From: Streptomyces akebiae
GTDB taxonomy: Bacteria; Actinomycetota; Actinomycetes; Streptomycetales; Streptomycetaceae
NCBI RefSeq assembly: GCF_019599145.1
Contig: NZ_CP080647.1
Location: forward strand, 1,054,001-1,118,000
DNA length: 64,000 nucleotides
Reading direction: 5' to 3'
Under the pieces are notes generated by a model, which was given only the letters and a program-made list of their open reading frames with translations, was not told where the DNA came from and made no database searches. Shown here piece after piece: positions 1 to 64,000 of the stretch. How positions within the stretch are numbered: the stretch's first letter is position 1; each line of letters opens with the position of its first letter. The translations under genes were made by a program, and so were the position numbers.

Positions 1-596
1 GCCATGGGCCACACACACGCGGCGACCGCGGCCAGGATCTGGGCGCAGGCCGGGCCCAGGGACCGCACCGCCGCCCCGTACTCGCTCCCGTCCTGATCCC
101 CGGATGCCACTGCGCACGCAGTCGCCAGTGCGGTCAGTGCGACGGAGCGATCATCAGCCCCACTGCGCAGAGACCGGACCGCGGCACCCCGTCGCTCCCC
201 GCACAGGACGTCGTAGCGACGAGCCGACGCGGTCGGCAATGGCAACCGCCGCGGCCTGCGGACAAGGACGCCGTCAGTGATCAACCCGGCCGCGAGACGC
301 TTGTGCGCGCCGGCACTCAGGATCATGACCCACTGCGATGCCGTACGCGGCCTGCGCGACGACTGGATCCGTGCGAGAACCTCGCCGAGTACGCGGTCAC
401 GCGGCTGTGCGGCGCGGACGGCGACTATATGTCCGTCAACAGCGTGGATGCAGCCGTCCAGAGCCAGTTCCATCAGCATCGCACCGCTCAGGCCGAAGTC
501 GAGACCAGTGCGATAGCCGGGAACACGCCCCTGTCCGTCCAGGTACACGGCCAGCATGAACTCGCCCGCAAGAGTCGTTCTGGAACCTGCCTTCAT
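1..596 (-). CDS. GPP34 (GOLPH3/VPS74-like) family protein, C-terminus beyond window
   Basis: Read on the minus strand from an ATG at 596, this frame stays open for 198 codons to the window edge, so the C-terminus is missing. The start follows an AAGGGGAG ribosome-binding site 7 bases upstream. The pattern LDFGLSGAMLMELALDG, then a short strand with HAVDGHIVAV, then VLGEVLARI and a conserved helix ending in GLITDGVL, is that of the GPP34 family: small all-helical proteins related to yeast Vps74/GOLPH3. Streptomyces carry many of these, usually as orphan genes, and their bacterial role is unknown; the eukaryotic relatives bind phosphoinositides. The conserved N-terminal segment is complete and no frameshift is visible. 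The family call is from remembered sequence pattern, not a search. Confidence 0.72.
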   Translation of the reverse strand, partial: MKAGSRTTLAGEFMLAVYLDGQGRVPGYRTGLDFGLSGAMLMELALDGCIHAVDGHIVAVRAAQPRDRVLGEVLARIQSSRRPRTASQWVMILSAGAHKRLAAGLITDGVLVRRPRRLPLPTASARRYDVLCGERRGAAVRSLRSGADDRSVALTALATACAVASGDQDGSEYGAAVRSLGPACAQILAAVAACVWPM

Positions 597-1189
597 TCCC
601 GATCTCCCCTTCGCGGCGCGTCGGCTTGGACTTCCGGATGCTTCCGAATCTGGCGTCGCCCCAGATCCCGGAGGGTCAGACACAGCACTATGGAGGTCAC
701 ACACCATCTCGTCAATGCAAGACGCCGTCCCGGTATACAGAACGCTCCTGGAAACAGACTGCAGACCTTCACGCAGGAGTCGCCCCATGTGGTGAGACGG
801 CTTCAGCACTTGATACAGGGCTGCACGCAGGAAACGCGGGGCGGCCCGTGGACGAACGCCGCACGCTTCCCGTCTCCCGACTCCGACCGCTGCGTAACGC
901 CGAGTCCGACCCGTCCGAGGACCTCATCGGTCAAGACGTCCTTCGCAGGGAGGACATCGCCGTCCCGGAGGTCAGGGGTGGCGGGGACCCGACGTAGGGG
1001 GCGTCTGTGTTGGCGGGGGCAGGGGCGTCGCGGCGTCCACTGGGCGGGCACGGCCGCCCCGCCGCTCACGCCGTCCCGACGGCACGCAGGCGCGTGGGTG
1101 TCCGCGGTCTCGCGGGAGGGCTCTGTCGCGCCCCGCCCGGCCGGCCCTGCGGCCCGGCAACCGTCTGGAACGAAAGGACTCGCCTCAGC
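597..1189. other. 593-bp stretch without a supportable gene
   Basis: Open frames exist on both strands but none has recognisable family content or a clear ribosome-binding site. A plus-strand frame closing at 997 has an ordinary-looking acidic tail (ESDPSEDLIGQDVLRRED) that could be the end of a lost gene. The first 200 bases are less GC-rich than the surroundings, which fits degraded or inserted DNA. Next door is a broken thioesterase, so this is probably more of the same decayed cluster. Confidence 0.4.
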
Positions 1190-1712
1190 ATGGTGACGAA
1201 CTCCGAGAGGTGGATCAGGCGTTACCACCCCGCGCCGGACGCCTCGACGCGCCTGGTCTGCTTCCCGCACGCCGGTGGCTCCGCCACCTACTACCACCCG
1301 GTCTCACGGGCCCTGCCCGGAGATCGACGTGGTGGCGGTGCAGTATCCGGGGCGTCAGGAGCGCCGCACGGAGCCCCTGGTGGACAGCATCGAGGAACTG
1401 GCCGACCTCATCGTCCCGGAGCTCGAACCCTGGCTCGACAGGCCGTTGACCTTCTTCGGGCCCAGCATGGGCGCGCCGCCGGCCTACGAGGTGGCCCTGC
1501 GGCTGGAGGCCAGGGGCACCACACTGCTCGGTCTCTTCGCCTCGCACACGGCCAAGGACACGACCTTCCGCTTCTTCGACGGCGGTCACTTCTATCTCAA
1601 CTCGCATGCCCCGGAGGTGCTTCGGGAGATCCGGCAGTTCGTCGCGGAGCGTGCGGCCGTTGCCTCGTGCCGGACCCAAGCCTCTCCCCCCATTGCTCTT
1701 GCCGGTTCTTAA
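1190..1712 (+). pseudogene. Type II thioesterase, broken (frameshift, internal deletion)
   Basis: The N-terminus (FPHAGGSATYYHPVSRAL) and the segment IDVVAVQYPGRQERRTEPL are those of the editing thioesterases that remove aberrant acyl groups from polyketide and non-ribosomal peptide carrier proteins. The two parts lie in different frames, with a one-base shift near 1320. The nucleophile motif normally GHSMG reads GPSMG (FFGPSMGAPPAYEVALRLE). After LLGLFASHTAKD the sequence jumps to the C-terminal FFDGGHFYLNSHAPEVL, so the middle part of the roughly 250-residue enzyme is deleted. Three independent lesions make a sequencing error unlikely as the sole cause. The neighbours (TetR, MFS, LuxR/LAL) are what a polyketide cluster edge would carry. 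Confidence 0.82.
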
Positions 1713-1879
1713 CACACTCCATGCAAACTCTTGGCGAAACTGCATTGTGGCGTGAGAGGCGATCGCCACCGAATTCCAGATAAGCCGGCCCGCTGTCCTG
1801 CGACGGCTCCGGGACAACCGATCCGACCAGGTGGCGTTTTGCGGTAAAAAAATACCAAGAAAAACGACACGGAATTTAA
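1713..1879. other. AT-richer intergenic patch
   Basis: About 170 bases between two broken genes. The segment 1840-1875 is strikingly AT-rich for this genome and contains GGTA-A6-TACC, a short inverted repeat around an A-tract. No gene is visible. It may be a remnant of foreign DNA or a deletion junction. Confidence 0.35.
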
Positions 1880-2290
1880 GTGCCGATCCCGAGGACACGA
1901 GTGCGGTTGGTATCGGTTCTCCGTAACGTCGGGCGTGACGACACCGAGGCCCTGCCCCACGGCTCGCAAGACATCCACCCTGTCCTGGCCCGTCGGCGCG
2001 CGTTCGTTGTCGTCGGCCAACTGCTTCCGCAATTCCGGCGCATGCTCAGCCTGGGCAAATGCCTCGATACCGACCACGAGCAAGGGGCGATGCGACTGGA
2101 AGGATTTCGTCACCCGTGTCCACATGGCGACGAGTTGCTCCTCGCCGCTCTCGCCGGATCCTCCCTGTCCGGGCATCGCCCGTTCAAGTTATTCGCCCCC
2201 CCTCCTCGAACGCCTCCATCAATGCGGCATTCAGCAGCGCTTCCTTCGACCCGAAGTGGCGCATTCCCGGGCCTCTGTGGAACAGAATCA
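1880..2290 (-). pseudogene. TetR-family regulator, broken
   Basis: On the minus strand the first recognisable part is the end of a TetR helix-turn-helix (RHFGSKEALLNAALMEAFEE, from 2261), without the preceding helices: a stop interrupts the frame just upstream. A shift in the G-run (poly-C on the plus strand) near 2198-2204 moves the reading into EQLVAMWTRVTKSFQSHRP and VGIEAFAQAEHAPELRKQL, the core of the ligand-binding domain. Then NERA is joined directly to APTGQDRVDVLRAVGQGLG, which looks like the C-terminal end, so the centre is deleted. It diverges from the MFS gene and was presumably its repressor. The operator-like palindrome at 2301-2327 survives. Confidence 0.75.
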
Positions 2291-2300
2291 ACGAGCCATC

Positions 2301-2327
2301 TATACGCCCGTCCTACACAAGCGTATA
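2301..2327. promoter_or_regulatory. TetR-type operator between broken tetR and MFS gene
   Basis: Perfect 7-bp inverted repeat TATACGC (2301-2307) and GCGTATA (2321-2327), ending 9 bases before the MFS start. Position and size suit the operator of the divergent TetR repressor, which is now broken, so the exporter may be derepressed. Confidence 0.6.
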
Positions 2328-2336
2328 GTGCCGCTC

Positions 2337-3926
2337 ATGGCTACCAATCCCTCACTGAAGGCGACCGGACGGGAGTGGGCCAGCCTCGCCGTGCTGACCC
2401 TTCCGGTGCTCCTCATCTCCATGGACATGACCGTCCTCTACTTCGCTCTGCCCTTCCTCAGCGCCGACCTGGAACCGAGCAGCACCCAGCTGCTCTGGAT
2501 CATGGACATCTACTCGTTCCTGCTGGCCGGCCTGCTCATCACGATGGGCACGCTCGGCGACCGCATCGGCCGCAGGAAGCTGCTCATGCTGGGCGCCGCC
2601 GCCTTCGGCGCCGCCTCGGCGGCGGCCGCCATGGCCGGCAGCGCCGAAATGCTCATCGTGGCAAGGGCCTTACTCGGTATCGGCGGGGCGACGCTGATGC
2701 CCTCGACCCTCTCCCTGATCCGCAACATGTTCCGCGACGACCAGCAGCGCCGTACCGCCGTCTCCGTGTGGACCGCCGCCCTGGCCGGCGGCGCGGCACT
2801 CGGCCCCCTGCTCGGTGGGGCCCTCCTGGAGCACTTCTGGTGGGGCTCCGCGTTCCTGGTCAACGTGCCCGTCATGGCGCTGCTGCTCATCCTCGGGCCG
2901 CTGCTGCTGCCGGAGTTCCGCGACCCCGATCCCGGTAAGTTCGACCTGCTGAGCACCGCGTTCAGCCTCGCCGCCGTACTGCCCGTCATCTACGGCATGA
3001 AGAAGATCGCCGAGGACGGCGTGGCGGTCGTCCCGCTGGCGACGATCGGCGTCGGTCTGTTGGTCGGCATCGTGTTCGTCCTGCGCCAGCGCAAGCTCAC
3101 CCATCCGCTGCTCGACGTGTCGTTGTTCCGGCAGCGCGCCTTCAGCACCTCGGTGGGCACCAACGTCCTGGCGATGTTCGCCATGGTCGGCTTCGGCCTG
3201 TTCACCTCGCAGTATCTGCAGCTGGTGTACGGCCTGCGGCCGTGGAGCGCCGGCCTGTGGACCCTGCCGGCCGCCGGCGCGACGATGGTCAGCGCGACCC
3301 TCGCGGCCGTCCTCGTGCAGAAGATCCGGCCGGCGTACGTCATTTCCGCGGCCCTGCTGCTCGCTTCGGCCGGGTTCGGGGTCATCGCGCAGGTCGAGGC
3401 CGATTCCGAACTCGCCCTCGTCATCACGGGCGCCACGATGATGGCGGCCGGCGTGGGCGTCGTACTGACGCTCGCCGCCGACCTGATCATCGCCGCCGCG
3501 CCACCGGAGCGCGCGGGCTCCGCCTCCGGACTGTCGGAGACCTGCGCCGAGTTCGGTGGCGCTCTGGGTATCGCGGTCCTGGGCAGCATCGGTGCCGCCG
3601 TCTACCGCCAGTCCATGGACGACGACATGCCGTCGGGGATCCCCGAGGCCGCGAGCGAGGTCGCGCACGAGACGCTGGGCGGTGCCGTACAGGTCGCCGG
3701 ACAGCTGCCGGAGGACCTCGCGGGGCTCCTGCTCACGGCGAGCCGGGAGGCGTTCACCGAGGGTATGCAGATCGCCTCCTACACGGCGGCCGGAGTGATG
3801 CTCGTCGCCGCGGTGCTGGCGGGGCTGATGCTGCGTCAGCTGCGGATCGACAGCCCGTCGGCCGGGGATCCGCATGCCGCGGCCCCGAGTTCGCAGGACC
3901 ACGAAGCCAAGCTTTCCACCCGCTGA
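2337..3926 (+). CDS. MFS drug exporter, DHA2 (14-TM, EmrB/QacA) type
   Basis: 529 residues from ATG 2337; a GTG nine bases upstream is possible. Proton-driven multidrug exporter of the inner membrane. The N-terminus has the family pattern SMDMTVLYFALPFLSADL, where the acidic residue in helix 1 is typical of DHA2 members, followed by WIMDIYSFLLAGLLITMG and the MFS motif A between helices 2 and 3 (GTLGDRIGRRKLL). Length and helix count fit 14 segments, and the basic C-terminal tail is cytoplasmic. Unlike its neighbours it has no frameshift. It probably exported the product of the decayed cluster around it, or another toxic compound. Control is likely by the divergent tetR, now a pseudogene. Confidence 0.9.
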   Translation: MATNPSLKATGREWASLAVLTLPVLLISMDMTVLYFALPFLSADLEPSSTQLLWIMDIYSFLLAGLLITMGTLGDRIGRRKLLMLGAAAFGAASAAAAMAGSAEMLIVARALLGIGGATLMPSTLSLIRNMFRDDQQRRTAVSVWTAALAGGAALGPLLGGALLEHFWWGSAFLVNVPVMALLLILGPLLLPEFRDPDPGKFDLLSTAFSLAAVLPVIYGMKKIAEDGVAVVPLATIGVGLLVGIVFVLRQRKLTHPLLDVSLFRQRAFSTSVGTNVLAMFAMVGFGLFTSQYLQLVYGLRPWSAGLWTLPAAGATMVSATLAAVLVQKIRPAYVISAALLLASAGFGVIAQVEADSELALVITGATMMAAGVGVVLTLAADLIIAAAPPERAGSASGLSETCAEFGGALGIAVLGSIGAAVYRQSMDDDMPSGIPEAASEVAHETLGGAVQVAGQLPEDLAGLLLTASREAFTEGMQIASYTAAGVMLVAAVLAGLMLRQLRIDSPSAGDPHAAAPSSQDHEAKLSTR

Positions 3927-3998
3927 GCGGGCCCCTGACGGCGATTCGACCGCCCCTGTGACCGCTCGTGCCAGCAGCCCTTTCGCGTCGGCCGATCA

Positions 3999-5340
3999 CG
4001 GTCGGCCGACGCGGAGGGCAAGGAGGCCGTGTCCGTCGTACAGCACTTGCTCTGGGCCGGCGGCTCTCAGGCGCAGAGCGCCTTCGAAGAAGGACCGTGA
4101 GGTGCCGCCGCTGCCGAGCTGCGCACCGCCGGGGGCAGTCTCTGGTCACGGGCGGCGGCCGTGCTGTCGGCGTCGATACGGTCCGAGGCCGAGCGCGTGG
4201 CGGACGAGAGCGAACGACTGCTGCGCAGCTGCCAGGTCGGGGACGAGACCCTGGAGGTGATCGCCGCCTCGGTGGCGTCCCTCACCACGACGGGGCGCCT
4301 CGATCGCGCCGCGGGCTGGTGCGACGCCCTGATCCAGGAGACCCAGCGTTCCCACGCCCGCACCTGGGAGGCGCTGTTCACCACGCTGCGGGCGGACATC
4401 TCGCTGCGGCAGGGCGACGTCTCGGCCGCCGCCGCGCGGGCCGGGCACGCCCTGGCGCTGGTCCCGCCCGAGGGCTGGGGGTCGTCGTGGGGCTGCCGCT
4501 GTCGGTGCTGCTCGCCGCGCACGCCGCGATGGGCGACCTGGCCGCCGGGGCGGAGACCGTCCAGATCAATGTGCCGCCGGAGATGTACGACACGGTGTTC
4601 GGCCCGCGCTACCTCCTGGCCCGCGGTCAGTTCGGGCTGTCCGCGGACCGGGTCCTGGCCCGCGGTCAGTTCGGGCTGTCCGCGGACCGGGTCCTGGCAG
4701 CCGTCAGCGACCTCCAGCAGTGCGGTGACATGCTGCGCGAGCGGAATCTGGACCACCTCTGCCCGGTGCCGTGGCGCACCGAGCCGGCTCGGGCCAACGT
4801 CCTCCCGGGCTGGGAGCAGACGGCCCGGCAACTGCTCCTCGACCAGGAGGAGCTGCCGGGCGGCAGGAATCCCGGAGCACGTGGCGGCGCGCTGCGGGTG
4901 CTCGCGTCGGCCAGCCCGCTCAAGCAGCGTCCCGCCCTGCTGCGCCGCGCGGTGGACGCCCTGCAGAGCTCCGGCGACCGGCTGGAACTCGCCCACGCCC
5001 TCGCCGACCTCAGTCAGGCCCATCACACCCTGGGCGAGTTCCGGCGAGCCCGGATCATGGCCCGCCGGGCGACGCAGGAGGCGAAGGCGAGCGGTGCGGA
5101 GGAGTTCCCGCGGCCCGCTCAGTCCGGCTCGGCGGACGGTGAGCCGGCCGAGTCCGGTGGCGGCTCCTCGGCGGCCCCGGCCCTCAGCGACGCCGAACGA
5201 CGCGTGGCCACGCTGGCCGCGCTCGGGCACACCAACCGGGAGATCGGACGTCAGCTGTACATCACGGTCAGCACGGTCAGCAGCATCTGACCCGGGTGTA
5301 CCGCAAGCTCAACGTCAGTGGCCGCTCGGACCTCCCGGCG
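3999..5340 (+). pseudogene. LuxR-family (LAL) regulator, broken
   Basis: C-terminal half of a large ATP-binding LuxR activator of the kind that controls macrolide and other polyketide clusters; the N-terminal AAA domain is absent. Homology begins near VVQHLLWAG (about 4030) and runs through helical repeat sequence such as DRLELAHALADLSQAHHTLG. The reading frame shifts by one lost base near 4480 (EGWG|VVVGLPL). In the DNA-binding domain (LSDAERRVATLAALGHTNRE), a base is missing near 5277, so STVEQHLTRVYRKL reads STVSSI-stop. Translation thus ends inside the recognition helix. A 39-bp tandem duplication lies inside. The remnant cannot encode a working activator. Confidence 0.82.
4616..4693 (+). 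repeat. 39-bp perfect tandem duplication
   Basis: Two adjacent identical 39-bp units (4616-4654, 4655-4693) duplicate 13 codons (LARGQFGLSADRV) in frame within the broken LuxR gene. Replication slippage is the simple explanation. Confidence 0.9.
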
Positions 5341-5493
5341 GGACTGTCGCTCCAGCGACTCCCGGGACGGCCGCCCGGGTCCGCTGACCCTCGCGCCCCG
5401 GCTCGCGGGCCCCTCCCGCACGGCGCGCACGTCTGTCTCCTTCACGTCTGCCGCATTGATCCGACGATAGGGAGGCGGGTTCTGCCGTGCGTA

Positions 5494-5566
5494 CCCCTAG
5501 ACCCCCCTCAAGTCCCCCGGGGCCGATAGCGGTCCAACAGGCCCATCTATAGGGGAACTTCAGGGG
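5494..5566. promoter_or_regulatory. Operator-like element: inverted CCCCTSAAGTYCCCC copies
   Basis: CCCCTCAAGTCCCC at 5504-5517 is matched on the other strand by GGGGAACTTCAGGGG at 5552-5566 (that is, CCCCTGAAGTTCCCC). A degenerate third copy, CCCCTAGACCCC, lies at 5494-5505. The block sits 53-125 bases before the DUF5988-like start and after the broken LAL gene. Repeated sites of this length in a promoter region suggest a regulator-binding array. Which protein binds is not evident. Confidence 0.45.
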
Positions 5567-5618
5567 TGTCCGAGGAAGCTGGTCCGACGAAGAATCGGTG
5601 CGAGACGAGAGGAGGCCC

Positions 5619-5879
5619 ATGCGTAGAGTCACCCACGATTCCTCCGCCACCGCGCTGAGCTCCGTACAGCTGGAGGGCGGTCCCCATGAGTTGTCCGGGA
5701 CGGTCGAGCTCACCGAACTGGACGAGGTGATCTTCTCCGACGAGAAGATCAAGATCCGCTACGGCAATGGCTACGAACATTTCGAGACCGTCCGCCCGGC
5801 GCCGCCGAGGACCGGCGGCGGTGAGGGATCCGAGAACATGACGTTCCGGTGGGTCGGGCGTACCCAGATCGCCGAGTAG
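5619..5879 (+). CDS. Small conserved protein, DUF5988-like
   Basis: 86 residues from ATG 5619, chosen because GAGAGGAGG lies 4-12 bases upstream. The recognisable part is an acidic/basic small domain: VQLEGGPHEL, a beta strand, then IKIRYGNGYEHFE and a C-terminal FRWVGRTQIAE. The GNGYEHFE and WxxRTxIAE elements match the DUF5988 family as I remember it, which occurs in actinobacteria and often beside natural-product genes; function unknown. No signal peptide or membrane segment. It follows the decayed regulatory and export genes and has its own operator-like promoter region, and a long hairpin follows its stop. It may be a surviving small gene of the old cluster. Confidence 0.6.
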   Translation: MRRVTHDSSATALSSVQLEGGPHELSGTVELTELDEVIFSDEKIKIRYGNGYEHFETVRPAPPRTGGGEGSENMTFRWVGRTQIAE

Positions 5880-5891
5880 GCACAACCCTCG

Positions 5892-5968
5892 GAACGTGTC
5901 CCGGACCCGCAGCACTGTGTCCCGCCCTCTCCGCGGTCGACACAGTGCTGTGGGTCCGGGACACGTTC
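5892..5968. terminator. Long hairpin with 29-bp arms
   Basis: Left arm 5892-5920 (GAACGTGTCCCGGACCCG...) and right arm 5940-5968 pair over 29 bp with a single mismatch around a 19-base loop. It starts 12 bases after the DUF5988-like stop, so termination is the likely role. The arms are longer than an ordinary Streptomyces terminator. Confidence 0.65.
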
Positions 5969-6065
5969 GCTGCCCGGACCGAACGCCATCTCTCCGACCT
6001 GCGGTGATGACGCAGGGTGAGAGCGCACTCGCGCACGTCTGGCCATCGGCCGGGGTCCCACTATC

Positions 6066-6692
6066 GTGGAAGGCATGGGCGATCTCGCCGAGCCGGACGA
6101 CGACGGGCTCCCTCCCGACCGGACCCAGGCCATCCTCGAAGCGGCCAAGGAGGTCGCTTCGCTGCTCAAGGCCGGTGGGCATCCCTTCGCGCTGGCGGGC
6201 GGCGTCGCGGTGTACGCCCACGGCGGCCCGGGGACGCTCCAGCACGACGTCGACTTCTGTGTGCTGCCGGAGGACATCGAGGCGGTCACCGGCACCCTGG
6301 AGACCGCGGGGCTGACCGTGGTCGAGCCGCCCGAAGACTGGCTGCTGAAGACCCGGAGTCACGGCCAGGAGGTCGACCTGATCTTCCGGCCGTCCCGGGC
6401 CCCGGTCAGCCGCGAACTGCTGGACCGGGCGGAGGTGCTGTCGGTCGAGTCCGTGTGGATGCCCGTACTGGCGGCGACGGATCTGCTCGTCGGGCGTCTC
6501 CTGGCGTTCTCCGAGCACTACTGCGACTTCGGTGCCGTGCTGCCGATCGCCCGCGCCCTGCGCGAGAAGATCGACTGGGACCGGGTGCGGCACGAGTGCG
6601 GTGCCGAGCCGATGCCGGCCGCCTTCCTTTTCCTGCTGGAGCGCCTCAACGTGATCGAGCCGGAGGAGACCGGCGATGGCGACAGGACATGA
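6066..6692 (+). CDS. Nucleotidyltransferase-fold protein
   Basis: 208 residues from GTG 6066; an ATG at 6075 is an alternative, and neither has a strong ribosome-binding site. The sequence has the minimal nucleotidyltransferase pattern: helix, then FALAGGVAVYAHGGPG and the metal-binding HDVDFCV, followed by a third acidic strand GQEVDLIF. This resembles nucleotidyltransferases of the DUF1814/MNT-like superfamily, which transfer nucleotides to small molecules, RNA or proteins; the substrate here cannot be told. First gene of a tight three-gene operon with a BON-domain protein and a metallophosphoesterase; its stop overlaps the next start by 17 bases. No toxin partner is visible, so a toxin-antitoxin role is not supported. 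Confidence 0.7.
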   Translation: MEGMGDLAEPDDDGLPPDRTQAILEAAKEVASLLKAGGHPFALAGGVAVYAHGGPGTLQHDVDFCVLPEDIEAVTGTLETAGLTVVEPPEDWLLKTRSHGQEVDLIFRPSRAPVSRELLDRAEVLSVESVWMPVLAATDLLVGRLLAFSEHYCDFGAVLPIARALREKIDWDRVRHECGAEPMPAAFLFLLERLNVIEPEETGDGDRT

Positions 6693-6981
6693 CCACCCGG
6701 CGGCGGACGGCCCGGGGCACCGCGCCGCACACCCGCCGGCGCACACCGAGTACCGCATAGCCCATCTGGAGGAGCGGCTCGCCCGGAGCGATCTGGCCGA
6801 GCTCGGGATGCGGATCGAGGCGCGCGGCGACGCCGTGCACATCACCGGCACGGTGTCCACTGCGGCCGATCGTGAGACGATCCTGCGCCTGGCCGCGGAG
6901 GAACTGCCCGGCGTGCCCGTGCGGGCGGACATCACTCTGGCCGACGTCACCGCGCCGGACCGTCCCGAGGAACTGTCGTGA
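6676..6981 (+). CDS. BON-domain-like small protein
   Basis: 101 residues. After a histidine-rich N-terminus (GHDHPAADGPGHRAAHPPAH) the rest has the alpha-beta pattern of a BON domain: EYRIAHLEERLARSDLAELG, MRIEARGDAVHITGTVST, ADRETILRLAAEELPGVP, VRADITL. BON domains bind phospholipids or act as small partner domains. There is no signal peptide, so it is probably cytoplasmic. Start ATG 6676 lies inside the end of the nucleotidyltransferase gene, and its stop overlaps the next gene's GTG (GTGA), so the three genes are translationally coupled. The His-rich tail could bind metal, which would suit the neighbouring metallophosphoesterase, but that is inference. Confidence 0.7.
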   Translation: MATGHDHPAADGPGHRAAHPPAHTEYRIAHLEERLARSDLAELGMRIEARGDAVHITGTVSTAADRETILRLAAEELPGVPVRADITLADVTAPDRPEELS

Positions 6982-7733
6982 TCCGGGTCGCGGCCGTCGG
7001 GGACATCCATCTGGGGCCGGACAGCCGGGGTCTGCTCCGCCCGGCGTTCGACACCCTGCCCGACCACGCCGACCTGCTGCTGCTCGCCGGGGACCTGACC
7101 CGGCACGGCACACCGGAGGAGGCGCGGGTCGTCGCCGACGAGGTGGCCGGGCTGCCGGTGCCGGTGGTCGCCGTCCTCGGCAACCACGACCATCACGCCG
7201 AGCGGCCCGAGGACGTGACGGCCGTGCTGCGGGACGCGGGTGTGACGGTGCTGGAGGGCGAGGGGACCGTCGTCCGGGTCGGCGGTGTACGGGTCGGGGT
7301 CGCCGGGACGAAGGGGTTCGGCGGCGGCTTCGCCGGGCGCAGCGGCAGCGAGTTCGGCGAACCCGAGATGAAGGCCTTCGTCCGTCACACCCGGGGGCTC
7401 GCGGACGGACTGCGCCGCGCGCTGGACGAGTTGGCGGAGGACGGCTGCGCGGTCCGTATCGCGCTCACGCACTTCTCCCCCGTACCGGACACGCTCGTCG
7501 GTGAGCCGCTGGAGATCTATCCCTTCCTGGGCAGTTACCTGCTGGCCGAGGCGATGGACGAGTCCGGCGCCGACCTCGCCGTCCACGGCCATGCCCACCT
7601 GGGCACCGAGCACGGCATCACCAGCGGTGGGGTGCGGGTGCGCAATGTCGCCCAGCCGGTGATCCGGCGTGCCTTCGCCGTGTACGGGCTGCCGGTGGAC
7701 GGGGACCGCGGGGCTGGCGGGGACGGTTCGTAG
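6978..7733 (+). CDS. Metallophosphoesterase
   Basis: 251 residues from GTG 6978, overlapping the previous stop by four bases. All calcineurin-like metallophosphoesterase motifs are present in order: VGDIHLG (Asp and His for metal 1), LLLAGDLTRHG (bridging Asp), LGNHDHH (Asn-His), ALTHFSP (His), and VHGHAHLG. These enzymes hydrolyse phosphomono- or phosphodiesters at a di-metal centre. No signal peptide, so it acts in the cytoplasm. The substrate is not evident; the co-transcribed nucleotidyltransferase and BON-like protein raise the possibility of a paired nucleotide add/remove function. A perfect 30-bp palindrome directly after the stop ends the operon. Confidence 0.88.
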   Translation: MIRVAAVGDIHLGPDSRGLLRPAFDTLPDHADLLLLAGDLTRHGTPEEARVVADEVAGLPVPVVAVLGNHDHHAERPEDVTAVLRDAGVTVLEGEGTVVRVGGVRVGVAGTKGFGGGFAGRSGSEFGEPEMKAFVRHTRGLADGLRRALDELAEDGCAVRIALTHFSPVPDTLVGEPLEIYPFLGSYLLAEAMDESGADLAVHGHAHLGTEHGITSGGVRVRNVAQPVIRRAFAVYGLPVDGDRGAGGDGS

Positions 7734-7763
7734 CCCCGGTCCCCCCGGCCGGGGGGACCGGGG
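7734..7763. terminator. Perfect 30-bp palindromic terminator
   Basis: CCCCGGTCCCCCCGG (7734-7748) is followed directly by its exact reverse complement (7749-7763), one base after the metallophosphoesterase stop. Confidence 0.8.
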
Positions 7764-8135
7764 GGCCGGGCCTGTCGCGCGGCACCCGGGCGTGAGCCGG
7801 ACGGCGGGGATACCGTCCGTCGACATGGGCGCGGACGGCCGAAGGGGAGGTCCCGGATGCACCGGCGTCCAAGCCGGTCGGGGCCTCCCACGCGGCGACC
7901 GTGGAGGGCTGACCCCCGGGAGACCGCACGGCTTCCAGTGCCGCGGCGGGCAACGTTCGTCCGTCAAGGAGCGGCGTCGGGGGGTACCTCCCGGTCGAGC
8001 GCAGCCGAGACCGGGGGAGCGTGCTCTCGGGGTGCCGGCCGGAAGTCCTCGTACTGGACGTACTTGGGCTTGCGGCCGGTGCGGCGAGAGGGCGTGCCGG
8101 GTGTCGCGACGGGGCGAACGTCGCCTGTCGTGGCC
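7764..8135. other. Intergenic region with imperfect hairpin
   Basis: About 370 bases between convergent genes. 7987-8019 forms a stem (CCTCCCGGTC against GACCGGGGGAG) around GAGCGCAGCC, a type of short intergenic palindrome common in Streptomyces genomes. On the minus strand at about 8045-8110 a protein-like segment (RRTGRKPKYVQYEDFRPAP) is readable, but it lacks a start codon and may be a gene remnant. Confidence 0.4.
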
Positions 8136-10040
8136 CTAGGCCACCGCGACCGGTGCTTCCGCCCCGGGTTCGTGGGCCGTCGACCTCTCGAACTGGGTCC
8201 GGTACAGCTCCGCGTAGCGTCCGCCCGCCGCGAGCAATTCCTCGTGCCGGCCACGCTCCACGATCCGGCCCGCCTCGACGACGAGGATCTGGTCGGCGGT
8301 GCGCACGGTCGACAGGCGGTGGGCGATGACCACGGCGGTCCTGCCCTCCAGCGCCTCCGCGAGGGCCTCCTGGACGGCGGCCTCCGAGGTGTTGTCGAGG
8401 TGGGCGGTGGCCTCGTCGAGGATCACGACGCGCTGGCGGGCCAGGAGCAGCCGGGCGATCGTCATGCGCTGGCGTTCGCCGCCGGAGAGCCGGTAGCCGC
8501 GTTCGCCGACGACGGTGTCGAGTTCGTCGGGCAGGGCGCGTACGAGGTCGTCGAGGCGGGCCCGGCGCAGGACGTCCCACAGGTCGTCGTCGCCGGCGTC
8601 GGGGCGGGCGAGGAGCAGGTTGGCGCGGACGGTGTCGTGGAAGAGGTGGCCGTCCTGGGTGACCATGCCGAGGGTGCCGCGCAGCGATGCCGCGCTGAGG
8701 TCGCGTACGTCGACGCCGCCGATGCGGACCGTGCCCGCGTCCGCGTCGTAGAGCCGGGGCAGCAGTTGGGCGACGGTGGACTTGCCGGCGCCCGAGGAGC
8801 CGACGAGGGCGACGGTCTGGCCGGGTTCGGCGCGGAAGGAGACGCCGTGCAGGACCTCGGTGCCGCCCCGGGTGTCGAGGGAGGCCACCTCCTCCAGTGA
8901 GGCGAGGGAGACCTTGTCGGCGGACGGGTAGCCGAAACGGACGTCGTCGAACTCGACGGCCACCGGGCCCTCGGGGACCTCGCGGGCGTCCGGTTTCTCC
9001 TCGATGAGCGGCTTGAGGTCCAGTACCTCGAAGACGCGCTCGAAGCTCACCAGGGCGCTCATGACCTCGACGCGTGCCCCGGCCAACGCGGTCAGCGGTG
9101 CGTACAGCCGGGTCAGCAGCAGGGCCAGGGACACGATCGCGCCCGCCTCCAGGGCGCCTCGCAGCGCGAACCATCCGCCGAGGCCGTACACCAGGGCGAG
9201 CGCGAGGGCCGAGACGAGGGTGAGGGCGGTGATGAACGCCGACTGTGCCATCGCCGTACGGATGCCGATGTCCCGTACCCGGCGGGCCCGTTCGGCGAAC
9301 TCGGCGGATTCGTCGTCGGGCCGGCCGAAGAGCTTGACGAGGGTGGCGCCGGGGGCGGAGAAGCGCTCGGTCATCCGGGTGCCCATGGCCGCGTTGAGGT
9401 CGGCCGCCTCCCGCTGCAGCCGGGCCATGCGCCGGCCCATGCGCCGGGCGGGGATCACGAAGACGGGCAGCAGGACGAGGGAGAGCAGGGTGATCTGCCA
9501 GGAGAGGGTGAGCATGACGGCGAGGGTGAGCAGCAGGGTGACGATGTTGCCGACCACTCCGGACAGGGTGTTGCTGAAGGCGCGTTGGGCACCGATGACG
9601 TCGTTGTTGAGACGACTGACGAGCGCTCCCGTACGAGTACGTGTGAAGAACGCGACCGGCATGCGCTGCACATGATCGAAGACGGCGGTTCGCAGATCGA
9701 GGATGAGACCCTCGCCGAGGGTCGCCGACAGACGTCGGGCCAGGAGGCCGAGCGCCGCCTCGGCGACGGCGATGACGGCGATGAGCATGGCAAGGCGGAC
9801 GACGAGGTCCTCGTCCCCGTCCGAGACGATCACGTCCACGACGTTCCCCGCGAGCACCGGCGTCGCCACGGCGAGCAGCGCGGTCACGACGCTGAGGCCG
9901 ACGAACCACGCGATACGGCGACGATGTGGACGGGCGAAGGCTCCGATACGCCGTAGCGTGGTCCGGGCGAGGGGGCGGCTGTGCTGCTGGGCGGTCATCA
10001 TGCCCTGCAGCTGGGTCCAGGCGGTGGTCTCCATACTCAT
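8136..10040 (-). CDS. ABC exporter, fused membrane and ATPase domains
   Basis: 634 residues from ATG 10040. The N-terminal half is an exporter-type six-helix domain (from about residue 25). The C-terminal ATPase has Walker A (GSSGAGKST), the signature LSGGERQRM, Walker B (RVVILDEATAHLD) and the H-loop (AHRLST). It should work as a homodimer or with a partner half-transporter, exporting drugs, lipids or peptides; the substrate is unknown. The start is chosen because a MerR-type promoter ends one to two bases upstream, which would give a leaderless mRNA; a longer frame upstream would run through that promoter. No MerR-family gene is adjacent. MerR/SoxR-type control suggests induction by a redox-active or toxic compound. 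Confidence 0.88.
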   Translation of the reverse strand: MSMETTAWTQLQGMMTAQQHSRPLARTTLRRIGAFARPHRRRIAWFVGLSVVTALLAVATPVLAGNVVDVIVSDGDEDLVVRLAMLIAVIAVAEAALGLLARRLSATLGEGLILDLRTAVFDHVQRMPVAFFTRTRTGALVSRLNNDVIGAQRAFSNTLSGVVGNIVTLLLTLAVMLTLSWQITLLSLVLLPVFVIPARRMGRRMARLQREAADLNAAMGTRMTERFSAPGATLVKLFGRPDDESAEFAERARRVRDIGIRTAMAQSAFITALTLVSALALALVYGLGGWFALRGALEAGAIVSLALLLTRLYAPLTALAGARVEVMSALVSFERVFEVLDLKPLIEEKPDAREVPEGPVAVEFDDVRFGYPSADKVSLASLEEVASLDTRGGTEVLHGVSFRAEPGQTVALVGSSGAGKSTVAQLLPRLYDADAGTVRIGGVDVRDLSAASLRGTLGMVTQDGHLFHDTVRANLLLARPDAGDDDLWDVLRRARLDDLVRALPDELDTVVGERGYRLSGGERQRMTIARLLLARQRVVILDEATAHLDNTSEAAVQEALAEALEGRTAVVIAHRLSTVRTADQILVVEAGRIVERGRHEELLAAGGRYAELYRTQFERSTAHEPGAEAPVAVA

Positions 10041-10047
10041 ACGGACG

Positions 10048-10078
10048 ACGCTAGGACCTCGACCAAACTTGAGGTCAA
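10048..10078 (-). promoter_or_regulatory. MerR-type promoter with 19-bp spacer
   Basis: On the minus strand: -35 TTGACC (10078-10073), a 19-bp spacer, -10 TAGCGT (10053-10048). The spacer holds the dyad GACCTC (10076-10071) and GAGGTC (10060-10055). Overlong 19-bp spacing with a dyad between the hexamers is the hallmark of promoters activated by MerR-family proteins. The dyad resembles, but does not match exactly, the SoxR box CCTCAAGTT-N-AACTTGAGG. Transcription would start at or next to the ATG at 10040. Confidence 0.65.
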
Positions 10079-10184
10079 GCGTATTTCGGCGCATGCCGGA
10101 GTGCGGTGGAAGTCCGCCACCGGTCAGCGGCCGTCCCCGCGCCCGCAACCCGCTGTTGGCCGGGCGCGGAAAGCCTCTTCCGGT

Positions 10185-11146
10185 GTGACAGCGACACAGC
10201 TTCCCCGACCACTCACCAGGCGCGTGCCGGTACGGCGGATCCTCTGTCTGCTTCCCCTCGCACTGGTCCTGGTGGTGGCGGTGCCGCACCGTTCCGTGCT
10301 CGTCGAGGGCTTCGCCCATCTGGCCACCGCGCGGTGGCCGTGGCTGGTCGCCGCGGTCGGTGTGACGTGTCTGACCTGGGTCGCGGCGGCCTGACCCGGC
10401 AGGGGGCGCTCGTCGAGCGGCTGCCCGTGCGGCGGTTGCCGGCCACCCAGTTCGCGGCGGGCGCGGCGAACCAGCTGCTGCCGACGGGCCTGGGCGCGAG
10501 TGCGGTGAACCTGCGGTTCATGATGGTGTGCGGGGTGTCGGCGGCCCGTTCGTCGGCGGCGCTCGCGCTGTATCTGCTGGCTGAATCCGTCGCACGGGTC
10601 GGCCTGCTGCCGGCCCTGCTGGGGGCGTTCCCCGGGGCGCTGCGGCTCGGTCCGCTCCTGCCCGTCGGCACCTCGACTCCCTTGCTCGTCACGGCCGTCG
10701 TCGTCGGGTGCGGCGCCGTGGCCGTGGTGTTCCTGGTACGACGTCCGCGTGCGGCCGTGTCCGGTTTCGTACGCACCGCGCCGGGCGAGGCCCGAGCGGT
10801 GCACGCGCGCCCGGCGCAGGTGCTGGCGCTGTGGGGCGGCTCGCTGGCGTTCCCGGCGCTCCAAGCGGGTGTACTGGTCACCGTGGGGCTGGCGTTGGGG
10901 CTCGACATCCCCGTGACGCACATGGCGCTCGCCCATCTCGCCGCCACGGTGGCGGTCGCCCTCGTCCCGACGCCGGGCGGCCTCGGGTCGGTCGAGGCAG
11001 CGCTCGTGGTCGCCCTGGTGGCGGCCGGTGGCCCGGTGACCGTGGCGACCGCCGTGGTGCCGGCGTTCCGGATCATCACGGTCTGGCTGCCGTTGCTGCC
11101 GGGGGCGTTGACGCCGGGTGCGCTGGTCCGGCTGAAGGTGATCTGA
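10185..11146 (+). pseudogene. Flippase-like (LPG synthase TM / UPF0104) membrane protein, frameshifted
   Basis: The N-terminal part (GTG 10185, first helix LCLLPLALVLVVAVP) ends at a stop at 10392, just after LTWVAAA. The remainder continues in another frame from LTRQGALVERLPVRRL to a stop at 11146, with the family motif FAAGAANQLLPTGLGASAVNLRF and the C-terminal LVPTPGGLGSVEAALV. Losing one base near 10391 explains the break. The family (PF03706) comprises polytopic proteins related to the flippase domain of MprF. Apart from the single shift the sequence is well conserved, so a sequencing error or a very recent mutation is possible. It is divergent from the ABC exporter. Confidence 0.7.
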
Positions 11147-11414
11147 GGCGGAGGCCGTCCTACCGCCGAGCACATCCGGACATTCCCGGGGGCACGGGGC
11201 CTGCCGTCGGCCGATCCACGCAGGTCCGGTGCCGATCAGCCGTGCGGATACGGCAGGATGAGCGGTCGCGCCGGATGTCGTACACGCGTCCGGGCAGGCG
11301 AGAACGTGCACTTCGGATTCGAGCAGGTGGCATGGTGACGACACATCACATACGGCCCTCGGGACACGACATACGGTTCCCCGGCCGCTCCCCGCGTCCC
11401 TCGGGAGGCGGGCG
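11147..11414. other. Intergenic region, nothing identified
   Basis: About 270 bases between the flippase-like gene and the MscS gene. No gene, strong hairpin or recognisable operator seen. Confidence 0.4.
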
Positions 11415-12497
11415 ATGACCCGGACCCTCACCCTCGACGACTATCTCGTGGCCGGAATCATCCTGGTCGCGGGCCTGTTGGCCGCCTTCCTGCTGCGGCT
11501 GCTGCTGCGCTGGCTCGGCGGTCACGCGACGAAGACCCGCTGGGGCGGTGACGACGTCATCGTCGACACGCTGCGCTCGCTGGTGCCCTGGAGCGCGTTC
11601 GTCGGCGGCGCGGCGGCCGCGGCGGCGGTGCTGCCGCTGACGAAGACCGTGCAGCACAACGTGAACCAGTGTCTGACGGTGCTGTTCATCCTCGTCGCCA
11701 CGGTCACGGCGGCCCGGGTGATCGCCGGTCTGGTGCGTACGCTCGCCCAGTCCCGGGCCGGGGTCGCGGGCTCGGTCACGATCTTCGTGAACATCACCCG
11801 GGTCACGGTCCTCGCGATCGGTGTCCTGGTGATCCTCCAGACCCTGGGCATCCCGATCGCCCCGCTGGTCACCGCCCTCGGCGTCGGCGGTCTCGCGGTG
11901 GCCCTGGCGCTCCAGGACACCCTCGCCAACCTCTTCGCGGGCATCCACATCCTCGCTTCGAAGACGGTCCAGCCGGGCGACTACATCAAGCTGAGCAGTG
12001 GCGAGGAGGGCTATGTCGTCGACATCAACTGGCGGCAGACGACGATCAAGTCGCTCTCCAACAACCTGGTGATCATCCCCAACGGTCAGCTCGCCGGCAC
12101 CAACATGACCAACTTCAACCAGCCCGAGCAGGACATGACCCTGCTGGTGCAGGTGGGCGTCGGCTACGACAGCGACCTGGAGCATGTCGAGCGGGTCACC
12201 AACGAGGTCATCGCCGAGACGATGAAGGAGGTCGAGGGCGCGGTCCCCGACCATGAGCCGGCCGTCCGGTTCCACACCTTCGGCGACTCGCGCATCGGGA
12301 TGACCGTGATCCTCGGGGTCGGCGAGTTCAGCGACCAGTACCGGATCAAGCACGAGTTCATCAAGCGCCTGCACAGGCGCTATCGCGCCGAGGGCATCAG
12401 CGTGCCGGTGCCGCGGCGGGCGATCACCCTCCAGCCGGCCGGAACGACGGTCGAGATCCCCCACCAACGAGAATCGACGATCGAGCTCGCGCCGTAG
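11415..12497 (+). CDS. MscS-family mechanosensitive channel
   Basis: 360 residues; ATG 11415 follows GGAGGCGGGCG. Two to three N-terminal membrane helices precede the pore-lining helix, readable as LGIPIAPLVTALGVGGLAVALALQ with small residues spaced as in MscS TM3. Then comes the beta domain (VQPGDYIKL, GYVVDINWRQTTIKSL, VIIPNGQLAGTNMTNF) and an alpha-beta C-terminal domain. MscS channels open under membrane tension and release solutes on osmotic downshift. Encoded alone; the gap to icd is about 180 bases and contains a repetitive palindrome. Confidence 0.88.
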   Translation: MTRTLTLDDYLVAGIILVAGLLAAFLLRLLLRWLGGHATKTRWGGDDVIVDTLRSLVPWSAFVGGAAAAAAVLPLTKTVQHNVNQCLTVLFILVATVTAARVIAGLVRTLAQSRAGVAGSVTIFVNITRVTVLAIGVLVILQTLGIPIAPLVTALGVGGLAVALALQDTLANLFAGIHILASKTVQPGDYIKLSSGEEGYVVDINWRQTTIKSLSNNLVIIPNGQLAGTNMTNFNQPEQDMTLLVQVGVGYDSDLEHVERVTNEVIAETMKEVEGAVPDHEPAVRFHTFGDSRIGMTVILGVGEFSDQYRIKHEFIKRLHRRYRAEGISVPVPRRAITLQPAGTTVEIPHQRESTIELAP

Positions 12498-12509
12498 CCG
12501 GCTCCGCCC

Positions 12510-14898
<2,389 letters not shown>

Positions 14899-14917
14899 GC
14901 CGTCGCCCGCGCATGAC

Positions 14918-14955
14918 GCCGACCCCGGCCGGGACCACTCCCGGCCGGGGTCGGC
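14918..14955. terminator. Bidirectional terminator after icd
   Basis: Perfect 17-bp arms (14918-14934 and 14939-14955) around a CCAC loop, between the convergent icd and esterase genes. Confidence 0.88.
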
Positions 14956-14977
14956 CGCTTTCCCCCCGGCTCCGCGC

Positions 14978-15946
14978 TCAGTCGGTGCCGAGCGCCGTGC
15001 GCAGGGTGCTGATCGCCTGCCCGATGGCGGCCTCGGCCGCGTGCGTCCCGCGCAGGGCGTCGAGCATCACGAAGTCGTGGATGATGCCCTGGTAGCGCAC
15101 CGCGGTCACCGGCACCCCCGCTTCGCGGAGCTTGTCCGCGTACGCCTCACCCTCGTCGCGCAGGACGTCGGCCTCGGCGGTGATCACCAGGGCCGGCGGC
15201 AGCCCCTGGAGCTCCTCGGGAGTGGCGCGCAGCGGTGAGGCGGTGATCTCGGCGCGCTCCTTCTCGCTGGTCGTGTACTGGTCCCAGAACCACCGCATGG
15301 CGTCGCGCCGCAGGAAGTAGCCCTCGGCGAACCGCTGGTAGGAGCCGGTGTCGAAGGCGGCGTCGGTGACCGGGTAGAAGAGCACCTGCTGGACCAGGGG
15401 CACATCGCCCCGCTCCTTGGCCATCAGGGTCAGCGCGGCGGTCATGTTGCCGCCGACGGAGTCACCGGCCACGGCGATCCGGGTGGCGTCCAGGCCACGG
15501 CCGGCGCCCTCGGCGACGATCCAGCGGGCCACCGCGTAGTTCTGCTCGACGGCGACCGGATAACGGGCCTCGGGCGAGAGGTCGTACTCGGGGAAGACGA
15601 TCGCGGCCCGCGCGCCCACGGCCAGCTCGCGCACCAGCCGGTCATGGGTGTGCGCGTTGCCGAACACCCAGCCCGCGCCGTGGATGTAGAGGATCACCGG
15701 CAGCACGCCCTCGGCTCCCGCCGGGCGGACGACACGTGCCCTGACCTCGCCGGTGGGCCCTCCCGGCACGGTCACCCACTCCTCGTCCACGGCCGGCTTC
15801 TCGATGTCGCCCGACTGCACCTCGTCGACGACCTTGCGGCCCTCGACCGGCCCGAGGTCGAAGAGGTACGGCGGGTTCGCGGTCGCCTCCGCGAAGGCCG
15901 CCGCGGCGGGTTCGAGGACGGGAGGGCGGTGGGTGGTCTCGGTCAT
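14978..15946 (-). CDS. Alpha/beta hydrolase, esterase/lipase of the HSL family
   Basis: 322 residues from ATG 15946, with GAGGAG 7 bases upstream. The HSL-type oxyanion loop appears as HGAGW (usual HGGGW), the nucleophile elbow as GDSVGG, the acid in ITAEADVLRDE and the histidine in IIHDFVM. Short-chain ester or carboxylester hydrolysis in the cytoplasm is the expected activity; no signal peptide is present. It diverges from an OhrR-type regulator with a palindrome between them, so the esterase is probably induced by whatever oxidises or binds that regulator. No Ohr peroxidase gene is adjacent. Confidence 0.85.
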   Translation of the reverse strand: MTETTHRPPVLEPAAAAFAEATANPPYLFDLGPVEGRKVVDEVQSGDIEKPAVDEEWVTVPGGPTGEVRARVVRPAGAEGVLPVILYIHGAGWVFGNAHTHDRLVRELAVGARAAIVFPEYDLSPEARYPVAVEQNYAVARWIVAEGAGRGLDATRIAVAGDSVGGNMTAALTLMAKERGDVPLVQQVLFYPVTDAAFDTGSYQRFAEGYFLRRDAMRWFWDQYTTSEKERAEITASPLRATPEELQGLPPALVITAEADVLRDEGEAYADKLREAGVPVTAVRYQGIIHDFVMLDALRGTHAAEAAIGQAISTLRTALGTD

Positions 15947-16032
15947 GACGATCTCCTCGAAACGGGTGCCGCGGGCAGGCTTCGGCCGACGTCGTTCGCC
16001 GGGTCGGCGGCACCCCATGACAGTAGCGCGCC

Positions 16033-16053
16033 ATTAAGTCGTGCACAACTAAT
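16033..16053. promoter_or_regulatory. MarR/OhrR-type operator candidate
   Basis: The 14-bp near-palindrome AGTCGTGCACAACT (16037-16050), centred on GTGCAC and flanked by ATTA and AAT, lies in the 185-bp divergent region between the esterase and the OhrR-like gene. One base pair breaks the symmetry. Size and centre suit a MarR-family dimer. Confidence 0.5.
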
Positions 16054-16131
16054 ACGCACACGATCTACTATCGCTCGATCATTTCGTGCCCGATACAATG
16101 AGGGCGTTCGCAGGTAGGGTGGGAGATCGTC

Positions 16132-16641
16132 ATGCAGAGCACGGGACCGAGGAGCGACACCGTGAGCACAGCCGGCGACATCGTGACCGCCGCCGGGGCG
16201 GACCCGGCACCGGGGCACACGCTGCTCCTGGACGACCAGCTCTGCTTCGCCCTGTACGCCGCCTCGCGCGCGGTCACGGCCCGCTACCGACCACTCCTCG
16301 ACGAGCTGGGGCTGACCTATCCGCAGTACCTCGTCATGCTGGTGCTCTGGGAGCAGGACTCGATCTCCGTGCGCGACCTGGGCACGGCGCTCCAGTTGGA
16401 GTCCAGCACCCTCTCCCCGCTGCTGAAACGCCTGGAAGCCGGCGGCCTGCTGCGCCGCGAGCGCCGCACGGACGACGAGCGCTCCGTCGCCATCCGCCTC
16501 ACCGACTCCGGTGCCCGGCTGGAGGAGCGGGCCCGGAGCGTCCCCGTGGACATCGGCGAGGCCATGGGGCTGTCCCCCGAACAGCACACCCTGACCAAGC
16601 AGTTGCTGCGGCTGCTCACGGCGAACGTCAGCCGTACGTGA
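16132..16641 (+). CDS. OhrR-type MarR-family regulator
   Basis: 169 residues from ATG 16132, with GGTGGGAG 5-12 bases upstream; the N-terminal 30 residues are a non-conserved tail. The core LDDQLCFALYAASRAV carries the single cysteine that in Bacillus OhrR is oxidised by organic hydroperoxides. YRPLLDELGLTYPQYLVML has the two tyrosines that hydrogen-bond it. The winged helix follows (LGTALQLESSTLSPLLKRLEAGG, RRERRTDDERSV). This is therefore a one-Cys peroxide-sensing repressor by family, though the divergent partner is an esterase and not Ohr. The regulated stress (organic peroxide, quinone or hypochlorite) is not determined by sequence. Confidence 0.82.
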   Translation: MQSTGPRSDTVSTAGDIVTAAGADPAPGHTLLLDDQLCFALYAASRAVTARYRPLLDELGLTYPQYLVMLVLWEQDSISVRDLGTALQLESSTLSPLLKRLEAGGLLRRERRTDDERSVAIRLTDSGARLEERARSVPVDIGEAMGLSPEQHTLTKQLLRLLTANVSRT

Positions 16642-16662
16642 CCGGGCCCGGGTTTCCGCGCC

Positions 16663-17646
16663 TCAGTTCGCGGCGTCGAGCCTGAGCCGCTGTTCCCGCG
16701 TCAGCTCCAGCTCCACCGCATCCAGGTTCTCCTCCAACTGCGCCACCGACGACACCCCGGTCAACGGAACGATCGGGAACCGGCCCCCCAACTGCCAGGC
16801 GAGCACCACCTGGTTGACGGTCGCGCCGGTCTCCCGCGCCACCTCGCCGAGCACCTTCGTCCGTGTGGTGGTGCCCGGGTGGTCGTAGTCCGACGGCAGC
16901 CTGTCCGGCCGTACGTAACCGCCCTTGAGCAGCGGTGAGTAGGCGACCAGAGTGAGGTCGGGCTCGGCCTCCAGATAGCTCAGCAGCTCGGCGGTGGTCG
17001 CGCCCAGGGTGCCGTCCGCCCAGAGGTCGCCCGGGACGTCGGTCCGCGGCCGCAGATAGCTGTGGTGGTACTGGAGCACCTCGTACCCGGGCAGACCGGT
17101 GGCGGCGGCGAGGGCGCGCGCCCGCTCCACCCGCCACACGGCGTGGTTGCTCACGCCGAGCAGCCCGACCGTGCCCTGCGCGACGAGACCCGCGAAGCCT
17201 TCGACGGTCTCCCGCAGCGGCACCGTACGGTCCTCGATGTGGGCGTAGAGCAGGTCCAGTCGCTCCACCCCGAGCCGTTCCCGGCTGCGCTCCGCCGACT
17301 CCCGGATCGCCTCGGCCGACAGGCCCTCCGCGTTGTCGACATAGCTGGTGCCGGGCGCCAGGGGCCGGGCGCCGAGCTTGGTGGCGATGACGATCTCGTC
17401 GCCGATCCCCCGGCTGCGCCGCCACCGGCCGAGCAGTTCCTCGCTCTGCCCGCCCTGCCCACCGTCGGTCCAGAAGGCGTAGTTGTCGGAGGTGTCGATG
17501 AAATTCCCGCCCGCCTCGACGTAGCGGTCGAGTATCGCGAAGGACGTCCTGTCGTCCGTCCGCGAACCGAACAGCATCGCGCCCAGCGCGAGCACACTGA
17601 CCTCGCGACGGGTCCCGGGGTCACTGCCGATCGTGCGGTACCTCAT
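16663..17646 (-). CDS. Aldo/keto reductase
   Basis: 327 residues from ATG 17646, with GGAGG about 8 bases upstream. TIM-barrel NADPH-dependent carbonyl reductase. Catalytic residues are visible: Asp and Tyr in NFIDTSDNYA, Lys in IVIATKLGARP, and His in YAHIEDRTVP. The C-terminal NADPH site reads PIVPLTGVSSVAQLEENL. The stop lies 21 bases from the stop of the convergent OhrR-like gene. Start is 150 bases from the divergent GH43 gene, so a role in sugar metabolism is possible but unproved; many such reductases act on sugars or xenobiotic aldehydes. Confidence 0.9.
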   Translation of the reverse strand: MRYRTIGSDPGTRREVSVLALGAMLFGSRTDDRTSFAILDRYVEAGGNFIDTSDNYAFWTDGGQGGQSEELLGRWRRSRGIGDEIVIATKLGARPLAPGTSYVDNAEGLSAEAIRESAERSRERLGVERLDLLYAHIEDRTVPLRETVEGFAGLVAQGTVGLLGVSNHAVWRVERARALAAATGLPGYEVLQYHHSYLRPRTDVPGDLWADGTLGATTAELLSYLEAEPDLTLVAYSPLLKGGYVRPDRLPSDYDHPGTTTRTKVLGEVARETGATVNQVVLAWQLGGRFPIVPLTGVSSVAQLEENLDAVELELTREQRLRLDAAN

Positions 17647-17796
17647 GCCGTTGCCTCCGTTCCGCCCGGCTCTCGGGCCTGCACGGGAGTCTTCAACTTG
17701 AAGCGCACGCGAAGTCAACGCCCTTCGCCGGACGGCCGTTCGCCGCGCGCCCGGTCCACACGTTTCACACGTTTCGTCGACCACTATTCTTCGACC

Positions 17797-18825
17797 GTGA
17801 CCGAACCGACGCGCCGTGCTGAGCTGCGGCTTCCCGACATGCCGCTGCACGATCCGTTCGTGGTAGCCGACGACAGGAGCCGCACGTACCACCTCTACAC
17901 GTCCAACGACCCGGCCGTCTCGGGTGTGGACGGCACCGGCACGATGGTCTACCGCAGCGCCGACCTGCGGGACTGGACCCGCCCCGAGGTGGTCTTCCGG
18001 ACGGCCGACCAGCACGGGATCTGGGCGAGCGACGGCGCGTGGGCGCCGGAGGTGCACGCATGGAACGGCCGCTTCTACCTGTTCACCACACTGCATGACG
18101 AGAACAAGCCGCTGAAGGTGCCACCGGCCAACCGTTGGGGCACGCCGTTCCAGCTGCCGAACCACATGCGCGGCACGATCACGGCCGTCTCCGACTCCCT
18201 GTCGGGGCCCTTCACCGTCGTGGACCCCGAACGCCCCACCCCGCCCGAGAACTTGATGACCCTCGACGGCACGCTCTACGTCGACCCGTCCGGGCAGCCC
18301 TGGATGGTGTACGCGCACGAGTGGCTGCAGACCGTGGACGGGACCATGGAGGCGATCCGGCTGGCGCCGGACCTGACCCGGACCATCGGGGATCCGGTCT
18401 TCCTCTTCAAGGCCTCCGACGCCTCCTGGCTCACCGAGCAGATCCCCGGCGGAATGCCGCACCAGCTCGCGCCGTACATCACCGACGGTCCACAGCTGTA
18501 CCGGACACCCGACGACTCCCTGCTGATGCTGTGGTCGACGTACGAGAAGAACGTGGCCGGCGACGACGGCACCATCAGCGGCGGCTATGTACAGACCTAC
18601 GCGGTCTCCAGGTCGGGCGACCTCACGGGGCCGTGGGACCAACGACGGCCGCTGGTGCGGGAGGACAGCGGCCACGGCATGCTGTTCCGCACGTTCGACG
18701 GGCAGTTGATGATGATCGTCCACCGCCCCTTCGAGAACGCCCGGGGCAAGCTCTACGAGATGCGGCTCACCGGCAGCGAGCTGCGCGTGCTGCGCAGGCG
18801 TGCCGATCTCGACGGCGGCGGCTGA
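17797..18825 (+). CDS. Glycoside hydrolase family 43
   Basis: 342 residues from GTG 17797. Five-bladed propeller hydrolase of GH43, typically arabinofuranosidase or xylosidase. The catalytic triad is visible: general-base Asp in MPLHDPFVVAD, the pKa-modulating Asp probably in LDGTLYVDPSGQPWMVYAHEW, and the acid Glu probably among VHAWNGRFYLF or the later propeller strands. There is no signal peptide, so it acts inside the cell on imported oligosaccharides or lacks classical export. A -10-like TATTCT ends six bases before the GTG and suggests a leaderless mRNA. Neighbouring aldo/keto reductase is divergent. Substrate not assigned. Confidence 0.82.
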   Translation: MTEPTRRAELRLPDMPLHDPFVVADDRSRTYHLYTSNDPAVSGVDGTGTMVYRSADLRDWTRPEVVFRTADQHGIWASDGAWAPEVHAWNGRFYLFTTLHDENKPLKVPPANRWGTPFQLPNHMRGTITAVSDSLSGPFTVVDPERPTPPENLMTLDGTLYVDPSGQPWMVYAHEWLQTVDGTMEAIRLAPDLTRTIGDPVFLFKASDASWLTEQIPGGMPHQLAPYITDGPQLYRTPDDSLLMLWSTYEKNVAGDDGTISGGYVQTYAVSRSGDLTGPWDQRRPLVREDSGHGMLFRTFDGQLMMIVHRPFENARGKLYEMRLTGSELRVLRRRADLDGGG

Positions 18826-18849
18826 CCCCGGCACCCCGGAGCACCTCGC

Positions 18850-19357
18850 ATGTCCCTTGCCCCGGGAGAGGCATGCGCGGCTCGGCGTTCGCGGTCGGTA
18901 CCCGGTGCGGACCGCGGCCCGGCCGGTGCGGAGCAGGTCAGGTTCGCGGTCCGGCCGTCGGCGGTGCTGCCGGAGACGAAGTACAGCCACTTGTCCATGT
19001 GTCCGAACGTCTCCTGACCGACCGATCCGTCGACACCGAGGGCGAAGTACCTCTGGAGGGCCTCGGTCGCGGCCTCGGTGTCCGAGCCGAACCTGCCGTC
19101 GATGTCCGAGGCGAGTCCAGGAAGCCGTCCGCCCAGAGGATCTTCTGCCAGAGGCAGGTGGCGTTGGAGTTGGTGTTGGAGTTGGTGCCGGTGACGGTGA
19201 CGGTGACGGTGACGGTGACGGTGACGGTCGACAGGATGCCCTCGTTGCCCCAGTCGTCGATGTGGGTGTCGGCACCGTAGACGTAGGCGAGCCCGCTGTA
19301 CGTCCCGCTCGCGGCGGCCGGCGTGGTCCCGAGCGCGAGGGCGCTCGGCGCACGTTG
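18850..19357 (-). pseudogene. Secreted peptidoglycan-binding-like protein, broken
   Basis: The minus strand reads, directly after the stop of the MarR gene and in the same frame, SALALGTTPAAASGTYSGLA, then ADTHIDDWGNEGILS, a Thr-Val repeat, an Asn/Ser/Thr stretch and CLWQKILWADGFLDS. After a one-base loss near 19110 it continues as DIDGRFGSDTEAATEALQRY and ALGVDGSVGQETFGHMDKWL. The latter is a peptidoglycan-binding domain 1 pattern with a WxxD-type repeat. The start codon and probably most of the signal peptide are missing. The protein would have been exported to bind cell wall. Its abutment on the MarR stop suggests a deletion that removed the promoter and N-terminus. Confidence 0.7.
19191..19226 (+). 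repeat. GTGACG hexamer x6 microsatellite
   Basis: Six perfect copies of GTGACG; on the coding (minus) strand of the pseudogene they encode an alternating Val-Thr linker. Upstream, GTTGGAGTTGGTGTTGGAGTTGGT (two near copies, 19163-19187) encodes the Asn/Thr-rich part. Confidence 0.9.
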
Positions 19358-19891
19358 TCAGGCGCCGCGCCCCAACGGCGTATCCACCCAGCCGAGCGGA
19401 TACAGTTCCGGGTCGTCCGATGCCGGGGCCAGGGGCTCCGCACCCGCCTCGTTGAACGCGGTGAGCGCGCCGACGAGCGCCGTCCGTTGGGCCGGAGCGA
19501 GCCGTTCGACGATCGTCGCGATCTCGGTGCGGCGCCGGGCGGTGACGTCGGCGACGGTGCGCCGCCCCTCGTCCGTGAGCTGGAGCATGGTCTCGCGGCG
19601 GTTGTCCGGGTTGATCTGCCGGTCGGCGAGCCCGGCCGCGATCAGTCGGTCGATCATCCGCATGGCGGTGGACGGCGCCACCTGAAGCAGGTCGGCGAGC
19701 ACGACGAGCTTGGTGGCACCACGGGTCGACAACACGACCAGCATGCGGAATTGCGGCAGCGTCACCCGTTCCTCGACCTCGGCCAGAGATCTCGCCGAGA
19801 CCGCCACCAGCAACCGCGACGCGGTGAGCACCGCTCGGGTGACCGCGTCGACATCGTCCATGCCCCTTGAGGGGGTCCTACGTTCCGCCAT
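19358..19891 (-). CDS. MarR-family transcriptional regulator
   Basis: 177 residues from ATG 19891 (AAGGGGGG just upstream); an ATG at 19861 with its own AAGGGG is an alternative. Winged-helix core: LPQFRMLVVLSTRGATKLVVLADLL, recognition helix VAPSTAMRMIDRLIAAGL, wing DRQINPDNRRETMLQLT. No cysteine lies at the OhrR sensing position, so ligand or effector is unknown. The gene stands alone between a broken SpoIIE-like gene and the broken cell-wall protein. Its stop codon abuts the latter in frame. Confidence 0.85.
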   Translation of the reverse strand: MAERRTPSRGMDDVDAVTRAVLTASRLLVAVSARSLAEVEERVTLPQFRMLVVLSTRGATKLVVLADLLQVAPSTAMRMIDRLIAAGLADRQINPDNRRETMLQLTDEGRRTVADVTARRRTEIATIVERLAPAQRTALVGALTAFNEAGAEPLAPASDDPELYPLGWVDTPLGRGA

Positions 19892-19925
19892 GCCCCCCTT
19901 TTTACGCGCTGAGGCACCCGCGCGC

Positions 19926-20190
19926 TCAATCGGTCGGAACGGATTTTCCCTTTCCATGACCGTGGTGGCGCAGCAGGAGCATCGCGGCGTCGTCGTGCGG
20001 CGGACCGGACGCGTGCCGCACCACATCCTCGCGCAGCGCGGTCAGCACGCGGCCCGAGTCAGGGTCTTCCAGCAGGTGGGACCGGTCGGCCAGCGGATGG
20101 AACGCGCCTCGCTGCTCACGCGCCTCGGTGACGCCGTCGGTGTACAGCAGTAGTTGCTCACCCGGCTCGAAGGCCTGCCGAACGCCTGCA
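19926..20190 (-). pseudogene. SpoIIE/PP2C-type serine phosphatase, C-terminal fragment
   Basis: About 85 residues match the end of SpoIIE-domain phosphatases that act on anti-anti-sigma factors: FEPGEQLLLYTDGVTEARE, PLADRSHLLEDPDSG, and HDDAAMLLLRHH. The catalytic N-terminal part, with the first metal-binding Asp residues, is absent; the sequence upstream has no relation to it. Streptomyces have dozens of such phosphatases with sensor domains. This piece is a relic. Confidence 0.72.
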
Positions 20191-20380
20191 CAGACGCCGT
20201 CTTCGCCCACATGCCGCTGTGCATGACCTTGTCCACCGAGGAGATCGCGCGGCCTCAGTCCCCTCTGCGCGTTCGTCCGCACCGTCTGCCACACCGGCGG
20301 CACCGACCGCGGCGGTGTGGGCGTGTGGGACCAGGCGCCCGCCCCGCCCCCGTACCGCTCTACGGGGCTACCCTGCCGAC

Positions 20381-21253
20381 GTGCCCTCCATCTATCGCAA
20401 CGCGAAGTGTCGGCAGCAAGTACGAGCCTGGTGTCTTGAACGGCTCAGTGAGTGGAGTGTGCCGCACCAGCGCCGTGAGATCCCTACGACCGTCGGCGTC
20501 ACCAGCGTCATCACCATGGGGCCCGACCGGGCGCCGGCCGTCGTGCTGGTGCCCGGGACGAACACCAACGGTGCTGTCTGCCGCCACCTGGCCGCGGCGC
20601 TCGGCGCCCGCTGGCCCACCGTCGTGCTCGACGTGCCCGGGCAGCCCGGTCTGAGCGCGGACGTCCGCCCACGCCGGGGACGGTCCACGTGGTACGGGCG
20701 ATGGCTCACCGAGGCATTGGAGCAGGCTGTGCCGGGACCGGCCCTGCTCGTCGGGCATTCGCTGGGCGGCGCCGTCGTGCTCGCCTCCGACTCCCCGCGC
20801 ATCGCCGGGCGGTTGTTGCTCTCCAGTGCCGGGCTGGTGCGGCTGCGGGTCCCGACGGGCGTGGTGGCGTCCACCGTGCCGTGGCTCGCCCGGCCGACTC
20901 CGCCGAGGACCGCCCGGGTGCTGCGTCGGATGATGGCCTTTGACGGGCGGGTGCCTGACGAGCTCACGGAGTGGATGACGCTGGTCGCCCGCTGCTGTCA
21001 CAGCAGTCTCGCCCCTCCCCCGCTGTCGCCCGAGCTGCTGGCCGAACGCCGGTCAACGCCGTGCCTTGTGGCCACGGGGCGCCATGACGTCTTCCTGCCG
21101 CCCCGGCGCCTCGGCCCGGCCGCCCGACGGCACCTCGGCGCCCGGCTCCACGTCGTGGACGGCTCGGGTCATCTACTGCTCGACGAGTCGCCTGACGAGG
21201 TCGTCGCTCTGGTGGCTCAGGCGCTGGACTCGGCGTTCGGGGACGCCGAGTAG
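20381..21253 (+). CDS. Alpha/beta hydrolase
   Basis: 290 residues from GTG 20381. Hydrolase fold with oxyanion strand VVLVPGTNTNGAV, nucleophile elbow LLVGHSLGGAVV, and C-terminal ATGRHDVFLPP (Asp) and VDGSGHLLLDESPDEV (His). It is probably an esterase, lactonase or C-C hydrolase; substrate unassigned. A TACCCT -10-like hexamer ends seven bases before the start, which suits a leaderless mRNA. The N-terminal 35 residues (YRNAKCRQQVRAWC) resemble the start of actinobacterial hydrolases acting with small regulators. Flanked by gene fragments on both sides. Confidence 0.78.
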   Translation: MPSIYRNAKCRQQVRAWCLERLSEWSVPHQRREIPTTVGVTSVITMGPDRAPAVVLVPGTNTNGAVCRHLAAALGARWPTVVLDVPGQPGLSADVRPRRGRSTWYGRWLTEALEQAVPGPALLVGHSLGGAVVLASDSPRIAGRLLLSSAGLVRLRVPTGVVASTVPWLARPTPPRTARVLRRMMAFDGRVPDELTEWMTLVARCCHSSLAPPPLSPELLAERRSTPCLVATGRHDVFLPPRRLGPAARRHLGARLHVVDGSGHLLLDESPDEVVALVAQALDSAFGDAE

Positions 21254-21284
21254 CAGGAGACACGGCCGGCCAAACCCAGGGTGC

Positions 21285-21508
21285 TCATCGGTCGAGCACC
21301 GGCCCCGCCGTGTCCAACGCCGCGCCGGCCTGGAGTATGAACCTGACCGGGTAGCGACCGCCCACCGCGGCACGTGGTTCGATCTCCTCGCCGGGCCAGC
21401 CGTCCACGTCCAGCGGTCTGGGTGATGTGGCACATCGCCGTCTCACCCGAGTACGACTGCCAGTTGGTGATCGACACGAACGAAACGTCCGTGTTGAACA
21501 GGCGCCGT
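21285..21508 (-). pseudogene. KdpA fragment joined to unknown tail
   Basis: Minus strand from about 21505: LFNTDVSFVSITNWQSYSGE then TAMCHITQT, which matches the signature region of the potassium-transporting ATPase subunit KdpA (usual NTAVSFVTNTNWQ.YSGE). Only about 30 residues remain. Downstream in another frame, LDVDGWPGEEIEPRAAVGG and RYPVRFILQAGAALDTAGP look protein-like but unassigned. The piece touches the stop of nhaA. No other kdp gene is seen in the window. Confidence 0.6.
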
Positions 21509-22825
21509 TCAGCTCGTGCCCTCCACACCATCGCGGCCGGAGGCGGTGCGCTGGTAGATGTCGGGGATTCCGTCGGCATCGTCGTCCCGGGTCTCGGCCT
21601 CCCACAGGCGGCGGTAGATCCCATTTCGGCGCTTGATGAGCAGCGCCGCTCCGGCCGCGGCGATCAGTGAGCCGAGCAGGACGGCGGCCTTGATGTGCTC
21701 GACGTCGGCCGGGTCGGTGAAGGCGAGTTCACCGATCAGGAGGGCGACGGTGAAGCCGATCCCGGCCAGGACCGCGAGGGCGAACACGTCCGCCCATGCC
21801 AGGTCCGGATTGAGGCGGGCCCGGGTGAAGCGGGCGGCCAGGTAGGTGCCGGCGAAGATCCCGACCGTCTTGCCCACGACCAGGCCCAACACCACGCCCA
21901 ACGGCTCCGGGCGGGTGAAGACCTCGCCCAGAGCCTCGGTCGACACACTCACCCCTGCGGCGAACAGCGCGAACAGCGGCACCGCCACGCCGGCCGACAC
22001 CGGCCGCAGCAGATGCTCGGTCCGCTCCCCGGGTGAGGCGTCCTCGCCCTCGTCCCGGGTAGTCCGCAGGATCAGGCCCATGGCCACACCGGCGACCGTC
22101 GCGTGCACGCCGCCGTTGTACATCAGCGCCCAGATCACCACACCGAGCGGGACGTACCACCACCAGCCACGCACCCGGAAGCGCTGCAGCAGAGAGAAGA
22201 CGACCAGTCCGGCCACGGCTCCGGCGAGGGCGACGGGGTTCAGGTCGCTGGTGAAGAAGACGGCTATGACCAGGATCGCGCCGAGGTCGTCGACCACCGC
22301 CAGGGTCAGCAGGAAGGCTCGCAGGGCGGACGGCAGATGGGTGGAGAGCACCGCGAGAACCGCGAGCGCGAAGGCGATGTCAGTGGCCATCGGCACCGCC
22401 CAGCCCTGACCGTTTCCCCCGCCGATCCCGGTGGTGGCCAGGTAGACGGCGGCGGGCACCGCCATGCCGCACAGGGCCGCGACGACGGGCAGGGCAGCGG
22501 TGGCCGGGGTCCGCAGCTCACCCACGACCAGCTCGCGCTTCAGCTCGATCCCGGCGACCAGGAAGAAGACGGCCAGGAGCCCGTCCGCCGTCCAGTGCCC
22601 CACCGACAGATCCAGGCCGAGTGCGGGTATCCCGAAGTGGAAGTCGCGGATGTCCTCGTACGTGCCGCTCCACGGGGTGTTCGCCCACACCAGTGCCACC
22701 ACGGCCGCCGCCAACAGCACCAGTCCGCCGACCGTCTCCGTGCGCAGGGCGCGGGCCACCCGCACTTGCTCCGGCCAGGGCAGCAGGCCGAGGAACACTG
22801 AACGCTCACGCCGACCGTCGCGCAT
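21509..22825 (-). CDS. nhaA: Na+/H+ antiporter NhaA
   Basis: 438 residues from ATG 22825 (GGAGG about 12 bases upstream); an ATG at 22846 is an alternative. Inner-membrane electrogenic Na+/H+ exchanger. Family segments: VWANTPWSGTYEDI, FFLVAGIELKRELVVGEL, and WAVPMATDIAFALAVLAVL, followed by LTLAVVDDLGAILVIAVF with the paired aspartates that bind Na+, and HATVAGVAMGLI. The C-terminus extends with DDDADGIPDIYQ, an EF-hand/thrombospondin-type Ca-binding-like loop, unusual for NhaA. It opens the ion-homeostasis part of the window. Confidence 0.93.
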   Translation of the reverse strand: MRDGRRERSVFLGLLPWPEQVRVARALRTETVGGLVLLAAAVVALVWANTPWSGTYEDIRDFHFGIPALGLDLSVGHWTADGLLAVFFLVAGIELKRELVVGELRTPATAALPVVAALCGMAVPAAVYLATTGIGGGNGQGWAVPMATDIAFALAVLAVLSTHLPSALRAFLLTLAVVDDLGAILVIAVFFTSDLNPVALAGAVAGLVVFSLLQRFRVRGWWWYVPLGVVIWALMYNGGVHATVAGVAMGLILRTTRDEGEDASPGERTEHLLRPVSAGVAVPLFALFAAGVSVSTEALGEVFTRPEPLGVVLGLVVGKTVGIFAGTYLAARFTRARLNPDLAWADVFALAVLAGIGFTVALLIGELAFTDPADVEHIKAAVLLGSLIAAAGAALLIKRRNGIYRRLWEAETRDDDADGIPDIYQRTASGRDGVEGTS

Positions 22826-23002
22826 CCGGGGAGACCTCCACAGCATCGGGTTTCGGGCATACGTGCCCCTACGACGCCGACCAGACTTCCCGGCACACCC
22901 CGCGTCGCTTGACGCGTTCTTTACACCCTATCCGCGACCACCGCGGGTATGCGGACCGGCTGCCCCCGGATGCGACGCCTCACCGTGATCGTCGTCACGG
23001 CG
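22826..23002. other. Intergenic region, nothing identified
   Basis: About 180 bases between nhaA (start) and the pucR-type gene (stop). No hairpin or motif of note. Confidence 0.35.
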
Positions 23003-24073
23003 TCAGTCGGGTTTCGCCGGCCAGTCCAGCAGCCGGGCTCCGATCACCGCGGTCTGCAGGGTGTAGCGGTGGACGGGGTCGGAGGGGTCCGCGCCGGTGA
23101 GCTTGTGGATGCGTTCCAGGCGGTAGGTGAAGGCGCGCACGCTGAGAGAGAGCCGCCGCGCCGCCTCGGCGGCCACGCACCCGGAGTCGAAATAGGCGGT
23201 AAGGGTGTCCAGCAGCGACTGGGCGCCGCCGCGAGCTCCGCGCAGCGGGCCGAGGGCGCTCTCCACCAGGTCGGCCATGGCCTGCCGGTCGCGGGTGAGG
23301 ACCGGGTAGACGAGAAGGTCGGCCGCGTGCAGCACCGGTTCGTCGAGTTCGAGGCGTTCGCCCAGGTCAAGGGCGTTCAGGGCTTCCTCGTAGGACTGGA
23401 CGACGCCGGCGGCGCCGGGTTGCGGACGGCCGATTCCCACCTGACCGCCGCCGGTGGCCGCGAACGCCTGCTTCGCGAAGTGGGCGAGCACCTCGCCCTG
23501 GTCTCCCGGGGCGATGCACACCAGTCGGCCGTCCTTGGTGGTGAGCAGGATGCTGCGGTCACCGAACCGGCCGATCAGCGCGTGCTCCACCTCCCGCAGA
23601 ACCGTGTCCCCCTCCTCGTACGCGGCCGTGCCGCGTGCCACGGCCACCGCGTGCTCGTACGACAGCCGCAGCCCGTACCGTTCCGCGCGCTGGGCCAGGC
23701 GGCCCAGGTCGCTGCGGCCGTACAGCAGGTCGTCGATGAACTCACGGCGAGCGGCTTCCTCCTGGCGCACGGCGAGGCGCTGGGCCCGCTCATAGCCTTC
23801 GGCGAAGGCGTCCACGGCCTGCGTCACCGCGCCCAGCACGTCGTCGACGGAAACACGGTTCCCGGTCGGCCAGTGCGACCGGGTCGCGGCCAGGTGAGCG
23901 CCGACCATGGCCCGCAGTCCGAGGCCCGCCTCCGCCGCCTGCTCACCCAGCGCACGGCGCGAATCCAGTTCACTCCGGGTCAGCCGACGCCCGGTCGCCG
24001 AGGCGTCCGCGAGGATGTCGGCATACCCCTCCAGGTACTCGTCGTACTCCCCGGACGCGCCCCGCCCCGCCAT
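23003..24073 (-). CDS. PucR/CdaR-family regulator
   Basis: 356 residues from ATG 24073 with GGGGGT 7 bases upstream. The N-terminal half is helical with conserved LLADASATGRRLTRSELDS-like sequence, then a GGDEF-derived middle part (VQSYEEALNALDLGERL). The C-terminus is the PucR helix-turn-helix: LLDTLTAYFDSGCVAAEAAR, RLSLSVRAFTYRLERIHKLTG. This family regulates purine, proline and sugar-diacid metabolism and other pathways, often through metabolite binding. It diverges from the CPA1 antiporter; the palindrome at 24154-24170 in between is repeated at other promoters of this region, so this regulator is a candidate for the one that binds it. Confidence 0.85.
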   Translation of the reverse strand: MAGRGASGEYDEYLEGYADILADASATGRRLTRSELDSRRALGEQAAEAGLGLRAMVGAHLAATRSHWPTGNRVSVDDVLGAVTQAVDAFAEGYERAQRLAVRQEEAARREFIDDLLYGRSDLGRLAQRAERYGLRLSYEHAVAVARGTAAYEEGDTVLREVEHALIGRFGDRSILLTTKDGRLVCIAPGDQGEVLAHFAKQAFAATGGGQVGIGRPQPGAAGVVQSYEEALNALDLGERLELDEPVLHAADLLVYPVLTRDRQAMADLVESALGPLRGARGGAQSLLDTLTAYFDSGCVAAEAARRLSLSVRAFTYRLERIHKLTGADPSDPVHRYTLQTAVIGARLLDWPAKPD

Positions 24074-24153
24074 GTGAGTACCCCCGATGTCGATGCCTTG
24101 TTGACGCCTTTCTAGCGCATGCCCACAGCTGTGACTCCGTACAGGTCGGCTCG

Positions 24154-24170
24154 CTGCCGGCCTCCGGCAG
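24154..24170. promoter_or_regulatory. Shared inverted repeat, copy 1 (CTGCCGG-N3-CCGGCAG)
   Basis: CTGCCGG (24154-24160), CCT, CCGGCAG (24164-24170), a perfect 17-bp inverted repeat between the pucR-type gene and the cation antiporter. Related copies occur at 26363-26383, 29793-29809 and 33053-33071. Confidence 0.5.
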
Positions 24171-24470
24171 TTGTCGAAGGCGCTGGCATGCCGACGGTCG
24201 GCAAGGCGTCGCTGCCCGCCGAGGGCCGGGACTCCGACGGCCAGGGCAGGGACGGTCACATGTCCTGGAGGTGGATCTGACGGATCTTCGGCATCTCGGC
24301 CCAGTCGGCTGTGGGCGTTCTTCACCGCCCTGCGGGCCGCGCGGGCACGCGGAACGCGGACAAGACCCTGTCAGTGCGGCGTAAGGAACGTGTAGGGTTC
24401 CCCGCGGTGTGCCGGGAAGCCTGGTCGGCGGTTTTGGGAGAGCTCTCTTCGCCGATCGGGGGTCGCAGGC

Positions 24471-25703
24471 ATGGTGCTCGTCATGGTTTTCGGGGTGGCA
24501 CTGCTCATCGCGGTGCTGCTGTCAGGTCTGGCCGCCCGGACCGTTCTGTCGACATCGCTGCTGTTCCTGGTCGGCGGGGCGCTCGTCAGCGACGGCTTTC
24601 TGGGGCTGATCCACATCACGCCGGACAGCGAGATCGTGTCCGTGACCGCCGACCTCGCCCTGTTCGCGGTGCTGTTCACCGACGGCATGCACGTTTCCTT
24701 CCCCAAGCTGCGCGAGAACTGGCGCAACCCGGCCCGCGCGCTCGGGCTCGGCATGCCCCTGGCGTTCGTCGGCATGGCACTGATCACGCACTACGTGGTG
24801 GGTCTTGACTGGACGACCTCCTTCCTCGTCGGCGCCGTACTCGCGCCCACCGACCCGGTGTTCGCCTCCGCGATCGTCGGCCGCAAGGAAGTCCCGGCGA
24901 AACTGCGGCAGCTGCTGAACGTGGAGAGCGGCATCAACGACGGCCTCGCCCTTCCCGTCGTCCTCATCCTGATCGCCGCGGCCGGCCCGACCTCCGGGCA
25001 CGCCGAGGCATCCCTGGGCAAGATCGCCCTGGAGCTGGTCCTCGGGCTGGTCTTCGGTATCGCCCTGCCCTACATCGTCATCGAACTCGTACGGTTCCGG
25101 CTGCTGGGCGCCGAACCCAAGCTGCAGCCGCTGCTGCCCCTGGCGATCGGGGTGACCCTGTACGCGGTCTGCCACCTCACGCACGCCAACCCCTACCTCG
25201 CCGCGTTCTCCGCCGGCGCCGTGCTGACCGCCCGGTCCCTGGAGGCGAAGGAGGCGTTCGAACCACTCGGCGAGGCGCTCGCCGAGCTGGCCAAGTTCGC
25301 GGCACTGCTGGTCTTCGGCGCGCTGCTGACACCATCGCTCTTCGGGGACCTGTCCTTCGGCGGATACGTCGCCGTGGTCCTCGCCATCGTGCTGATCCGC
25401 CCGGCCTCCCTGCTGCTCTCCCTGCTCGGCACGCGGTTCACCCGCCAGGAGAAGCTGGTCGCGGCCTGGTTCGGCCCGAAGGGCTTCGCGTCCGTGGTCT
25501 ACGGGCTGCTCGTGCTGCAGGCCGGAATCCCGCAAGGCCAGGAAGCGTTCACCCTCATCGCCGTCTGCATCGCCTTCTCGATCATCGCGCACAGCTCCAC
25601 CGACGTACCGATCGCCCGCCTCTTCGACGTGGACGACCTCGCCGGAATCCCCGCCGGACACAAGGGCGACGATCAGCGGCCCGAGGCCCACGTGGTGGCC
25701 TGA
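24471..25703 (+). CDS. CPA1-family cation/proton antiporter (NhaP-like)
   Basis: 410 residues from ATG 24471, with GGGGG about 9-13 bases upstream; ATG 24483 is an alternative. Monovalent cation/H+ exchanger of the inner membrane, 12-13 helices. Diagnostic CPA1 segments are VGAVLAPTDPVFASAIVG and NVESGINDGLALPVVLIL (the ND pair in the ion site), plus FGPKGFASVVYGLLVL near the end. The tail ends at IARLFDVDDLAG without a large regulatory domain. It lies divergent to a PucR-type regulator with the shared palindrome between them, and near nhaA, so the region has two distinct antiporters. Confidence 0.9.
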   Translation: MVLVMVFGVALLIAVLLSGLAARTVLSTSLLFLVGGALVSDGFLGLIHITPDSEIVSVTADLALFAVLFTDGMHVSFPKLRENWRNPARALGLGMPLAFVGMALITHYVVGLDWTTSFLVGAVLAPTDPVFASAIVGRKEVPAKLRQLLNVESGINDGLALPVVLILIAAAGPTSGHAEASLGKIALELVLGLVFGIALPYIVIELVRFRLLGAEPKLQPLLPLAIGVTLYAVCHLTHANPYLAAFSAGAVLTARSLEAKEAFEPLGEALAELAKFAALLVFGALLTPSLFGDLSFGGYVAVVLAIVLIRPASLLLSLLGTRFTRQEKLVAAWFGPKGFASVVYGLLVLQAGIPQGQEAFTLIAVCIAFSIIAHSSTDVPIARLFDVDDLAGIPAGHKGDDQRPEAHVVA

Positions 25704-25800
25704 AGGAGCGGGGAGATGTGGCCCGGCGCGGTCGGACGCAGGACGCCGGAGCTCGGCCGGACCCGCTCACCGGGCAGAGACAGCAGGAGGGGCACCCTCG

Positions 25801-26214
25801 ATGACCGGGTTCTCGGACGACGGCTCCCCTGACGGTCGACCGTTACGACTGAGCCGCGTCACCGCCGCCGCTCCGAACGGCCCGGTCGAGTTGGTCCTGA
25901 CCGGCCCGTGCGGCCGTGTCATCGGCCGACTTCGTTTCCGTACCTGCCGGACGTGCCGCACCGGGCGCATCCTGAACCTCTGGATCTGCGACGAGTGGCA
26001 AAACCAAGGGCTGGGGCGAGAGCTCGTGTGTTTCCTGTTGGCCCAGTGTCGCGGCTACCGGTGGAACACCACCCTGCAGAGCCGCCGCGGGCGTGCGTTC
26101 TTCACGGCGATGGCCCAAGAAACCGCCGTGAGCCTGCACCACGGCAGCCCGTTGTGCCCCCATCTGATGGGCCGGCTCCGCCGGACCTGGCGCTGCCTGC
26201 CGCACACCCGCTGA
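25801..26214 (+). CDS. GNAT-like acetyltransferase, divergent
   Basis: 137 residues; ATG 25801 follows AGGAGGGG. The only clear family element is the acetyl-CoA pyrophosphate loop: WQNQGLGRELVCFLLAQC corresponds to Q/RxxGxG/A. Before it, LVLTGPCGRVIGRLRFRTC looks like the beta2-beta3 hairpin of a short GNAT fold. After it, YRWNTTLQSRRGRAFF includes the usual residues preceding the last strands. The domain is short (about 90 residues). Substrate unknown. It is downstream of the antiporter by 98 bases and could be co-transcribed with it. Confidence 0.6.
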   Translation: MTGFSDDGSPDGRPLRLSRVTAAAPNGPVELVLTGPCGRVIGRLRFRTCRTCRTGRILNLWICDEWQNQGLGRELVCFLLAQCRGYRWNTTLQSRRGRAFFTAMAQETAVSLHHGSPLCPHLMGRLRRTWRCLPHTR

Positions 26215-26362
26215 CGGCTTCTCTCCGCGCGGTCGGTCCTCCCGGCCCCTACCGGATCGCCCCACGCCGTCCGACCGGCCGTCAACGGTGCTTGATCACC
26301 AGGAGCTGCGGCCGGGGCGTAGGTGGATTTCTGACGGAAACCGGCATTCGGACCGTGGGGAA

Positions 26363-26383
26363 CACTGCCGGGTTCCGGCAGTG
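26363..26383. promoter_or_regulatory. Shared inverted repeat, copy 2
   Basis: CACTGCCGG (26363-26371), GTT, CCGGCAGTG (26375-26383): perfect 9-bp arms with the same core as copy 1, 120 bases upstream of the Rv1733c-family gene. Confidence 0.55.
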
Positions 26384-26502
26384 CGGCCACCACGGCTGCG
26401 CGCGCAGGATAAGTGTGGGGAGCCTGGGCGGCGGTCCCGTGCCCTGCATCGTCTCGGCCTGCTGCACTGGGACCCCCGGTACTCACGAAGGGGTGTCGGC
26501 CG

Positions 26503-27084
26503 ATGGCGACGGCACCGTACGCCAGAATTCGATGCTGGCGGTGGCGGCGAAACCCGCTACGGCGGCTCAGCGACGTCATCGAAGCCTGGATCATCCTCGC
26601 TGGATGGGTGTTGGCCCTGGCGGGCGGCCTGTACGCGGGGCTGGCAGGGGCAGACGCGGTCCAGCGGTCCGCCGACCGGCAGCGGACGGAGCGCCGCGAG
26701 GTGCCCGCTGCACTCGTGGAAGACGCCAAGGGCCAGGTGCCCGCCAGGGCAGCCGGCGATCCCCGGGTGTGGGCGACGGTCCGCTGGACCGCGCCGGACG
26801 GTTCGGCACGTACTGGTAAGGCCAGGGTGCCGGCCACCAGTCCTGCCGGCGAGCAGGTCACGGTCTGGATCGACAAGAGCGGTCACCTCACCGCCCCGCC
26901 CCTGACCGACGGGCAGGCGCGATCCCATGCGGCCGCCGGGGGGTTGCTGGTCGCCGTCGGGGCCGGTGGCATCGTCCTGGCCGCTGTCTCCGTCGCACGC
27001 TTCCACTTGAATCAGCGGCGGATGCGGCAGTGGGCCGTGGAGTGGGAGCGGATCGACACGCGGTGGGGGAGGAAAGCGGGCTGA
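26503..27084 (+). CDS. Rv1733c-family membrane protein
   Basis: 193 residues from ATG 26503 (GAAGGGG about 13 bases upstream). Two membrane helices (VIEAWIILAGWVLALAGGLY and GGLLVAVGAGGIVLAAVSVA) flank a soluble beta-rich loop with WATVRWTAPDGSARTGKARV and GEQVTVWIDKSG. This layout, with the N-terminal RRNPLRRLSDVIEAW, is that of the Rv1733c family. The Mycobacterium tuberculosis member belongs to the DosR dormancy regulon; Streptomyces homologues are numerous and their biochemical role is unknown. Its promoter region carries the inverted repeat shared with other genes of this stress island. Confidence 0.8.
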   Translation: MATAPYARIRCWRWRRNPLRRLSDVIEAWIILAGWVLALAGGLYAGLAGADAVQRSADRQRTERREVPAALVEDAKGQVPARAAGDPRVWATVRWTAPDGSARTGKARVPATSPAGEQVTVWIDKSGHLTAPPLTDGQARSHAAAGGLLVAVGAGGIVLAAVSVARFHLNQRRMRQWAVEWERIDTRWGRKAG

Positions 27085-27148
27085 CCGGATCAGTCAGCCA
27101 GTGAGAGCGAGCGGGGCGCGGGGTCGGCCCCGCCAATCGGTCAGCCAC

Positions 27149-27505
27149 TCATCGCGACCGGCCGCTGATGCCGTCAGCCTGGTCGACCGCCTGTGCTCGC
27201 GCGGCCCGCCGGTAGAACCACTCGCCCAGCTGCGATCCGGCCACCAGCCCTCCCGCGAAGACGAGGATTCCGCCCTGCACCACGGAAGCGAGAAAACCGG
27301 CGTCCGCGGAGTCCAGGTCGCTCCACCGCAGCAACGGGCCCGTCAGCCCGCCGAGCCAGATCACCAGCAGTGCGACACCCCGGACGCGGATACTCCAAGG
27401 GCTCGTACGGCTACGGACTCGCTTGGGTGCCCAGCCCCGCAGCGAGGCGACGGCCACGGGGAGGGCGAATGCCGACCAGCCGATCAGCCAGAGCCACAGA
27501 AACAT
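27149..27505 (-). CDS. Small hypothetical membrane protein
   Basis: 118 residues from ATG 27505, with GGAGGT 9 bases upstream. Three hydrophobic segments: the first at residues 1-22 (LWLIGWSAFALPVAVASL), a second around GVALLVIWLGGLTGPLL, and a third around GGILVFAGGLVAGSQLG, followed by a basic tail. No family recognised. It is downstream of, and on the same strand as, the flotillin gene, but a strong hairpin separates them. It converges with the Rv1733c-family gene (65 bases between stops). Confidence 0.65.
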   Translation of the reverse strand: MFLWLWLIGWSAFALPVAVASLRGWAPKRVRSRTSPWSIRVRGVALLVIWLGGLTGPLLRWSDLDSADAGFLASVVQGGILVFAGGLVAGSQLGEWFYRRAARAQAVDQADGISGRSR

Positions 27506-27600
27506 CACTCGCACCTCCGTACGAACAGCCGCCCCGGCGGCGAAGAACCCGCACCCTTGCTCCGGTGCGATGCAAGACAGCTCCAGCGCCTTCTCGCACA

Positions 27601-27634
27601 AGCCCGGGCGGTTGGTTGCAGGACCGCCCGGGCT
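27601..27634. terminator. Hairpin after flotillin gene
   Basis: AGCCCGGGCGGT (27601-27612) and ACCGCCCGGGCT (27623-27634), a perfect 12-bp stem with a 10-base loop, 20 bases past the flotillin stop. On the plus strand it is followed by TTTCTCTCTC. Confidence 0.75.
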
Positions 27635-27653
27635 TTCTCTCTCGATGTCGGCG

Positions 27654-29087
27654 TCAGCCGGTGATCTCGACCTTCCCGTTGACCTCAGCGGGCGCCGTCG
27701 GCGCGGGCCGCGCGCCGCCGGCCCGCCCGGTGATGCTCTTCAACAGCTCAGCGACGTCGACTCCGGTGGTGGAACCGAGCAGTTCGAGGCCCTGGGCCAC
27801 GTTGTCGGCGACCGTACGGGAGAGCTGGCTGGCGCCGTCGGTGGAGATCACCGTCATCTTGTCGATCGCGCTGAGGGGCTCAGATGCCTTGGCGACCACC
27901 TGCGGCAGCACCTCCACCAGCATCTGCAGCACGGCCGCGTCGCCGTACTGGGCGAACGCGTCGGCCTTCTTCTGCATCGCGTCGGCCTCTGCAGCCCCCT
28001 TCGCGCCGATGGCGGCGGCCTCCGCCTCACCCTCGATACGCACCGCCGCAGCGAGCGCGGCGCGCTGCGCCTTCTCCCCCTCACCGGTCAGCCTGGCCCG
28101 CTCGGCAGTGGCCTCGGCCTCCTTGACCAGCGCGATGCGGCGGGCCTCGGCCTCCTGCTCGGCCTGGTAGCGGGCGGCGTCGGCGGGCTTGCGGACCTTG
28201 GTGTCCAACTCTCGGTCGGTCAGCGCCGCCTGGCGGGTGGCGACCTTCTCCTGCTCGCTGAGCACCTCCTGCTGACGGGCAGCCTCGGCCAGCGGGCCGG
28301 CGGCAGCCGCGCGGGCTGCGGCCTCGTCGGTCTCGGCCTTGATCTCGGCCTGCTTCAGCGCGAACGTCCGCTGGGCGATCGCGATCTCCTCCTCGGCCTT
28401 CAACCGGGCCTGCTCGGCGGCACGCCGGGCGACGGCCTCGGCTATGTCGGCCTCCTGCTTGGCACGCGCGGCCTCCGGTCGGCCGAGGTCCTCCAGATAG
28501 GAGCCCTCGGTGGTGATGTCCTGGATCTGGAAGGCGTCCAGCACCAGTCCCTGCCCCGACAGGCTCGCCTCGGCCTCCTCAGCGACCTGCCCGGCGAACG
28601 CGGCCCGGTCCCGGATGATGTCCTCCACCGACATCCGGCCCACGATTGCGCGCAGCGCGCCGGAGAGTACTTCCTGGGTGAAGCCGACGATGCCGTCCTG
28701 CTGCATCAGGAACCGCTGCGCGGCGGCCCGGATCGAGTCCTCGGTGCCGCCCACCTTGACGATGGCGACACCCTCCAGGTGCGCCTTCACACCCCGCAGC
28801 GTGACCGCGCCCCGGACCGCGACCGGGATGTGCCTGGAGGACAGGTCGAGGGTGAACTTCTGCTGCACGAACGGCACGACGAACACCCCGCCGCCGACCA
28901 CGACCTTCTGCCCGCTGTTGTCGGTGAAGACGCGGCCGGTCTCCGGGTCGGTGGCTTTCTTGCCGCGCCGCCCGGTGACGATGAACGCCTCGCTGGGACC
29001 CGCCACCTTGTAACGGGTGACCACGACGAGGCCGAGCAGGACCAGGAGTACGACGACCCCTACTACGGCGATGACCACTGGACTCAT
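27654..29087 (-). CDS. Flotillin-family SPFH/band 7 protein
   Basis: 477 residues from ATG 29087. An N-terminal membrane anchor (VVIAVVGVVVLLVLLGLVVV) is followed by the SPFH domain (about residues 30-200; HIPVAVRGAVTLRGV, GMSVEDIIRDRAAFAGQVAE-like region). Then comes a long Ala/Glu-rich coiled coil with heptads and repeated EAEA-type segments, typical of flotillins, and a conserved end MLVEVLPQVVAKASEPLSAI. Flotillins form ring or cage assemblies in the membrane and organise protein-lipid microdomains. The upstream gene on the same strand is an NfeD-like protein, the same pairing as yuaF-yuaG (floT) in Bacillus, supporting the call. Confidence 0.9.
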   Translation of the reverse strand: MSPVVIAVVGVVVLLVLLGLVVVTRYKVAGPSEAFIVTGRRGKKATDPETGRVFTDNSGQKVVVGGGVFVVPFVQQKFTLDLSSRHIPVAVRGAVTLRGVKAHLEGVAIVKVGGTEDSIRAAAQRFLMQQDGIVGFTQEVLSGALRAIVGRMSVEDIIRDRAAFAGQVAEEAEASLSGQGLVLDAFQIQDITTEGSYLEDLGRPEAARAKQEADIAEAVARRAAEQARLKAEEEIAIAQRTFALKQAEIKAETDEAAARAAAAGPLAEAARQQEVLSEQEKVATRQAALTDRELDTKVRKPADAARYQAEQEAEARRIALVKEAEATAERARLTGEGEKAQRAALAAAVRIEGEAEAAAIGAKGAAEADAMQKKADAFAQYGDAAVLQMLVEVLPQVVAKASEPLSAIDKMTVISTDGASQLSRTVADNVAQGLELLGSTTGVDVAELLKSITGRAGGARPAPTAPAEVNGKVEITG

Positions 29088-29203
29088 GGTGTCTTTCCCC
29101 TCAGCCCTCCCAGGGGACGGCAGATCGATGTGGGTTCGTGTGGATGCAAGAACGTCGATGTATCGGCTGTCGCGGCGCCCGGTGTACGGCGTGGTGTGGT
29201 GGG

Positions 29204-29725
29204 TCAGCGTTCGACCGGGCGTACGGAGACCGCCGTCTGCGACAGCGCCTCCTCCACCCAGATCTCGGCGCCTCGCGCCACCGGGACCGGGCTCTTGGCC
29301 GCAAGCTTCACCAGTTGCCCGGCCCGATGGACGAGCACCTCGCCGTAGCCGTCGGCCGGAATGGCCGTCACCACGGAGCCCGAAGCACCGATCAGGTCGT
29401 CGTCGCGCGGCGCGGCACCGGTCCGGTCGTTCAGCAGTGCGCGGCTGAGGCGGTACGCGAGCCAGCCCGTGGCGGCCCCTGCGGGCACTCCGATCGCGGT
29501 GGCACCGACCGCGCCAACCCCGGTGGCGCCCATGACGATCGCGCCGGAGAAGCCGAGCATGGACACAAAACCGGCGATGACCGGAAGCGACAGCCAGCCG
29601 TCGAAGAAACCGTCCAGCGCGTCGACGCCGTCGAAGAGACCCTCAAGAACACCGTCGAAAACGAGGGACAAGACCAGGAGTACGACTCCTGCTATGCCGA
29701 GACCCAGAAACCAGGTCATCCGCAT
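29204..29725 (-). CDS. NfeD-like (YuaF-type) membrane protein with OB-fold
   Basis: 173 residues from ATG 29725, with GAGAGG 6-11 bases upstream; a second ATG is two codons downstream. An N-terminal helix (WFLGLGIAGVVLLVLSLVF) and two more helices (PVIAGFVSMLGFSGAIVMGA, and a Gly/Ala-rich one) lead into a C-terminal OB-fold: LIGASGSVVTAIPADGYGEV, LVKLAAKSPVPVARGAEIWV. This is the NfeD/YuaF pattern, and it is placed 116 bases upstream of the flotillin, as in yuaF-floT operons. The shared inverted repeat at 29793 lies upstream. Probably scaffolds or modifies the flotillin assembly. Confidence 0.78.
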   Translation of the reverse strand: MRMTWFLGLGIAGVVLLVLSLVFDGVLEGLFDGVDALDGFFDGWLSLPVIAGFVSMLGFSGAIVMGATGVGAVGATAIGVPAGAATGWLAYRLSRALLNDRTGAAPRDDDLIGASGSVVTAIPADGYGEVLVHRAGQLVKLAAKSPVPVARGAEIWVEEALSQTAVSVRPVER

Positions 29726-29792
29726 TCACCGCCTCTCCCCCACTGTCACCGCGCCGGTGACCGCATGCTCACATATGGGCGATGCCAAAACG

Positions 29793-29809
29793 CTGCCTGG
29801 TCCCGGCAA
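29793..29809. promoter_or_regulatory. Shared inverted repeat, degenerate copy 3
   Basis: CTGCCTG-GTC-CCGGCAA, matching the CTGCCGG-N3-CCGGCAG core at 12 of 14 arm positions, 68 bases upstream of the nfeD-like start. Confidence 0.4.
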
Positions 29810-29924
29810 TCTTTACGCTCCCCTGATGCCGGTCTCTGCACAGCTTCCGTGCACCGCACACGTGACCCGGCCATGCCGGACAGCGCAGGGAGAGGGCCAT
29901 GGGTGTGGCAGGGCCGGCCGGTTC

Positions 29925-30374
29925 CTACGGTGCGGCGGGGTCGGCCGGGCGGGGATGGCGGTCGAGGAGCTCGGCGAGACCCTGCCGGGTGGTGGCCGGC
30001 ACGCCCCGGCCCTCGGGTGCAGGACATATCCGGGGTGCAGTTCCCAGACCAGCCCGGGAGGCCGGTCGTCCCCGTCGGTCGGATGTGCCGTGGCAAGGTC
30101 GGGCGCCGGTCGGCGGGAGCGGCGGCATCCAGGGCCAGGACGCGCCAGGCCCCGGGGTGGAAGGATGCGGCAACCGTGCGGCCCTCCAGTTGCGGATGCC
30201 CTGCGACGACGAGGGCGGCGAACAGCACCTTGCTTCAATGGCGAACAGGTCCAGCAGGGTGAGATAGGTGGCGTGCACGAGGTCGTCATCGGTGGTCAGC
30301 CAGGAGGCGACGGCGAGGCCGAAGACACACGAGATGAGCCCGGACAACGACCAGCGCAGCCGACGCGAGAACAA
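29925..30374 (-). pseudogene. Unidentified membrane protein, multiply frameshifted
   Basis: Reading from ATG 30374, FSRRLRWSLSGLISCVFGLA and DLVHATYLTLLDLFAIEA look like a membrane protein. The natural continuation moves to a second frame (LFAALVVAGHPQLEGRTVAA, SFHPGAWRVLALDAAAPADR), then a third (RPPGLVWELHPGYVLHPR) and back to the first (TTRQGLAELLDRHPRPADP). At least three shifts are needed, so this is a relic or a stretch of poor sequence. I do not recognise the family. Confidence 0.5.
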
Positions 30375-30632
30375 CTGTCCGACCTCTCGCAGACCTGGTC
30401 ATGGCCGACTCCCAGAGACGTTTGAGTGCGATGCCGACCAGACTTCCCGGCTCACCCGCGGGGCGGTGCAGCCACGTGGAGAGCCCCACGGCCGCTCCCG
30501 GACCTTGCCCGTCCGTCGGGGCGACGCGAGCCGCTGATCACATCCATCCGAGCCAAGCGGCATGGAAGAGAGTGCCGCGATGAGGTCAGCCCGCACGGGC
30601 GGCCTGCGGCCCGGTGTCTGGTGCGCGGGCTG
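30375..30632. other. Intergenic region, nothing identified
   Basis: About 260 bases between the broken membrane gene and the zinc-ribbon gene. Candidate frames are short and without recognisable content. Confidence 0.35.
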
Positions 30633-30842
30633 TCAACGCCTTCGGTGGTGGCTGCCGGGCTCCGGCTCCGGCTCCGCCATGTACTCGGAACAGTGAGGGT
30701 TGTGGCAGGAGGCCGGGCCCCATACGGGCACGAACACTCCCAAGGTCTTGTGCCGTCTCGTGACAGTCATGGTCAGGGGCTGCTCACAGGCCGGGCACAC
30801 CAGCGCCCCCTGAGGGCCGGTCTCATGCTCGGTTTTACTCAT
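30633..30842 (-). CDS. Small zinc-ribbon-like protein
   Basis: 69 residues from ATG 30842. Contains LVCPACEQPLTM (CxxC) and, 27 residues later, SCHNPHCSEYM (CxxxxC), suggesting a four-cysteine zinc ribbon; the tail is acidic/proline-rich (EPEPEPGS). No ribosome-binding site at proper distance, but TATGGT at 30854-30849 ends six bases before the ATG, so a leaderless mRNA is likely. It sits just downstream of terC on the same strand (48 bases). Function not known; a nucleic-acid or protein-binding role is the usual guess for such ribbons. Confidence 0.65.
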   Translation of the reverse strand: MSKTEHETGPQGALVCPACEQPLTMTVTRRHKTLGVFVPVWGPASCHNPHCSEYMAEPEPEPGSHHRRR

Positions 30843-30890
30843 CCTTTAACCATAGAGCGCCCGGCCGCAGAAAGCAGACCGGCCACGTGC

Positions 30891-31988
30891 TCAGCCATCG
30901 TCCGCGCGACCGGCGGGTCCTTCGGGGCCGACGGGCCGATCCCCTTCCGCATGCCGCGAACCGGCACGTCCCGAGTCATCGGCAGCCGTGTCCGACCGTG
31001 TCGCCGTGTCCGACGGTGTCGCCTCGTCCGCCTGAACTTCAGGAGTTGAATGGGGCGCGGCCGGCCGTAGCAGACTGAGAACGACAGATCCGGCCAGCAC
31101 CACGACGACGACCGCGAGGCTGATCGGGGACGGGATCTCCGGGACGCTGGAGCTGATCGTCTTGTGAGCCGCCTGGAAGACCAGTTTGACGCCGATGAAG
31201 CCGAGGATCACCGCCAGACCCATGTTCAGGTAGTGGAAGCGGTCGAGCAGTCCCGCGAGCAGGAAATACAAGGCGCGCAGACCCAGAATGGCGAAGGCGT
31301 TGCTGGTGTAGACGATGAAGAGGTCGTCACTGACGGCGAGGACCGCGGGCACGCTGTCGACGGCGAAGACGAGGTCGGCCGCCTCGATGGCGGCCACCAC
31401 CGCGAGCAGCGGGGTGGCCACGCGCTTTCCGGCCTCCTTGACGGTGAACCTCATGCCCGCGTACTCGTCCCGAACGGGGATGACCTTGCGCAGCACCCGC
31501 AGAGTGAAGCTCTTACCGGGGTCGAAGCCCTCCTCGTCGCCCTTGAGGAGTTTGTAGGTGCTGTAGAAGAGCACCGCGGCGAAGGCGAACAGTACCGCGG
31601 TGAACCGGCTGACGACGGCAACACCGAGGGTGAGGAAGATCCCGCGGAAAACCAGGGCGCCCATGACGCCGAAGAACAGAACACGGTGCTGGTAGGCACG
31701 GGGAACGCGAAAGTAGGCGAAGATCACGGCGAAGACGAAGAGATTGTCGACGGACAGACTCTTCTCCAACAGCCACGCGGTGGTGTACTCGGTGCCGGCC
31801 GTCGTACCGAGGACGAGGAAGACGACCCCGCCGAAGACCACAGCGAGGCCCACCCATAGGGAACTCCAGGCGGCGGCCTCCTTGAAGCCGATGACATGTG
31901 CGGCACGATGGGCCAGCAGGTCCACCGCCAGCGACACCACCACCGTCGCGGCGAACACCACCCAAAGCCAGAGCGGGACCTCCAGCAC
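30891..31988 (-). CDS. TerC-family membrane protein
   Basis: 365 residues from GTG 31988, chosen because GGAGAGG sits 10-16 bases upstream and the resulting start (VLEVPLWLWVVF) resembles other members; a GTG at 31997 is possible. Nine-helix TerC/Alx protein: EKSLSVDNLFVFAVIFAYF and the conserved acidic pair in VAAIEAADLVFAVDSVPAVL, then TSNAFAILGLRALYFLLAG. TerC proteins are linked to tellurite resistance, and recent work on the family points to Mn2+ export and metalation of exoenzymes. The C-terminal 60 residues (STPEVQADEATPSD) are a disordered acidic tail. Confidence 0.9.
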   Translation of the reverse strand: MLEVPLWLWVVFAATVVVSLAVDLLAHRAAHVIGFKEAAAWSSLWVGLAVVFGGVVFLVLGTTAGTEYTTAWLLEKSLSVDNLFVFAVIFAYFRVPRAYQHRVLFFGVMGALVFRGIFLTLGVAVVSRFTAVLFAFAAVLFYSTYKLLKGDEEGFDPGKSFTLRVLRKVIPVRDEYAGMRFTVKEAGKRVATPLLAVVAAIEAADLVFAVDSVPAVLAVSDDLFIVYTSNAFAILGLRALYFLLAGLLDRFHYLNMGLAVILGFIGVKLVFQAAHKTISSSVPEIPSPISLAVVVVVLAGSVVLSLLRPAAPHSTPEVQADEATPSDTATRSDTAADDSGRAGSRHAEGDRPVGPEGPAGRADDG

Positions 31989-31997
31989 GCCGGTCAC

Positions 31998-32290
31998 CCT
32001 CTCCGTGGCCTACACGGACGCAGGCCCTCCTACTGAGTTTGTGGCATCTCACCGCGGAGAGCGACCCAGAGCCGGCGCCGTCCGCCCGTTCACCGGGCCG
32101 GGCGCCTGTGACACAACGGGGCCGGCATGAGGAGCCCCGAGTTCCGCAGCGGCCGATCTCGTGAGCTTCATCGCCTGCTTCTCGCCCTGCAAAATCCGAC
32201 CCGGCGATGGCACGAGCCCGCCCGGTAGCCCCCTGGAGCAGGTATCGCCGACGCGCGGATGCCACGGCTCAAGAAGTCGAGCAGCGCCGC
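31998..32290. other. Intergenic region upstream of terC
   Basis: About 290 bases between terC (start) and the broken YqiJ-like gene (stop), both minus. No gene seen and no copy of the shared inverted repeat found here. Confidence 0.35.
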
Positions 32291-32904
32291 TCAGGCGACT
32301 CGACCGTGCGGATGGAGTTCCGCCTCACGGCGGCCGACCTGGAAGAAGCCGTTGACCTCGTCGTAGGCGCGGAGCAACTCCGTACCCCCGCGGGCGAGAT
32401 CGTCGGTACCGCGTCGGCGGACCCTGACGACCGCGGTGGGGCCGTCCCGGGACACGACTTCGGCCCGGCCGCATCCGTCGTCAGCCCGTTCCGCACGGAC
32501 GTGCAGGTCAGCCCGACGCAGTCCGGCCAGGACGGCCCGGGTTCATCGGGGTGCAGGCGGCGCAGCAGCCGTACGAGCACTCGCGTCACCCACCATGAGG
32601 CCAAGGCGGCGACGCCGAACACGGTGAGTCCGGTCAGCGCCCGTGCCGGCCCCGAGAGGGCGACCGGATCCAGCAGGACGGCCACACCGAGGCTGCAGGA
32701 CCAGGCGAACCCCGTCCACAGCGAGAAGGCGACCGCCACCGGTACCCCGCCCAGCCCCCAGACGCCGAGGTCCGCGTCCCCGTCGAAGGTGTCGGAATCG
32801 GCCGCGCCCACCGCGACCAGCGACCAAAAGCCCAGGGCCGCCAAGAGGGGGACGGTGAACAGGAAGGTCGGAAAGCCTGTGACTGCCTCGAAGAACGTCC
32901 GCAT
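32291..32904 (-). pseudogene. YqiJ/NfeD-like membrane protein, frameshifted
   Basis: From ATG 32904 the frame gives FFEAVTGFPTFLFTVPLLAA and a second helix, then VAVAFSLWTGFAWSCSLGVA and LVRLLRRLHPDEPG. After a one-base shift near 32540 the other frame continues as AVLAGLRRADLHVRAERADD, GRAEVVSRDGPTAVVRVRRR and LLRAYDEVNGFFQVG to a stop at 32291. The combined 200-residue protein has the YqiJ-type N-terminal membrane part and a C-terminal OB-fold. It would have been a second flotillin-partner-like protein of this region. A single shift could also be a sequence error. Confidence 0.7.
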
Positions 32905-32966
32905 CCCCAACCCCCGATCACACCCGTCCCGCGGCGGCCTCCGCGCAAGTACATGTGAGGAGCCGG

Positions 32967-32994
32967 ATGCCGGACACCTGCCGATGTCCGGCAT
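32967..32994. promoter_or_regulatory. 10-bp inverted repeat upstream of YqiJ-like gene
   Basis: ATGCCGGACA (32967-32976) and TGTCCGGCAT (32985-32994), perfect arms with an 8-base loop, 63 bases upstream of the YqiJ-like start. Operator or hairpin. Confidence 0.45.
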
Positions 32995-33052
32995 CGGACT
33001 CCCTCGCGGGCTCCCCTCGGCCCCATCCTGCCTGGGGTCGACTCCCCGGCGC

Positions 33053-33071
33053 ACTGCCGACTCCCGGCAGT
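33053..33071. promoter_or_regulatory. Shared inverted repeat, copy 4
   Basis: ACTGCCG-ACTCC-CGGCAGT. Aligned on the shared core it reads CTGCCGA-CTC-CCGGCAG, one mismatch from copy 1. It lies about 150 bases upstream of the YqiJ-like gene. Confidence 0.45.
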
Positions 33072-33184
33072 CCTCACCAGGCCGTTGATGCCGGTCCCAC
33101 GCCAAGAAAGCCTCAAGGATCAGCTCGACCAGGGGACGTACCTCGGGCGGGCCGTGGCAGGCGACAGGCGCGTGACCCCACCCG

Positions 33185-33841
33185 GTGGACACCCCGCAGC
33201 CGGACCAAGCGCTGTTCGACATCTCGCGGTTTGCCGGGAGAGGCTCCCAGCCGGGGACCCACGGCCCCGCCGACGATCCGGTGGACCGTGCGGCCGAGCC
33301 CGGCGAGTATCCGCGCGGCAGCCAACGTCACCAGAGCAAGCCCCACCCGGTTGTCCGCACCAGGCAGGGGGCGTCGCAGCTGGGAAATCACGACGGCGCC
33401 TCCCTCGACCCGTCGCTCCTCGTCCCCTTCGTACGCGAGGTGGCGGACGGCCGGGCCGACCTGGTGCTCGGCCGGCGTCGCCCGCAGGGCCGCGGCGTGT
33501 GGCCCGCGCACGCCCGGGCCGGCAACCTCGCACTCGCCCGGATGCTGCGCCGCCGCACCGGACTGCGCCTGCACGACCTGGGCCCTCTGCGCGCCGCCCG
33601 TCGTGACTCACTCCTCGCCCTCGGCCTCACCGACCGGCGCAGCGGCTATCCGCTGCAGATGGTGGTGCGCGCCGCCGACGCGGGCTGGCGCGTCACCGAG
33701 CACGACGTGCCGTACCTGCCGCGCACCGGCGCCTCCAAGGTCACCGGCACCTGGCGGGGCACCTGGCAGGCGGTCCGGGACATGAGTCGCGTGCTGAACG
33801 AGACGTCCACGCCCGCCTCGGCGGAAGGAGTCCGCCGATGA
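33185..33841 (+). pseudogene. GT2 glycosyltransferase, N-terminally truncated
   Basis: The C-terminal half of a family 2 glycosyltransferase is intact from about 33390: SLDPSLLVPFVREVADGRAD, LVLGRRRPQG, RSGYPLQMVVRAADAGWRVT and EHDVPYLPRTGASKVTGTWR. The N-terminal nucleotide-sugar half, normally starting with VLPCLNEA and carrying the metal-binding DxD, is absent; sequence before 33390 has no relation to it. In intact clusters of this type the enzyme would transfer a sugar to a lipid or other acceptor. The stop overlaps the DUF2064 start (ATGA). The reading frame begins at 33185 but has no clear start. Confidence 0.7.
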
Positions 33842-34455
33842 CCACGCTGCTCGTCATCGCCAAGGAGCCGAAGCCAGGCCGGGTGAAGACCCGGCTGTGC
33901 CCGCCCTTCACCCCCACCGAGGCGGCGGCGCTGGCCGAGGCCGCCCTTGTGGACACCCTGCGCGCGGTGTCCGCGACGCCCGCGCGCCGCCGCGTCCTGG
34001 TGCTCGCCGGGGAACCCGGTCCCTGGCTGCCGTCCGGCTTCGACGTAGTAGCGCAGTGCGCGGGCGGACTGGACGAACGGCTCGCCGCCGCCTTCGCCGA
34101 CTGCGACGGCCCGGCCCTGCTCATCGGCATGGACACCCCCCAGGTCACCCCGGCCCTGCTGACCGTGGACCTCGCCGGATGCGACGCGTGCTTCGGTCGG
34201 GCCGAGGACGGCGGCTTCTGGGCGCTGGGGCTGGCCGAGCCGGACCCGGCACTCCTGCGCGGGGTCCCCATGTCGACGCCCGTCACCGGCGACGTGCAGC
34301 GCGCCCGGCTGGTCGCCGCCGGTCTACGCGTCCGCGACCTGCCGCTCCTCAGGGACGTCGACACGGCCGCCGACGCCGAAGCCGTCGCCGCGATCGCGCC
34401 GCGCAGCCGGTTCGCGCTGGAGCTGGCCCGGCTGCGAGCGGTCAGCGGCCGATGA
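33838..34455 (+). CDS. DUF2064 (TIGR04282) glycosyltransferase-like protein
   Basis: 205 residues, overlapping the GT2 stop by four bases. Nucleotidyl/glycosyltransferase A-fold protein: LLVIAKEPKPGRVKTRLCPP at the N-terminus corresponds to the nucleotide-binding loop, LLIGMDTPQVTPALL to the DxD-like metal site (here MDTPQ), and GRAEDGGFWALGL to the substrate part. Commonly sits next to GT2 enzymes in clusters that make glycosylated lipids or hopanoid-like compounds. Its stop overlaps the methyltransferase start (ATGA), so the three genes were one coupled operon. Confidence 0.85.
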   Translation: MTTLLVIAKEPKPGRVKTRLCPPFTPTEAAALAEAALVDTLRAVSATPARRRVLVLAGEPGPWLPSGFDVVAQCAGGLDERLAAAFADCDGPALLIGMDTPQVTPALLTVDLAGCDACFGRAEDGGFWALGLAEPDPALLRGVPMSTPVTGDVQRARLVAAGLRVRDLPLLRDVDTAADAEAVAAIAPRSRFALELARLRAVSGR

Positions 34456-35219
34456 CCGGGCCGGGGCGGGACACCATGCGGCGGCCCTGGTCCTCGGACC
34501 CCTACTCCGACGCCCTGCGCACCGGCCGGGGACCGCTCCTCCTGCGACGTCGTGACGGCTGGCTGCTGCCCCTGGAGGTGGAGCGGTGGTGCGCGCGCGC
34601 CGACGCGGTGGATCTTCAGGTCCTGGAGAGGTGCGAGGGAGCCGTCCTCGACGTGGGGTGCGGGCCGGGACGGCTGGTCGCGGAACTCACCGCCCGCGGG
34701 CGGCCCACGCTGGGCATCGACGTCAGCCGGGCCGCCGTCGCCCACACCCTGCGGCTCGGCGGCCAAGCACTCACCCGCTCGGTGTTCGACTCCCTGCCCG
34801 GCGAGGGCCGCTGGGACACCGCGCTGCTCCTCGACGGCAACCTCGGCATCGGCGGCGATCCGTCCGCTCTCCTGCGCCGGCTGGCCGAACTGCTCACCCC
34901 CAGCGGCCTGTTGATCGCCGAGACGGTCCCGGTGGATGTGGACGAGAGTGCCGAGGTCCGCATCGTGAACGGTGCCGAGGCCGACAGCGGAGCCGAGGCC
35001 ACGTTCCCCTGGGCCCGGCTCGGCACCCCGGCACTGCTGCGGCGCGCCCGCCCGCTCGGCTGGCGCGACACCGATCAGTGGACGGCGGGCGGGCGCTCCT
35101 TCGTCGCCCTGCGCAGCCGCACCACCAGCAGCAGCGCCGAACCACCGAACAGCAGGGCCGTGATCAGCAGCCAGCGGCCGAGGAACCCACTCGCCGACAG
35201 CGCGGTGGCGGACGCGTAA
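34452..35219 (+). CDS. Class I SAM-dependent methyltransferase
   Basis: 255 residues from ATG 34452, coupled to DUF2064 by ATGA overlap. SAM-binding motif I is VLDVGCGPGRLVAELTARG, followed by acidic end of strand 2 (TLGIDVSRAAVAH) and motif WDTALLLDGNLGIGGDPSALL. The C-terminal 40 residues (TSSSAEPPNSRAVISSQRPR) look unlike methyltransferase and overlap the convergent membrane gene by 145 bases, so the functional domain probably ends near FVALRSRT. Likely modifies the product of the glycosyltransferase cluster; the acceptor is unknown. Confidence 0.82.
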   Translation: MTGPGRDTMRRPWSSDPYSDALRTGRGPLLLRRRDGWLLPLEVERWCARADAVDLQVLERCEGAVLDVGCGPGRLVAELTARGRPTLGIDVSRAAVAHTLRLGGQALTRSVFDSLPGEGRWDTALLLDGNLGIGGDPSALLRRLAELLTPSGLLIAETVPVDVDESAEVRIVNGAEADSGAEATFPWARLGTPALLRRARPLGWRDTDQWTAGGRSFVALRSRTTSSSAEPPNSRAVISSQRPRNPLADSAVADA

Positions 35220-35536
35220 CGGTCCGCCACCCGCCGGCTGATCAGCGGGAACCACACCAACAGCAGCAGCCCCGACAGGGCAGCCGGCACCCGCACGTAC
35301 ATGGCCCACTCGCGGCGGCCGGCCGCACCCGACGCCCGTACGACCGCGCGGTCCGCCGTCGCGTACAGCGGCAACAGCACGAGATCGTGCACCACCGTCG
35401 CACCCACGAACCACAGCAAGACCCCGAACCAGTCGTCCGCGAGCAGCCGCACCCCCGCGTACCCGGCGAGCGCGAACGTGCATGCCAGGAGCAGCAGTTG
35501 GAACGGGCCGCCCAGCGGCAGCCGGAACTTCCCCAT
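35075..35536 (-). CDS. Hypothetical membrane protein
   Basis: 153 residues from ATG 35536 (GGAGAT upstream), which overlaps the Moco oxidoreductase stop by one base (TGATG). Four hydrophobic segments: FQLLLLACTFALAGYAGV, VGATVVHDLVLLPLY, VPAALSGLLLLVWFPLI and LLITALLFGGSALLLVV. Family not recognised; proteins of this type occur next to the sulfite-oxidase-like gene in Streptomyces as I remember it. Its 3' end overlaps the methyltransferase gene on the other strand. It may serve the oxidoreductase as an accessory membrane subunit. Confidence 0.72.
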   Translation of the reverse strand: MGKFRLPLGGPFQLLLLACTFALAGYAGVRLLADDWFGVLLWFVGATVVHDLVLLPLYATADRAVVRASGAAGRREWAMYVRVPAALSGLLLLVWFPLISRRVADRYASATALSASGFLGRWLLITALLFGGSALLLVVRLRRATKERPPAVH

Positions 35537-36798
35537 CAGAGATCTCCGAACGTCATCCGGGCCACCCACTTGGTGTTGAGCACGCCGGGCGCGGCGGGCA
35601 CGATGATCCGCGCCGGGTAGCCGTGGTCGGGGGACAGTCGCTCGCCGTTGACGTCCAGGGCGAGCAGGGAGCGCGGGTCGCGGACCTGATTGGCGCGCAG
35701 GGCGGCCCGGCGGAAGGCGCCGCGCCGCTGGAGGGACTCCACCAGGACATCGGGTGCCGCCTCGGCCTCGTACCCGACAAGGGCCGCGAGGTCACGCAGC
35801 CGTACGCCCCGCCACCACTGGTCGGAGGTGGACCAGCCCTCGACGCAGGCGATGGGCAACGCGGCGCTGTGCAACGGCAGTTCGACCAGTTCGGCCCGGC
35901 TGAGCCGTACGGTCCCGGAGGGCCCGGTGACGGCCAGCCGCCACACCTCCCCGCTCGTCTCCGCCGTGCTGATCCCCCGCGACGCGGCCGTCTTGTTGAT
36001 CTGGAAGCCGTTCGGCCCGCTGCCCGGCTCGGCACCACCGTGCGGAGCGAGGAGGGCCGTCCGCCGCAACGGCCCGTCGAAGTTCTGCCCCACGGTCGTC
36101 CCGAACAGCAGCAGCGAGCCGCCCCCGACCAGCCAGACGGCGCCCCGCCGCGACACGGTGGGCTCCGCCGGGTCCGGGGGCACCAGCGAGGGCTCCTCCG
36201 AGGACACCGGCGGCGGTGCCCCTTCCCCGCCGCTCCCTCGCATCTGACGCAGGTTGCGTACGGCCGTAGGCGCCCTCAGCACCACGTGGACCGTGAACGC
36301 GGCGAAGAACACCCACGCCCCGTAGAAGTGCAGCGGGTAGAAGGAGCCGGGGAAGACGTAGTCGAGCTGGATGTTGAGCACGCCGGTCACGAACTCGAAC
36401 AGCACCCCGCCGACCAGCAGAAGCAGCGAGATCCGCTCCAGAGCATGGGCGAGCGACCGCGCCGGAGGCAGCTGGAAGAGCCTGGGCACCACCGACCACA
36501 GCTTGGCCAGCAGGACCGGGACCAGCGCGATCCCGAGCGTGACATGGACGCCCTGGGTGAACCGGTACAGCCAGGACGGACCCGTCGGCCACGGGAAGAG
36601 GTAGAACCCGAGAACCCCCTTGTCCGGGGTCTTGTCGTTCACCGGCGACAGACCCGGGTTGTACGCGGCGTACGACAGCAGCCCGGTCACGAACAGTGCC
36701 GTGATCCCGGCGAGCAGCACCACACCGAGGAGAGAGGTGAACCAGGGGCCGCGCAGCGGGCTGCGCCAGAAAGCGGGTGAGGAAGGAGACCGTGCCAT
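35536..36798 (-). CDS. Molybdopterin oxidoreductase (sulfite-oxidase fold) with membrane b-type domain
   Basis: 420 residues from ATG 36798. The N-terminal half has four to five membrane helices with histidines (FTQGVHVTLGIALVPVLLAK, PLHFYGAWVFFAAFTVHVVL) resembling a cytochrome b561-like diheme domain. After a linker and another helix (GAVWLVGGGSLLLFGTTVG), the outer part has the sulfite-oxidase/YedY fold: LSRAELVELPLHSAALPIAC with the Moco-ligand cysteine in IACVEGWSTSDQWWRGV, and GYPARIIVPAAPGVLNTKWV. It should carry electrons between the membrane and a periplasm-side substrate, perhaps in sulfur or methionine sulfoxide chemistry. Co-transcribed with the membrane protein downstream. Confidence 0.85.
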   Translation of the reverse strand: MARSPSSPAFWRSPLRGPWFTSLLGVVLLAGITALFVTGLLSYAAYNPGLSPVNDKTPDKGVLGFYLFPWPTGPSWLYRFTQGVHVTLGIALVPVLLAKLWSVVPRLFQLPPARSLAHALERISLLLLVGGVLFEFVTGVLNIQLDYVFPGSFYPLHFYGAWVFFAAFTVHVVLRAPTAVRNLRQMRGSGGEGAPPPVSSEEPSLVPPDPAEPTVSRRGAVWLVGGGSLLLFGTTVGQNFDGPLRRTALLAPHGGAEPGSGPNGFQINKTAASRGISTAETSGEVWRLAVTGPSGTVRLSRAELVELPLHSAALPIACVEGWSTSDQWWRGVRLRDLAALVGYEAEAAPDVLVESLQRRGAFRRAALRANQVRDPRSLLALDVNGERLSPDHGYPARIIVPAAPGVLNTKWVARMTFGDL

Positions 36799-36913
36799 GC
36801 CCCGACGCTAGGCCCGGAGCACCCGGTGAGAGGGTGCGCGACTCATGACGAAAGGCTGACGTCCGCGCATGTCGAGGATCCACCGGCCCCCCTCCGGCCT
36901 AACGTCTCCGAGC

Positions 36914-38236
36914 GTGAACCGCGATCTCCGCCGCGACCTGTACGCCGTCGCCGCCGCCGCTCTGCTCGTCGTGACGGCCGCGCTGGCAGGCATCGCGATC
37001 AAGCGCGCCGAGGACGTCCTGCACGTCGGCTGGCCACCCCTGTACGCCAACTGGCTGCCCCACACCGGCCCCGGCACCCCCGCCGCGATCATCGTCGCCG
37101 CCGTCGTCGTCGCGTACGGCCCCGCACTGGCCGCCCGGCTGCCCTGGCGGCTCCTGCTGTGGACCGTGTGGGCCACCTCCACGGCCTGGACCTTCTCCCT
37201 CGCCCTCGTCGACGGCTGGCACCGCGGCGTCGCCCGCCGGCTGACGACCAGATACGAGTACCTCCAGGTCATCGACCGCTTCGACGACATACCCCACACC
37301 CTGCGGGACTTCACCCGCCACATCCTGCTCGGCTCCCCCGACCACTGGCCGCCGCACGTCGCCGGCCACCCGCCAGGCGCCACCCTCACCTTCGTCCTCC
37401 TCGACCGGATCGGCCTGGGCGGCGGAGCGTGGGCGGGCGCCTTCGTCATCACCGTCGGAGCGACCACCGCGGCCGCGGTCCTCGTCACCGCGCGAACCCT
37501 CACGAGCGAGGCCCTCGCACGCAGGGCCGCCCCCTTCCTCGTCCTGGCGCCGGCGGCAGTATGGGCGGGCACGTCGGCGGACGGGTACTTCGCGGCGGTC
37601 GCCGCCTGGGCCGTGGCGTTCCTCGCCCTCGCGGTGACGGACCACCGACCACGGGCGACCGCCTTCACCGCCGGGCTCCTCCTCGGTCTCACCGTTTACC
37701 TGTCGTACGGCCTCACCCTCTTCGCCGTGATGGCCGCCACCGTCCTGCTGCTCGGCTCCCGGCGGCTGCCGATCCTCCCGTACACGATCGCCGGACTCGC
37801 CGTCGTCCCGCTCGCGTTCACCATGGCGGGCTTCAACTGGTGGGAGGCATACCACCTGCTGGTCGAGCGCTACCACCAGGGCGCCGGTGGCTTCCGCCCG
37901 TACGGCTACTGGGTGTGGGCCAATCTCGCCTGCACGGTCCTGGTCGTGGGCCCCGCCACGGTGGCGGGCCTTCGCCGCACCGGCGCCCTCCTCGCCCGGT
38001 GGCGCAAGTCCCCCGCCGCCGAGCGCCGTATGGGGCTGTTGCTGGGCTCCGCGCTGCTCATGCTGCTCATCGCCGACCTGTCCGGGATGAGCAAGGCGGA
38101 GACGGAACGGATCTGGCTGCCGTTCGCGATGTGGCTGCTCGCGGCAGGCGCCTTCCTCGACCGACCCCGCGCCTGGCTGACGGCCCAGGCGGCGCTCGGC
38201 CTGCTCCTCAACCACCTCCTGCTGACCGGCTGGTGA
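36914..38236 (+). CDS. Polytopic membrane protein, GT-C/GT39-like
   Basis: 440 residues from GTG 36914, with a TAACGT -10-like hexamer eight bases upstream. Twelve or so hydrophobic segments separated by loops of the kind seen in dolichol/polyprenyl-phosphate-sugar-dependent glycosyltransferases. Conserved-looking loop HWPPHVAGHPPGATLTFVLL carries His-Pro-Pro-Gly, and SGMSKAETERIWLPFAMWLL has the acidic loop typical of GT-C enzymes (SKAETERIW). The activity, if any, would transfer a sugar from a lipid carrier outside the membrane. It diverges from the Moco gene and accompanies the GT2/DUF2064 genes, consistent with one surface-glycan or glycolipid pathway. Confidence 0.7.
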   Translation: MNRDLRRDLYAVAAAALLVVTAALAGIAIKRAEDVLHVGWPPLYANWLPHTGPGTPAAIIVAAVVVAYGPALAARLPWRLLLWTVWATSTAWTFSLALVDGWHRGVARRLTTRYEYLQVIDRFDDIPHTLRDFTRHILLGSPDHWPPHVAGHPPGATLTFVLLDRIGLGGGAWAGAFVITVGATTAAAVLVTARTLTSEALARRAAPFLVLAPAAVWAGTSADGYFAAVAAWAVAFLALAVTDHRPRATAFTAGLLLGLTVYLSYGLTLFAVMAATVLLLGSRRLPILPYTIAGLAVVPLAFTMAGFNWWEAYHLLVERYHQGAGGFRPYGYWVWANLACTVLVVGPATVAGLRRTGALLARWRKSPAAERRMGLLLGSALLMLLIADLSGMSKAETERIWLPFAMWLLAAGAFLDRPRAWLTAQAALGLLLNHLLLTGW

Positions 38237-38310
38237 GTGCTCTCGCACCAGCCGGTTCAGCAGCGACCGGGCACGGCCACATCCTTGATCGCTGGGCGTA
38301 TCGCTCATAT

Positions 38311-38640
38311 GTGCGAGTTGGACGCGGCTCGACAGCAGCTCGGCTCACGTCGAGCCCGCGCCCTGGACCTGCTGTCCCACCTCGTCGCGCACCGGGACCG
38401 TGTGGTGCCGAAGAACGAGCACCGTGCACCGACGGGCCTACCAGTTCGTTGCCCCGACGACGGCAGTGGGAGACGGTCCGGCCACCGGATTCAGCCAGAG
38501 TGCCGCTGTCGGGCCTGCGACGGCCGACGGCCCGCGCGGCGCCGACCGTCAGACCATCCGGTTCTGCCGGTCCGGCGACGGCACCCGCGTCGCCCACGCC
38601 ACGGTCGGTTCGGGACCGCCCTTGCTCAAGGCCGCCAACG
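38311..38640 (+). pseudogene. Winged-helix/hydrolase fusion protein, remnant
   Basis: Reads ELDAARQQL, LDLLSHLVAHRDRVVPKNE, then (after a deletion) RTVHRRAYQFVAPTTAV-like sequence in another frame, and finally TIRFCRSGDGTRVAHATVGS, GPPLLKAAN. These are successive parts of OmpR-type winged-helix regulators fused to an alpha/beta hydrolase that occur in actinobacteria. Most of the winged helix and all of the hydrolase after its first strand are missing, and frames change. This is a relic. Confidence 0.65.
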
Positions 38641-38679
38641 ACGGCACCAGGACGTCCGGTCGGATCCGGACTCGGGCGG

Positions 38680-39000
38680 GGGCCGGCGCTGCTGCTCGGA
38701 GCGGTTCCCGCACAGGCCAACGCCACCACCGAGCTGGTCTCGGCGGACGGCCAGACGGTCACGTTCGCCACGGACGACAGCAGCCGGGGTGTAAGCCGCG
38801 GCGTCACGTTCGTGGTCAATTCGGCCGACAACTGGCGGATCACGGGCAGCAGGGCCAACTCGCATCTCCTCGACCGCAGGTTCCACTGGACCTGTGACCT
38901 GAACTGGGACGCCGCGTCCGTCTCGCACGCGACCGGGACGAGGCCGTGCCCGGCGAGAAGACCCGCACCATCAGCTCGGCGGCGCACGACCGAACGTGCC
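38680..39000 (+). pseudogene. Secreted protein fragment
   Basis: ALLLGAVPAQANATTELVSA has the end of a signal peptide with an AQA cleavage site, followed by DGQTVTFATDDSSRGVSRGV, TFVVNSADNWRITGSRAN and FHWTCDLNWDAASVSHA. It lacks its own start, being directly joined to the hydrolase remnant, and after about 39000 the frame loses protein-like character. No family recognised. Confidence 0.45.
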
Positions 39001-39209
39001 GTGGGCGGCGTCGGAACCGGCCGGCCCCGGGACCCGCGCGCAATCTCCCGTCGCCCGACACACCGGGCTGTCGGGGATGAGCGCTGTCTCCCCGCTGCGC
39101 GAGCCGAGAATCGCCGCCCACACGCGGACCGAGCCGTTCAGTAGCCTTTCGACGGCCGGTCCACCACAGCTCTGTCGGCTCGGCCCGGTCGAGCTGCGGT
39201 CGCACGCTG
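39001..39209. other. Intergenic/degraded sequence
   Basis: About 200 bases without recognisable coding content between the secreted fragment and the DM13 gene. Confidence 0.35.
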
Positions 39210-39761
39210 TCAGAGGCGGGCGAGCTCGGCGGCGCCGAATGAGACGTCGAAACGGTCGCACCAGATACTCACGCTGTTGTAGCTCGACCAGTCCACGTCA
39301 CTGGGCAGCGCGTAGTTCTGGCTTCCCTTGTTGCCTTTGAGCTTGCCGAGGCTGACGTACTTTCCGTCGTCGAAGACGTGCCACCCGGCCTTCCCCTGTT
39401 TCACCGGCGCGTCGGTCAGCCAGACACGCAGGTCGGGTCCATTGCTGGTGTCGAGGTTCTCCAGCCGGACGACGTGGGAGCCGTCGGTCAGCCGTACGAG
39501 CTTCACGGTGCCCGATGTCGTGTGCTCGTGGCTGATCAGCTCACCGCTCATCACCGTCTGCGGCCCCGTCGGCGTGGTGGGCGTCCGGGAGGGCGCCGCC
39601 GCAGGAGGAGTGGAGGTTTCCACCGCCTGGGGCAGGGCCTCCTCGACGGTCTCGTCCTGCCACAGCTTCCACGGCTGGAACCAGTACGAACCGATGCCGG
39701 CTCCGGCGACCGCGGCCATCAGCACCACGATGACCCACGGCCTGCTCAGTGGCTTTCGCAC
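39210..39761 (-). CDS. DM13-domain membrane-anchored protein
   Basis: 183 residues from GTG 39761. N-terminal anchor or signal (PWVIVVLMAAVAGAGIGSYW), a Pro/Thr-rich linker (TPPAAAPSRTPTTPTGP), then a DM13 domain: VMSGELISHEHTTSGTVKLV, VVRLENLDTSNGPDLRVWLT, SLGKLKGNKGSQNYALP and YNSVSIWCDRFDVSFGAAEL with the single conserved cysteine. DM13 domains are proposed to work in redox or electron transfer at the cell surface. Located outside the membrane. It is near a flavodoxin-like gene, which could be a coincidence. Confidence 0.82.
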   Translation of the reverse strand: MRKPLSRPWVIVVLMAAVAGAGIGSYWFQPWKLWQDETVEEALPQAVETSTPPAAAPSRTPTTPTGPQTVMSGELISHEHTTSGTVKLVRLTDGSHVVRLENLDTSNGPDLRVWLTDAPVKQGKAGWHVFDDGKYVSLGKLKGNKGSQNYALPSDVDWSSYNSVSIWCDRFDVSFGAAELARL

Positions 39762-39950
39762 GCGCCCGTCCCCCGCCTCTCCTCCTGGAAATTACCTGTC
39801 GCTCCACATTCAACAGAAACGGACGGCCGTCCCGTACCCCGGAGGTGATGACGGAATGCTTACGGCGGCCTCTCTCTCGCGCACGGGTGGGAGCCCGGTG
39901 CCGTGAGCGGGGCTGGAGTCGGCCGCCATGAGACGAAGCACAGGCCCGGC

Positions 39951-40688
39951 TCAGCGGTGCTCGGGATTGTCCGCCCCCGGCCGGCAGCCGGCGTCCCACT
40001 CCGAGCGCTGGTTGCCATGGGCCGGGACACCCCCGGCGCGTTTGAGCATGGCCGCCAGGTGCATCAGGTTCCAGGTCATGAAGGCGGTGTTGCGGTTGGT
40101 GAAATCGTTCTCCGGGCCACCCGAATTCGGGTCCAGGTAGGAGGGGCCGGGGCCCGCCGCTCCGATCCAGCCCGCGTCGGCCTGCGGCGGGATGGTGTAG
40201 CCGAGGTGCTGCAGGCTGTAGAGGACGTTCATGGCGCAGTGCTTGACCCCGTCCTCGTTACCGGTGATCAGACAACCACCGACCCGCCCGTAATAGGCGT
40301 ACTGCCCTTGCGCGTTGAGCAGACTGGAGCAGCTGTACAGGCGCTCGATGACCTGTTTGGTGACGGAGCTGTTGTCACCCAGCCAGATGGGCCCGGCCAG
40401 GACCAGGATGTCCGCGGCCATCACCCGCTCGTACAGCGCGGGCCAGGCGTCGGTGGCGAAGCCGTGCTCGGTCATGTCCGGGTACACGCCCGGCGCGATG
40501 TCCTGGTCGACCGCTCGGACGAGTTCCGTGGTCACCCCCTGCGCTTCCATGATCGCCCGGCTCTTGGCCACGAGTCCCTCGGTGTGACTGACCTGGGGTG
40601 AAGGCTTGAGCGTGCAGTTGACGAAGAGCGCGTGCAGGTCATCGAAGCGGTACCTGTCCTCGGTGGACGGGGCGGACGGTGCGGCCAT
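39951..40688 (-). CDS. Flavodoxin-like NAD(P)H-dependent oxidoreductase
   Basis: 245 residues from ATG 40688. Flavodoxin fold: LHALFVNCTLKPSPQVSHTE (phosphate-binding loop), ADILVLAGPIWLGDNSSVTK (isoalloxazine contact) and GQYAYYGRVGGCLITGNEDG, all typical of the NADPH-dependent FMN reductase/flavodoxin-like family. It should bind FMN and reduce quinones, nitro compounds or iron. Stands alone; the next gene on the plus strand diverges from it. Confidence 0.85.
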   Translation of the reverse strand: MAAPSAPSTEDRYRFDDLHALFVNCTLKPSPQVSHTEGLVAKSRAIMEAQGVTTELVRAVDQDIAPGVYPDMTEHGFATDAWPALYERVMAADILVLAGPIWLGDNSSVTKQVIERLYSCSSLLNAQGQYAYYGRVGGCLITGNEDGVKHCAMNVLYSLQHLGYTIPPQADAGWIGAAGPGPSYLDPNSGGPENDFTNRNTAFMTWNLMHLAAMLKRAGGVPAHGNQRSEWDAGCRPGADNPEHR

Positions 40689-40911
40689 GGCGAGTTCCCG
40701 GGCAGGAGAGCGGACAGGGTTCGGGGCGGCACTCCGCGTGCCCCTTGAAGCAGCTTCTCGCGGAGTGCGCGCCGGGTCCCGCTGCGACGCACCGGCCGAG
40801 GCACGTGAGGGTCGTCCGGGAGTTCGTCGTGCGCCTGCTTCCCGCCCCGAGGATGCCGGAGGCGTAACAGAGCTGCCGGATCCCGTTCGGCCGAAGGCGA
40901 AGGGCAACACG

Positions 40912-41226
40912 ATGGCCGTCGACGTGTCAGCGGAGCGCCTCATCCCGCTCCCGCCCGAAGTGGTGGCCGGGTATGCCATGGACTGGCGCCACGACGCCGA
41001 GTGGACACGTGGGATCCGCACCGCGGAGCTGACGCGGGAGGCGGATGGGGGCGGCTTCGTCGTGGGTGCCGAGGTCACACGGACGGCGTACTTCCTCGGC
41101 CGACGCATGGACTACGTCCTGCGCGTGGCCGCGTACGAGCCGCCTCGGCTGCCGGACGTGGTCTCCGTGGCCGGCCCTCTCCGCGCACCGCGCTCCCTGC
41201 CGGGCCCGATCGTCATGACCCGCTGA
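40912..41226 (+). pseudogene. SRPBCC (polyketide cyclase-like) protein, C-terminally truncated
   Basis: 104 residues from ATG 40912 (AAGGG 11-15 bases upstream). The N-terminal part is SRPBCC: VDVSAERLIPLPPEVVAGYA, DWRHDAEWTRGIRTAEL, GAEVTRTAYFLGRRMDYVLR, VAAYEPPRLP. These proteins normally have about 150 residues; here the last two strands and the long C-terminal helix are replaced by an unrelated tail (GPLRAPRSLPGPIVMTR). It could still be annotated as a short CDS, but it lacks the helix that closes the ligand pocket. Confidence 0.6.
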
Positions 41227-41272
41227 CGCCGGTCAGGGACGCTGGTCCCCGACTGGTCCTCAAGAATGATCA

Positions 41273-41306
41273 AGGGCCGGTTTCGGATGCCTCCGAAACC
41301 GGCCCT
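41273..41306. terminator. Strong hairpin downstream of tRNA-Pro
   Basis: AGGGCCGGTTTCGGA (41273-41287) and TCCGAAACCGGCCCT (41292-41306) pair perfectly around TGCC. On the minus strand it lies 20 bases after the tRNA and probably ends its transcript; it also ends the SRPBCC transcript from the other side. Confidence 0.85.
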
Positions 41307-41325
41307 GACCTGTAACTGTCTCCAG

Positions 41326-41399
<74 letters not shown>

Positions 41400-41446
41400 T
41401 CGCGCTCGTCACGGTGTTCCGTGTGAACGCGCAGGTAAACCCTACC

Positions 41447-42697
41447 CTACGTGCCCATGACGTCGAGTCCGGGCCGGTGTGGCGAGGCGCGGGCGAGGTC
41501 GGCCCGGACCCGGGAGCGGATGTGCTGGATCAACGCCGCCAGGTCGGCGCAGTACACGGACGGATTGCGGAAGCCGCTGCCGGGGGCGTACCGGTGGGCG
41601 AAGAGTCCGCCCCCGCACACGGCGACCAGGGGGCAGCGTCCGCAGGTGGGTCCCAGTCCGACGGCGCCCGACTGCCTCTGACGGACCAGGGGTTCGTCCA
41701 GGACGTCGTCGAAACTGTGGCGGAACACGTCGAGCCCCGTCTCCGGCGCCCCTTCGTACGCGACCTTGAGGGAGTCGGACTGCTCGATGGAACCGTCGGT
41801 CTCGACGACGGCCAGCGTGGCGGGGGCCAGACCGACGGACTCGGTGCGCATCGCCCCCCCGAGGACACCGGCCATCAGCTCTTCGAAGAGCCGGATGCCC
41901 GTCTCCCGTCCGGGTGCGTCGTACCAACGGTCGAACACGCCCCGCAACCAGTCGGCGTAGGGAGTCCTGCCCGTGCGGGCCGTCGCTCCCCGGGTGGCCA
42001 CCGGCGGGGCGGTGGGTATCCGCCGTCGACGAAAGGCGAGACCCGGGGGTGGGGTCTCCCAAGTGCCGTGCGGCAGGAGGAGGTCGATGCGCGGAGGTCG
42101 CGAGGCCAGGAGCGCCTCGTAGGTCTCGACCGGGTCGTTGGCCAGGTCGACGGTGCACAGCAGACCCGCGTACAGGTGCCGGTACTCGGGCGCGACGAGC
42201 CGGGCGAGGCCGCTCATCACCTGTCCATGGCTCCCCCCGCCCTTCGGGAAGCGCCGATGCCGGTCGTGTCCCGCCCGGGTGCCGTCGAGGCTGACGCTGA
42301 CGCCGACCCGGTGGCGCCGCAGCACGTCCAGGATGTCGGGGGTGAGGAGCACGCCGTTGGTCTGCAGGGAGAAGCGGACGGGCACCCCCGCCTCCGCCAG
42401 CCCTCGCCCGAGGACCCCGAGCAGTTCCCCGAGCTGTCCGGCCCCGAGCAACAGCGGTTCCCCACCGTGCAGCACGACACGCACATCGGGCAGCCGGTGG
42501 GCCACGGCGTGCTCGGCGACCCGCCGGACCACCTGCTCGGCGACGGCCACGTCCATCACCCGGGGTTTGGCCTGCCAGCTGGTGTCGGCGGAGTGGTAGA
42601 CGTAGCAGTAGTCACAGTCGAGGTTGCAGCGGCTGTGCACCTTGAGGATGAACTGGCGCAGGGACACCGGAGGTTGCGGTACCGGCGGAGTGGTCAC
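41447..42697 (-). CDS. fxsB: FxsB-type radical SAM/SPASM peptide maturase, copy 1
   Basis: 416 residues from GTG 42697, overlapping the precursor stop by GTGA. Radical SAM motif CNLDCDYC (C24, C28, C31), then VVLHGGEPLLLG, VRFSLQTNGVLL and VGVSVSLDGTRAGHDRHRRF. A C-terminal SPASM-type cysteine set reads LGPTCGRCPLVAVCGGGLFA and NPSVYC. This is the FxsB branch, which modifies short precursors ending in Phe-x-Ser-x-x, in related three-residue cyclophane-forming enzymes by linking the aromatic ring to the third residue. It lacks the extra C-terminal domain seen in longer FxsB proteins. Near tRNA-Pro, and preceded by its precursor. Confidence 0.9.
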   Translation of the reverse strand: MTTPPVPQPPVSLRQFILKVHSRCNLDCDYCYVYHSADTSWQAKPRVMDVAVAEQVVRRVAEHAVAHRLPDVRVVLHGGEPLLLGAGQLGELLGVLGRGLAEAGVPVRFSLQTNGVLLTPDILDVLRRHRVGVSVSLDGTRAGHDRHRRFPKGGGSHGQVMSGLARLVAPEYRHLYAGLLCTVDLANDPVETYEALLASRPPRIDLLLPHGTWETPPPGLAFRRRRIPTAPPVATRGATARTGRTPYADWLRGVFDRWYDAPGRETGIRLFEELMAGVLGGAMRTESVGLAPATLAVVETDGSIEQSDSLKVAYEGAPETGLDVFRHSFDDVLDEPLVRQRQSGAVGLGPTCGRCPLVAVCGGGLFAHRYAPGSGFRNPSVYCADLAALIQHIRSRVRADLARASPHRPGLDVMGT

Positions 42698-42852
42698 CGC
42701 ATCGGCGCTTCAAAATCGATCGACGACTCGAACTCGGCGAAGTGTGTGCCGTCCGGATCGATGGCCTCGTGTTCGAGGCGGCGTAGGACGTGTCCCAGAG
42801 CGTTGTCCGCGACGACGAGGTCGGGGCGTGCGGGGGCGGTTGACGGAACCAT
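42694..42852 (-). CDS. fxsA: FxsA-type RiPP precursor, copy 1 (internal FxS motif)
   Basis: 52 residues, too short for ordinary gene finding; read from ATG 42852 to a TGA that overlaps the maturase GTG (GTGA). The leader is ARPDLVVADNALGHVLRRLE, the core HEAIDPDGTHFAEFESSI, and a tail DFEAPMR follows. The size, position and FESSI motif fit the FxSxx-COOH precursors, but in the usual form that motif ends the peptide; here it is followed by seven residues, including a second Phe-Glu. It may be a natural variant whose extra tail is removed, or a precursor with lost stop. No strong ribosome-binding site; GGGAG lies 16 bases upstream. Confidence 0.72.
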   Translation of the reverse strand: MVPSTAPARPDLVVADNALGHVLRRLEHEAIDPDGTHFAEFESSIDFEAPMR

Positions 42853-42933
42853 AGGGCTGACACCGTTCTCCCGGGAATCCGAACAGATGGGGGAAGCGTG
42901 CGGCGACGGCGATCACGCCGTGACTTCGATCGG

Positions 42934-42962
42934 AGAATAGCAACGAAACGCTAAGAAACGAC
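42934..42962 (-). promoter_or_regulatory. Candidate promoter of fxsA1-fxsB1
   Basis: Minus-strand TATTCT (42939-42934) in an AT-rich patch (about 42930-42990) 82 bases upstream of the precursor; the -35 box is not clear. The hairpin upstream should stop read-through from fxsT, so a separate promoter is needed here. Confidence 0.35.
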
Positions 42963-43063
42963 AGGAAGTGCCATAAACCGCTCAGAAGGTGGATCCAGTC
43001 ACCGACGGCGTCCGAGAGGGCCTCGTCTCGGCACGTCCAAGGTGAAGTGTCGGCGGGTGTACG

Positions 43064-43099
43064 CCGGGTCCCGCAGACCAACTGGTCTGCGGGACCCGG
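43064..43099. terminator. Terminator after fxsT
   Basis: CCGGGTCCCGCAGACC and GGTCTGCGGGACCCGG (16-bp perfect arms, AACT loop), 28 bases past the fxsT stop. Confidence 0.85.
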
Positions 43100-43126
43100 G
43101 CAGTGTGCGCGTTCACGCGGCGGACG

Positions 43127-46100
43127 TCAGGTCACGGGCGGCTCGATGTCCGCGTCGATGGGATGCCAGCGTGTGACGGCTCGGGTCATGGGGTGGTCAC
43201 CGCCTAGTTCCGCGCTGTCGACGGCACGGCGCTCCGCCTCGTCGTGGAGTCGTCCGGCGTCCGCCTGCGACCGCTCCGCCTCGGCCGAATCGTCGCGGCG
43301 GAGTTCGGCCGCGAGGTTCGACGCCCCGGCGATGGCGAGGTAGTGGTCGGGACCGAGTTCGCGGGTCAGTCCCTCGTACGCTTCGCGGCCCACCGCCAAC
43401 GCCCCCGCGTGGTCCCCGCTCTCGGACAGGTCTGTCGCGTGGTTCAGCATGCAGGTGAGGGTGTAGGGGTGGCTCGGCCCGAGGAGTCGGCGGAAGCGGT
43501 CGACCGTCCGGGTCGACAGTTCCAGAGCGGCCTCCGGCTCGCCGGTCAGCCGGAGCAGTACGGCGAGGTTGGCTCCGCAGGCGAGCGTGAAGACGTGGTC
43601 CGGGCCGAACCTGCGCTCGTAACTGCCCAGGGTCTCCTTGGCGAGTTCGCGCCCCCGTACGGACTCCCCTCGGTCGTACAGGTCCGAGCAGAGGTTCGTC
43701 GCGATGGCCAGGGTGTCGGGGTGCTCGGGGCCCAGCTGTTTCAGCGCGCGCTCGTAGATCTCGTCCGTCAGCTTGTACGCGTCCTCGTACCGGCCGAGTC
43801 GGCGGTAGAGGATCGCGGCTCCGAGAGAGGCGCGGAAGGTGATCAGATGGTCCGGGCCGAGCGCGCCCCGGCTGCGCTTGAGCGTGTCCTCGATGAGCTT
43901 CAGAGCCTCACGGAACGCACCGGCCGCGCGCAGGTCGCGTGCGTAGTTCGTGGCGGAGTTGAGGGTGGCACGCTGGTCGGGTCCGGAGATCTCCCGGCGC
44001 TGGGTGAGGATGTCCCGGTTGGTTTCGCGAGCCGCCTGCCGGTTGCCCGAGAGGAACTCGGAGACGGCGAGGTTGTTGGCCGCCGCGAGCGCGCGGGGGT
44101 GGTTCTCCCCGAAGACCCGGCGGGTGCGCCGCAGCGTCTCCCTGTCGCTCTCCATCGCGTCCGCGTACCGGCCGATGCTGCGCAGATCGGATCCGAGGCT
44201 CATGGCCGCGCCGAGCGTGTAGGGGTGTTCCTCGCCCAGGACCCGGCTGCCCCGCTCGTACACGTCGCGGGTCACCTCGTACGCCTCGGACAGCCGGCCC
44301 TGGTCGCGCAGCGCGTTGCCGAGTTCGGTGCGCAGACGCAGCACGAGGGCGTCGTCCTCGCCGAAGCGTGGCAGCCAGCTCTCCAGCACCCGCTCGGCCG
44401 TCTTGTTGGCCGTGTCCGCGTCGCCGCTGCGCCACAGGTAGCGGACGGTGTCACAGATCCACTGGCGCACCTCGAGGTTGTCGCTCTCCTCGGATTTGGT
44501 GGGCCACAGATGAGGGAGCAGCGCGGCATAGCTCTTCCAGTTCTCGGACTCGTCCGGGTCCTTCGGATTGGCCTGGCCCAGTACGGCCTGGGCCCGCCCC
44601 CTCATGGTGGCCTGTTGTTCGCCGGGGAGCTGGTCCCGGAGCACGTGTTGGATCAAGCGATGCATGGTCAGAGTGTCCGTCCGCTGGTCGGCCTGCGCGA
44701 GCCCATTTCGCACTATCTCCCCATAAAGTCGACTCATGAGCAGAGGGTCGGACAGGCTCCGGTCGTGGCGTTCGAGCAGTTCGAGTGCGGGTCGGCTGCT
44801 GAGTAGTTCCCGTGGAATGGGGTCAGGCCCGAAGAACGCGCACAGTTCGAGCAGGACGGCTGCGGCGGGTGTTCGAGTCTTCAACCGTTCGAGTGACCAG
44901 GTTGCCGCCGCCGACGTCGGATAGTCGGGGGCGGAGCGGCTCCCCAGGATCTCCGACATCTTGGTCCGCAGCATGTCCACGTAGGCGTCCACCGGCGTCG
45001 CCGACTCCAGCAGTGACGCGGCGGCCAGGCTCACCGCCAGCGGGAAGTCCCCGAGTTCCTCGGCCACCCGGGCGGCTTCCGCGGGCTCCAGCCCCTCGTT
45101 GTAGCGCCGCAGCAGAGCGACACTCTCCGAGCGGGTGAAGAGGTCCACCTCGACGCGCGCGGCTCGCTCCGCCCATGCCGGGTCCCGCGAGGTGATGAGG
45201 ACGTGCCGTCCCGGTCCGCTGACCGGGATCAGATTGTCCAGGTCGGCGGGTTTCTCGGCGTTGTCGTAGACGAGGAGCCAGCGGGAGAACGTCTCGGCGA
45301 GCCGCAGCCGCTCCAGCACGTCGTTGCACACCGCGGTCAGGTCCTTGCCGCCGACGGGGATGCCGAGGTGTACGGCCAGCGCGTTCAGGTCCTGTCGGAT
45401 CTGGGTGCGATCCGCCGCCTTGATCCACCAGATGAGGTCGTAGTCCGACTCGAACCGGTACGAGTACTCCAGTGCGACCTGTGTCTTTCCCACACCCCCG
45501 AGTCCGAACAGCGCCTGCGGGAGTACGGCCGTGGTGCCGGCGAGCAGACTGTCGCGCAGTCGTTCGATGGTGGTCCGGCGGCCGGTGAAGACGACATTGC
45601 GCTGGGGACGCCCCCCTATGAGCTGCGGCGGCGTCCCCGGGATCCGAGCCGCGGCGGCCAGAGCCGCGACGTCCGCGTGGGACCCCGACTCCGCCGGGCC
45701 GCCCCGGTCCACGGCGGTGAGCAGTCGTGTCACGGCCTCCTCGGCGGAGACTCCGGCGAGAGCGACCGCCGCGGGGGAGGCGAACTCCGGCGAGGGCGGC
45801 GAGTCGTCGATCCGCAGGGGGACGACCATGCCTATCTGCCCGGCCGGATCCTTGCGGCTGGTCTGGCGCCAGATCTCCCTCGCGGGCGGGAGCGCGACAT
45901 AACGCGGGGACAGCAGGACCAGCATGCGGCCCTCGCCGGCCAGCGTGCGTTCCAGCGCCGTCGGGTTCGTGGAGGTCGCCGGCAGGTCGTCCGACTCGAT
46001 CGGTGCCAGCGTCGCCTCGTAGCCGGCGGTCCGCAGCACCGTGACGATCCAGTCGGCCCACAGCCGGTCGGTCGCGGCGTAACTGACGTGGAGCGCCTTG

Positions 46101-47179
46101 CGAATCATCGGGGACGTGCGCTCGTACTCGGCGCGCAGCGTGAGCCGGTAGGCCTCCGGCATGTTGCTCAGACGGGAGACGCGGTGGTCGGTGAGCCGGG
46201 CGGTGAGCCGCTCGAAGGCGACGAGCAGCGTGCCGTCCTGCCGGCGCTCCCCCACAGTCGCGGGAATCTCCTCGTACGCGTAGCTGGCCTTGTACGGGAT
46301 CTCCACACTGCTCCAGTACTGGTCCTGCTCCTCGGGCGGCACCCAGTCGAGGAAGGGCGCGAAGAGGCTGCGCGCCTGGTACCGGCCCGCCTCCAGACGC
46401 GCGGCGCCCGCGTCCTCGACGCGCATGGGGACGGGCACGATGCGGATGTCGCGGTGGTCGTGGAAGTTGCCGGTGTTGCGTCGCTCCTCCACGTTGCGGC
46501 GGATCGCGTTCGCCACGCGGGCCGCGCCGTTGATCCCCTGTCGGCTGAGGGTGAAGCAGTCGACGACGATGTCCGGCATGACGACCGTGCAGATGCTCGC
46601 GGTGTCGCTGAGGCCGGTCCTGCTGTCGATCAGGACGTAGTCGTATCGGGCGGCCATGTCGTCCCGCAGGGCCCTGAGGAAGTCGGCACCGCCGGTGAGG
46701 AAGAAGGTGCTCCAGTCGAAGCTGCTGACGGCGGCCGCGTAGCCGGAGGCGTCCTGCACGCCGGCGGGCAGGAGGTCCAGTTTCCCGCCCGGTGGCAACC
46801 GTAGTTCCGTGCCGACGACATAGCGGTCGACCCGGGCCTGCTCGCGGATGTCGGGGGGCTCGGGCAGTCCGCCGCCGTTCGGCTGGGGCCGGGCCGTGCG
46901 CCCGTTCTCCACTCCGGAGCTCACCTGCGCCTCGCGCAGGGCGAACGCGCTGACCATCTCTATGATGCCGGCACTCTCGGTGAGTTCGGGGTCGGCGAGC
47001 AGGGGCTGGAGGTAGGTGTGGAGTCCGGGCGCTTCGAGGTCCCAGTCCACGACGAGGACCCGCAGACCGTTGCTGGCCAGGATCCAGGCGGTGTTGACCA
47101 GCGCCATGGTGCGCCCCGTGCCGCCCTTGAAGGAGTAGAAGGTGATGATGGTGCCGCGGCCGCGGTCGTCATGGGTCAT
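43127..47179 (-). CDS. fxsT: FxsT: ParA-like ATPase + TIR + NB-ARC + TPR signalling protein
   Basis: 1350 residues from ATG 47179, overlapping the fxsC stop by ATGA. Domains: residues 10-330, a ParA/MinD-like ATPase with deviant Walker A KGGTGRTM (18-25) and VVDWDLEAPG; about 362-490, a TIR domain (KALHVSYAATDRLWADWIVT); about 525-800, NB-ARC with GRRTTIERL, Walker A GLGGVGKT (559-566) and LVYDNAEKP; about 950-1330, kinesin-light-chain-like TPR repeats (GPDHVFTLACGANLAVLLR, GPEHPDTLAIATNLCSDLYD). This is the FxSxx-COOH system protein FxsT. The layout is that of a STAND sensor: TPRs sense, NB-ARC switches, TIR or the ATPase acts. What it senses is unknown. Confidence 0.9.
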   Translation of the reverse strand: MTHDDRGRGTIITFYSFKGGTGRTMALVNTAWILASNGLRVLVVDWDLEAPGLHTYLQPLLADPELTESAGIIEMVSAFALREAQVSSGVENGRTARPQPNGGGLPEPPDIREQARVDRYVVGTELRLPPGGKLDLLPAGVQDASGYAAAVSSFDWSTFFLTGGADFLRALRDDMAARYDYVLIDSRTGLSDTASICTVVMPDIVVDCFTLSRQGINGAARVANAIRRNVEERRNTGNFHDHRDIRIVPVPMRVEDAGAARLEAGRYQARSLFAPFLDWVPPEEQDQYWSSVEIPYKASYAYEEIPATVGERRQDGTLLVAFERLTARLTDHRVSRLSNMPEAYRLTLRAEYERTSPMIRKALHVSYAATDRLWADWIVTVLRTAGYEATLAPIESDDLPATSTNPTALERTLAGEGRMLVLLSPRYVALPPAREIWRQTSRKDPAGQIGMVVPLRIDDSPPSPEFASPAAVALAGVSAEEAVTRLLTAVDRGGPAESGSHADVAALAAAARIPGTPPQLIGGRPQRNVVFTGRRTTIERLRDSLLAGTTAVLPQALFGLGGVGKTQVALEYSYRFESDYDLIWWIKAADRTQIRQDLNALAVHLGIPVGGKDLTAVCNDVLERLRLAETFSRWLLVYDNAEKPADLDNLIPVSGPGRHVLITSRDPAWAERAARVEVDLFTRSESVALLRRYNEGLEPAEAARVAEELGDFPLAVSLAAASLLESATPVDAYVDMLRTKMSEILGSRSAPDYPTSAAATWSLERLKTRTPAAAVLLELCAFFGPDPIPRELLSSRPALELLERHDRSLSDPLLMSRLYGEIVRNGLAQADQRTDTLTMHRLIQHVLRDQLPGEQQATMRGRAQAVLGQANPKDPDESENWKSYAALLPHLWPTKSEESDNLEVRQWICDTVRYLWRSGDADTANKTAERVLESWLPRFGEDDALVLRLRTELGNALRDQGRLSEAYEVTRDVYERGSRVLGEEHPYTLGAAMSLGSDLRSIGRYADAMESDRETLRRTRRVFGENHPRALAAANNLAVSEFLSGNRQAARETNRDILTQRREISGPDQRATLNSATNYARDLRAAGAFREALKLIEDTLKRSRGALGPDHLITFRASLGAAILYRRLGRYEDAYKLTDEIYERALKQLGPEHPDTLAIATNLCSDLYDRGESVRGRELAKETLGSYERRFGPDHVFTLACGANLAVLLRLTGEPEAALELSTRTVDRFRRLLGPSHPYTLTCMLNHATDLSESGDHAGALAVGREAYEGLTRELGPDHYLAIAGASNLAAELRRDDSAEAERSQADAGRLHDEAERRAVDSAELGGDHPMTRAVTRWHPIDADIEPPVT

Positions 47180-48513
47180 CTGTCCTGCTCCTGCTCTTCA
47201 ATGGGAATCGGTTCGAAGAAGGGGCGGGCAGGTGTCGGCGGTGGTCCGGGCCTCGGCCGGTCGGACTGCGGTGGGGCCGGGCTCAGGACCGGAAGCGGAG
47301 GGGGCAGGCTCTGCGACATCTCCAGGAGACTGGTTCTGAGCGTGCCGAGGAAGGAGACGAGGTGGTTCTGCACCTTGACCACGACGGCATGCAACGCCCC
47401 GTCGAACTGGTCGGAGCTGACGCCGGACTGGAGCAGCGGCAGGGGGTCCCCCACTCCTTTCGCCCAGTTGAACGGAAGAGCGCCCCGGACCGCCTCCCAG
47501 TACGCCTTGCTACGGGGTCCGTCACCTGCTTCTTCCGGAGCGCACGGGACGATCGCCGCGCTGCCGGGATGGTTGCTCCGGTCGTAGGCGCGAAGAGCCC
47601 TGCCGAAGGGTTCGTCCCCGGCGGCCAGCGCCTCCACCAGGAGGACCGCGACCTGGCCGCGCCCGCGCGCCTCGTCCAGGCTGGCACTCATCGCGTCCGA
47701 GACGATCTCGGTCCGTACCGCGAAGCCACGCTCCTCCAGAAGCCGGCTCGCTCGCGCGGCCAGCGGATCCGAGCCGTCGGCGTGGTAGGGGTTCCAGTCC
47801 GTCGGACTGTCCCCGTGGCACCCCGGGTCCGTCGCCCCGTTGTGTGCTTCCGCCGAGGTCCGGGCGGCCAAGAACAGCAGGGCGTGACTGCCGGGTTCCG
47901 CGCGTTCGGCGGCGGACGGGAACGGGCCGGCGGCTTCCGGCGCGGTGAGGTCCAGGCCACTGACCGGCAGTATGCGGAAGTGCTCCGCGGCGACGAGGAC
48001 CTGGTGCGCGACGAGGTGGACGATGCGGCGGTACTCCTCGCCCCCCGGGTCCGCGGCCAGGATGCGGCGCAGGCCCCAGCGCGCGTAGTTCTCGCCGAAG
48101 TCGAAATTGTCGTACTGGATATGGGCCGCGCCCGCCGGAATGTTCTGTACCGGTTCCCACAGAACGGGAATGAGAGCCTTCGCGTCCACACCTGTGACGC
48201 TTCTGTGCCTGCGCTGTCTGTCCTCGAACGCCTTCCATTCGCGACCACAGAAGTCGCTTCTGAAGTACTCGGGTGTATACAACGCCAGCATGGTGCGGCA
48301 GCGACCGAGTGCCTCCCCCAGCGCGGCGTTCCAGTCCTGCCCCACCTGAATGGACTGGACGTCGAAGAAGGGACGGTCGAAGGGCACGGTATTGCCCTTG
48401 TGTAATCGCCGCAGTTCTTGGCGTAATTCCGCGCACAGATCGTCGTAGAACCGCTTGACGAGGACCCGGGGTCCGCGCCTGCGCGCATAGCTCAGGAAGA
48501 AATACGGTTCCAA
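47176..48513 (-). CDS. fxsC: FxsC: TIR-like protein of the FxSxx system
   Basis: 445 residues from TTG 48513, the only start candidate near the conserved beginning EPYFFLSYARRRG; GGGGG lies 6-10 bases upstream. The N-terminal 200 residues are TIR-like: FFLSYARR, GQDWNAALGEALGRCRTMLA, LYTPEYFRSDFCGREWKAFE with the Cys-x-x-Glu of TIR, and ALIPVLW. A second part (SDPLAARASRLLEERGFAVR, ALPFNWAKGVG) is conserved in FxsC, and the C-terminus is proline-rich. The stop overlaps the fxsT start, so the two are coupled. Whether the TIR is an NAD hydrolase or a scaffold cannot be told. Confidence 0.85.
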   Translation of the reverse strand: MEPYFFLSYARRRGPRVLVKRFYDDLCAELRQELRRLHKGNTVPFDRPFFDVQSIQVGQDWNAALGEALGRCRTMLALYTPEYFRSDFCGREWKAFEDRQRRHRSVTGVDAKALIPVLWEPVQNIPAGAAHIQYDNFDFGENYARWGLRRILAADPGGEEYRRIVHLVAHQVLVAAEHFRILPVSGLDLTAPEAAGPFPSAAERAEPGSHALLFLAARTSAEAHNGATDPGCHGDSPTDWNPYHADGSDPLAARASRLLEERGFAVRTEIVSDAMSASLDEARGRGQVAVLLVEALAAGDEPFGRALRAYDRSNHPGSAAIVPCAPEEAGDGPRSKAYWEAVRGALPFNWAKGVGDPLPLLQSGVSSDQFDGALHAVVVKVQNHLVSFLGTLRTSLLEMSQSLPPPLPVLSPAPPQSDRPRPGPPPTPARPFFEPIPIEEQEQDR

Positions 48514-48840
48514 CGAGCCCCCGACGTGCCGCGTCAGCGGGGTCCTTGTCGTGGGGTGGATGGATTCTCGCGCCTCGGAAGGTGGCCGACCCCGGCGGAA
48601 GTGCACGCGGTTCGGTCGCCTCCCACACCTCCTCACCCCCCAACCCTTACCCCTCAGCCATAGCCATTGGTTGGGTCGTGCCGAGACAGCAGACGATACC
48701 GCTGTCCGGCGCGACGGGCCCCGTTCCGGTAGGACCCGAATGCATGCTTCCCCGTTCTCCGCGTCCGACTCCCGTTCTCGGTATGTCCGTACGCGAAATC
48801 CGCGCACGCGGTGCGCGTGCGCCCTGAGTTGCGCTCCGGC
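48514..48840. other. Upstream region of fxsC, contains a hairpin at 48802-48822
   Basis: About 330 bases between the fxsB2 stop and fxsC start, on the same strand. GCGCACGCG-GTG-CGCGTGCGC (48802-48822) is a perfect 9-bp stem 19 bases after the fxsB2 stop and probably terminates it. The rest should contain the fxsC promoter; a clear -10/-35 pair is not visible. Confidence 0.5.
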
Positions 48841-50091
48841 TCAGAAGAGGGCTGACGGGTGATCCGGTCCGATGCGCGGTGCGCCCCCGCCGAGTCGTGC
48901 CACAGCGGTGTGGACCCGGGAGCGGACGTGACCGATGAAGGCGGCCAGGTCGTGACAGTAGACGGACGGGGTCTCGAAACCGGTGGTGGGGTGGTGGCGG
49001 TGGGTGTAGAGACCCCCACCGCAGACATCGGCCAGGGCGCAGTCCCGGCAGACCGGGCCCAGGCCGCGAAGCCCTGCCTGTCTGCGCCTGATGGTCTCCG
49101 TCGCCAACACCTCCGAGAAGGAGTGCCGGAAGACATCGAGGCCCGTCTCGGGAACTCCCTCACCGACGATCTTGAGGGAGTCGGAGTGTTCCAGCTCCCC
49201 GTCGGCCTCCACCACCACGAGGTCCACCGGCTCCAGTCCGAACACCTCGGTGTTCACGGCGCCGCCGAGCACTCCGGAGATGACCTCCTCGAACATCCGC
49301 ACCCCCGTCTCCTTGCGCGGCGCGTCGAACCAACGGTCGAACGCGGCGATGAGCCAGTGCGCGTAGGGGGTCGGCTCCCCGTCCGGCACGTCGCCAGGAG
49401 GCCGCGTCGGCGGAACCGACCGGTGTTCGAGCCCGGGCGGGGGATGCTTCCAGTCCCCGTGCCGAAGGGTGAAGTCCACCCGGGGCGGGGCGAATTCGAG
49501 GAGGGCCTCGTAGCTTTCGACGGGGTCGCTCTCCAGATCGACGGTACAGAGCAAACCCACGAACAGGTTCCGGTGGCGCGGTTCGTTGAGGCGGCGCAGC
49601 GCCGCCGCCACGCGCTCGTGGCTGGCACGGCCGTTCGCGAACCGCCGGTGTCTGTCGTGGGACGCGCGGGTGCCGTCCAGGCTGACCGCCACACCGACCC
49701 GGTGGTGGCTCAGCAGCGCGAGGAAAGCGTGGTCGAGGAGGACGCCGTTCGACTGCATCGAACAGCGCACCTCCACGACGGGTGCGAGGCGCTCGGCGAC
49801 GACGGCGAGCAGTTGAGCCAGGTGCCGCTTGCCGACCAGGAGGGGCTCTCCCCCGTGGAGGATCAGGCGCACCGTGGAAAGCCCGTGTTCACGGGCGTGT
49901 TCGGCGATCCGGTCCACTGTCTGCCGCACGGTGCCGAGGGACATCACTCCCGGCCGTCTGCGCCAGCTCTGGTCCGCGGCGAAGTACATATAGCAGTAGT
50001 CGCACGATAAGTTGCATAAACTGTGTATTTTCAGCAGGAACTGCCGGAAGGGAACTACAGGTAAGCCTCCCGGTTCCGCATCCGCCGTCAT
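48841..50091 (-). CDS. fxsB: FxsB-type radical SAM/SPASM peptide maturase, copy 2
   Basis: 416 residues from ATG 50091, overlapping the precursor stop by one base (TGATG). Radical SAM motif CNLSCDYC (C26, C30, C33), then LILHGGEPLLVG, VRCSMQSNGVLL and VGVAVSLDGTRASHDRHRRF; C-terminal SPASM-type cysteines LGPVCRDCALADVCGGGLYT and TPSVYC. Same length as copy 1 and clearly paralogous, but diverged across the whole protein, so not a recent duplication. Pairs with the canonical FESAL precursor. As a radical SAM enzyme it needs a [4Fe-4S] cluster and SAM. Confidence 0.9.
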   Translation of the reverse strand: MTADAEPGGLPVVPFRQFLLKIHSLCNLSCDYCYMYFAADQSWRRRPGVMSLGTVRQTVDRIAEHAREHGLSTVRLILHGGEPLLVGKRHLAQLLAVVAERLAPVVEVRCSMQSNGVLLDHAFLALLSHHRVGVAVSLDGTRASHDRHRRFANGRASHERVAAALRRLNEPRHRNLFVGLLCTVDLESDPVESYEALLEFAPPRVDFTLRHGDWKHPPPGLEHRSVPPTRPPGDVPDGEPTPYAHWLIAAFDRWFDAPRKETGVRMFEEVISGVLGGAVNTEVFGLEPVDLVVVEADGELEHSDSLKIVGEGVPETGLDVFRHSFSEVLATETIRRRQAGLRGLGPVCRDCALADVCGGGLYTHRHHPTTGFETPSVYCHDLAAFIGHVRSRVHTAVARLGGGAPRIGPDHPSALF

Positions 50092-50273
50092 CACAGCGCA
50101 CTTTCGAAGACGACGTCGGTCGTCCTCGACGAGTCGTCCCGCTCTTGGAGGTGACGCCGTACGGCCTGGCCGAACGCCGTGTCCTTGCCGGCCTCCGCCT
50201 CCAGCAGAGCCGGCGACACTTCGCGGATGTCGACCAGCTCTGTGCTGTTGTGGCTGTTCCGAGGCGCGTCCAT
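50091..50273 (-). CDS. fxsA: FxsA-type RiPP precursor, copy 2 (FESAL C-terminus)
   Basis: 60 residues from ATG 50273, chosen because GGGAGG lies 9-14 bases upstream; the same frame extends to an ATG at 50342 (83 residues) without a good ribosome-binding site. Leader: TELVDIREVSPALLEAEAG, DTAFGQAVRRHLQERDD; the last residues are TTDVVFESAL, giving exactly F-x-S-x-x at the carboxyl end as in FxSxx-COOH precursors. The stop overlaps the maturase start. Product is probably a small cyclophane-type crosslinked peptide; biological activity unknown. Confidence 0.85.
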   Translation of the reverse strand: MDAPRNSHNSTELVDIREVSPALLEAEAGKDTAFGQAVRRHLQERDDSSRTTDVVFESAL

Positions 50274-50475
50274 GCCTTGCTGCCTCCCTGAGAGCCCATG
50301 GGCGCGGAGAAGCCGCCCCGCTCGGATGTATTCCCTGTCCATGCTCTGTCAGTGCTCTTCGCACGTCCACAAGGCAGTTGGAGCCAGTTGGCCCTTGCAT
50401 ACATCCGCCGCGAACCACAATGAATGGCCGGTCGGTTTCGCACGGGGACAGGGGAAATCGCGCCGGTTTCCGGTC
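50274..50475. other. Upstream region of fxsA2
   Basis: About 200 bases between the precursor and the YceI gene stop. It should hold the fxsA2-fxsB2 promoter; no convincing hexamer pair was found. Confidence 0.3.
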
Positions 50476-51387
50476 CTACTCCGGCGGCGTGGGCGTGTCG
50501 TGGGTGCGGTACATCGCCTGGACGTCCAGTTCGAGTTGGATCGTGGGGCCGACGACCGCGATTCCTCGGGCGAGCATGGAGCGCCAGTTCAGGGTGTAGT
50601 CCTCGCGGTGGAGTTCGGCCTTGGCGAGGGCGGCGCAGCGCAGTTCCTCGCCGTAGCCGCCGTTGACGGTGCCGAGGTAGGTGGTGTCGAGGGAGACGGA
50701 GCGGCTGACGCCGTGCATGGTGAGGCTGCCCTGGAGGGTCCACTTGCTGCCGCCGCGGTAGGCGAAGCGGGTGCTGGTGAAGTCGATGTACGGGAAGCGT
50801 TCGACGTCGAGGAAGTCGGCGGAACGCAGATGCGCGTCGCGGGTGTTGTTGCCGGTGGTGATGCTGGACGCGTCGATGCGTACGTGGACGCGCGACCGCG
50901 TCATGTCCTGTGCGACCGCGAGGCCGCCCTCGAAGCGCTCGAAACGGCCGTGCACATGGGCCATGCCGACGTGCTTGGCGATGAAGCGGATCGCCGTGTG
51001 CGGCGGGTCGAAGAGCCAGACCCCGGGGGGCGGGAGTTCGAGGGCGCGGGCCGACTGGAGCCACACCCGTTCCCGGGAGACACCGGTGTCCGCGGTGATC
51101 TCGACCGTCTCACGGTGCGGTTCCAGCCCCTCGGCCATGATCAGCACGCTGTAGGTGCCCGGTGGCAGAGCGGCCGTGAAGAAGCCGTACGGGTCGGTGG
51201 CTCCGCGTGCCGCGACACGGTGGCTGCGCAGCTCCGTCACCGTCACGTCGGCCGCGCCCATGGGCTGGTTCACGGGGTCCAGCACCTCCCGGAGGACGAC
51301 ACCCGCGCCGTCCGGCACCGGGAACGTGGCGCCCGCGGCGCCTCCGGAGGCATTCCTGAGTCGCCGCCGGAGCAGTCCGAGGGGCAT
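50476..51387 (-). CDS. YceI-family protein with N-terminal Ig-like domain
   Basis: 303 residues from ATG 51387, with GAAAGG 7-12 bases upstream; a GTG at 51396 is possible. Residues about 30-115 form a carboxypeptidase-regulatory/CnaB-like domain (VTVTELRSHRVAARGATDPY, GFFTAALPPGTYSVLIMAEG). The rest is a YceI lipocalin-like domain (PPHTAIRFIAKHVGMAHVHG, RFERFEG, SADFLDVERFPYIDFTSTRF, LTMHGVSRSVSLDTTYLG) that binds isoprenoid-type ligands in homologues. No signal peptide. It follows the hydroxyquinol operon on the same strand, 69 bases after it, and might be co-transcribed. Confidence 0.82.
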   Translation of the reverse strand: MPLGLLRRRLRNASGGAAGATFPVPDGAGVVLREVLDPVNQPMGAADVTVTELRSHRVAARGATDPYGFFTAALPPGTYSVLIMAEGLEPHRETVEITADTGVSRERVWLQSARALELPPPGVWLFDPPHTAIRFIAKHVGMAHVHGRFERFEGGLAVAQDMTRSRVHVRIDASSITTGNNTRDAHLRSADFLDVERFPYIDFTSTRFAYRGGSKWTLQGSLTMHGVSRSVSLDTTYLGTVNGGYGEELRCAALAKAELHREDYTLNWRSMLARGIAVVGPTIQLELDVQAMYRTHDTPTPPE

Positions 51388-51456
51388 GGTGTTCACCTTT
51401 CGGTTCTCATCGTCGGTTGTGCTGCGTCGGCCGGGGGCCGGCCGGTCGGGAGGCGG

Positions 51457-52533
51457 TCAGGACCACGCCGGAGGCCGATCGCCGCCGTAGGCCGCTCTCA
51501 GGATCTCCAGGGCGTCCGCCGTGGTGACCGGGCGCGGGTTGGCGTACGCCTGTGCCGTCACCAGGGCGGCGGCCGTCGCCAAGTCGGCTTCGGCGAGGCC
51601 GAGTTCCGCCAGGGATCGGGGGGCTCCGAGGCTGCCCGACAGGTCCCGGAGGGCCTGGACGGCGTCGTCGGTGGTGAGCGCTCGGGCGAGGGCCGTCATG
51701 GCTTCGGGGGCGGCCGGGGCGTTGTAGGCGAGGGCGTACGGGAGGACGACCGTGTGGGTCTCGGCGTGCGGGAGGCCGAAGGTGCCACCGAGGACGTGGC
51801 ACAGCTTGTGGTGCAGTCCCATCGTGGTCGCGCCGAGCGCGGTGCCGCAGAGCCAGGCGCCGTAGAGGGCACGGCCGCGCGCCTCCAGGTCCCCGGGGTC
51901 GGCCGCCACACCGGGGAGCGCGCCGGCCATGGCCCGGACGCCCTCCTCCGCCGTCAGCGACACCAGCGGCGAGGCGTCCGGCGCGTACAGGGCCTCGGCG
52001 GCGTGCGCGACGGCGTTGATGCCGCTGGTCACGGAGAGGGGCACCGGGAGGGTGAGGGTGAGTTCGGGGTCGTAGACGACGCTGCGCGGCAGGACCGCCG
52101 GAGCGCGGCCGGTGCGCTTGGCGCCGTGCTCGGTCAGGCCCCAGACCGGGGTCATCTCGGAGCCGGAGTAGGTGGACGGCACGGCGATCAGCGGCAGTTC
52201 GGTGCGCAGTGCGATCGCCTTGCCCAGTCCGATGGCCGAGCCGCCACCGACCGCCACGCAGCCGTCCGCGCCCGCGTCCCGGGCCGCGCCGACCGCCTCG
52301 TCGGCGACTTCCACCGGCACGTGCTGGCGAGCCCGCGCGAACACTCCGGCGCACGCGTCGCCGAGCGCCCGTGCGACAGCCCGTGCGGTCTCGGCGCCCC
52401 TCGGTCCGCAGACCACCAACAGGCTGCGCAGTCCGAGCCGTTCGGCCTCTCCCGGCACCGCCGTCACCGACGCGCCGGGGCGCATCACGACCCGCGCGGG
52501 CGGCGCCTCGTACACGAACTCCATCGCCGTCAC
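51457..52533 (-). CDS. Maleylacetate reductase
   Basis: 358 residues from GTG 52533, overlapping the dioxygenase stop by GTGA with GGAG upstream; ATG 52524 is an alternative. Member of the iron-alcohol-dehydrogenase-fold maleylacetate reductases: VCGPRGAE, GCVAVGGGSAIGLGKAIAL (NADH-binding), LIAVPSTYSGSEMTPVWGLT, and the late motif LHHKLCHVLGGTFGLPHAET, THTVVLPYALAYN. It reduces maleylacetate to 3-oxoadipate, the step after hydroxyquinol ring opening, feeding the TCA cycle. Third gene of the catabolic operon. Confidence 0.9.
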   Translation of the reverse strand: MTAMEFVYEAPPARVVMRPGASVTAVPGEAERLGLRSLLVVCGPRGAETARAVARALGDACAGVFARARQHVPVEVADEAVGAARDAGADGCVAVGGGSAIGLGKAIALRTELPLIAVPSTYSGSEMTPVWGLTEHGAKRTGRAPAVLPRSVVYDPELTLTLPVPLSVTSGINAVAHAAEALYAPDASPLVSLTAEEGVRAMAGALPGVAADPGDLEARGRALYGAWLCGTALGATTMGLHHKLCHVLGGTFGLPHAETHTVVLPYALAYNAPAAPEAMTALARALTTDDAVQALRDLSGSLGAPRSLAELGLAEADLATAAALVTAQAYANPRPVTTADALEILRAAYGGDRPPAWS

Positions 52534-53534
52534 GACTGCTCCGGGTGGTGCTCGGCCGGTACGTCCCGCGGGTTGAGCACGAGGTCGAAGCGGGCGTGGC
52601 GGAACGGGTTCGGGATGCCGAACCGCCGTGCCAGCGACGGGTCGTCGGTCTCCGTGAAGTCCTGGACGAGGCTCTCCTTGACCGCGAAGACCGCGTCCGA
52701 GTCGAGGTGGTCGCTGCCGGCCACGAAGATGTGCGTGGTGACCGGCGTGTGCCCCTCGGCCGAGGCGATGAAGTGGATGTGCGCCGGCCGGAAGGGGTGC
52801 CGGGCGGTCGCCCGGAGGAGGTCGCCGACGGGGCCGTCCGTGGGGATGGGGTACGGGCTCGGCACACAGGTGCGGAACCAGAAGCGGCCCTCGTCGTCCG
52901 TCGTGAACAGTCCGCGGCCGTTGCCCGCCGGTTGTACGTCGGGTTGCTGGACGTCGTAGTAGCCCTCGGCGTTCGCCTGCCAGACATCGAGGTTCGCGCC
53001 GGGCAGCGGGGTGCCGTCCCCGGACAGTACGCGTCCGCTGATCACGCACGCTTCGCCGCCGCCGACCAGGTCGATGTCGGCGCCGAGTTCCCGGACCGGG
53101 GACTCGGTCATGTGGAAGGGGCCGAGGACCGTCGACTCGGTCGCGCCCCCGCGCTCGTCGCTGTTGATCGTCTCGACGAGCATCGAGACACCGAGGACGT
53201 CCGACAGGAGGACGAACTCCTGCCGGGTGCCCGTGCAGGCCTGCCCGGTCGCCGTGAGGAAGGCGATCGCCCGCTCCCACTCCGCCGTCGTGGGCCCGGT
53301 CTCGCGGACGAAGGCGTGGAGATGGCGGGTGAGGGCGGTCAGCAGCTCACGCAGGCGCGGATCGGCCGTGCCGTCGAGGCTGGCGACGACCGCCTCGGTG
53401 ATGCGGGTGGTGAATTCGGTGGTCATGTCCGTGGTCATACCACTGCTCGCGTCCCTGCTCGCGTCCCTGCTCGCGTCCCTGCTCGCGTCCCTGCTCGCGT
53501 CCCTGCTCGCGTCCTTGCTCGCGTCCCTGGTCAT
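52530..53534 (-). CDS. Intradiol (hydroxyquinol 1,2-type) dioxygenase with RDAS repeat tail
   Basis: 334 residues from ATG 53534, chosen for GGAGAGG about 11 bases upstream; ATG 53438 and 53426 would give a protein without the repeat but lack a ribosome-binding site. Fe(III) intradiol dioxygenase: helical N-terminal dimerisation part, then LGPFHMTESPVRELGADIDL, VWQANAEGYYDVQQPD (Tyr ligand), RTCVPSPYPIPTDGPVGDLL (Tyr ligand) and FRPAHIHFIASAEGH (two His ligands). It cleaves hydroxyquinol to maleylacetate. The unusual feature is an N-terminal tail of seven RDAS units encoded by a 12-bp minisatellite. Confidence 0.87.
   Translation of the reverse strand: MTRDASKDASRDASRDASRDASRDASRDASSGMTTDMTTEFTTRITEAVVASLDGTADPRLRELLTALTRHLHAFVRETGPTTAEWERAIAFLTATGQACTGTRQEFVLLSDVLGVSMLVETINSDERGGATESTVLGPFHMTESPVRELGADIDLVGGGEACVISGRVLSGDGTPLPGANLDVWQANAEGYYDVQQPDVQPAGNGRGLFTTDDEGRFWFRTCVPSPYPIPTDGPVGDLLRATARHPFRPAHIHFIASAEGHTPVTTHIFVAGSDHLDSDAVFAVKESLVQDFTETDDPSLARRFGIPNPFRHARFDLVLNPRDVPAEHHPEQS
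53444..53527 (-). repeat. 12-bp minisatellite (GCTCGCGTCCCT x7) in dioxygenase gene
   Basis: Seven tandem 12-bp units, six identical and one with a C-to-T change (53504-53515), in frame within the dioxygenase. Each encodes Arg-Asp-Ala-Ser. Repeat number could change by slippage. Confidence 0.92.
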
Positions 53535-53552
53535 GTCTGTGGCCCTCTCCGG

Positions 53553-55319
53553 TCAGCCGTGCCCGAGGATCCGCCGGACCGCCCCGGTCAGCAACCGCTC
53601 GGCGTCCTCCTGGGAGGCGGCCGCCGTCGCGTGGCGGAAGGCGACGTACCCGTCCGGCCGTACGAGGAGCGCTCCCCCGTCGGCGACCTCCCGGAGCCGT
53701 GCCCAGTCGCCGTACGGGTCCTCGTACTCCTGGCCGGGGCCGATGACGGCGGTGGCGATCTCCAGGTCCTGGGCACCGGCGGCCCGGAGCCAGTGGGCGC
53801 CGCCGATGCCGGTGAGCAGAGTGAAACGGCCTCGGCCGACGGTGTCGAGGGTGGAGAGGGTACGGGTGCCCGAGGTGATCCAGGCGTGCGGGAGTTTGGC
53901 TCCGGGTCGGGACGTCGGCTGGTGGTACAGCTCGGGGTCGCGATCGAAACCGGGGTCCGGCGTGCCGTCGGGGACGACCGCCGAGGAACTCTCGGCGGAG
54001 TACCGCTGATTGAGGTCGACGCCGTGCGCGTTGAACTCGTACACCTTGAACGCGATCGCCTCCCGGAGCTTCGCCCGCTGCTTCTCGGCGGCCTCGGTGT
54101 CGTCCTTGCGGGCGGCGATGTTGGCCCACAGCTGTTCGGGGGTCTGCGGAGAGAGCCCGTCGAGCGCCTCGAAGACGGGGGCGGTCTCGCCGATGGACTT
54201 GTTGGCACGGGTGACGATCTGCCTGCCGATCGGGGCGCGTTCGGCGGTGTAGGTGTCGAGCAGCCCGGGGGACGCGGTGCCGTCGAGGACGAGTTTGAGC
54301 TTCCAGGCCAGGTTGTAGGCGTCCTGGATGGAGGTGTTGGAGCCGAGGCCGTTGGACGGCGGGTGGCGGTGGGTGGCGTCGCCGGCGCAGAAGACCCGCC
54401 CGTTGGAGTAGGTCTCGGCGTACATCTCGTTGACGGTCCAGGCGGAGGAGGACTTGACGGTCACCGGGATCTCGTCGTCGCCGACCAGTCTGCGGACGAT
54501 CGACTCGGCGTACTCCGTGGTCAGGTCGGGGGCGCCCGCGGTGACGTCGTAGCCCCAGACGATCAGCCACTCGTTCCACGGGCGCACGCACCGCACCAGG
54601 CCCGCGCCGATGCCGCCGACGGTGGCGCCGGGGGCCAGCACCCAGTAGAGGGTGGACGGGCGGTGCGCGGTGTACTTCGACAGGTCCATGTCGAAGACGA
54701 TGTTGATGCTGCCGGCCACGCCCATCTGACCGCCCATCGGCAGCCCGGCGTCCTCGGCGACCTGGGAGCGGCCGCCGTCGGCGCCGATGAGGTACTTGGC
54801 ACGGATGGTGTACTCGTCGCCGCGCAGCCGGTCCTCGACGGTGACCGTGACGCCGTCGTCGTCCTGGACGAAGGACTTGTAGACGGTACCGAAGCGCAGG
54901 TGGGTGCCGCGTGCCACGGCCGCGTCGACGAGCACGGGCTCCATCAGGTGCTGCGGCATGTCGCACATCCGGGTGGGGCTGGCCAGTTCGTGCGCGGCCT
55001 GGACGAGCGGGTCGTTGCCCCAGGAGCGGATCCGGCCCAGCTCCTCCCCCGCGAGGCTGGTGCAGAAGGTCGTGTCGCCCATCAGCCGCTGCGGGGTGGC
55101 CTTCGCGACGACCTCCTCCTCGACACCGAGGTCGCGCAGCACCTCCATGGTGCGCTGGTTGGTGATGTGCGCCCGGGGCGTGTCGGCGAGACTCGCGTAG
55201 CGGGTGACCACGATGTTGGGGACGCCGTACGTACTCAGGGCGAGTGCGGCGGAGGCGCCCGCGGGGCCACTGCCCACGATCAGTACGTCGGTCACGACAT
55301 CGGGCTCGACGGTGTGCAC
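53553..55319 (-). CDS. FAD-dependent aromatic monooxygenase (resorcinol/phenol hydroxylase type)
   Basis: 588 residues from GTG 55319 with GGAG about 10 bases upstream; an ATG at 55367 has none. Class A flavin hydroxylase of the phenol 2-monooxygenase/2,4-dichlorophenol hydroxylase branch: VLIVGSGPAGASAALAL (FAD Rossmann), LIGADGGRSQVAEDAGL (DG motif), VFCAGDATHRHPPSNGLGSN (GD motif), and a C-terminal thioredoxin-like part (GRGRFTLLTGIGG, VLLVRPDGYVAFR-like). In this operon it probably hydroxylates resorcinol or a similar phenol to hydroxyquinol, using NAD(P)H and O2. First gene of the catabolic operon, 160 bases from the divergent regulator. Confidence 0.88.
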   Translation of the reverse strand: MHTVEPDVVTDVLIVGSGPAGASAALALSTYGVPNIVVTRYASLADTPRAHITNQRTMEVLRDLGVEEEVVAKATPQRLMGDTTFCTSLAGEELGRIRSWGNDPLVQAAHELASPTRMCDMPQHLMEPVLVDAAVARGTHLRFGTVYKSFVQDDDGVTVTVEDRLRGDEYTIRAKYLIGADGGRSQVAEDAGLPMGGQMGVAGSINIVFDMDLSKYTAHRPSTLYWVLAPGATVGGIGAGLVRCVRPWNEWLIVWGYDVTAGAPDLTTEYAESIVRRLVGDDEIPVTVKSSSAWTVNEMYAETYSNGRVFCAGDATHRHPPSNGLGSNTSIQDAYNLAWKLKLVLDGTASPGLLDTYTAERAPIGRQIVTRANKSIGETAPVFEALDGLSPQTPEQLWANIAARKDDTEAAEKQRAKLREAIAFKVYEFNAHGVDLNQRYSAESSSAVVPDGTPDPGFDRDPELYHQPTSRPGAKLPHAWITSGTRTLSTLDTVGRGRFTLLTGIGGAHWLRAAGAQDLEIATAVIGPGQEYEDPYGDWARLREVADGGALLVRPDGYVAFRHATAAASQEDAERLLTGAVRRILGHG

Positions 55320-55390
55320 GGCAGACGCTCCAGGGAATGAGGACGGGCACCGATCGTTCAAGATCATGGAGTGCGGCGCGGGGGCGTGGG

Positions 55391-55407
55391 TGTCTCAATA
55401 AGAGACA
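55391..55407. promoter_or_regulatory. Palindromic operator TGTCTC-N5-GAGACA
   Basis: TGTCTC (55391-55396), AATAA, GAGACA (55402-55407): a perfect 17-bp dyad with AT-rich centre in the divergent region, 72 bases from the monooxygenase start and 73 bases from the regulator start. Placed as expected for the Fis-type activator encoded next door. Confidence 0.65.
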
Positions 55408-55479
55408 GTGCGCACGGTTTGCTCTTTGCTCGGGGTGGTTGTTGCCCCTTCAACCTCGCCGGGTACGGTGAACGGTGTC

Positions 55480-57402
55480 GTGACCACCGCAGAGCATCGC
55501 CCCGTCGCCCCCGCCCTGGCGTCGCTGCGCAGGGCCCGTGAGTCGTTCCTGGAAGGACGCCGGCTGCCGGACGGGGTGCCGGAGGAGATCGTCGCCGCCT
55601 GGAGGCGTGCCCGGTTCTTCGGCGTACGGCACGACGGCGTACGGCACGACGGCGTGCGATCTGATGACGACCGTCCCGACGGTGGACGCCCTGGTGACGA
55701 CCGTTCCGACGGTGTACGGCCGGAGGAAGGGCGCCCCGACGGCGTACGACCGGAGGAGTCGGACCTGTTGGCGGCGGCCCGGCCGGTGCTCGAACGGCTG
55801 TCCCCCGCCGTGGGCACCGGGGGAACGGCGCTCCTGCTGACCGACGAGCGGCTGCGGGTGCTGTGGGCGACCGGGTGCGCCCCGGGCGACCCGTGCCGCG
55901 AGGACCTCTCCGAGCAGGTGGTCGGCCACAACAGCGCGGCGTTGGCGCTGCGTACCCGCCGTCGCGCCGAGGTGCACGGCCCGGAGCACTTCCTCGATCT
56001 GTGGCAGGACGTGTCCGCGGTCAGCGTGCCCGTGCTCGGGCCGGAGACCGGGCGGACCGTGGGCACGGTGACGGTCACCTCCGAGTTGTGCGCCGAGTGT
56101 GCTCCGCATCCGTGGGCCTCCCTCGCCGAGGCAGCCGCCGGTGCCGTGGAGGCGGAGCTCCTGGCCCGCTCGCGGCCGGCCGAGCGGGTCCTGCTGGACG
56201 CGTATCTAAGGGCGGCGCGGGAACGGGGGCAGGCGGTGGTCGCCCTCGACGGCCGTAACCGGCTGGTGAGCGAGGCCGCGGCGCGGCTGTTGTCACCGGA
56301 AGGGCTGGAGGCGCTGGAGCGGGGCGTGGTCGCGCTGCTGCGGGACGTGGACGGCCGGGCGGCGGCGGTCTCGGCGGGGGACCCGGCGCAGGGCGAGTCG
56401 GTGGCCGGCACGGGTATGGACACGGCTGCGGGCACTGCTGCGGGCACGGGCACTGCTGCGGGCACGGGCACGGGCACGGCTGCGGACGCGTACCGGGTGC
56501 GGCTTCCGGACGGCGTCCGGTGTTCCGCGACGGTCGCCCCGGTCTCGCACCGGGGGGCGGTCATCGGAGCGGTGGCCGTGCTGGAGTCGCTCCGCGCCGA
56601 CGCCGTCGCACCGGTCGGGCGGGGTGTCGTGGCGCTGGCAGGGCGCTCGGTGCCATGGCTGCATGCGGTCGGTCGCGCCACGGAGCTGGCCCGGTCACCG
56701 GAGCCGCTGCTGCTGGTGGGCGAACGCGGTACCGGCAAGACCGCGCTCGCCCACGAACTCGCTCCCGAGCTGCTGGTCGTCGACGCTGCGGAGGGCGAAC
56801 TCGGTTCCGCGGTAGAGGCGTTGAAGGAGGGGCACGCGCTCCTCATCCGCCATGCGGAGCGTCTCGCACAGCCCGACACCGCGACGCTCAACGCACTGCT
56901 CGAAACGGCTCCGGGCACCCCCCTGCTGGCCACGTACACCCCCGGAGCGCCTCCGGGTCCCTGCCTCCAGCGGCTCCTGGACACCCTGGCCGCCCGCTCG
57001 GTCAGCCTGCCCGCGCTGCGTGAACGCCCGGAGGACATCAGGGAGTTGCTGGCTGCCCTGGCTCCGAAGCCGGCTCCCGGGCAGCCCCCGCTCACCTGGA
57101 CACTGGACGCCCTGCGCGCCCTGGAACGGCATCCGTGGCCCGGCAACGTCACCGAACTCGTCCATGTCGTCCGGGCGTTGGCCGAGCAGCGGCGAGTGTC
57201 GGGGCCCGTCCGCCGCGCCGAACTGCCGGACCACGTCCGCGAGGGTCCGGCGGCCCGGCGGCTCAGCCCCATGGAGCACGCCGAACGCTCCGCCATCCTG
57301 GAGGCCCTGCGCCGCAACGGCGGCAACAAGGCCCGCACGGCGGCGTCCCTGGGCATCGCCCGCGCCACGCTGTACCGGAAACTGCGGGGTTATCGGAGCT
57401 GA
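55480..57402 (+). CDS. AcoR-like Fis-family regulator with degenerate AAA+ domain
   Basis: 640 residues from GTG 55480; GTG 55468 is equally possible, and neither has a ribosome-binding site, but TACGGT ends 10 bases before, so a leaderless start is likely. N-terminal GAF-type sensor (LLLTDERLRVLWATG, EQVVGHNSAALALRTRRRAE, SAVSVPVLGPETGRTVG). A short AAA+ part has Walker A GERGTGKTALAH but no GAFTGA loop for sigma-54, and little of the usual central AAA+ body. C-terminal Fis helix-turn-helix: ILEALRRNGGNKARTAASLG, IARATLYRKLRGY. Two repeat-rich linkers (55620-55660 and 56415-56490). It probably controls the divergent hydroxyquinol operon through the palindrome between them. Confidence 0.8.
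   Translation: MTTAEHRPVAPALASLRRARESFLEGRRLPDGVPEEIVAAWRRARFFGVRHDGVRHDGVRSDDDRPDGGRPGDDRSDGVRPEEGRPDGVRPEESDLLAAARPVLERLSPAVGTGGTALLLTDERLRVLWATGCAPGDPCREDLSEQVVGHNSAALALRTRRRAEVHGPEHFLDLWQDVSAVSVPVLGPETGRTVGTVTVTSELCAECAPHPWASLAEAAAGAVEAELLARSRPAERVLLDAYLRAARERGQAVVALDGRNRLVSEAAARLLSPEGLEALERGVVALLRDVDGRAAAVSAGDPAQGESVAGTGMDTAAGTAAGTGTAAGTGTGTAADAYRVRLPDGVRCSATVAPVSHRGAVIGAVAVLESLRADAVAPVGRGVVALAGRSVPWLHAVGRATELARSPEPLLLVGERGTGKTALAHELAPELLVVDAAEGELGSAVEALKEGHALLIRHAERLAQPDTATLNALLETAPGTPLLATYTPGAPPGPCLQRLLDTLAARSVSLPALRERPEDIRELLAALAPKPAPGQPPLTWTLDALRALERHPWPGNVTELVHVVRALAEQRRVSGPVRRAELPDHVREGPAARRLSPMEHAERSAILEALRRNGGNKARTAASLGIARATLYRKLRGYRS
55620..55660 (+). repeat. GVRHD-encoding repeat
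   Basis: Tandem 15-bp units reading GCGTACGGCACGACG encode GVRHD-GVRHD-GVRSD; related VRPDG/VRPEE units continue to about 55760. This gives a charged, flexible linker within the regulator. Confidence 0.75.
56415..56490 (+). repeat. Gly-Thr/Ala repeat linker
   Basis: Tandem GGGCACGGGCAC and CTGCGGGCAC units encode AAGTAAGTGTAAGTGTGTAA between the sensor and AAA+ parts of the regulator. Slippage-prone. Confidence 0.75.
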
Positions 57403-57454
57403 GCGCGCGCACCGGCACCAGAACGCCGACAGCCGACGCATCGGGCCGACGGGT

Positions 57455-57520
57455 CACCGGCCGACGGGTACGCCGACAGCCGGGACACCGGCCGACGGGT
57501 ACGCCGGCAGCCGGGACACC
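57455..57520 (+). repeat. 31-bp tandem direct repeat
   Basis: Units beginning CACCGGCCGACGGGTACGCC at 57455 and 57486 (one mismatch), with a partial third from 57517, in the gap between the regulator and the amidotransferase gene. Looks noncoding. Confidence 0.8.
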
Positions 57521-57618
57521 GGCCGCGCGGTCCCGTCGTGTGGCGATCAACGGGCCGCCGCACGACCATGGGAATGCTGGTTACCCGTTCAGCCCGCTCG
57601 GCAGGAGGTGCTTGGTCG

Positions 57619-58470
57619 ATGTGCCGGTGGCTCGCCTACTCGGGAACGCCCATCCTGCTCGACACCATTCTCTACGGGCCGACGCACTCCCTCATCGACC
57701 AGAGTCTGCACTCACGGCTGGGCGTGGAGACCACCAACGGTGACGGGTTCGGCATCGGCTGGTACACGCCGGGTCTGGAGACCCCCGCGGTCTTCCGCGA
57801 CGTCGGTCCGGCCTGGAGCAACCGCAACCTGCGGGAGATCGCCGACCATGTCAGCTCCCCGCTGTTCTTCGCCCACATCCGGGCCTCGACGGGTACGGCG
57901 GTGCAGCAGACCAACAGCCACCCGTTCCGGCACGGCCGCTGGATGTGGATGCACAACGGGGCGATCGCCGACTTCCATCTGTTGCGACGGGACCTCTCCC
58001 TGGCCGTCGACCCGGAGCTCTTCGGCGGCATCGAGGGGTCCACGGACTCCGAGCTGATGTTCCGCCTGGCGCTGACCTACGGTCTGGAGGACGACCCTCC
58101 GGGTGCCGTCGCGCGGATGGCGGGCCTGGTGGAGCAGATCGGTCACGAGCACGGGGTGGAGTACCCGCTGCAGATGACGGTGGCCGTCACGGACGGCCAG
58201 TCGCTGTGGGCCTTCCGCTACTCCAGTCAGAAGACGTCACGCTCGCTGTTCTACAGCACCCGCGTGGAGACGCTGCGCTCGCTCCACCCCGACGTGGCCT
58301 TCCTGCGGGAGGTCTCCGACGACACCCGCCTCATCGTCTCCGAGCCCCTGGGCGACCTACCCGGCGCCTGGAACGAGGTGCCCGAGAGCAGCTACGGCAT
58401 GGTCCGGCCCGGCGCGGACCTGCTGCGCCCCTTCGCCCCGCAGCCCGTGGCGGGCAGAACCCGGGTGTGA
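57619..58470 (+). CDS. Class II glutamine amidotransferase
   Basis: 283 residues from ATG 57619, with GCAGGAGG 10-17 bases upstream. After Met removal the N-terminal cysteine (MCRWLAYSG) is the Ntn nucleophile. FFAHIRASTGTAVQQTNSHP and FRHGRWMWMHNGAI provide the glutamine-binding Arg and the oxyanion Asn-Gly, and GSTDSELMFRLAL follows. The type resembles YafJ/EgtC-like amidohydrolases, though EgtC partners (egtB, egtD) are not present here, so assignment to ergothioneine synthesis is not supported. Stands alone. Confidence 0.88.
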   Translation: MCRWLAYSGTPILLDTILYGPTHSLIDQSLHSRLGVETTNGDGFGIGWYTPGLETPAVFRDVGPAWSNRNLREIADHVSSPLFFAHIRASTGTAVQQTNSHPFRHGRWMWMHNGAIADFHLLRRDLSLAVDPELFGGIEGSTDSELMFRLALTYGLEDDPPGAVARMAGLVEQIGHEHGVEYPLQMTVAVTDGQSLWAFRYSSQKTSRSLFYSTRVETLRSLHPDVAFLREVSDDTRLIVSEPLGDLPGAWNEVPESSYGMVRPGADLLRPFAPQPVAGRTRV

Positions 58471-58489
58471 CCGGACCGGGTCCCCGCCC

Positions 58490-59623
58490 TCAGCCGAACC
58501 GCAGGACTCTCGGCGCGAACGTGCCCTCGGGTCCGTCGGCACGGCCGACCGACCACACCGACTCCGTGCCCGGCACCGGCGCCAGGCGCAGCAGCGAGGA
58601 GTCGCCCTCCCCCGCCACCGTCGGCTCGTCGTACCCGGTGAACGCCTGGCCGTCCCAGGCGAGGAGGTCCGGCCCGGAGACGAACGGCGGGTAGCTGCCC
58701 GGCGGGCCCCACTTCTGGGACCGGGACACCGCGACCCAGCCCAGCGCACCGGTCGTGGTGGGCGTCAGTGACGTGATCCCGCCGAAGTCGGTGGGCACGG
58801 TCGCCCGGTTCCACGTCTGACCGTCGAAGCGGACCAGCAACGGCGGAATCGGCCGTCCCACCGGGCCGCCCACGAACCCGGCCGTGCCGCCCGCCCACAC
58901 CTCCGTCGGCGAGACCGCCAGCACGCTGCCGACGGCCGAGCGCGGGAACCCGTCCACGATCGTCTGCTGCCACGTCTGCCCGTCCCAGTGCGACACGGCC
59001 GCGCCGGAGACGGTGGCTCCCGCGGCCCAGACGTCGTCGGCCGCCAGGATGTGCAGGCCGTGCACCGCTCCCGGCGGCACCGGCAGGTCGCGCCAGCCTC
59101 GCCCGTCCCAGCGCAGCAGTACCTGGGCGCCGTCCCGGGAACCGATCAGCCAGGTCTCACCGCCACCGGCGACGGCCTTGGTCAGGACGACACCGCTCGG
59201 TGGGCGGCTCTCGCGCCAGACGGTGCCGTCGTGACGGAGCAGACGGGCGCCTCCCGCCGAGTCCCGCCCGACCGCCCAGACCGCGGTCGGTGAGGTCGCG
59301 GCGATCGACAGCAGCTCTCCCTGCCAGCCGATCCCGGGCAGCGTGTGACGCTGCCACGCGGTTCCGTCCCAGCGCAGGACCAGGGGGAAGCCCGGCGCCT
59401 CGCGCCCCACGGCGTCGGCGCCCACCGCCCACGCCCGGTCCGGCCCGAACGCCACGGCCTCGTTCAACCCGGCCTGCGGGCGTACCTCGGGCGGCACCGG
59501 AACATGTCGCCAGGACAGGGGGTCCGCCGCGGCGGCGGTCATGGGGTCCGCCGCGGCGGCGGTCATGAGGGCCAAGAGGGTCATGGTGGCGGCGAGCACG
59601 GTGACGAGAAGTCTGCGTGCCAT
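58490..59623 (-). CDS. Secreted beta-propeller-like protein A
   Basis: 377 residues from ATG 59623, with GGGAGG 7-12 bases upstream. Signal peptide ARRLLVTVLAATMTLLALMT-AAAA. The body has repeated propeller-like strands with VWAVGRD, VWAAGATVSG, EVWAGGTAG and recurring HWDGQTW/RWDGTAW segments, several blades. No catalytic motif seen. It is encoded two bases after propeller protein B and shares its architecture; both may form one extracellular pair. Function unknown; a binding role is more likely than an enzymatic one. Confidence 0.75.
   Translation of the reverse strand: MARRLLVTVLAATMTLLALMTAAAADPMTAAAADPLSWRHVPVPPEVRPQAGLNEAVAFGPDRAWAVGADAVGREAPGFPLVLRWDGTAWQRHTLPGIGWQGELLSIAATSPTAVWAVGRDSAGGARLLRHDGTVWRESRPPSGVVLTKAVAGGGETWLIGSRDGAQVLLRWDGRGWRDLPVPPGAVHGLHILAADDVWAAGATVSGAAVSHWDGQTWQQTIVDGFPRSAVGSVLAVSPTEVWAGGTAGFVGGPVGRPIPPLLVRFDGQTWNRATVPTDFGGITSLTPTTTGALGWVAVSRSQKWGPPGSYPPFVSGPDLLAWDGQAFTGYDEPTVAGEGDSSLLRLAPVPGTESVWSVGRADGPEGTFAPRVLRFG
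59521..59568 (-). repeat. 24-bp duplication in signal-peptide region
   Basis: GGTCCGCCGCGGCGGCGGTC with flanking bases occurs twice in tandem (offset 24), duplicating MTAAAADP at the end of the signal peptide of protein A. Confidence 0.85.
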
Positions 59624-59625
59624 GG

Positions 59626-60735
59626 TCAGCCTCCCAGCCGCTCGCTCATCAGGTTCGGTTTGGAGCCGTAGATCTCGACGGTGCCGAAGGCCAGCAGCGC
59701 GGGCCCGGCCTTCGCCAGGGCCCGCGGTTTGACGTCGATCGCGTTCGTGCGCACGGGGCCGTAGGAGTAGGTGGTTCGCCGGCCTTCCACCCGCGCGTAC
59801 TTGGACTGGAACGCGCGGTCGCTGCGCACCGGCAGCCACAGGGCGCCGTCCGGGCCGCGGACCATGCCTGCCGTGTAGGTGTCGCCCAGCGGTGGGTGGG
59901 TGGTGCGCCAGGTGTGCCCGTCGAAGGTCATCAGGTAGGTGTCGACCACACCGTCGGTGTACCGGCTGCCTCCGATCGTGACCCGCCCGGATGGTTCGGG
60001 CAGGATCGTGTGCACGTTGCTGTTCGGCGGCAGCGGCACGTTCGCGTCCCGCCACGCCGTGCCGTCCCAGCGCAGGACGGTGGTCCCGGTGCTGGTGTCC
60101 GCCCAGGCCCAGGCGTCGTCGGCGGTACGCGCGGTGATCCCCATCAGGTACAGCACGTCGTCCGGGGTGGGTTGTGCGGTCCAGCCGGAACCGTCGTGTC
60201 GCAGCACCTTCAGTCCGGTGTCGTCCTCGCCGACCACCCATGCCGCGCCCGGTACGGCGGTGAAGTCCTGGTAGACGCGCAGGGCCTGCGGCAGCGGCAC
60301 GGCACTCCACGCGCCCGCCGACCGGCGCAGGATCTCCCCCGCCCCGTCGCGTTCGTGGAAGATCCACACCTCGTCGTCGACGAACTGCACCCGGCCGAGC
60401 CGGCCCGGGGCGTCGGCGCCGGGGAAGGTGGTGTCACGGCTCCATGTCGTGCCGTCCCACCGGTACAACGTGGGCCGCTGCCCGTCGGCGGCGTGCTCGG
60501 AGCCGGTCGCCCATGCGTCGCCCGGCCCCCGGGCGGCGAGATCGGCCACGGTCACCGGCGGGGCCGCCGCCGGCACCGCCAGCGCCGACCAGCTCGGCTT
60601 CGGGGCCGCACTGGCGGTGGCGTCACCGGTCGCGGCCGACGTCACGGCCACGGCGGGTGACGCCACGGCGCCCGGTGACGTCACCGCGGTACACGTGATC
60701 GCAAGACAGACGATGACCGCACGGAGACCGTTCAC
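59626..60735 (-). CDS. Secreted beta-propeller-like protein B
   Basis: 369 residues from GTG 60735 with GGGGGG upstream. N-terminal signal (NGLRAVIVCLAITCTAVTSP) followed by an Ala-rich stretch and the same WDGTTW/WDGTAW, DAWAWAD, EVWIFHE blade pattern as protein A. The stop is two bases from protein A's start (separate frames), so they form an operon. The two differ well beyond the strand motifs, indicating an old duplication. Probably exported. Confidence 0.75.
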   Translation of the reverse strand: MNGLRAVIVCLAITCTAVTSPGAVASPAVAVTSAATGDATASAAPKPSWSALAVPAAAPPVTVADLAARGPGDAWATGSEHAADGQRPTLYRWDGTTWSRDTTFPGADAPGRLGRVQFVDDEVWIFHERDGAGEILRRSAGAWSAVPLPQALRVYQDFTAVPGAAWVVGEDDTGLKVLRHDGSGWTAQPTPDDVLYLMGITARTADDAWAWADTSTGTTVLRWDGTAWRDANVPLPPNSNVHTILPEPSGRVTIGGSRYTDGVVDTYLMTFDGHTWRTTHPPLGDTYTAGMVRGPDGALWLPVRSDRAFQSKYARVEGRRTTYSYGPVRTNAIDVKPRALAKAGPALLAFGTVEIYGSKPNLMSERLGG

Positions 60736-60840
60736 GAGACCCCCCAGGACGCGACGGTCGCACAAACTACTGAGGTTCGCCCCTCCGTGCACAGACCGCA
60801 TCCGGCCGAACACAGGCCCCTTCGGCGGCCCGCCGTCCCG

Positions 60841-61503
60841 TCAGGCGGACGCTGTCACCGCTTTGCGGGCGAGCAGATGGACCTCCTGGAACTGCCGTCG
60901 GTCGGTGGGCTCCGGCTCACGCACCAGCCGGGCGACCTCGGCCAGCCCGGACTCGCGCAGCAGCGCGGCGAGGTGATCGGGCGACCACCGGTAGGCCGGC
61001 GCGACGGCGTGGTCGAAGACCTGCGTCGGGTGGGCCGGGCCGTCGGTCGCCGAGAAGCCGATCAGCAGGTGGCCGCCGGGTGTCAACACCCGATGGAACT
61101 CGGCCAGCAGGACAGGGAGTTCCCGAGGTGGAGTGTGGATGACGGACCAGCGTGCGAGGACACCGTCCAGCTCGCCGTCCTGGATGTCCAACGCGGCCAT
61201 CGAGCCCACGTCGAACCGCAGCCCCGGATGGGCCCGCCGAGCCGACTCGATCATCGCGGGGGAGGCATCGACGCCGAAGGCCGCAAGCCCCGACTCGACC
61301 AGATGAGCGGTGACATGGCCGGGCCCGCACCCCAGATCCGCGACCCGACCACGCCCGGTCGCGCGGACCACCTCGGCAAAGGCGCTCAACATGGCGCGAT
61401 CCAGGGGACGTTCACCCAGCGAGTCGCGGAACAGCTCCGCGTAGGTGACGGCAGCGGCGTCGTAGGCCTCGCGGGTGGCACGGAGAGCATCGTGTTCGAC
61501 CAT
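60841..61503 (-). CDS. Class I SAM-dependent methyltransferase
   Basis: 220 residues from ATG 61503. Motif I is VADLGCGPGHVTAHLVESG; strand 2 ends in GVDASPAMIESARRAHPG, motif II region in GSMAALDIQDGELDGVLARW, and the post-motif helix in LPVLLAEFHRVLTPGGHLLI. Length and pattern match small-molecule methyltransferases of the UbiE/COQ5-like fold; the acceptor is unknown. Its 5' end is close to the broken NAD-binding gene on the same strand, and the two may once have been one transcript. Confidence 0.87.
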   Translation of the reverse strand: MVEHDALRATREAYDAAAVTYAELFRDSLGERPLDRAMLSAFAEVVRATGRGRVADLGCGPGHVTAHLVESGLAAFGVDASPAMIESARRAHPGLRFDVGSMAALDIQDGELDGVLARWSVIHTPPRELPVLLAEFHRVLTPGGHLLIGFSATDGPAHPTQVFDHAVAPAYRWSPDHLAALLRESGLAEVARLVREPEPTDRRQFQEVHLLARKAVTASA

Positions 61504-61649
61504 GCGCGTGACAGTAGCTCGTGACCGTGGAGCGGAACGCAAAGGACGATCGGAGCTGTTCGGCGCTCCACCACACACGGACGACGGCACACATGGAGGT
61601 CCGCGACGAAGAACGGCAGCGGCTGCCTGTCCGCGACAGGGCTGCGCAG

Positions 61650-61912
61650 CCACGCAATGAGGGCGTGGCCAGGCCGATGAATCGGTCCACCTTCGGGCCG
61701 AGCGCGCTGATCACGGCGTCGGCGCCACTGACGGCCTGCTCGACGGCATCGCGGTCGGCCAACTGCCCGGTGACGACCGTGAGATGGGAGTGGACGAGGG
61801 CGAGCTTGGCCGGGGTGCGGACCAGGGCGGTGACCTGGTGGCCGTCGCCCAGGAGCCGCTGGACGACCAGGCGGCCGATGGCGCCGGACGCGCCGAAGAC
61901 GGTGACACGCAT
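61650..61912 (-). pseudogene. NAD(P)-binding (NmrA/SDR-like) oxidoreductase, truncated
   Basis: From ATG 61912 the frame gives the Rossmann start TVFGASGAIGRLVVQRLLGD, then HQVTALVRTPAKLALVHSHL and ADAVISALGPKVDRFIGLA. After about 85 residues it turns into unrelated sequence, where a normal enzyme would continue for 120-200 more residues. The frame stays open into the methyltransferase but without family content. So the C-terminal two thirds were deleted. It is likely inactive. Confidence 0.7.
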
Positions 61913-61963
61913 CAGGGGGTTCCTCGCGATGGCGGACAGAAGGGGGGAGCAGGACGGAGAGAG

Positions 61964-62350
61964 TCAGAAGCCGTACGGGCCGAAGCGGCCCCAGGCCACC
62001 AGGGCGGTCAGGATCAGCAGGACGGCGTTGAAGGCGATCGCGCCGGGTTCCCTGCGGCGGGCGTGGGTGATCGCGGCCAGCGCCATCACCACGGCCAAGC
62101 CGGTAGCTGCCAGTGGGGTCAGTACGGGGCTATGCCGGTGGCCGCGGGCAGGACCAGCCCGAGGGCTGCGGCGAACTCCACGACGCCGATGAAGCGGACG
62201 GTGCCCTGGGAGAAGTCGGCGGTCCAGGGCAGCCGGCCGACCAGCTTGGCCTTGGGCTGCGTGGACTTCATGACACCGGCCATGACGAACATGGCGGCCA
62301 GCACAGCCTGCACGATCCACAAGAAGACGTTCGCGAGAAGGATTCCTTGA
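61964..62350 (-). pseudogene. DoxX-family membrane protein, frameshifted
   Basis: On the minus strand NVFLWIVQAVLAAMFVMAGV, KLVGRLPWTADFSQGTVRFI and GVVEFAAALGLVLPAATGIA form the first part, ending at a stop at 62119. The continuation LTPLAATGLAVVMALAAITH, ARRREPGAIAFNAVLLILTA lies in another frame, so one base is lost near 62122. The start codon is not obvious: GCGAACGTC stands where ATGAACGTC would be expected, with AAGGA upstream. DoxX-type proteins have four helices and unclear redox-linked roles. The TetR gene is divergent and may have regulated it. Confidence 0.7.
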
Positions 62351-62578
62351 CGGAGGGGACGGAGTGAGGAGGGAGCGGGTACTCCTCCCGGGAGTGCGGG
62401 GTGAACCGGCCGGTCAGGCGTTGAAGACGGCCTCGGAGCGGTGTCGGTTTTCGTGCGGGGCCCCGTACAGGGGGACGATCTGCTCGGGTGTGGCCGTGGG
62501 GTAGCACAGCACGCATGACAGCACCTCTCGATAAGTGGTACGACCTTCCCGATTTCACTCTCGCCCACCGTGCAACAG

Positions 62579-62600
62579 AAGTGGTCCGCCCGTCCCACTT
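62579..62600. promoter_or_regulatory. Candidate TetR autoregulatory operator
   Basis: AAGTGG (62579-62584) and CCACTT (62595-62600), inverted with a 10-base spacer, just before a TAGAAT -10 (62604-62609). A third AAGTGG lies at 62534-62539. The position would block the tetR promoter, which seems to give a leaderless mRNA. Confidence 0.4.
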
Positions 62601-62615
62601 GGGTAGAATGGAGGC

Positions 62616-63308
62616 ATGACCTCCCCGCCTTCCGACCAGACGCCATGCCAACAGCCCGGCACGGGACTGCGCGCCGACGCGGAGCGCAACCGCGACCGCA
62701 TCCTGGACGCGGCCCGCCGCCTCTACGCCACCGAAGGGCTCGGCGTGTCCATGGCCTCCGTCGCCCGCGAGGCCGGCGTCGGCAAAGCCACCCTCGGCCG
62801 ACGCTTCGCCACCCGGGAGGAACTCGTCAACGCGGTCTTCGCCGACCGCATGGACGCGTACGTCGACGCCGTCACCGAGGCGCTCGCCGACCCCGACCCC
62901 TGGCACGGCTTCATCGGCTACCTCCACGGCGTCTGCGCCATGCAGGCCGCAGACCGCGGCTTCGCCGACGTCCTGACCATGACCTTCCCCGCCGCCAAGG
63001 CCTTGGAAGCCCGCCGCGCCGAGGCGTACGACCGGCTGCTCGAACTCATCACCCGCGCCAAGAACACCGGGCACCTGCGTGATGACTTCACCCACCAGGA
63101 CGTCGTCATCCTGCTCATCGCCAACGCCGGAGTCGTCACCGCCACCGGCGACGCCGCCCCCGACACCTGGCGCCGCCTCGTCGCCCACATGATCCGCTCC
63201 TACGCCGCGCCCGGCGCACCGATCCCTCCACTGCCCGAAGCCCCGAAGCCCACCGCCCTCTACCGCGCCATGGTCCGCCTCTCACAAACCGGCCCGGGCA
63301 CCGCCTAG
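62616..63308 (+). CDS. TetR-family regulator
   Basis: 230 residues from ATG 62616. The TAGAAT -10 ends six bases before, so the mRNA is probably leaderless. N-terminal helix-turn-helix: NRDRILDAARRLYATEGLGV, SMASVAREAGVGKATLGRRF, ATREELVNAVFADRM. The ligand-binding domain follows (VCAMQAADRGFADVLTMTFP, AKNTGHLRDDFTHQDVVILL) and matches the common TetR branch with a C-terminal SBP-like domain seen next to NmrA or DoxX genes. It diverges from the broken DoxX gene. Confidence 0.9.
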   Translation: MTSPPSDQTPCQQPGTGLRADAERNRDRILDAARRLYATEGLGVSMASVAREAGVGKATLGRRFATREELVNAVFADRMDAYVDAVTEALADPDPWHGFIGYLHGVCAMQAADRGFADVLTMTFPAAKALEARRAEAYDRLLELITRAKNTGHLRDDFTHQDVVILLIANAGVVTATGDAAPDTWRRLVAHMIRSYAAPGAPIPPLPEAPKPTALYRAMVRLSQTGPGTA

Positions 63309-64000
63309 GACGGCGGCCTCGGCCCGTAGCACGCCTTCACTCCGCGGCGTACGTCTGCCGACAACGGACGGCCGCCCTGCTCCGTCACACGCGGGCGAGG
63401 GCGATGTGGGTGCGGGTGCGGGTGCCGATGCGGAGACGACCACGGCCTGGAGAGAGGTGCAGACGAGGCAAGGAGGTGCGACCGGAGCACGGATCCGCGC
63501 GGGGTCCGCGCGGACGGCGTGACGAACTCACGCTCCTGGCGCCATATATGGGCCACGGGGTGCGCCCTCCTTCTCCGAGTCTTCCCGGGAGGACGGCCGT
63601 GGCCCGGATGCTGCCGAGAACCGCGTCAGGATCCCCGGGCGCAGCCCGAGCCAGCCGGGCGGCGGGTCACCCTTCAACTCACCGCACTGCAGGGCAAAGG
63701 TCTGTGGTGACGGCTTGCCGCCACTCGGTGGACAGTCGCCGGTCGAGGCAGAGCTTGGCGGCCGTGGGTGCTTGGCCTGCTTCAGGATCGCGGCCCGTCG
63801 TCCCCAGGACATGAACGGCGTCGCCTCGCCCCTTCCGCTCGGCGTCGACGAGGTCCAACGGGCTGCGCCCGCGCGCTGCGTCCAACCGACCACCACCGCA
63901 CCGCACATGCGGCTGAGGGCGCTCATCCGGACGACGACCCGGGCAGTGCGAGTCCTTGAAGGGGGTATGAGCTGCTTGCCAAGGAGTGCAAACGAGGTCG
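63309..64000. other. 692-bp region with no supportable gene
   Basis: Frames exist on both strands, but none combines start, ribosome-binding site and family content. A minus-strand frame near 63700-63900 reads RLDAARGRSPLDLVDAERKG, which looks protein-like and may be the end of a gene that continues outside the window. A perfect CCATATATGG palindrome lies at 63542-63551, and GTGCGGGTGCGGGT-type short repeats occur near 63407-63430. Confidence 0.35.

Follow-up and report, generated by a model that had tools for sequence, protein, structure and literature searches.

A probable remnant of a double fxs array, with two precursor–maturase pairs beside one TIR/STAND pair, in Streptomyces akebiae

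FxSxx peptide-processing systems of actinobacteria are presented with a zincin-like metallopeptidase as the core partner in the section that Kaur et al. (2020, eLife, PMC7159879) devote to them. Triceptides, according to passages of PMC11002830, are made by three-residue cyclophane-forming enzymes such as MscB, which installs a C4(Phe)–Cβ(Ser) linkage. A further group, represented by ChlB, comprises fused radical SAM/aKG-HExxH enzymes (PDB 9gm3; passages of PMC12636437) and includes the nearest solved relative by sequence of FxsB1, one of the maturases analysed here (PDB 9gm3, E 2e-70); in contrast to these enzymes, our maturases have no hydroxylase part. The locus lies within a 64,000-nucleotide stretch of Streptomyces akebiae DNA (hereafter the window) and is a variant of the known fxs system type. 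It differs from the systems of Kaur et al. in that no HExxH domain was found in it, and double arrays, reciprocal loss and tailed internal-FxS precursors are unmentioned in that paper's section on FxSxx systems (PMC7159879). A two-pair fxs locus appeared in no paper of the open literature searched, as judged from listings and selected passages.

Gene order, precursors and maturases

The window ORFs and a tRNA scan give, on the minus strand to which all coordinates below refer, the order fxsA2–fxsB2, fxsC–fxsT, fxsA1–fxsB1 and tRNA-Pro(GGG) (41325..41399), the last of which bounds the array and also lies closely 3' of fxsB1 or fxsT2 in eight relatives. The gene order, strand and coordinates of the original prediction are all correct, as are the precursor/maturase overlaps of 1–4 bases that it had described, namely one base for fxsA2/fxsB2 and four bases for fxsA1/fxsB1. 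A Pfam scan of eight window proteins encoded near the array, one of them without any match, turned up no vWA or MoxR-type partners of the VMAP ternary system. Among the padloc models, the fxs proteins matched only the general viperin-type one for radical SAM enzymes and one ParA-like candidate.

The precursor FxsA2 (60 aa, 50091..50273) exceeds the TIGR04268 cut-off of 28 bits with a score of 30.2 and carries FxSxx at its C-terminus, where it ends in VVFESAL; the ending VF[EDN]SAL is conserved in FxsA2 of 12 of 12 species, the window included. FxsA1 (52 aa, 42694..42852) reaches 14 bits against the same model, below its cut-off, and its C-terminus, FESSIDFEAPMR, places FESSI internally, followed by the seven-residue tail DFEAPMR, in which a second aromatic-x-Ala (F-E-A) occurs. 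Both the FES and the tail are kept in FxsA1 of five related loci and two database proteins, and by position and conservation FxsA1 is a putative, precursor-like peptide, though outside TIGR04268. Of the two FxSxx-COOH precursors originally predicted, FxsA2 thus holds by its score and its FESAL ending, whereas FxsA1, by its tail and its score, does not belong to that class.

The radical SAM/SPASM maturases FxsB1 (416 aa, 41447..42697) and FxsB2 (416 aa, 48841..50091) score 470.1 and 463.7 bits, respectively, against TIGR04269 (cut-off 370), which assigns both to FxsB, and the CxxxCxxC and SPASM cysteines can be read by eye in each. TIGR04267, the aKG-HExxH part, is absent from the best 25 families of either protein, and neither is classed as FxsBH; the same model is present in a long FxsB of the same genome (L113), and the hydroxylase part was found in both long FxsB proteins scanned. 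FxsB1 and FxsB2 share 57% identity over 391 columns and fall into separate clades, each supported 100/100, which rules out a recent duplication of the fxsA–fxsB pairs and bears out the prediction of two diverged maturases, each with its own precursor. Like the triceptide enzymes, both belong to a family, FxsB, that NCBIfam calls "cyclophane-forming", and both precursors contain F-E-S. The entry IPR026335 of MscB is presumably this FxsB family. Distinct from the triceptides, FxsA1 bears seven residues behind FESSI, F-E-A among them, and a cross-linked product is a prediction here.

Tandem array and partial losses in relatives

Our comparison with related genomes reveals two complete systems side by side in Streptomyces genome L158, in the order A2–B2–C2–T2–C1–T1–A1–B1–tRNA-Pro. 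The window has a gap (42853..43126) at the place of fxsC1–fxsT1 in the double locus, where C1–T1 lies in L158 and S. caniscabiei. C1–T1 is missing in the window, S. scabiei, S. stelliscabiei and a further genome, G108; decayed C1 or T1 relics remain in the gap of three of these four loci, all but the window, in whose gap none was detected. S. caniscabiei presents the reverse case, in which B2 and C2 are gone and A2, T2, C1, T1, A1 and B1 are kept. As its B2/C2 relic pieces reach no more than 34 bits, with shuffles at up to 30, this loss is shown mainly by the FxsB and FxsC complement of that genome, from which B2 and C2 are missing. The arrangement A2–B2–C2–T2–tRNA-Pro occurs in three species. 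Across the 11 orthologous loci with known surroundings, C1–T1 is present in two (L158 and S. caniscabiei) and decayed or gone in four, while five hold A2–B2–C2–T2 only. The T2 tree groups S. caniscabiei with S. scabiei, whereas the B1 and flanking-gene trees place it near the window; this disagreement implies exchange of array parts and leaves the number of losses less sure. Within the genus, 5 of 392 genomes carry B1 at 78% or more identity. Among 395 relatives, the eight matches at E ≤ 1e-140 are all from Streptomyces, with none outside it, and B1 itself is held by the window and G108 only; in five plasmid records every FxsB fell below 60% identity to B1.

These arrangements bear directly on the original prediction, in which two peptide arms around a single receptor were the normal form. 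That form is seen in four of the 11 orthologous loci, but it is contradicted by the double array, given the second C–T pair of L158 and S. caniscabiei and the relics in three of the four loci, and we regard it as highly improbable. Because each of the tandem systems had its own fxsC–fxsT, a single signalling protein for two peptides would be an after-effect of C1–T1 loss and not the original design, although two peptides acting through it, as predicted, is still plausible. Two observations together had been named as speaking against the two-pair reading: most loci should have just one pair, and copy 1 should show decay. On the first point the outcome is borderline (5/11, or six with S. caniscabiei, which has one maturase), and the second is not borne out, since dN/dS indicates that copy 1 is not decaying.

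It is very improbable that A1–B1 is a leftover in early decay. Four species have lost its partner genes C1–T1 or retain only decayed copies, and the highest FxsB1 dN/dS values (up to 0.30) come from pairs including S. scabiei, which has no C1–T1, as such decay would predict. However, FxsB1 is under purifying selection, with dN/dS of 0.15–0.30 across 15 pairs, an average over time both before and after C1–T1 loss; the six pairs with C1–T1 in neither species give 0.17–0.30, against 0.19 for the sole pair with C1–T1 on both sides. Furthermore, each of the six species has intact reading frames, private changes are mostly silent (14 nonsynonymous versus 67 synonymous over six branches), and FES is present in all eight FxsA1 seen. 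On balance, we favour the view that the locus is the remnant of two tandem fxs systems, of which C1–T1 was lost and A1–B1 was kept, now most likely acting via C2–T2. The ancestral array before tRNA-Pro(GGG) would have been A2–B2–C2–T2 followed by C1–T1–A1–B1, two neighbouring gene sets that may have merged at one chromosome site and from which different lineages lost different parts; in the window lineage C1–T1 would have been lost and A1–B1 retained under selection.

FxsC, FxsT and non-coding elements

FxsC (C2, 445 aa from TTG, 47176..48513) scores 188.4 bits against NF040588 (cut-off 130) and 82.2 bits against TIGR04276 (cut-off 55), and so belongs to its family. Its most likely start is the TTG at 48513, as stops in two of eight relatives close the longer GTG frame and rule it out. 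It has a TIR fold and a second, Rossmann-like domain. The motif C-x2-E is conserved in 27 of 28 FxsC proteins, with W next in most, and its glutamate is presumably the catalytic glutamate of NAD+-cleaving TIR domains. NAD+ cleavage by FxsC is a prediction; as compared with SPARTA TIR-APAZ, AbTir and plant TIR-NLRs, FxsC stands as a protein of its own and carries the additional Rossmann-like domain.

FxsT (T2, 1350 aa, 43127..47179) combines an N-terminal MinD/ParA-like domain of MinD/ParA fold (KGGTGRT) with TIR, NB-ARC/STAND and TPR regions (NF040586, NF047398, PF13676, PF13424). It scores 920.9 bits against NF040586 (cut-off 300), with TPRs above cut-off, which places it in FxsT; its NB-ARC lies just below the Pfam cut-off (21.2 versus 23.5 bits). 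C-x2-E is not conserved in the TIR of FxsT, where the place is variable; the window FxsT has E there, so this TIR may be active. In the window and in S. caniscabiei, T2 carries an excess of private amino-acid changes, which could reflect relaxation. An origin of the window T2 as a T2/T1 recombinant from the deletion was rejected, as the similarity of its divergent NB-ARC stretch to T1 shows no consistent rise over that of the T2 of G108: most blocks are less similar or on a par, and block 661–720 is more similar.

Non-coding elements were also compared. A leader immediately 5' of fxsC (48514..48728), 87–91% identical in the eight relatives aligned and non-coding, is a candidate structured RNA. 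In its fold 96% of cells are paired and six pairs have changes on both sides, with covariation above that of shuffles; the fold is only 1.6 SD better than shuffled sequence, so the structure stays a candidate, and no Rfam family matched. Terminators had been predicted after fxsB2 and fxsT. A terminator-like hairpin with a 15-bp stem indeed lies 3' of fxsT (43064..43099), though the terminator scan, which requires a T run, found none on the minus strand, and self-complementary repeats follow fxsT2 in five of seven intervals compared; the hairpin 3' of fxsB2 is 7 bp only, in an unconserved part of the gap.

A promoter-like block, GCTATTCTCCG (42931..42941), lies 5' of fxsA1, and a similar block is common to all six aligned species, with or without C1–T1. 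This block would suit A1–B1 as the maker of a stand-alone modified peptide, for example a released one, unlinked to FxsC/FxsT; the C-terminal tail of FxsA1, unlike FxSxx-COOH, likewise fits a different fate, and one other genome (L129) has an FxsB for which no FxsT or FxsC was found within the 16 kb covered. We consider this quite doubtful, because A1–B1 lies directly behind C1–T1 in L158 and S. caniscabiei and neither the locus nor the eight scanned window neighbours include a recognisable protease or exporter. It is also unlikely that A1–B1 acts in trans via another fxsC–fxsT pair, its adjacency to C2–T2 being merely history. In the window genome, five FxsT exceed the cut-off and the FxsC N-terminal model matches six times, and its A–C–T–B locus at 3.60 Mb has a T in the T1 clade, which makes a trans partner possible there and counts against rewiring to C2–T2, as do the long-type FxsT copies in C1–T1-less genomes. 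Against this, A1–B1 persists in S. stelliscabiei, S. scabiei and G108, which show no T1-type receptor, just T2 and three long-type FxsT. In the remnant array that we favour, contact of A1 or B1 with C2 or T2 is a prediction.

A possible peptide-gated circuit

A Phe–Ser cross-link is the known chemistry of the FxsB family, and each FxsB would join the Phe ring to the Ser β-carbon in the F-E-S of its own precursor. The modified peptide probably stays intracellular, given the lack of a recognisable protease or exporter in the locus and the scanned neighbours. It probably also serves as a ligand of FxsT; this STAND/NLR-like ATPase has a kinesin-light-chain-like TPR array suited to short peptides. 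A change in peptide state, through attack on the cell or loss of maturase or peptide, would then lead to FxsT assembly; the assembled FxsT would gather FxsC through its own TIR, and the FxsC TIR, with C-x2-E as in NAD+-cleaving TIR domains, would deplete NAD+ or produce a nucleotide signal. A1–B1, now an orphan pair, would most likely feed C2–T2, giving two different peptides and one receptor. The cross-linked peptide of each gene set probably talks to an immune-like receptor.

A broader reading, which we hold tentatively, is that fxs modules, both maturase and TIR effector, are swappable: two peptides would share one STAND receptor in the window, while B1 and C1 of S. caniscabiei would serve two precursors and two receptors. 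Two peptide makers beside one receptor pair make the interchangeability of parts testable, and related species differing in surviving parts offer ready-made FxsB/FxsA and FxsC/FxsT comparisons, including whether a receptor-less precursor still matters. If module swapping is true, the losses in opposite directions would amount to nature's own genetic proof that partners can be exchanged in a bacterial TIR/STAND alarm gated by peptides. If FxsT is indeed gated by the peptides, a bacterial NLR-like receptor would have cross-linked peptides as its ligands inside the cell, and these would not be secreted products.

Gene content of the locus and its orthologues

All fxs genes of the locus lie on the minus strand. 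The RiPP precursor gene fxsA2 (50273–50091) and its radical SAM/SPASM maturase gene fxsB2 (50091–48841) are followed by fxsC (48513–47176) for a TIR protein, fxsT (47179–43127) for a TIR/NB-ARC(STAND)/TPR receptor, and the second pair fxsA1 (42852–42694) and fxsB1 (42697–41447), after which comes a tRNA-Pro(GGG) gene (41399–41325, minus strand). The fxsC and fxsT genes of the window are C2 and T2 of an A2-B2-C2-T2 system; the other system is C1-T1-A1-B1. Every fxs protein of the locus except FxsA1 passes its NCBIfam cut-off. FxsB1 and FxsB2 are both of the short type and share 57% identity. A strong hairpin marks the fxsT end, and the hairpin 3' of fxsB2 is weak and without conservation.

With one genome scanned per species, FxsT relatives were found at 59 loci. 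Six are orthologues of the window fxsT (68–82%), and genome searches added those of genomes G007 (72%), G108, G350, G228 and G254. With G296, G248 and G275 treated as S. scabiei, S. caniscabiei and S. hyaluromycini and each counted once, the set comprises 12 species including the window, or 11 loci after leaving out S. tailanensis, whose contig ends behind fxsT. The complete double array A2-B2-C2-T2-C1-T1-A1-B1 occurs at one of the 11 loci (L158, from G350), A2-B2-C2-T2 plus A1-B1 without C1-T1 at four (window, S. scabiei, S. stelliscabiei and G108), A2-T2-C1-T1-A1-B1 without B2-C2 at one (S. caniscabiei), and A2-B2-C2-T2 alone at five (S. neyagawaensis, G228, G254, S. hyaluromycini and G007). 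A tRNA-Pro lies behind the single system in S. neyagawaensis, G228 and G254; the stretch examined in S. hyaluromycini and G007 contains no tRNA.

Across the genus, FxsB exceeds the cut-off in 67 of 101 sampled genomes and an FxsT-family protein in 95. Two FxsB genes less than 10 kb apart, read by eye, occur in four of the 101, namely the window's own, G068, G079 and G091. The latter three differ in having one FxsT-family protein between both FxsB and another farther along (984–1545 aa), which suggests that fxs-like tandems arise more than once. Their loci (L122, L121 and L120, respectively) read B-T-B'-...-T'', with a TIR protein after B' in L120, and their receptors match that of the window from the TIR onward only.

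Losses and exchanges within the array

FxsB1 (4 species) and FxsB2 (7 species) form separate clades (100/100 each), and the node uniting them is weak (91/65). Relics lie in three of the T2-A1 gaps: T1 relics in S. stelliscabiei score 65 bits against shuffle bests of 30 (100 shuffles) and 32 (200 shuffles), T1 relics in S. scabiei 53 bits against 37 (100) and 29 (200), and C1 relics in G108 45 bits against 30 (200). The gap DNA matches L158 collinearly with its C1-T1, and the retained pieces differ by species. The 274-base gap of the window holds no C1 or T1 relic. In S. neyagawaensis, fxsT2 is followed by the DNA that elsewhere follows the fxsB1 stop codon. The B2/C2 relics of S. caniscabiei are short and weak, and B2 and C2 are absent from its genome, among its 4 FxsB and 5 FxsC N-terminal matches.

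In a six-species B1 tree, one group (93/98, not starred) unites G350 with S. stelliscabiei, S. scabiei and G108, and the window and S. caniscabiei lie outside it. If correct, and barring any regain, this tree means at least two losses of C1-T1. The T2 tree disagrees, placing S. caniscabiei beside S. scabiei; S. caniscabiei is near the window by a flanking gene (dS 0.15) and B1 (dS 0.25), as against a T2 dS of 0.69. By this conflict, some parts of the array were exchanged.

A conserved leader of fxsC2

A candidate structured, non-coding RNA leader (48514–48728, minus strand) lies directly 5' of fxsC. These ~210 bases are 87–91% identical in 8 relatives, and 73–76% across 131–187 bases in 2 further ones; for fxsB2 DNA, identity to the window's is 74–79% in 5 of the leader-bearing species. 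The leader matches no Rfam family. In a consensus fold built from the same sequences used to score it, 96% of cells are paired and 6 pairs are changed on both sides, as reached by 2 of 500 shuffles; the window leader itself folds better than shuffles by only 1.6 SD. Among 37 sources, the leader model matched only ahead of fxsC2, in the window and in L158, and not ahead of fxsC1 or other fxsC; nor was the leader found in S. caniscabiei. Under strict filters 3 of 150 genomes matched, at one site each, ahead of fxsC2.

The retained A1-B1 pair and its probable receptor

FxsA1 lacks the C-terminal motif of its family because seven extra residues, DFEAPMR, extend past FESSI. Behind FES, the window protein and the database proteins from S. 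deccanensis and S. europaeiscabiei continue with SIDFEAPMR; the other tails are SIDFEA (L158), TIYAESPMR (S. caniscabiei), SLEYEAPV (S. stelliscabiei), SLPSEARM (S. scabiei) and ALDYEAPK (G108). Since a second aromatic-E-A occurs in 6 of these 8 tails, our guess is that a second cross-link may be possible in FxsA1. A small frame upstream of an FxsB (7697–8926 of L129, from G029) ends in FNSSAPSD, another FxS plus tail; neither fxsC nor fxsT was found within 16 kb around that FxsB.

B1 dN/dS is 0.15–0.30 across all 15 species pairs, 0.17–0.30 in the 6 pairs lacking C1-T1 on both sides and 0.19 in the single pair with C1-T1 on both sides, by comparison with 0.13–0.23 for T2 and 0.16–0.25 for B2. 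Species-private changes in B1 are largely silent (14 nonsynonymous versus 67 synonymous). A2 of S. caniscabiei is intact despite the missing B2, but a gene of 60 codons does not allow a firm test. T2 shows an excess of private amino-acid changes over 4 other species pooled in the window (Fisher p 0.0007) and in S. caniscabiei (p 0.00003), with p 0.07 for G350; the first two argue against simple constancy of the receptor. Most of those in the window fall in the NB-ARC part, which has also accumulated silent changes. Residues about 600–850 of the window's FxsT (about 44630–45380) are unusually divergent from orthologues at both levels, as might be seen after allele replacement.

The 10.5-Mb window genome encodes 7 FxsB over the cut-off, 5 FxsT and 5 FxsC (C-terminal model). 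Three FxsB are open frames of 783–848 aa, and the aKG-HExxH hydroxylase part was found in the one scanned (L113). At two long-FxsB loci, L058 (7688–8512) and L060 (7599–8402), fxsB and fxsC are separated by an aminoglycoside 3-N-acetyltransferase-family gene (PF02522), which is absent from that place in the window locus. A short-FxsB system at 3.60 Mb of the window's own genome (L111, G000:C1:3597500-3604100) has the order A-C-T-B; its precursor ends in AAFASALL, one residue beyond FxSxx and still over the TIGR04268 cut-off. Its receptor belongs to the T1 clade: C1 and T1 of S. caniscabiei cluster with this locus and with L118 and L119, and fxsA was found ahead of fxsC (A-C-T-B) in 2 of the 3.

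S. stelliscabiei, S. scabiei and G108 each carry 5 FxsB and 4 FxsT. Typed by identity to the 3.60 Mb FxsT (T1 50–52%, T2 45–47%, long types mostly ≤43%), none of the four FxsT in any of them is of the T1 kind, and the receptor near A1-B1 is T2. A second candidate partner for A1-B1 exists in the window genome, at the 3.60 Mb locus, so that action of the retained pair through C2-T2 is an inference from its retention.
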